From a virus: a stretch of 20,229 nucleotides of DNA. The stretch spans positions 1-20,229 of IMG/VR virus record IMGVR_UViG_3300027963_000407; one strand, given 5' to 3'. Under the pieces are notes generated by a model, which saw only the letters and a list, made by a program, of their open reading frames with translations, was not told the DNA's origin and searched no databases. A program made the position numbers and the translations under genes. Numbering within the stretch: position 1 is the first letter of the stretch; the number at the start of each line of letters is the position of its first letter. Shown in pieces: positions 1-20,229 of this stretch.

Positions 1-1
1 T

Positions 2-691
2 ACCTACAACAGCACCAGCAATACTTGGGCAGTAAGCAACGGTGCCAACATAAGTGGAGCCGTAAGTGTCAGCGGCAACATCACTGGTGGCAACATTAGC
101 ACCGGTGGAGCAATGGTTATTACTGGTACAAGTACCGCCGCAAGTTACAGCGCAACTGGCAACATTACAGGTGGCAACTTGTCAGCTGGCACAGGTACCA
201 TCACTGGTGGCAACATTGTTAATGCCAATGGAAATGGTATTGGTAATATTGGCAGTGCAACAACATATTTTAACACAGTGTTTGCCAAAGCAACAAGTGC
301 TCAATACGCGGACTTGGCTGAAATGTATGTAGCTGATACCGGCTACACTCCCGGCACTGTAGTAGAGTTTGGCGGCACTCATGAGATAACAGTCGCAACC
401 GCAACACATTCCGCACAGGTGGCCGGTATCATATCTACTCAACCAGCCTACCTAATGAATGCCACACAAGCCGGCGAGCACCTACTTGAAGTGGCCTTGG
501 TTGGACGAGTTCCCTGTTCAGTAATTGGTACAATACGCAAAGGCGATCGTTTAGTATCCAGTGGTCTACCTGGTGTTGCCCAAGCCCTAGATATCAATTT
601 ATACCAACCTGGATGCATTGTTGGTAAAGCCTTACAAGAATACAATTCAACCGAACCTGGAGTGATAGAAGTAGCAGTAGGAAGGTCATAA
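2..691 (+). CDS. C-terminal part of a fibre-like virion protein (5' end outside window)
   Basis: The reading frame is open from the window edge, so only the last 229 residues are seen. The first 90 or so residues are Gly/Asn/Thr/Ser-rich with repeated ITGGN units, typical of elongated beta-structured fibre or appendage shafts. After a YADLAEMY motif comes a compact domain (roughly residues 105-229) with PGTVVEFGG, VAGIISTQPAYLMN, ALVGRVPC and KGDRLVSS segments. I recognise this type of domain from the C-termini of many aquatic-phage structural proteins, where the ADLAE segment resembles the lead-in to fibre chaperone or autocleavage domains. Cleavage is not shown here. The stop TAA shares its last base with the next gene's ATG. 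The role as a host-contact or appendage protein is inferred from composition and domain style. It could equally be another surface-exposed virion protein. Confidence 0.75.
   Translation, partial: TYNSTSNTWAVSNGANISGAVSVSGNITGGNISTGGAMVITGTSTAASYSATGNITGGNLSAGTGTITGGNIVNANGNGIGNIGSATTYFNTVFAKATSAQYADLAEMYVADTGYTPGTVVEFGGTHEITVATATHSAQVAGIISTQPAYLMNATQAGEHLLEVALVGRVPCSVIGTIRKGDRLVSSGLPGVAQALDINLYQPGCIVGKALQEYNSTEPGVIEVAVGRS
74..217 (+). repeat. Three imperfect repeats encoding (N)ITGGN shaft units
   Basis: Near-identical DNA units occur at 74-97, 158-180 and 197-217. Each encodes a variant of ITGGN, and two of them GNITGGN, in the same frame. They are coding repeats of the fibre shaft. The spacing is irregular (39-84 bp start to start), so this is not a strict tandem array. 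Confidence 0.7.
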
Positions 692-1353
692 TGCAGTCTA
701 GATATCGCACAGACTATGCTGGCGAATTTGTAATACTAGAAACTCGATGGGGCGCCGGCAAAAAACAAGAAGCCAGAGAATGGATTCCAAATCCCATTGA
801 CAATCATCACCTGTCGGGTCGTGCGGCCTGCATTGGTAGCAATTTAGATCAGTGGCAGTTTGATTACACACGACTACAACGTCACCGCGGCGGATTGTTG
901 GGCAGTAAAAAACTACAGACCTACGGCACAGGATTGGTTGCTCAACAAATGCGGTTAGATTTTGCAGTAGAAACCAACACCGATAATTTAAATAAAATTT
1001 TAGCAACAGGTTATCAACGTGATAACATTGTGTATACCACTGCACGTAATTGTATCAGTAATCCAGGAGAATTTTATTTAATTCCTCATAAACCCAGATT
1101 GATTGACATGACTCTTGCAGTATATCTGGCTGCGTTTGATGGCCATAAAGAAGTGTTCTTATTAGGCTACACAGATGAATCACCAGGCAATTCATTAAAT
1201 TGGCAAGCACAACTTGCTGAAGTATTTTTAGCTTATCCGGGTGTTAAGTTTTATCTGGTAGGCGAAAGCACACGTATGCCTGATGTTTGGGTTGACTGTT
1301 TTAACACTCAGGTTATGACCTATCCTGAGTTTATCAGTTACTGTGATGTATAA
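691..1353 (+). CDS. Unknown phage protein, possible Rossmann-like fold
   Basis: A 220-residue protein with a good ribosome site (GGAAGG, 5 bases before ATG). The start overlaps the previous stop by one base (TAATG), so it is probably translationally coupled to the fibre-like gene. I do not recognise a named family. Alternating hydrophobic strands and helices are visible: AACIGSNL near residue 46, LDFAVET near 90, and KEVFLLGYTDE near 153 followed by an amphipathic helix and VKFYLVGES. The last part looks like a nucleotide-binding-type beta-alpha-beta unit. A distant similarity to DUF115/sialyltransferase-like proteins is possible but only a guess. There is no signal peptide or membrane segment. 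Its place directly after a fibre gene is compatible with an adhesin-modifying or assembly role, which is inference only. Its 3' end overlaps the convergent Nudix gene by 16 bp. Confidence 0.8.
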   Translation: MQSRYRTDYAGEFVILETRWGAGKKQEAREWIPNPIDNHHLSGRAACIGSNLDQWQFDYTRLQRHRGGLLGSKKLQTYGTGLVAQQMRLDFAVETNTDNLNKILATGYQRDNIVYTTARNCISNPGEFYLIPHKPRLIDMTLAVYLAAFDGHKEVFLLGYTDESPGNSLNWQAQLAEVFLAYPGVKFYLVGESTRMPDVWVDCFNTQVMTYPEFISYCDV

Positions 1354-1778
1354 ACGCTGGATTCAATAGTCAAAATCTTATTTTGCACCGCTTCAAAATT
1401 CACAGTTGACCACAGGCCTGGATGCATAGGTTTGGGCCATGTGCCCGAATCAATCCAGGCATAGCCTATGTGTTCGTAATTTAGTATGGGTCGAAATTCT
1501 TGATTTACAATGCAAAAAAATGTATGATATTCAAATCCTGCATCTGTTGTGGTGAACTTTTCCAACGGCATCATACGCACATAGTCGGGCATTGAACCAA
1601 TTTCTTCTTCACACTCTCTAACAATAGCAGTCATTAAAGTTTCGCCAAATTCTACACGTCCACCAGGTAATCCCCATGACCCCGGATGTTTTGAATCATT
1701 CCGCATGAGATACAGATAGCGGCGAGTATTGACCGCATAAAACCAAACACCCACTGCTTTTATAATACTAGACTCCAT
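1338..1778 (-). CDS. Nudix hydrolase
   Basis: A 146-residue protein of ordinary Nudix length. The Nudix box is clear: G40-x5-E46-x7-R54-E55-C-E-E58-E59-x-G61, so the glutamates that bind the metal and attack the pyrophosphate are present. Two hydrophobic positions of the consensus are Cys and Ser. Family knowledge: Nudix enzymes hydrolyse nucleoside diphosphates linked to another moiety (oxidised dNTPs, NAD-type dinucleotides, capped RNA). The substrate cannot be read from sequence. RNDSKHPGSWGLPGGRVE just before the box resembles MutT/NudG-like members acting on nucleotides. The start overlaps the end of gp15 by 19 bp, and GGAGG lies only 3 bases before the ATG, so translation is likely coupled to gp15. 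It ends inside the convergent unknown gene. Confidence 0.9.
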   Translation of the reverse strand: MESSIIKAVGVWFYAVNTRRYLYLMRNDSKHPGSWGLPGGRVEFGETLMTAIVRECEEEIGSMPDYVRMMPLEKFTTTDAGFEYHTFFCIVNQEFRPILNYEHIGYAWIDSGTWPKPMHPGLWSTVNFEAVQNKILTIESSVYTSQ

Positions 1779-3169
1779 GTGCCTCCAGGATACAGGCCTT
1801 GATATGATTTAATCCATGCTGTACCAGTCCATTCATACTGTATTTCTGTTGTGATATTTGTGACATACTGTATATTATCTGGACTTGAGCTGCTGTCAAA
1901 AGAAATTGTCCACCTGGCGCCATCATACTCAACAATATCGTTGGCTTGAGCAACCAGGGGTTGCCCACTGACTCCGGCCCAGGCTTCGGCATAACCTTCG
2001 TTAAACGTTCCAGTATCTTCGGTAAACAAATATCTTTGCCCAGCGGCAGCCGAGGCCAATCCAGCACCTGGTCCACTGCGTAGTGGATCAATAACAGACA
2101 AAACTGGTTCCAGTGTGTTGCTGGGAGTTGACCCAGCGTCTACAGTAAACAACAAAAAGCGATCATCGGTAGGATCGTAACTGACATGACCAATGACTTC
2201 GGTTCCATCATCTTGTTCTAATTTAATGTAGCTGATGCCGTCTCTCAACACCCCGTATGCTCCAACAACATTGTGCCATAACAAATTGCTGTCTGGACTA
2301 CTGGCCGGATTCAAACTGGCATTGGGTTGATCAACCACTTGTTGTTCACGCAAGGCTTGTAATCGACCAACAGTTCCTGGACTTCCACCAATCAGCAGGG
2401 CTTGATACCCGTATGGTGTAATTACTTGACGTGTGCCCAACAACAGGTCATTGTCAAGAATAGCATTGCTGGCATCGCCATTGGCATCAAACACACTCAT
2501 GACAATGCGTTCGACCACGCCCAGTTTCTTGACTTTAGCTGGACTTGACAACCAAATTGGTATACTAAAGGTAAGTGTGGCTATGTCTATAGGGTTTTCA
2601 GTTCCAATCGGAATGGTTCGATTACTCCATTTGGTTGATTCAAGATTACACACAGTCAGACTGGTCCAGTCAATAAAATTATCGGTGCTTTGTATTTCTA
2701 ATGCAGGGTTAAACAACACTAATATTTGCTCCAATATCTGCATTTTTTGATTGGTGTTTGAAGTCCATATGTCCAATGCAATGGTCAACTTGTATGGTAC
2801 CGGCATCAAACGCTCAATGGTAAATGCATTGCCCTGCGTGGTTTCGTATGTGTCAGTTGCTTCATCATAGGTGCGTTGGCGAACTTGCATGTTACTTACA
2901 AAGTTGGGCTCTTGCATTCTTGGACGATCGTAATCAAGTCCTGTGACATAAAACGTCATTAATGGAGTTGACGGCATGTCACTGGCACTGTTTTGTTGCA
3001 TAATAGTCTGTGCTTGACGGCTAGCATCGCCGTACCGAACGGGCACACGAATTAGTGTGTCGTTTTTGCCAGATTCGTTGCGGCCATACTCGACACTGAA
3101 GTTACTGAAGATTCTGGCAAACTGTAGTAAGAAGCGACGAATTTGTTGATCGTAAAAAAATTGTGCCAT
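1760..3169 (-). CDS. 15: Tail sheath stabiliser/completion protein, gp15-like
   Basis: The N-terminus MAQFFYDQQIRRFLLQFARI aligns with the T4 gp15 start pattern (aromatic, Tyr, RR, then LF-N), followed by IRVPVRYG, the usual gp15 signature. The core with PVPYKLTIALDIWTSNTNQ and QILEQILVLFNPAL (near residues 125-155) also follows gp15. In T4, gp15 caps the finished tail and joins it to the neck. At 469 residues it is far longer than T4 gp15 (about 270). The gp15-like part ends near residue 215, and the remaining 250 residues contain two beta-rich modules, the last with EYDGARWTI and EWTGTAWIKS. Its ATG directly follows the TAA of gp14, with CAGGA upstream as ribosome site. Extra domains are common in aquatic T4-like phages; their role here is unknown. 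Confidence 0.88.
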   Translation of the reverse strand: MAQFFYDQQIRRFLLQFARIFSNFSVEYGRNESGKNDTLIRVPVRYGDASRQAQTIMQQNSASDMPSTPLMTFYVTGLDYDRPRMQEPNFVSNMQVRQRTYDEATDTYETTQGNAFTIERLMPVPYKLTIALDIWTSNTNQKMQILEQILVLFNPALEIQSTDNFIDWTSLTVCNLESTKWSNRTIPIGTENPIDIATLTFSIPIWLSSPAKVKKLGVVERIVMSVFDANGDASNAILDNDLLLGTRQVITPYGYQALLIGGSPGTVGRLQALREQQVVDQPNASLNPASSPDSNLLWHNVVGAYGVLRDGISYIKLEQDDGTEVIGHVSYDPTDDRFLLFTVDAGSTPSNTLEPVLSVIDPLRSGPGAGLASAAAGQRYLFTEDTGTFNEGYAEAWAGVSGQPLVAQANDIVEYDGARWTISFDSSSSPDNIQYVTNITTEIQYEWTGTAWIKSYQGLYPGGTWSLVL

Positions 3170-4525
3170 TTATCGTCCTGGGGGTCTTGGGTTTGGTGGT
3201 GTAATATTGCCGCCTTGGCTACCGTTGTCGGCTTGTGGTTTGAGTATTTGACTTAAACTTTGACGACTTGGAATATTGCCTTGATCTGTGGTAGCAACAG
3301 TGTATGTATTGTTGACAAAGCTGGCACGTTGAGTTAATGCACCTGTGGCTAAATCTAGGTCAGTACGAACATTGTCTTCAATTTTAACCCAACTCGCGCC
3401 ACTGAATCTAAACAAGCGATTGGGAAAGTAATCTAAACGCAGGGCATAGTCGCCTGCAACTGGATTGGGTGGAAAGCTAACTCCTGGTGTTACAGGCAAG
3501 CCATTGGGTGCTTGTCCATCACCAGTTAGGTAACCCATGACATAGCCAAAGCTCTTGGGAGTATTACCTTCACCGGTTTGAGTGCTGTCTACTGTGGGAT
3601 AGGTATCATCGGCAGTGAGACCGGCTCCTGCAGGTTGCCCATTGTCAGTAGTGGGCAATATATAGAATTTTGTAACATCGTAACCACTGAGCGGAACATC
3701 GGCCTGTGCTTGTACCAGTAATGCATCATTGATTTCCAGATCTTTGGGCCTGGTACTCATTTGATCGCCCACTGTGGTAGGCGTGGTCACTGCTTGCCAA
3801 TAATCTGTGTCAGTGATGTCAGTTCCAGGTGGAACGTTTTGCTGTGCAACATAATAGGTACCACCGTTGTTGACTGTTTCGCCACTGGGATAAAAATTGC
3901 CAGGATCCCAGATATTTTCCGGCATAAATGGCTGGTTGATGATTTGGCTGTATTCTTGAGCATTAACCAGCGGCGTGGCTTTGATCCGCCACAGGTGTGG
4001 TAACCAAGTTTGGCTAAATCCTTCACTGGCATAGTTGCCATCCTGTATCACATAATATCTAGGCAGTGCATTAGGAATTGCACGATTCAGTGGATGGTAG
4101 TCTTTTAAATTAGGAACTTCAATAACATCACCTACCATGAGCTTGCGTCCAAAAGTGTCGATCATGTTGTTGTAGTGGAATGTGATAAACAAAGTATCGT
4201 TGTTTAAGAACAGGCCAAATTGCGTCAAATCAAAATCAACGTCTTGCGTACGATAAACACCACGCATGATGTACACGTCTGGATCGTATGCTCGATCTCG
4301 ATTTTCCAACAACAGTAAATCTTCGATAAACAACGGATTTGTAGTATCGTAAGTGGGCAAGGTAGCGTCACCGGGATTGTTGGTTTGTTCTGGATCTACT
4401 ATAGGTCCGAGATATTTGTGAACATAAATGTCAATTCCGCCAACAGTAAACATCTCTTTGATAGTGCGATCAAAGAATCGGTAGTCAGCAGTTCTGTTTG
4501 GGCGATATAGGCTTAGGCGTGGCAT
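3170..4525 (-). CDS. 14: Neck protein, gp14-like
   Basis: A 451-residue protein. Segments RFFDRTIKEMFTVGGIDIYV, FGLFLNNDTLFITFHYN, GRKLMVGDVIEVPNL and LPHLWRIKATPLVNAQEYSQ follow the gp14 pattern (a nonstandard-length relative; T4 gp14 is about 256 residues). gp14 together with gp13 forms the neck that closes the packaged head and receives the tail. Residues about 205-244 form a carbohydrate-binding-like insert (Y..G..V...G..Y.A....PPGT....YW). Residues about 355-385 carry DYALRLDYFPNRLFRFSG, a module I associate with aquatic-phage gp14. I chose ATG 4525: it sits just after a late-type box, and the longer in-frame start at 4585 would run through the divergent gene's promoter. It abuts gp15, forming one operon. 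Confidence 0.87.
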   Translation of the reverse strand: MPRLSLYRPNRTADYRFFDRTIKEMFTVGGIDIYVHKYLGPIVDPEQTNNPGDATLPTYDTTNPLFIEDLLLLENRDRAYDPDVYIMRGVYRTQDVDFDLTQFGLFLNNDTLFITFHYNNMIDTFGRKLMVGDVIEVPNLKDYHPLNRAIPNALPRYYVIQDGNYASEGFSQTWLPHLWRIKATPLVNAQEYSQIINQPFMPENIWDPGNFYPSGETVNNGGTYYVAQQNVPPGTDITDTDYWQAVTTPTTVGDQMSTRPKDLEINDALLVQAQADVPLSGYDVTKFYILPTTDNGQPAGAGLTADDTYPTVDSTQTGEGNTPKSFGYVMGYLTGDGQAPNGLPVTPGVSFPPNPVAGDYALRLDYFPNRLFRFSGASWVKIEDNVRTDLDLATGALTQRASFVNNTYTVATTDQGNIPSRQSLSQILKPQADNGSQGGNITPPNPRPPGR

Positions 4526-4532
4526 AGTTATG

Positions 4533-4540
4533 TATTTATG
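4533..4540 (-). promoter_or_regulatory. Late-type promoter box (CATAAATA) for gp14-gp15-Nudix
   Basis: Read on the minus strand this is CATAAATA, one base from the T4 late consensus TATAAATA, and it ends 7 bases before the gp14 ATG. Transcription would begin close to the ATG and leave almost no leader; I see no Shine-Dalgarno there. An alternative reading as a weak host-type promoter (TTGAAT, 17 bp, CATAAA) is possible, but both hexamers match only 4 of 6. Confidence 0.6.
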
Positions 4541-4547
4541 GGTTAGA

Positions 4548-4576
4548 TTGACTTGTAATTCAAAAGCTCGTATAAT
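4548..4576 (+). promoter_or_regulatory. Host-type promoter TTGACT-17-TATAAT
   Basis: TTGACT at 4548-4553 and TATAAT at 4571-4576 are separated by exactly 17 bp (11 of 12 consensus bases). Only 7 bases separate TATAAT from the ATG at 4584, so the predicted transcription start falls on or next to the A of the start codon. No Shine-Dalgarno is available. Confidence 0.85.
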
Positions 4577-4583
4577 TACACGC

Positions 4584-4835
4584 ATGGACGAACTATTTCA
4601 ACGCTTGGACCGTGCAGAACGAGCCATAGCCAATGTCAAAAATAAGGTGGCCCGTAAAGATCTGCTCAAAATGGTTCGGGCAATAGACCATGCTATTACA
4701 GCCGCAGATATGGAAAGTGTAGAATGCCGTAGAACACGCAAGGAAACATTACGGTATAAGGAATTAGTGCAAAAGACAAATAATTTACTTACAAACTTAG
4801 AACAGCACATAACCTTTGCTAATTTGCTCGGTTGA
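4584..4835 (+). CDS. Small coiled-coil protein, early-type gene
   Basis: An 83-residue, charged, helix-rich protein starting MDELFQRLDRAERAIANVKN, with heptad-like spacing of Leu/Ile/Val through most of its length. There is no membrane segment or cysteine cluster beyond one Cys. I do not recognise a family. The ATG at 4584 is chosen because a near-perfect host-type promoter ends 7 bases upstream; the longer in-frame start at 4530 lies upstream of that promoter. The TGA stop is embedded in the -35 hexamer of the next gene's promoter. Small basic or charged proteins expressed from strong early promoters in T4-like phages often bind host targets, but that role is inference only. Confidence 0.78.
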   Translation: MDELFQRLDRAERAIANVKNKVARKDLLKMVRAIDHAITAADMESVECRRTRKETLRYKELVQKTNNLLTNLEQHITFANLLG

Positions 4836-4860
4836 CAAATGGGTAATTTTCACATATAAT
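4832..4860 (+). promoter_or_regulatory. Perfect-consensus host-type promoter TTGACA-17-TATAAT
   Basis: TTGACA at 4832-4837 and TATAAT at 4855-4860, spacer 17 bp: all 12 bases match the sigma-70 consensus. Six bases separate TATAAT from the ATG at 4867, which places A of ATG at the expected +1. Confidence 0.92.
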
Positions 4861-4866
4861 ACATGT

Positions 4867-6012
4867 ATGGCTAAAACAAACGAAATCAAACGACTAAACC
4901 CCAAGGGTGCTGACTCCAAATACATTGGATTCGAACCCGAATGGCCGACGCAACCTGCTGACGAAAATCGCGTCAGTGCCTTGGCCAATGGATTCCATTG
5001 GTACAACTATCATTACGGTAAAAAAGATGCCAAGGATATGTTGTGTCATTATTTAGAGCACAACGGGCGCACAAAAGATGCTCGAACAATGCGTGGCATT
5101 CCCGACAGTCAAATTCGACTTACACCTGCTTGGGTGTGTCGTATGACCTTGCTTGGGTTGCAATTAAAAGATTACGAGCAGGCCAGTATCAATGAGCAAT
5201 TGGATGAAATGCTCCGGGCCAAACAAGAAATCCGACGGGCACAGGCTGACGTTGATGCTGACGCTGCCGTAGCCCGGCTCACAATTCAAGATCACCTGCG
5301 TGAAAAAGTGTCAGAATGCTGTGGCGAACTAGAAGGCATGTTTGATAATTTTATTGACGCAGGCGCTAAGATGTCGGCGGACTTTAAACCACTGATGTTA
5401 ATACGTGGTCTCAATATTAGCCCCAACATGATCAGCACAGTCGCTAAAGTTTGGGAATTAAGACTAGCCGAATTTAGCGAAGTGTTGGAAGGCACGGACC
5501 CTCAGTTGGTTGAAGGATACAGCCATCTCACAAAAATACAACTTCGTAATTGTGTAAAATTTTGTGAAACTGTAATCAATGATTGCAACAGTTATGTTCA
5601 ACTGAAAAAAGTAGAACGCAAACCACGCAAGGCCAAGCCAGTTAGTCCGGAAAAGAAAGCGGCCAAGTTTAAGATTTGTGCAGAATTTGCAGAACTCAAA
5701 CTCAAAAGTTTGCCGGCCGCACAACTGGTTGACAAGAGTGAAGCCTGGGTTTATGATACCAAAAAACGCAAACTGATACACATTGTGGCTGATGAATATG
5801 CCAAGGTGTTTACCGTCAAGAACAATAGTGTGATTGGGTTTAGCAAGATAGAAACAGTGCAAAAGACCCTGCGTAAACCGGCTGAAACTGTTAAACTTGT
5901 AACGGCCGCAGGCAAACCGGCTGCTCGCAAGATCTTCAAAGAACTTTCTACAACAGAAACAGCGTGGAACGCTCGCGGAACTGAAAACTTAGTAATACTG
6001 CGGGCATGGTAA
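4867..6012 (+). CDS. Conserved phage protein of unknown function, early-type gene
   Basis: A 381-residue protein starting MAKTNEIKRLNPKG. The N-terminal third has aromatic and charged motifs (YIGFEPEWP, GFHWYNYHYGKKDAKDML). The middle is helical, with coiled-coil potential around residues 105-165 and a Lys/Arg/Pro-rich linker near 260-280. The C-terminal part (residues about 300-381) has EAWVYDTKKRKLIHI and KTLRKPAETVKLV. I recognise this C-terminal pattern from hypothetical proteins of marine T4-like phages, but no function is known to me. The basic linker could contact nucleic acid. ATG 4867 is preferred over the in-frame start at 4816, because 4816 lies upstream of the consensus promoter. 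The expected transcript starts at this ATG, so it is probably expressed early and leaderless, separate from the structural genes on both sides. Confidence 0.87.
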   Translation: MAKTNEIKRLNPKGADSKYIGFEPEWPTQPADENRVSALANGFHWYNYHYGKKDAKDMLCHYLEHNGRTKDARTMRGIPDSQIRLTPAWVCRMTLLGLQLKDYEQASINEQLDEMLRAKQEIRRAQADVDADAAVARLTIQDHLREKVSECCGELEGMFDNFIDAGAKMSADFKPLMLIRGLNISPNMISTVAKVWELRLAEFSEVLEGTDPQLVEGYSHLTKIQLRNCVKFCETVINDCNSYVQLKKVERKPRKAKPVSPEKKAAKFKICAEFAELKLKSLPAAQLVDKSEAWVYDTKKRKLIHIVADEYAKVFTVKNNSVIGFSKIETVQKTLRKPAETVKLVTAAGKPAARKIFKELSTTETAWNARGTENLVILRAW

Positions 6013-6016
6013 AACT

Positions 6017-6024
6017 GCTAAATA
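6017..6024 (+). promoter_or_regulatory. Possible late-type box (GCTAAATA) before gp13
   Basis: GCTAAATA keeps the TAAATA core of the T4 late box and lies 21 bases before the gp13 ATG, a distance similar to those at gp19 and 15995. Two bases deviate from TATAAATA, so this is a weak call. Confidence 0.4.
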
Positions 6025-6026
6025 CA

Positions 6027-6042
6027 GGGAACGGAGCTTCCC
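6027..6042 (+). promoter_or_regulatory. Hairpin presenting the gp13 Shine-Dalgarno in its loop
   Basis: GGGAA and TTCCC form a 5-bp stem around the loop CGGAGC. The GGAG in the loop (6033-6036) is the best ribosome site for the ATG at 6046, 9 bases downstream. The stem ends 3 bases before the ATG. Such a loop-displayed site could aid or gate translation; that is inference. Confidence 0.5.
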
Positions 6043-6045
6043 TAC

Positions 6046-6816
6046 ATGGCCTTAGAAAACCAAGCAAGTCTAGACACCCTAAAACAGAATCTTTTTGATT
6101 ATGTTCGCCTACAGATAGGCGATCAGATCGTTGATCTCGAGTTGGATGCTGAGCACTATGAAGCCGCATACCAACGCACCATTGGTGTATACCGTCAACG
6201 GGCACAAAACGCCTACGAAGAAAGTTACAGCTTTTTGGAACTGGTAACCAATGTGAATATCTATGATATGCCACAGGAAGTCATTACTGTGCGTCAAATC
6301 TTTCGTAGAACATTTGGCGATAGCACAGGCCCATTTGCCAGCAATTTTGACCCGTTTAGTCAAGCGTCAATGAACGTTTATCTAATGAACTTCAACGTAG
6401 CAGGCGGCCTCGCCACTTATGACTTTTACAGTCAGTATGTGGAACTAGCTGGGCGTATGTTTGGTGCCTATATGAACTACACCTACAACCCAGTGACCAA
6501 AAAATTACAGTTGATTCGTGATCCCAAAGGCACTGGTGAAGCAGTGTTGATGTGGACTTACAATTTAAAACCCGAATTTAACCTGTTGAGCGATTTCCAG
6601 ATACAACAATGGATTCGAGACTACATGGTTGCAGCCTGTAAAATGATCATTGGCGAAGCACGTGAAAAATTTGGCACCATTGCCGGACCACAAGGCGGTG
6701 GAACACTCAATGGCACTGCAATGAAAGGCGAAGCACAAACCCAAATGGATGCCCTGCTCGAAGATCTTCGCAGATATGTTGATGGTAGCCAACCACTTAC
6801 CTGGGTAATAGGTTAA
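6046..6816 (+). CDS. 13: Neck protein, gp13-like
   Basis: A 256-residue protein. The N-terminal helical region LKQNLFDYVRLQIGDQIVDL followed by AEHYEAAYQRTIGVYRQRAQ has the pattern of T4-like gp13 (connector-adaptor helices). NVNIYDMPQEVITVRQIFRR and a C-terminal helical bundle with FQIQQWIRDYMVAACKMIIG also fit. T4 gp13 is about 309 residues, so this is a slightly shorter member. With gp14 it forms the neck below the portal after packaging. It is plus-strand, whereas its usual partners gp14 and gp15 lie on the opposite strand about 1.5 kb away, an unusual arrangement. The ribosome site GGAG lies in a small hairpin loop, with a degenerate late-type box further upstream. Identification is by pattern, and another head-tail connector protein is the main alternative. 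Confidence 0.78.
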   Translation: MALENQASLDTLKQNLFDYVRLQIGDQIVDLELDAEHYEAAYQRTIGVYRQRAQNAYEESYSFLELVTNVNIYDMPQEVITVRQIFRRTFGDSTGPFASNFDPFSQASMNVYLMNFNVAGGLATYDFYSQYVELAGRMFGAYMNYTYNPVTKKLQLIRDPKGTGEAVLMWTYNLKPEFNLLSDFQIQQWIRDYMVAACKMIIGEAREKFGTIAGPQGGGTLNGTAMKGEAQTQMDALLEDLRRYVDGSQPLTWVIG

Positions 6817-6823
6817 TATTCAC

Positions 6824-6852
6824 TAGACTTTGATTACAACTTGTGCTATACT
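6824..6852 (+). promoter_or_regulatory. Host-type promoter TAGACT-17-TATACT
   Basis: TAGACT (4 of 6) at 6824-6829 and TATACT (5 of 6) at 6847-6852 have a 17-bp spacer and lie in a 41-bp intergenic gap. TATACT ends 5 bases before the ATG at 6858, the same geometry as the two stronger promoters upstream. It is weaker than those. Confidence 0.6.
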
Positions 6853-6857
6853 ACAGC

Positions 6858-7379
6858 ATGAGTTCATTAATGATTGACATAGAAGGTTTAGGCACTGGTC
6901 CTGATGCGACCATTTTGACCATTGCGGCACAGAGCTTCGACCCGTTTGGGACAGGATACTATGCCCGTCAATACTATGCCCGAATCACTCTTGAAAGTCA
7001 AGAAAATCGCACTATTCAACAAGACACCATAGATTGGTGGGCAACTCAACACGAAGCACAGTCTGAGGCTTTTATGGAAGAAGGTCGAGTAGATCTAGAC
7101 ACCGCACTTGACAGTCTATACAAACTGGCCTGGCAACACAAATTTATCTGGGCCAATGGTCCGACCTATGACATGAACATCTTGGAACATGCCTACAAAA
7201 GCTATGGCAAAAGTTTGCCTTGGCAGTTCTACAATGTTCGCGACGCTAGAACTGTGTATAGTTTATGGCCTGACCTGCCCAAACCCGCTACCAGTCACCA
7301 TGCACTGGAAGACTGCCGTAGACAAATTGACATGCTCCAGGCCACATTACGACATCTGAATGTAAAGGAAATACGATGA
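6858..7379 (+). CDS. DEDDh 3'-5' exonuclease, DexA/Rv2179c-like
   Basis: A 173-residue nuclease with all DnaQ-fold motifs visible: D7-I-E9 (motif I, in LMIDIEGLG), D105 in WANGPTYDMNIL (motif II), and H148-A-L-E-D152 (the HxxxD of the DEDDh group). The TIDWW segment and compact size resemble T4 DexA and the Rv2179c-like exoribonuclease family. Known members remove nucleotides 3' to 5' from DNA or RNA; whether this one acts on host DNA, phage DNA or RNA cannot be told. ATG 6858 is chosen over GTG 6843 because the promoter's -10 box overlaps the latter. ATG 6870, directly before IDIEG, is also possible. It overlaps the next gene by 4 bp (ATGA), so the two are probably coupled. Confidence 0.88.
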   Translation: MSSLMIDIEGLGTGPDATILTIAAQSFDPFGTGYYARQYYARITLESQENRTIQQDTIDWWATQHEAQSEAFMEEGRVDLDTALDSLYKLAWQHKFIWANGPTYDMNILEHAYKSYGKSLPWQFYNVRDARTVYSLWPDLPKPATSHHALEDCRRQIDMLQATLRHLNVKEIR

Positions 7380-8023
7380 AAGTGTTGGTCAATGGATGTA
7401 GTCATTTGGCCGGCACTGAATTACATATTAATCCTAAAGTTGCACGAACGCTGACCTGGCCAAATTTAATCAACGAGTGGACTGATGTAGTTAATATTTC
7501 AGCCGCAGCTTCGAGTAATGACTCAATTTGCCGTCGAACAATAGCAGAACTCAATGAAAACAACTATGATTTTGTATGTGTTCAATGGACTCATTTTGAT
7601 CGTATTGAACTTCAAATACCATTTCATAAAGAACACGGTGTCAAACACAAATGGTTTTGTATCAACAGCAGCAATGCTGTTGAAAAAAACGAGCTTAATA
7701 ATAATCCTGAGTTAATGTTTGATATTGCTCGTAGTATTTTTTTAAAACAATTTGACAATACATGGTTTAACAATTTTAATCTTGCACAAATAGTGACTTT
7801 ACAAACATATTTAAAAAATCAAAATATACCTTATCAATTTGGATTTGTGTTAGACTGCGAGCTTGATCAAATAATGAAAACTGGTCTTGTTGATATGGAC
7901 CAGGTTGTTAATATTGCCTGGGTTGATTTTTGCAATCAATATTGTTTTCAAAGACTAGTGGCACATTATGGGCCGGATGCACATGAGGCTTATGCCCAAA
8001 GAATTAATTTATTAAGGAAATAA
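7376..8023 (+). CDS. SGNH-hydrolase-like protein
   Basis: A 215-residue protein. The N-terminus MKVLVNGCSHLAGTEL matches the first block of SGNH/GDSL-like phage proteins, with GCS in place of GDS and S9 as the candidate nucleophile. FVCVQWTHFDRIE (near residue 67) sits where the Asn block is expected. GPDAHEAYA near the C-terminus places H203 as candidate catalytic His, but the usual Asp three residues earlier is Pro, and D201 is adjacent. Activity is therefore uncertain. SGNH proteins in phages may act as esterases on surface glycans; no signal peptide is present here. The middle of the gene (about 7680-7870) is visibly much more AT-rich than its neighbours, hinting at separate origin. It is coupled to the exonuclease by ATGA and precedes dNMP kinase by one base. 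Confidence 0.75.
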   Translation: MKVLVNGCSHLAGTELHINPKVARTLTWPNLINEWTDVVNISAAASSNDSICRRTIAELNENNYDFVCVQWTHFDRIELQIPFHKEHGVKHKWFCINSSNAVEKNELNNNPELMFDIARSIFLKQFDNTWFNNFNLAQIVTLQTYLKNQNIPYQFGFVLDCELDQIMKTGLVDMDQVVNIAWVDFCNQYCFQRLVAHYGPDAHEAYAQRINLLRK

Positions 8024-8024
8024 G

Positions 8025-8693
8025 ATGATCATTGGAATTTGTGGACTAATTGGTTCTGGGAAAGACACCATTGCTGACTACTTGCAAAACATACATCAAT
8101 TCCGCAGAGAAAGTTTTGCTCATGCTCTTAAAGATGCAGTGGCACAGGTTTTTGGTTGGGACCGTGAGCTGTTGGAAGGACGTACTAAAGAATCAAGAGC
8201 CTGGCGCGAGCAAGTGGATACATGGTGGGCAGAACGTTTGAAAATGCCTAACTTAACTCCTAGATATGTATTACAAGTTTGGGGCACTGAAGTTGCCCGT
8301 AAAAGTTTTCACGATGATATCTGGATCGCAAGTTTAGAAAATAAACTTAGAAAAACCACGGATGATGTGGTAATTTCGGACTGCCGTTTTCCTAATGAAA
8401 TTAAAAGTATTCGACGGGCCGGCGGCATCGTGATTCGTGTTGTGCGTGGCCCAGAGCCCAAGTGGTACGCCGCTGCGGAAAGTGCCAATAGAGGACCCAA
8501 AGGCAATATGACTTGGGCACTGAGCTGTCGCGAGCTAGAAAGAGCCAAAGTTCATGCCAGTGAAACTGCTTGGATTGGTACAAAATTTGACGCCGTAATA
8601 GACAACAATACCGATGGACTAGACAATCTGTATAGTCAAATTAAAGATCTGGTTCTAGCTCACCAGGCGTCCAAGGACGGTCCATCCGTTTGA
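8025..8693 (+). CDS. 1: Deoxynucleoside monophosphate kinase, gp1-like
   Basis: A 222-residue kinase starting MIIGICGLIGSGKDTIADYL, with the P-loop G7-L-I-G-S-G12-K13-D14 that is typical of T4 gp1-type dNMP kinases. FAHALKDAVAQVFGWDRELL, YVLQVWGTEVARK and the VVISDCRFPNE segment follow the family order. Length is close to T4 gp1 (about 240). It phosphorylates dNMPs (in T4 including the modified cytosine nucleotide) to feed phage DNA synthesis. Whether this phage uses a modified base is not visible here. The ribosome site AAGGA lies about 6 bases before the ATG. The 3' end overlaps the convergent HNH-type gene by 53 bp, leaving no room for a terminator. Confidence 0.93.
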   Translation: MIIGICGLIGSGKDTIADYLQNIHQFRRESFAHALKDAVAQVFGWDRELLEGRTKESRAWREQVDTWWAERLKMPNLTPRYVLQVWGTEVARKSFHDDIWIASLENKLRKTTDDVVISDCRFPNEIKSIRRAGGIVIRVVRGPEPKWYAAAESANRGPKGNMTWALSCRELERAKVHASETAWIGTKFDAVIDNNTDGLDNLYSQIKDLVLAHQASKDGPSV

Positions 8694-8988
8694 TTTCTTC
8701 TACGCAGTTTAGACATATGGTTTTTAAATTGCGTGGATTGGTATTGTGCTGATTACCATCCACATGATACACCAGCAGTTGACTGGCATAACGTGATCTA
8801 AAACTGCAACGATCACAGGCAGGTTTTTTCTTGTAACCTGCAGTCTTCCACCTAGGCTCAGGCGGCCTAACATTACGACTTTTAGCAATGCATTGTCCAC
8901 ACCGATTTCGATAGTGTGCAACTTCGTCACGATAGTAATTGATAGCACAAGGTCGTTGGCGGCATGCAGGGCAAACAGGTCTAATCAT
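8641..8988 (-). CDS. Small HNH-type zinc protein
   Basis: A 115-residue protein with paired cysteines: C6-x2-C9 with C30-x2-C33, and C58-x2-C61 with C92-x2-C95, consistent with two zinc sites. Between the last pairs lies YHVDGNQHNTNPRNLKTIC, the HNH-like core (H75, D77, N87). I recall closely similar proteins, often called HNH endonuclease, in marine T4-like phages. The C-terminal His of a full HNH motif is absent (CLNCV), so nuclease activity is uncertain and a DNA-binding zinc protein is the alternative. It is the only minus-strand gene in the right-hand 16 kb. Its start lacks a Shine-Dalgarno and lies 4 bases after GGTAAATA. It overlaps dNMP kinase tail to tail. Confidence 0.82.
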   Translation of the reverse strand: MIRPVCPACRQRPCAINYYRDEVAHYRNRCGQCIAKSRNVRPPEPRWKTAGYKKKPACDRCSFRSRYASQLLVYHVDGNQHNTNPRNLKTICLNCVEEIKRMDRPWTPGELEPDL

Positions 8989-8992
8989 GGTA

Positions 8993-9000
8993 TATTTACC
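8993..9000 (-). promoter_or_regulatory. GGTAAATA box 4 bases before the HNH-type gene start
   Basis: On the minus strand GGTAAATA is followed by TACC and then ATG. It keeps the TAAATA core of late boxes but has GG in place of TA. An identical octamer with the same 4-base gap precedes the gene at 15485. Its function as a promoter is uncertain. Confidence 0.35.
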
Positions 9001-9050
9001 ACAAAAACCTTTGCCAAAGGCCTTGATTACCTCTTGTTTTTGCCTTTTGA

Positions 9051-9058
9051 TATAAATA
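9051..9058 (+). promoter_or_regulatory. Perfect late promoter box TATAAATA for gp18
   Basis: TATAAATA is the exact T4 late consensus, recognised in T4 by gp55-containing polymerase. It lies 28 bases before the gp18 ATG, leaving a leader of roughly 20 bases with the ribosome site AAGGA (9074-9078). It lies in the 98-bp divergent region between the HNH-type gene and gp18. Confidence 0.88.
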
Positions 9059-9086
9059 TTAACAACTAGAAAAAAGGATTTTCACT

Positions 9087-12000
9087 ATGGCACTTTTATC
9101 CCCAGGCGTTGAAGTTACAGTTGTTGACCAAAGTCAATATATACCAGCCGCTGTCAACTCGGTTCCTTATATTTTACTTGCCACTGCACAGAACAAAGTA
9201 TCTGGCACAGGTGTAGGTGTTGCTGCAGGCACACTGGCTGCTAATGCCAACAGAGTGTATTTAATCACTAGCCAACGTGATCTATCTGCAACATATGGTG
9301 TTCCGTTCTTTTATAAAACCACAGCTGGCACGCCGATCAACGGGTACGAGCTCAACGAATATGGCCTATTGGCTGCTTACAGCGCATTAGGCATTACCAA
9401 TCGTGCATACATCCAACGTGTTGATGTGGACTTGTCTGCATTAACAGCTAGTCTAGTTCGCCCAACTGGTACTCCTCCTAACGGAACTTATTGGTTAGAT
9501 ACAACCAACAGCCTATGGGGAATATCTCAATGGAATCAAACCACAGCGGCATTTACTAACCAAATTCCAACAGTGATTGTTGACAGCACACAGCTGGTTG
9601 CTAATACAACTCAGCCATTGGCAAGTATTGGATCAATTGGCGACTATGCTATCACAGCAATCAACATCAATACGCCAGGTTACTACAAACGCGGTGGCCC
9701 CACAACAAGTCAAACTTCTTCGACTGCGTTGTCTGATGCTTATAATACCTGGGTAGAAGTAGGCAGTGATGACTGGAAAACAGCTTGGCCCACAGTGCAA
9801 GGAACCAATTCGGTAACAACACTAACTGCCAATAACATTGTTTATATCAATGCCACTTCTGTTGCAGTTCCGGTTAGTCCTAACAACACACTTGAAGGAC
9901 TCAGCGACGCTATCAACAGTGCCAACATCACTGGTGTTTATTCTGCATTTGTTGACAGCAAGTTACAAATTTATGCTGACAGCACTACACTGGGTGCTCG
10001 TCCTTCTGTGGGCAATGCTACAGGAAACGGAACAGTGGCCACATTGACATTTGCCACTTTGTCACAGGCACCATATGCAGTTGGGTCGTCAATTGTGGTT
10101 GCCAACGTTGTTCCTAGCGGCTACAACGGAACATATACAGTAACAGCCTGCGGCAACTCTACAGTGTCATTTGCCAGTACCTATGCCAATGCATACAGCA
10201 GTGGTGGAACAATTTCACAACCTGGCGTGGTTTCAGTCCTGCCTGGTGCAAGCGGAACCGCATTGAGTGATGTTGGTATTAGTGCAGGAGTGTATTACCC
10301 ACCTGCATTCTTGGCTGCTCCTAATTATTCAGCACCACGTTGGAGAACTACAGACACTCAACCAGAACCCACTGGTTCTGTATGGCAACGCACCAACAGT
10401 GTAAATCTTGGTGCTAATTTATCACTTAAAAAATACAGCACATTGTTGGGCACTTATGTTCAACAGGCATGTAACATATATTCAAGTTTGTCTGAAGCCA
10501 CTTACACATTAGATCCATCAGGTGGCGGTAAAAATATTGTGGCCGGAACCACCGTGGCTACAACCAATCCTGAATTTCTTGACCCAGCTATATTGAGTCT
10601 CCAGATTTTTGAAAGATATGCTGCTGGAGCAACTGTTGTAACAGGATCTACAGATACACCGGTGGTTACCAGTGCAGATGCATTTTATATTTCTGCTACA
10701 ATCCCAGGCCAGGCCACTATTGGAACACCAGTATTAGCGACAATAGGTGCATCAACAGTATCTGCGTTCTTAACAGCAGTCAGTGCCGCAGTTGGCTCTT
10801 CAACATTTGCATCTTATGTAAGTGCATCTGTTAATAGTGCTGGCGCTATTGTGTTTACTCACAGTGCCGGTGGTACAATTGTTTTAACAGATGCCACTGG
10901 AACTCCGCTTGCAGATGCTGGATTTGATACCGACACTGAATTCTGTCGTGCTGGTGAAGGCACTGACTTGATTTTAAGTTACTGGGTAACTGCGCCAACA
11001 TTCACTTACACAGCCAGCACCACTGGGCCAGATCAAGATCCAGACAATGGAACTTATTGGTATTACTCAGCCACTACACAAGCTGACATCATGATCCAAA
11101 ACAACGGTGCCTGGATGGGTTATCAAAATGTAACCAACGATGTTCGCGGTGATAATTTGTTAAACACAAATGCTACAGGTCCTATATTCAGTACCACAGC
11201 ACCTACAACACAAACCAATTCGGCTGCAAGCGCATTGGAATACGGTGATTTGTGGATTGATACCAGTGATTTAGAAAATTATCCATTAATCAATCGTTGG
11301 AGTAATATAGATGGTATTGATCAGTGGGTAACCATTGACAACACAGATCAAACAACACAAAATGGTATTGTGTTTGCAGATGCTCGTTGGTCTCCAAATG
11401 GTCAGGCCAACCCGGTAACCGGTACACTGCCGTCAATCACCAGCTTGTTAACCAGTAACTACTTGGACTTGGATGCTCCTGAGCCTACATTATATCCACA
11501 AGGAACACTGTTGTGGAACACACGTAGAAGCGGATTTAACGTAAAAGAATTCCAAGGTAATTATTTTAACACAACTGATTTTGATGTTCCTATATATGAC
11601 AGCACTACATCTTATGCGTATAACGACTTTGTTAACTACAATGGTGTAATTTATGTTTGCTTGGATACACCTCCTACGGCAAACGTTCCTCCGACCAACG
11701 CTACATATTGGTCTGCATTGACTGCTGAAAACGGTACAGTTAATACCTGGGTCACTGCCAGTGGCAACAGAAATGACGGTTCTCCATACATGGGTCGGTT
11801 GGCACAACGTGCTATTATTGTTGCTGCCCTCAAGAGTGGTATTGATACCAGCGTTCAAGCCCGTGAGGAACAGCGTCAGTATAACTTGATTGCTTGCCCA
11901 CAGTATCCTGAATTAATGACCAACATGGTCGAACTCAATAATGATCGTAAGAACACAGCATTTGTAATTGGCGATACTCCATTGCGTTTAGGACCAGACA

Positions 12001-12758
12001 GCACTTCACTTGCAGCATGGCATAGTAACAATGACGGTGCTGGATTGGCTACATCCGATGGACAAGGATCGTTTGATTCGTATTTGGGTATATTCTACCC
12101 AAGTTGCCAGACTACTGACTTGTCAGGTAGCCCAGTGGTTCAACCACCGAGCCACATGATGATTCGTACAATTATTCGTAGTGATGAAATTGCATACCCT
12201 TGGTTGGCACCAGCAGGAACACTGCGTGGTGTTATTGATAATGCCGCACTGCTTGGTTACGTAAATGGTCAAACTGGTGAATTCATAACTATTGGTGTAA
12301 GTCAAACTTTGAGAGATGTGTTGTATCAATTGGATATCAATCCAATTACATTTATTCCGGGCATTGGTATCACCAACTTTGGTAACAAGACAGCTACCAA
12401 CATTTCCAGTGCGTTGGACCGTATCAACGTGGCACGTTTGGTTGCATTTATACGTGGACGCCTACAAGAAATTGGTAATCAATACTTGTTTGAGCCCAAC
12501 GATCAAATTACACGCAATCAAATCACTAACTCATGCACTAGTTTAATGCTTGATTTGGTAGCAAAACGTGGTATCTATGATTACTTGGTGGTTTGTGATT
12601 TAAGTAACAACTCACCGGCCACAATTGATGCCAACGAATTGTATGTTGATATTGCGATCGAACCAGTTAAATCGGTTGAATTTATCTACATTCCGTTGCG
12701 TATTCAGAACACTGGATCAATTGCTTCCAGCGTTAGCACAGTGGCTACTGCCGGTTAA
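9087..12758 (+). CDS. 18: Tail sheath protein gp18, greatly enlarged
   Basis: A 1223-residue sheath protein, nearly twice T4 gp18 (659). The N-terminus MALLSPGVEVTVVDQSQYIP and the C-terminal third are typical sheath: GRLAQRAIIVAALKSGIDTS, EIAYPWLAPAGTLRGVIDNA, NPITFIPGIGITNFGNKT and FIRGRLQEIGNQYLFEPNDQ. Together these form the contractile core that surrounds the tube and drives injection. Residues about 120-880 are mostly inserted beta-rich, Thr/Ser/Asn-rich modules. They include NGTYWLDT (near 131), a related NGTYWYY (near 653), GDLWIDTSD (near 720) and a carbohydrate-binding-like unit (near 836-880). These should project from the sheath surface. A perfect late box and AAGGA site precede it. 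The frame is uninterrupted. The outward location of the inserts is inferred from known sheath architecture. Confidence 0.95.
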   Translation: MALLSPGVEVTVVDQSQYIPAAVNSVPYILLATAQNKVSGTGVGVAAGTLAANANRVYLITSQRDLSATYGVPFFYKTTAGTPINGYELNEYGLLAAYSALGITNRAYIQRVDVDLSALTASLVRPTGTPPNGTYWLDTTNSLWGISQWNQTTAAFTNQIPTVIVDSTQLVANTTQPLASIGSIGDYAITAININTPGYYKRGGPTTSQTSSTALSDAYNTWVEVGSDDWKTAWPTVQGTNSVTTLTANNIVYINATSVAVPVSPNNTLEGLSDAINSANITGVYSAFVDSKLQIYADSTTLGARPSVGNATGNGTVATLTFATLSQAPYAVGSSIVVANVVPSGYNGTYTVTACGNSTVSFASTYANAYSSGGTISQPGVVSVLPGASGTALSDVGISAGVYYPPAFLAAPNYSAPRWRTTDTQPEPTGSVWQRTNSVNLGANLSLKKYSTLLGTYVQQACNIYSSLSEATYTLDPSGGGKNIVAGTTVATTNPEFLDPAILSLQIFERYAAGATVVTGSTDTPVVTSADAFYISATIPGQATIGTPVLATIGASTVSAFLTAVSAAVGSSTFASYVSASVNSAGAIVFTHSAGGTIVLTDATGTPLADAGFDTDTEFCRAGEGTDLILSYWVTAPTFTYTASTTGPDQDPDNGTYWYYSATTQADIMIQNNGAWMGYQNVTNDVRGDNLLNTNATGPIFSTTAPTTQTNSAASALEYGDLWIDTSDLENYPLINRWSNIDGIDQWVTIDNTDQTTQNGIVFADARWSPNGQANPVTGTLPSITSLLTSNYLDLDAPEPTLYPQGTLLWNTRRSGFNVKEFQGNYFNTTDFDVPIYDSTTSYAYNDFVNYNGVIYVCLDTPPTANVPPTNATYWSALTAENGTVNTWVTASGNRNDGSPYMGRLAQRAIIVAALKSGIDTSVQAREEQRQYNLIACPQYPELMTNMVELNNDRKNTAFVIGDTPLRLGPDSTSLAAWHSNNDGAGLATSDGQGSFDSYLGIFYPSCQTTDLSGSPVVQPPSHMMIRTIIRSDEIAYPWLAPAGTLRGVIDNAALLGYVNGQTGEFITIGVSQTLRDVLYQLDINPITFIPGIGITNFGNKTATNISSALDRINVARLVAFIRGRLQEIGNQYLFEPNDQITRNQITNSCTSLMLDLVAKRGIYDYLVVCDLSNNSPATIDANELYVDIAIEPVKSVEFIYIPLRIQNTGSIASSVSTVATAG

Positions 12759-12776
12759 CATCATGGCCAATACGAC

Positions 12777-12784
12777 CATAAATA
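12777..12784 (+). promoter_or_regulatory. Late promoter box CATAAATA for gp19
   Basis: CATAAATA differs from the T4 late consensus only at the variable first base. It lies 21 bases before the gp19 ATG, with AGGAG (12793-12797) 8 bases from the start codon. Confidence 0.8.
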
Positions 12785-12805
12785 AAGTATATAGGAGATA
12801 ATACC

Positions 12806-13429
12806 ATGGCTGTTTCATCGTTAAGTAGAATGACTGTGCCTTTGGCCAGTAACCAAAGCACCCCAAGTCAAGGCTTGTTAATGCCAAAACTCAAGTATCG
12901 CTTTCGCGTTACTTTTCAGAATTTTGGAGTAAGTCAACCAGTTACTGAATTGACCAAACAGGTCATGGATTTCACTAGACCTAGCGTTGAGTTTGCAGAA
13001 ATTGCACTTCCTATATACAACAGCACGGTTAAGTTGGCTGGAAAATACACATGGGCAGATGCTGTCTGCAACATACGTGATGATGCCAGCGGTGCTGTAT
13101 CTAGACTAGTTGGCGAGCAATTGCAGAAACAATTGGACTTTATGGAAATGGCGTCAGCTGCTTCAGGCATTGACTACAAGTTCTTAACAGTGTTTGAAGT
13201 GTTAGACGGCGGCAACGGAACAGCTGCTCCTGTGGCATTAGAAACTTGGGAACTGTATGGTTGTTATCTCAAGTCAGTCAACTACAATGACTTGAACTAC
13301 GGAACCAGTGAAGCGGCCACTATTACAATGAACATTACTTTTGATAATGCAAACCAAGTAGCCGGACAAGGTGTTGGCACATTGATTGGACGCACAGTAG
13401 GTGACGTGGCATCTGGCGTAGGCCTCTAA
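12806..13429 (+). CDS. 19: Tail tube protein gp19
   Basis: A 207-residue protein directly after the sheath gene, the usual gp18-gp19 order. LKYRFRVTFQNFG, the ALPIYNSTVKLAGK segment, WADAVCNIRDDASG and the ETWELYGCYLKSVNYNDLNY strand order fit the gp19 tube fold. T4 gp19 is 163 residues; the extra length is mainly an N-terminal 25-residue Ser/Pro-rich lead and a Gly/Val-rich tail. Stacked hexamers form the inner tube through which DNA passes. It has its own late box and a strong ribosome site, which suits a protein needed in high copy. The next gene, 6 bases downstream, is a probable paralogue with the same strand pattern. Confidence 0.9.
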   Translation: MAVSSLSRMTVPLASNQSTPSQGLLMPKLKYRFRVTFQNFGVSQPVTELTKQVMDFTRPSVEFAEIALPIYNSTVKLAGKYTWADAVCNIRDDASGAVSRLVGEQLQKQLDFMEMASAASGIDYKFLTVFEVLDGGNGTAAPVALETWELYGCYLKSVNYNDLNYGTSEAATITMNITFDNANQVAGQGVGTLIGRTVGDVASGVGL

Positions 13430-13435
13430 AAGATT

Positions 13436-14650
13436 ATGGCCTGGGGTCAGGATTTCCTTCAGGGATTCGTTGGGTTTAATGGATTAAAAGATTATTCTCA
13501 TGCTTCCAAGACATTCCTACAAAACGGTTATGAAAATACTCCTCGCCAGAAGTTTTTATTTCATGTTTACTTTACTATAAACCGGGCAGTTCCTGCCCTG
13601 CAGAATGCTTTTCCTAATGCTGATACAGCAACAATTGGCCTTATGGTCAAAACAGCACAATTGCCCAGTTATCAAATGAGTGTTGACACACTCAATCAGT
13701 ATAATCGCAAACGACTAGCACAAACAAAAATTGAATACCAGCCTTGCGTATTTGAATTTCATGACGACGGCAGCGATTTGATTCGCAACATGTGGTATAA
13801 TTATTTTCAATACTACTACAAAGATCCTAGCCAAGCATATGACAACGTAACTAATCAAAATGGTCAAATGGCCGCTGTAATTGGCACACCTGCCGGGTTT
13901 AATTACAATGCCAGAGATATTTATAATCCAAGTCAAGTGGTCAACGACTGGGGCTACATTGGCGAGAGTTACAGCAGCGGAGTTCCACTCAGTGGAGCCG
14001 GCAATACCAAACCTCCTTTCTTTAGAGATATCCGCATTTATGGAATGAATCAACACAAGTTTGCTGAATACATACTAATCAATCCAATGATCACTGATTG
14101 GACTCACGACACCTACGACTACAGTCAAAGCTCTGGTATTATGAGTCACAAAATGACTGTGCGATATGAAACAGTCAAATACTACACCGGAGCCATTGGC
14201 AAAGCCAGACCTGACACCAACGTGGTAGGATTTGCAGATCCTGCTTACTATGATACCGTTCCAAGTGCATTGGCCAGACCTGGCAGCACACAAACAGTGC
14301 TAGGCCAAGGTGGATTACTTGATGCTGGCATTGGTATTGTTGAAGATCTAGCCAGCGGTGGCGTAATGAATCCCATTGGCGCGGCTCAAAAGGCCTTGAC
14401 TGCATACAATACATTTAAGAATGTCAATCTCAGAAGTGTAGTCAATGCTGAAGTCAACCAAGCAGTCAACAGCACTATACGTGGCGCATTGCCTGGAATA
14501 ATTCGTGGTGCAAGTTCGAGTCCGTTAAACTCACCCCTGGGCATACCTACACAGCCGGTGACCAATGGTAGCGGTGGCATATTCTTTCCTACACCACCAG
14601 TGTCGACTCGATCAACTAATTTTAATCCTAGCCTGTCTGGAGGAACGTAA
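13436..14650 (+). CDS. Second tube-fold protein, possible baseplate tube initiator (gp54/gp48-like)
   Basis: A 404-residue protein. Residues about 35-130 repeat the gp19 pattern seen in the neighbour: RQKFLFHVYFTIN, LMVKTAQLPSYQMSVDTLNQ, YNRKRLAQTKIEYQP, then FHDDGSDLIRNMWYNYFQYY. The C-terminal 110 residues are Gly/Pro/Ser/Asn-rich with an amphipathic helix (AQKALTAYNTFKNVN). In T4, gp48 and gp54 at the bottom of the tail have the tube fold and start tube growth, so this is a reasonable candidate for such a role. It could also be a minor tube or tail-end protein. I cannot assign a T4 gene number from sequence alone. It starts 6 bases after gp19, without a strong ribosome site (AAAAGA), so is probably translated from the gp19 message. 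Confidence 0.72.
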   Translation: MAWGQDFLQGFVGFNGLKDYSHASKTFLQNGYENTPRQKFLFHVYFTINRAVPALQNAFPNADTATIGLMVKTAQLPSYQMSVDTLNQYNRKRLAQTKIEYQPCVFEFHDDGSDLIRNMWYNYFQYYYKDPSQAYDNVTNQNGQMAAVIGTPAGFNYNARDIYNPSQVVNDWGYIGESYSSGVPLSGAGNTKPPFFRDIRIYGMNQHKFAEYILINPMITDWTHDTYDYSQSSGIMSHKMTVRYETVKYYTGAIGKARPDTNVVGFADPAYYDTVPSALARPGSTQTVLGQGGLLDAGIGIVEDLASGGVMNPIGAAQKALTAYNTFKNVNLRSVVNAEVNQAVNSTIRGALPGIIRGASSSPLNSPLGIPTQPVTNGSGGIFFPTPPVSTRSTNFNPSLSGGT

Positions 14651-14652
14651 TC

Positions 14653-15018
14653 GTGACCACAGTCAATAGTACCAACTATTCAATTGATCAAACTGTTAGA
14701 ATCTTTGACCAATTTTACAATTATGATACCAATATACCCGCTGCTGAGTTTGATGCGGTGTTGAGCTATTTTAAAAGCGTGTTCCTTACTGATACTGCCG
14801 CACAAAATATGACCAGCAGTTTGTTTAGAGTAGCAGAGTTTAGCAATACCAATGTGTTGGATCTATTACAAACATTTCAGCAAGGCGGATCCAGTGAGCC
14901 TGAAGTAACCATCTTAATGGCCTATTATCTCAATACCATACGCAGTCCTGCTACCTTGTTGGGTGTCTTAGCACCTTCTACGCCTAACTTTTATACGGCA
15001 AGAAATATCAGGGCTTGA
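14653..15018 (+). CDS. Unknown phage protein, virion cluster
   Basis: A 121-residue protein starting at GTG 14653. The start is set by GGAGGAA (14639-14645), 7 bases upstream, and lies 2 bases after the preceding stop. It is acidic and helix-rich: VRIFDQFYNYDTNIPAAEFD, AVLSYFKSVF, FRVAEFSNTNVLDLLQTFQQ and a C-terminal ILMAYYLNTIRSPATLLGVL. No cysteines, signal peptide or known domain are visible. I have seen similar short proteins in marine T4-like phages without a function. Placed between a tube-fold gene and gp4, it is probably a late assembly or structural factor, which is inferred from position only. Confidence 0.8.
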   Translation: MTTVNSTNYSIDQTVRIFDQFYNYDTNIPAAEFDAVLSYFKSVFLTDTAAQNMTSSLFRVAEFSNTNVLDLLQTFQQGGSSEPEVTILMAYYLNTIRSPATLLGVLAPSTPNFYTARNIRA

Positions 15019-15020
15019 TC

Positions 15021-15455
15021 ATGCCCAACTTTCGTCAAGGTCCATACACAGTAAAAAATGTTGCCAAGTATGTGGGCAAAGGTACTCCCAAATATAGATC
15101 TGGGTGGGAACTTACTTTTATGATGTTTCTGGATTCAAACGACAATGTGCTACAATGGGCCAGCGAAAGCATTCGCATACCGTATCGTAATCCACTCACT
15201 GGCAAGCAGAGCATTTATATTCCAGATTTTTTAGTGACCTATCGTGGACGCAACAATACTACCATTGCTGAACTGATTGAAATCAAACCCAAAAAGCAAA
15301 GCCTACTTGAAAGCCGGGCGTCAGACCGAGATCGTGCTATTGTGGCACTGAACTATGCCAAGTGGGATGCCGCCACCAAATGGGCCAAACGCAACGGGCT
15401 TACATTCAGGGTTATCAACGAAGACATGATTTACCATCAAGGCGGCAAGAAATAA
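15021..15455 (+). CDS. 4: Head completion nuclease gp4
   Basis: A 144-residue protein closely following T4 gp4 (150 residues): YRSGWELTFMMFLDSNDNV, WASESIRIPY, then IYIPDFLVTY and AELIEIKPKKQ, ending NYAKWDAATKWAKRNGLTFR. The last motifs make a PD-(D/E)xK nuclease site, with D69 and E87-x-K89. W29-E30 and E49 are also conserved. In T4, gp4 (with gp2) acts on filled heads so that tails can attach, and gp4 has the restriction-endonuclease fold. ATG 15021 is chosen over an in-frame TTG at 15015 because AGGG lies 7 bases upstream and the family starts here. It follows the previous stop by 2 bases. Confidence 0.92.
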   Translation: MPNFRQGPYTVKNVAKYVGKGTPKYRSGWELTFMMFLDSNDNVLQWASESIRIPYRNPLTGKQSIYIPDFLVTYRGRNNTTIAELIEIKPKKQSLLESRASDRDRAIVALNYAKWDAATKWAKRNGLTFRVINEDMIYHQGGKK

Positions 15456-15472
15456 TACCGTAATAGTCTGGC

Positions 15473-15480
15473 GGTAAATA
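15473..15480 (+). promoter_or_regulatory. GGTAAATA box 4 bases before the gp16-like start
   Basis: This is the same octamer and 4-base gap to the ATG as at the HNH-type gene. It overlaps the right arm of a small inverted repeat (TACCG 15456-15460, CGGTA 15472-15476). There is no Shine-Dalgarno between it and the ATG. Function is uncertain. Confidence 0.35.
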
Positions 15481-15484
15481 TGGT

Positions 15485-15973
15485 ATGACACGCAAATTAG
15501 AAGAGCTCTTTGATTTTCCGCCTTCGGAACAGCCCGAAGCAACTCCTACTGTTGAGCAAACCCGAACCCAACTAGCCGAGATTGACGCCACTATAGACAA
15601 AATAGATGCGGCCCTGCCCACAGTGCGCGACTTGGAAACTGGAGATCAAGAGCTAGACGACTTGGCTTCAAAAGCACAAGAAACATTTGACAATCTAATG
15701 GATCTGGGCTTCAATGTGGACAGCCGCTACTCAGGTGAAATCTTTGCTGTAGCCAGTAGTATGTTGGGTCATGCACTCACAGCCAAAACCGCCAAGCTGA
15801 ACAAAAAATTAAAAATGGTCGATTTGCAGTTGAAAAAATTAAAAATGGACCAAGACCAACGCCGTAATGCACCAGAAGAAGCAATGGAAACAGCGCATGG
15901 ACAAGTGCTGAGTCGTAACGATTTGCTGGAACGTTTGATAGCCTCCGGCGCACAAAACAATAACAAAGCATAA
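15485..15973 (+). CDS. 16: Probable small terminase subunit, gp16-like
   Basis: A 162-residue, almost wholly helical protein, the size of T4 gp16 (164). The central segment YSGEIFAVASSMLGHALTAK followed by basic KLNKKLKM and LQLKKLKM matches the gp16 pattern (FATLMGQM, then Lys-rich helix), flanked by an acidic N-terminal coiled coil. Near the C-terminus LSRNDLLERLIAS resembles the gp16 tail that contacts the large subunit. In T4, gp16 oligomers recognise concatemer DNA and stimulate gp17 packaging. The large subunit is not in this window. The gene contains a perfect 16-bp direct repeat. It lies 29 bases after gp4 and lacks an obvious ribosome site. A scaffold-type coiled coil is the main alternative identity. 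Confidence 0.72.
   Translation: MTRKLEELFDFPPSEQPEATPTVEQTRTQLAEIDATIDKIDAALPTVRDLETGDQELDDLASKAQETFDNLMDLGFNVDSRYSGEIFAVASSMLGHALTAKTAKLNKKLKMVDLQLKKLKMDQDQRRNAPEEAMETAHGQVLSRNDLLERLIASGAQNNNKA
15803..15848 (+). repeat. Perfect 16-bp AT-rich direct repeat inside the gp16-like gene
   Basis: The sequence AAAAAATTAAAAATGG occurs at 15803-15818 and again at 15833-15848, exactly 30 bp (10 codons, about three helical turns) apart. Both copies encode KKLKM. Codon identity is complete despite synonymous freedom. It may be a local duplication or a DNA site such as a packaging signal. Confidence 0.75.
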
Positions 15974-15976
15974 ATA
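15969..15976 (+). promoter_or_regulatory. Late promoter box CATAAATA for the internal-protein cluster
   Basis: CATAAATA overlaps the stop of the gp16-like gene and lies 18 bases before the ATG at 15995. AGGGA (15983-15987) is 7 bases from the start. The following leader resembles the gp19 leader. Confidence 0.78.
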
Positions 15977-15994
15977 TCATATAGGGATACTAAG

Positions 15995-16603
15995 ATGAAA
16001 AATTTTCAACAATACCTCGCAGAAAGCGAAAGAACTTACAATTATAGGATCAAAATTGTAGGCGATGTTGCACCTGATTTTATCAAACAGTTGGAAGAAC
16101 GACTCAAACAGTTTGATGTAGTAACAATCAGCAAGCCACGGACCACTCCGGTACAGCTTAAACCGGCTGACTTCCCCAAGCACAGCAACGACAGCGTGAC
16201 CAGCATGGACGTAGAATTCCGCTATCCAGCAATTGAGCCACAAATCAAAGAAATTGCTCAACTGCTATTCTTAGATCCAAATAGAATTATCATGTTGACT
16301 ACACCACACGAAGAAGGTATGGATAGTGAGCGTGCTAAGGTTGAAACTGAAAATAAAAATTTGTTAACGGATACAGATTATCCTGCACCCGATGCAGAAC
16401 AAAAAGCCTTGATTAAAGATTACAGTGCTCCATACAACAAACATGCGGTATTAAAAAACGCATACCGTAGTGATTTCACTGTAGCTGGTGGTAAGACACC
16501 ACCTGCAAAAACAACAAATGATTTACCAATGGACAATACAAGTCCAATGACCAACATAAAACGCCCACCACGTCCAGCCACTGGTGCCAACCCAAGAGGA
16601 TAA
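15995..16603 (+). CDS. Head-associated protein with T4-like capsid-targeting N-terminus
   Basis: A 202-residue protein starting MKNFQQYLAE. T4 internal proteins begin MKTYQEFIAE and are cut after Glu10 by prohead protease gp21. Five of ten positions here are identical and the rest conservative, with LAE giving the (L/I)xE cleavage motif. After it, residues about 14-110 show a beta-alpha-beta-beta-alpha-beta pattern (YNYRIKIVGD, FIKQLEERLKQFDVVTI, SMDVEFRYP, IKEIAQLLFLD, IIMLTTP) consistent with a ferredoxin-like fold. The C-terminal 55 residues are Pro/Asn/Lys-rich and disordered-looking. I know similar proteins from aquatic phages only as hypothetical. The targeting role is inferred from the N-terminus and location. 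It has its own late box and leads the following cluster. Confidence 0.83.
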   Translation: MKNFQQYLAESERTYNYRIKIVGDVAPDFIKQLEERLKQFDVVTISKPRTTPVQLKPADFPKHSNDSVTSMDVEFRYPAIEPQIKEIAQLLFLDPNRIIMLTTPHEEGMDSERAKVETENKNLLTDTDYPAPDAEQKALIKDYSAPYNKHAVLKNAYRSDFTVAGGKTPPAKTTNDLPMDNTSPMTNIKRPPRPATGANPRG

Positions 16604-16607
16604 CAGA

Positions 16608-18917
16608 ATGACATTTTTTTACGACCTAAACAAAAGACTGGCCCAATTGGCTGACAAACAAGACGCTAAACAGATCAGCGAAGATGCCAAAGCTGTTGCT
16701 CCAAAGAGCAAGTTGGCTCAAGCACTAAACGAGCGTGACATGGGCAAACACAACAACGCCACTACAGGTTTTGCGGCCCTGGCCAAGAAAGCCGGCAAAG
16801 AGTATGGTAGCAAAGCCGCTGGTGAGCGTGTGGCAGGTGCTGTCAAGGCCAAGATGGCCAAAGCAGGCAAGTTAGAAGAACTAAGCCCTGCAACAATTCA
16901 ATCAGCGGCCGCAAAGCGTGATGCACAAACGCCGGATCAAATGTCACCGGCTACACAACGTAAAGATATAATGACACATTTATCTAATCGTGTCAAGATG
17001 AATAATCGTCCTGGCATGACTGAAGAAGGCATGTGCCCGGCCTGTGATTGCTCACCATGCGAATGTGATAGCATGGAAGAATCAGCGTTTCAAGCAGCCA
17101 TTGGCAAAAAGAAATATGGCGATGCGGGTATGAAGGCACTACAAAAAGCTGGCCGTGAGCATGCCAGTGACAAGACCATGAGCAATATTCGCAATCGCTA
17201 TGACAAGTATGATGAGAGTCAGGGTATGACTGATGAAGGCAATGCATTTAGCAAAGCTGTAGTTGATGCCAAACGAGATGGCATCCAAAAAGGTGAAAAG
17301 ATTCGTGTGGGTGGCAAAGAGTTGCCACTGAAAGAATTAGATATGCGATTACTCAAAGGCGCACAAGGATCAATGAAGGGTAGTAATACCGACAGCGAAA
17401 GCGAACGCAACAAGCACAAAAAGTATGGCTATCGCAGTGACCGTGATGATACTGGCAATGACGATGACTATGATGAACACGGCAACTTGAAGAACAAGAA
17501 AAAATCTGCCGTATCAGACGGTCCTAAGAAAAAAGGACGTCCTGCAAAAGAAAAACGACCAGAACGGGTTACAGCCAAGAGTTACAAATACAAAAGCGGC
17601 CGTCCAACCAAGACCAAAGAAGATCTTGACAGTGATGGTGTTATGATGACTCGCCCCAGCAACATGAGCAGTGAAGGAATGGACAGAGCCGAGTATGATG
17701 ACGAGGCCGGAATGACCAAAGACTCATTGCATACTATTATGCGTAACGCTAGAGAACTTGAAAATGCCTTGCGCGGCAATGAGAACTTGCCAGAATGGGT
17801 GCAAGAAAAAGTCGGACAGATCAAAGGCATGATGAGCAGTGTTACTGATTACATCCTTAGCACACACGAGCGTGATGCTGAACAGCACATGGGCCGCGAA
17901 GGTATCACTGTTATTCCTGAAAATGCCAACTTCTCTGGCAGTGAAATTCAACAAGCATATCGCCTGGCCATGATGCTCAAAGCATTCATCAAGGATCCAG
18001 ACGGAATGAAAGCTCAAGCGGATCTGATCAAACTGCTCCGATACAAGTTGCAGCAAAGCAACGATACAGCAGGCAGTATGGATCAACTAAAAGAAAAATC
18101 AGTCAGTCAATCACAGGCACGTATGATGGCCGGAGCTGCACATAATCCTAAGTTTGCTAAAAAAGTTGGAGTAGCTACCAAAGTAGCCAAAGAATTCAAC
18201 CAAGCAGACAAGGGCAAAGACATCAGTAAGTTGCCTAAGAAAGTCAAAAAGACCGACGAAGCCAACGATGGCAACTTGGCCAACAATGCCAAGCCCTACG
18301 ACAAAGTCACACAGGGTGATGTGGTTGCTGGACGCTTGGGCAAAGACGAGCAAGGCGGCAAGGCCAAAAAAGCCAAAGAAGAAAAAGTTGATGAAACAAC
18401 AGTGTCAGGATCAGTAGCCACTGCAACTCCAAGCGGCAAGCCCAGCAAAGGCATGCAGTTTGGCAAAGGTGTTTACGAAAGCCTCAACAATTCAATTGAA
18501 AAGATGATCACTGAAAGTATTTCCATTGAATCCAAGATGCAAGAATGTGGTGACGGTGAAATGGCGCCTGCAATTACTATCACTGCCGACGGTGAAGAAG
18601 CAGCCAAGTTGATGATGTTGTTGAAGTTGGCTGGACTTGAGAGTCAAATTCCTTCTGCCTGCCCAACATGTGGTGGTAGCCCATGTGGTTGCGATCAAAT
18701 GGTAGATGAAAACGCACCAGACTGGCCAACCAACACAGAAACATTAGATGCAGATCCTAACTTACGCACTTACTCGGGTGGATTGAATGGTCCTAAGAGT
18801 ACCGGTCAATCAACCGTGCCAGTATTGGCCAGCCAGTTACGTCGTCAAGCCAGTATGGAAGAGTCAGTGGCACTTGAGCGTAGTTTGTTCAAGACCTGGA
18901 AAAATTATAAAGGTTAA
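16608..18917 (+). CDS. Large Lys-rich internal or core protein with Cys knuckles and AT-hook-like motifs
   Basis: A 769-residue hydrophilic protein. ATG 16608 is chosen for its AGAGGA ribosome site 7 bases upstream, over an in-frame start at 16584 inside the previous gene. It begins MTFFYDLNKRLAQLADKQ. There are two Cys clusters, CPACDCSPCECD at residues 143-154 and CPTCGGSPCGCD at 685-696. Two Gly-Arg-Pro motifs in basic context (KKKGRPAKEK at G310, YKSGRPTKTK at G331) resemble AT-hooks. Helical stretches follow: LENALRGNENLPEWVQEKVG near residue 385 and AYRLAMMLKAFIKD near 450. ITITADGEEAAKLMMLLKLA lies near 655. I recognise this architecture from hypothetical proteins of aquatic myoviruses. 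A scaffold core or DNA-contacting internal protein is plausible but unproven. Confidence 0.85.
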   Translation: MTFFYDLNKRLAQLADKQDAKQISEDAKAVAPKSKLAQALNERDMGKHNNATTGFAALAKKAGKEYGSKAAGERVAGAVKAKMAKAGKLEELSPATIQSAAAKRDAQTPDQMSPATQRKDIMTHLSNRVKMNNRPGMTEEGMCPACDCSPCECDSMEESAFQAAIGKKKYGDAGMKALQKAGREHASDKTMSNIRNRYDKYDESQGMTDEGNAFSKAVVDAKRDGIQKGEKIRVGGKELPLKELDMRLLKGAQGSMKGSNTDSESERNKHKKYGYRSDRDDTGNDDDYDEHGNLKNKKKSAVSDGPKKKGRPAKEKRPERVTAKSYKYKSGRPTKTKEDLDSDGVMMTRPSNMSSEGMDRAEYDDEAGMTKDSLHTIMRNARELENALRGNENLPEWVQEKVGQIKGMMSSVTDYILSTHERDAEQHMGREGITVIPENANFSGSEIQQAYRLAMMLKAFIKDPDGMKAQADLIKLLRYKLQQSNDTAGSMDQLKEKSVSQSQARMMAGAAHNPKFAKKVGVATKVAKEFNQADKGKDISKLPKKVKKTDEANDGNLANNAKPYDKVTQGDVVAGRLGKDEQGGKAKKAKEEKVDETTVSGSVATATPSGKPSKGMQFGKGVYESLNNSIEKMITESISIESKMQECGDGEMAPAITITADGEEAAKLMMLLKLAGLESQIPSACPTCGGSPCGCDQMVDENAPDWPTNTETLDADPNLRTYSGGLNGPKSTGQSTVPVLASQLRRQASMEESVALERSLFKTWKNYKG

Positions 18918-18922
18918 TCAAA

Positions 18923-19216
18923 ATGGCCGTTCAAGTAATCAACACCGCAGGCAATGTAGCCTGGACCACAGACAAAGCAGAAATCAATGCCATTAGCAAT
19001 GATGTTACCTATCAGGTCAATATCACTGCACTGGGCACAGCCAACGCCGTGGGTAACTTGTATGCCAATGTGGTCAGCGTTCCTACTGGCACAACACAAG
19101 AAATCTATGTTGGTGCAGGTAACTATCTTATCATGGTTGGAACCACCTTTACTGTAAGAGCATTAGGCACACAAAGTTCAGCACAATACAGCGTATTCAA
19201 CTCTGCAGGTGCATAA
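18923..19216 (+). CDS. Small beta-rich protein, possible decoration protein
   Basis: A 97-residue protein rich in Ala, Val, Thr and Asn, with no cysteine and few charges. Alternating strands are visible (VTYQVNITALG, YANVVSVPTG, EIYVGAGNYLIMVG, FTVRALGTQSS), suggesting a beta-sandwich. I do not recognise a family. The size, composition and position in a late head-protein cluster would suit a capsid decoration or small structural protein, which is inference. It lies 5 bases after the large internal protein. AAGG lies 9 bases before the ATG, within the preceding gene's end. Confidence 0.75.
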   Translation: MAVQVINTAGNVAWTTDKAEINAISNDVTYQVNITALGTANAVGNLYANVVSVPTGTTQEIYVGAGNYLIMVGTTFTVRALGTQSSAQYSVFNSAGA

Positions 19217-19218
19217 TC

Positions 19219-19593
19219 ATGCGAGCTTCTGAGTTTCTCATTGAGAAACAAGTTGGCAAGATTGGTAACCGCCGCCAGGCTGGAACTCGTGGACTTACCA
19301 AGTTTCGCGATCATGGCGGGTATGATCGCACCTATGAATTAAATCGTGTTATGATGGCTGTGGCCTGTGCTGACGGCACTGGTTCTCCATTAAATCTAGA
19401 CACAGAATCCTGGTCCGGACGTTACAACACAGCACACCCTTATACCGATGAAGAAGCAGCTATGCTGAAACAGGCTTTACAAGCCACCGGCAGTGAAACG
19501 CACGATCTCAATGCAGGTGATAATCGCAGTCAAGAAGTAGAATCGACACACACTCATAGCCCAGTGGTGGCGTTCAAAGGATACCCACGATGA
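19219..19593 (+). CDS. Unknown protein with capsid-targeting-like N-terminus and FKGYPR C-terminus
   Basis: A 124-residue protein starting MRASEFLIEK. LIE at residues 7-9 fits the gp21 prohead-protease motif (L/I)xE in a T4-like targeting peptide. The middle has FRDHGGYDRTYELNRVMMAV and NTAHPYTDEEAAMLKQAL. I associate this pattern with a widespread hypothetical protein of aquatic T4-like phages. It ends SPVVAFKGYPR, the same ending as the next protein. The codons for that ending contain the next gene's ribosome site and start, and the genes overlap by 4 bp (ATGA). It lies 2 bases after the previous stop. A role as an internal or minor head protein is inferred from termini and neighbours. No enzymatic motif is visible. 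Confidence 0.82.
   Translation: MRASEFLIEKQVGKIGNRRQAGTRGLTKFRDHGGYDRTYELNRVMMAVACADGTGSPLNLDTESWSGRYNTAHPYTDEEAAMLKQALQATGSETHDLNAGDNRSQEVESTHTHSPVVAFKGYPR
19558..19593 (+). promoter_or_regulatory. Dual-coding junction: FKGYPR codons carry the next gene's RBS and start
   Basis: AAAGG at 19576-19580 lies inside the Lys-Gly codons, 9 bases before the ATG at 19590, which overlaps the stop TGA. The same geometry recurs at 19938-19973. Confidence 0.75.
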
Positions 19594-19973
19594 GAGCCCG
19601 AGAGTTTATCACTGAAGAAAAAACCTTACCGCCGGAGCAAGCAGATCCTATGAATCATGTGTTTGTGTTACCAGGAGTGCAATCCAGCGACCCATATCAA
19701 ATCTATAGACTGGGTGTGGCCATGGCCCGAGCCAGAAGTGACATTGGCTCAGATAAAATTCCATACATGCCTGAGTGGAGTTCAGAAGCAGCATTTGGCG
19801 AGGATGCTGTGATTGCAGGATTTAATGCCAGTGTTGAACCAATAATTGATCAAGCATTAAAAATGATAGGACTGCCCGATAAAAAAATACAAATAAGCAC
19901 CCCCAACAGTCTAGAGCCAGCATCAGTAAATTATCAGAGTCCAGTAACAGGCTTTAAAGGCTATCCAAGATGA
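19590..19973 (+). CDS. Unknown protein with capsid-targeting-like N-terminus and FKGYPR C-terminus
   Basis: A 127-residue protein starting MRAREFITEEK. ITE at residues 7-9 again fits (L/I)xE. The middle has VFVLPGVQSSDPYQIYRLGV followed by AMARARSD and EDAVIAGFNASVEPIIDQAL, a pattern I know from hypothetical proteins of aquatic T4-like phages. The end SPVTGFKGYPR matches the preceding protein, while the middles share no obvious similarity. It overlaps the upstream gene by 4 bp and the downstream endonuclease gene by 4 bp, so all three are probably translated in series. Function is unknown; association with the head is inferred from the N-terminal peptide. Confidence 0.82.
   Translation: MRAREFITEEKTLPPEQADPMNHVFVLPGVQSSDPYQIYRLGVAMARARSDIGSDKIPYMPEWSSEAAFGEDAVIAGFNASVEPIIDQALKMIGLPDKKIQISTPNSLEPASVNYQSPVTGFKGYPR
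19938..19973 (+). promoter_or_regulatory. Second dual-coding FKGYPR junction
   Basis: AAAGG at 19956-19960, again within Lys-Gly codons, lies 9 bases before the ATG at 19970. That ATG overlaps the TGA stop as ATGA and serves the endonuclease gene. Confidence 0.75.
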
Positions 19974-20229
19974 CAAAATTATTGTTTGTATTACTGTTTA
20001 CTCCGATATTAGCTCTAGCGCAAATCAATCAACATTGTCCACAGTTTACAGTGAACGGCACTCCTGCTTATCAGTCACAGCCAGGCGATCAAGAGTTGTG
20101 CAAAACAAACTATGCTGTAATTCATCGTTGTAATGTCAAAGCTCCTGTGGCAGTATTTGAACACCTAACAGTGGCCACAATGTCGGGTCCTGCTAAACGC
20201 CGGGACAACTTCCGTCCAGATCCAGAAGT
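19970..20229 (+). CDS. Secreted DNA/RNA non-specific endonuclease (NUC1/EndoG-type), N-terminal part
   Basis: The frame stays open to the window edge, giving 86 codons. Residues 1-17 (MTKLLFVLLFTPILALA, then Gln) form a clear signal peptide: a Lys, a hydrophobic core, and an ALA cleavage site. The mature part has CPQF, ELCKTNYAVIHRC, then VAVFEHLTVATM and KRRDNFRPDPE. This is the N-terminal signature of the DNA/RNA non-specific endonuclease family (NUC1, EndoG), where the equivalent is C(Y/F)xxYAVxxS, EHLT and the RxxxFxxDP region. The catalytic DRGH motif would lie beyond the window. Such enzymes cut DNA and RNA and are usually exported. It is coupled by ATGA to the preceding virion-type gene. 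Its role in a phage late cluster is open. Confidence 0.85.
   Translation, partial: MTKLLFVLLFTPILALAQINQHCPQFTVNGTPAYQSQPGDQELCKTNYAVIHRCNVKAPVAVFEHLTVATMSGPAKRRDNFRPDPE

Follow-up and report, generated by a model that had tools for sequence, protein, structure and literature searches.

Two neighboring genes in the DNA analyzed here, A and B, are likely members of a leaderless gene set that extends across a clade (we put the probability at roughly 80%); transcription would start near the ATG, and selection would maintain this layout separately for each gene. The DNA, hereafter the window, is a complete IMG/VR record of 20,229 nt, and all indications are that it is part of a T4-like phage genome. 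It carries T4-type genes for the tail sheath, tail tube, a gp15-like stabilizer and head closure, TAAATA late promoters are present, and Gp23 was found in six of six large relatives. Judging from these genomes, the clade would consist of large freshwater T4-like phages in which about one gene in ten is of the leaderless type. The central features of the window are:

3170–4525, minus strand: gene M, virion structural protein (phrog_11591), near-leaderless start
4533–4540, minus strand: T4-late-type box CATAAATA of gene M, 7 nt before the ATG at 4525
4548–4576, plus strand: sigma-70-like promoter of gene A, TTGACT (4548–4553), 17 nt, TATAAT (4571–4576), 7 nt to the ATG at 4584
4584–4835, plus strand: gene A, 83 aa, three-helix protein, leaderless-type start
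4832–4860, plus strand: sigma-70-like promoter of gene B, TTGACA (4832–4837), 17 nt, TATAAT (4855–4860), 6 nt to the ATG at 4867
4867–6012, plus strand: gene B, 381 aa (phrog_11903), leaderless-type start

The two promoters, TTGACT-17-TATAAT and TTGACA-17-TATAAT, sit where the original prediction had placed them, and their -10 boxes end 7 and 6 nt before the ATG. In a standard sigma-70 promoter the -10 box ends at -7 and +1 lies 7 nt further, so that the predicted +1 is the A of the ATG at 4867 for gene B and 4583/4584 for gene A, at or beside the A of the ATG as had been proposed. We infer from this spacing that transcription would indeed begin at or near the ATG. Counted from the ATG, the first T of TATAAT is at -13 in A and -12 in B, which agrees with the criterion that Zheng et al. 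(2011, PMC3160421) use to recognize leaderless genes, a -10 box ~12 nt ahead of the start codon. Both genes start with ATG, the codon required of leaderless genes, and inspection upstream of 4584 and 4867 found no Shine–Dalgarno (SD) sequence, again as predicted.

The window has 39 promoter-like sites, of which the promoters of A and B are the best two. That total is not above the shuffled mean (40.9), and because the site count matches the shuffles, only quality, placement and conservation distinguish these two promoters. A further site, TTGACA-17-TATGAT (5729–5757, 11/12 consensus), lies on the sense strand within the coding sequence of gene B. The -35 box of the gene B promoter overlaps the stop codon of gene A, and gene B begins 31 nt past that stop. 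Both genes are flanked by the divergent gene M and a head–tail adaptor gene, in a structural (neck/tail) block. Early expression of A and B, as originally described, would rest on their host-type promoter sequences; both genes lie in this structural block, elsewhere in the clade the leaderless layout also occurs on T4-late-type promoters (portal and other virion genes), and of the small genes that follow the clade's strongest sigma-70-like promoters the majority have an SD leader. The predicted model of the gene A protein (pLDDT 94) has three helices, and PHROG and Pfam searches with the protein gave no match. The model of the gene B protein (pTM 0.34) was too weak for a fold search, and a sequence search of the PDB returned no relative.

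Relatives of A, B and M were taken from viral contigs and their upstream regions were compared, a check of promoter–ATG spacing that had been suggested originally. Of the 95 distinct sequences upstream of gene A, 90 had the layout TTGAC-17(18)-TATAAT-(5 to 7 nt)-ATG, with a spacer of 17 in 89 and of 18 in one, and this layout held over protein identities of ~50 to 100%. Met1 was invariant in 15 aligned orthologues. As the gap varies between 6 and 7 nt, which shifts any upstream frame, and Met1 does not vary, translation of A should begin at this ATG. In gene B the gap is 6–7 nt in close relatives, and more distant ones have an SD leader of 20–30 nt. In a phylogeny built from 89 proteins of gene B, one class change (support 95/99) separates the 73 leaderless rows from the 16 leadered ones. 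The homologues in phages PA5oct and ZZ01 are leadered, that of PA5oct with an AAGGAG leader and a GTG start, which suggests, on an unrooted tree, that leaderless is probably the derived state for gene B. In PA5oct the homologue (L314) lies just upstream of the neck protein; detection by mass spectrometry is annotated for the neck protein and not for the homologue. Spacing, the absence of an SD, ATG use and conservation together support the claim that A and B have putative leaderless starts on near-consensus host-type promoters.

Gene M's box and the gene A promoter stand back to back inside a 58-nt divergent gap, and since A and M diverge from this gap, A is necessarily the first gene of its transcript. 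TAAATA-7 nt-ATG was found in 83 of 92 distinct sequences upstream of M. The start codon was ATG in 86/86 near-leaderless upstream sequences, with ATT or TTG only in the six leadered ones. SD-leadered M starts with ATT in five distinct upstream sequences, and in four of these five no ATG, GTG or TTG occurs upstream as far as the nearest in-frame stop. The orthologues with an AGGAG leader and an apparent ATT start are L154, L158, L159, L162 and L073; TTG is found in L173/L148. Start codons of this rare class are known from the infC gene. Leaderless mRNA requires AUG, is aided by IF2 and antagonized by IF3, and may be served by 70S ribosomes; dependence on IF2 and repression by IF3 also characterize AUU starts (reviewed in PMC4611024). 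Because leaderless AUG and AUU share these dependencies, the ATT starts fit dosage tuning, a hint that M may be kept at a weak, IF3-sensitive start in both of its forms.

The layout in the window was confirmed as real and appears, by the same sequence evidence, more extensive than had first been noticed. In six genes a -10 or late box precedes the ATG by 4–7 nt, namely M, A, B and those starting at 6858, 8988 (minus strand) and 15485, and no SD was found at any of these six starts. The additional features, with two leadered genes for contrast, are:

6824–6852, plus strand: third host-type promoter, TAGACT-17-TATACT with TG before the -10 box, 5 nt to the ATG at 6858
6858–7379, plus strand: exonuclease gene (phrog_255, Rv2179c-like), leaderless-type start
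8993–9000, minus strand: late-type box GGTAAATA, 4 nt before the ATG at 8988 of an HNH-like gene (8641–8988)
15473–15480, plus strand: late-type box GGTAAATA, 4 nt before the ATG at 15485 of a 162-aa gene (phrog_16202)
9051–9058, plus strand, contrast: late box TATAAATA, 28-nt leader with an AAGG-type SD, tail sheath ATG at 9087
12777–12784, plus strand, contrast: late box CATAAATA, 21-nt leader with AGGAG, tail tube ATG at 12806

Orthologues of the exonuclease gene in G004 and G006 have a gap of 6 nt. Apparent relatives of the HNH-like gene in G002 and G003 have a late box plus 5 nt, and a relative matches HNH endonuclease phrog_2255. Relatives of the 162-aa gene in G003 and G005 have the same 4-nt gap. 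Where a clear late box is followed by a leader in the window (starts at 6046, 9087, 12806 and 15995), an SD-like stretch is always present. The tail sheath (9087–12758) is very long at 1223 aa, and matches from known phages leave at least about a quarter of its length uncovered.

The clade-wide analysis used the six large relatives, G001–G006 (183–344 kb; G001–G003 are possibly fragments). Sigma-70-like promoters were picked blind to what lay downstream, and the distance was taken to the first ATG of a long ORF; starts came from a simple ORF caller, and families were pooled across related genomes. The distances from -10 box to ATG were bimodal, with a spike at 6 nt and an SD-bearing mode at 28–31 nt. 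Exactly 6 nt was seen at 36 sites versus 1.8 expected (Poisson P ~6e-34, a value that ignores orthology); counted by family, 27 families have a leaderless member. An SD was present in 62 of 82 cases at 20–36 nt versus 2 of 49 at 5–8 nt. T4-type late boxes split likewise, into 4–5 and 7–8 nt versus 17–24 nt. The T4 late box ends at -6, so that a 5-nt gap puts the A of the ATG at +1; boxes at 7–8 nt would yield leaders of 2–3 nt, not zero. With simple calling, leaderless-type genes made up 8.0–12.1% of the genes in the six relatives, or 20–37 genes per contig over both promoter classes. Of 169 leaderless-type genes, 3 had an SD, compared with 43% of all other genes, although its absence is partly forced because the adjacent -10 box occupies the place of the SD. 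Leadered promoters have the form TATAAT AGTnGTATAGT..AAGGAG, and the commonest trinucleotide at their +1 position is ATA, whereas leaderless promoters have ATG there. Many small genes across G001–G006 share a standard leader, TATAAT-AGTnGTATAGTnAATAAAAAGGAGCA-ATG, together with a TTGACC -35 box and a conserved spacer.

The same script was run on seven control phages: T4, S-PM2, PA5oct, Ochrobactrum phage OC, Synechococcus phage ZZ01, Atu_ph07 (200 kb) and phiM12. Leaderless-type genes made up 0–0.9% of their genes, in keeping with the original view that such starts are unusual in T4-like phages, and comparison with the 8.0–12.1% of the relatives marks the trait as clade-specific among the genomes tested. 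Controls in which the offset was shifted by a few bases gave 0–3 sigma and 0–4 late genes per genome. The class of a gene was also heritable. Among multi-member sigma families, 30 of 32 were uniform in class (permuted mean 10.7, maximum 20), as were 32 of 34 late families (permuted mean 9.2, maximum 17), so that orthologues hold their class in 62 of 66 families overall.

Leaderless families include exonuclease phrog_107, primase, an endonuclease, phosphoribosyl transferase, portal, a tape-measure-like protein, homing endonucleases, a radical SAM protein and a glycosyltransferase. The DNA polymerase gene looked leaderless in G001, but this candidate was rejected because four of five relatives lack a leaderless start for it. 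The portal gene has a leaderless start in 6/6 relatives. The major capsid protein is leadered in all six, with a AGGAGACTTAA-ATG start and AGGAG, and the tail sheath and tail tube are leadered in all six as well. A baseplate wedge subunit, whose copy number is presumably low, is also leadered, which makes the link to copy number a tendency and no rule.

The other T4-type phages tested almost never place promoters in this way, and phages of this clade therefore appear to run a second, leader-free route of protein synthesis initiation. We hypothesize that RNA polymerase would initiate on, or ~3 nt from, the A of the ATG by either of two promoter routes, host-type sigma-70 (6 nt from the -10 box) or T4-late-type (4–8 nt from TAAATA), and that ribosomes would engage the 5'-terminal AUG without an SD. 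Selection would hold the choice for each gene, giving SD leaders to the abundant capsid, sheath and tube proteins and leaderless starts to portal, several nucleases, homing endonucleases and others. Leaderless initiation chosen gene by gene probably serves to set the level of translation. More tentatively, leaderlessness may lower or tune translation through the balance of IF2 and IF3.

A different explanation of the layout, which we regard as possible and yet rather doubtful, is genome compaction, with promoters crammed into short gaps and leaders lost as a by-product; this would challenge a function of leaderlessness, not leaderlessness itself. The 58-nt gap shared by A and M, the overlap of the gene B -35 box with the gene A stop and portal boxes that closely follow an upstream TAA/TAG all fit such compaction. 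Against it, the layout is effectively absent from the seven other large phages, and class has been retained gene by gene across long divergence.

Infection could also alter ribosomes or initiation factors (IF2/IF3 balance, phage bS21) and so favor the leaderless set at some stage, with M, which alternates between a leaderless AUG and an SD plus AUU, both IF2-dependent and IF3-repressed, staying in the IF3-sensitive tier. This is unlikely. The three largest relatives do encode bS21 (L312 in G005, L313 in G004 and G006:51329-51484), but bS21 was not found in G001–G003, which may be fragments; it is common in unrelated phages (PMC9723584), and a search for a phage IF3 found none.

It is very unlikely that the adjacent boxes are real but that the working start is slightly upstream, or that the genes are mainly SD-less cistrons of longer transcripts. 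The choice of transcription start can shift by several bases, and B, 31 nt beyond the stop of A, could be read from the A promoter; nevertheless, A must head its own transcript, two different promoter types both peak at +1, and ATG is dominant at these offsets. Chance occurrence of near-consensus -10 boxes beside ATGs in A+T-rich intergenic DNA, which the site total of the window would allow, is refuted by the conserved layout (36 sites versus 1.8 at 6 nt, kept in orthologues and missing from controls) and has a negligible probability.

The preferred reading, a selected clade-wide leaderless set, resembles known systems in part. Leaderless mRNAs of phages are known mainly as single genes, such as lambda cI. 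The genes described here are like bacterial leaderless mRNAs and lambda cI in having an ATG at the predicted +1, no SD and a -10 box ~12 nt upstream, and unlike such single cases in forming a conserved set of 20–37 genes per contig on two promoter classes. T4, S-PM2, phiM12 and PA5oct share with the clade a T4-type structural module, TAAATA late boxes, sigma-70-type promoters and many SD leaders, and differ in their 0–0.9% of leaderless-type genes. Actinobacteria and Deinococcus-Thermus mix SD and leaderless genes in one genome (over 20% leaderless; PMC3160421), much like this clade, but theirs are cellular genomes. In our literature search of open-licence papers, no description of a set of leaderless genes in a phage turned up. 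Dozens of conserved leaderless genes on two promoter classes, whose leadered orthologues serve as natural controls, would allow the purpose of leaderless initiation to be tested in one system, and annotation that relies on the SD will misplace starts in phages of this clade.

The accessible part of a report on bS21-encoding huge freshwater phages gives them 31–34% G+C and Bacteroidetes hosts, and describes no leaderless gene set (PMC9723584). These phages are like the present clade in being large, of freshwater origin and carriers of bS21, and unlike it in G+C and hosts as far as that part goes; membership in their clade was set aside on G+C. The best matches of the bS21 proteins found here are distant (57% at best) and come from proteobacterial MAGs, two of them betaproteobacterial, which hints weakly at Betaproteobacteria as the host.
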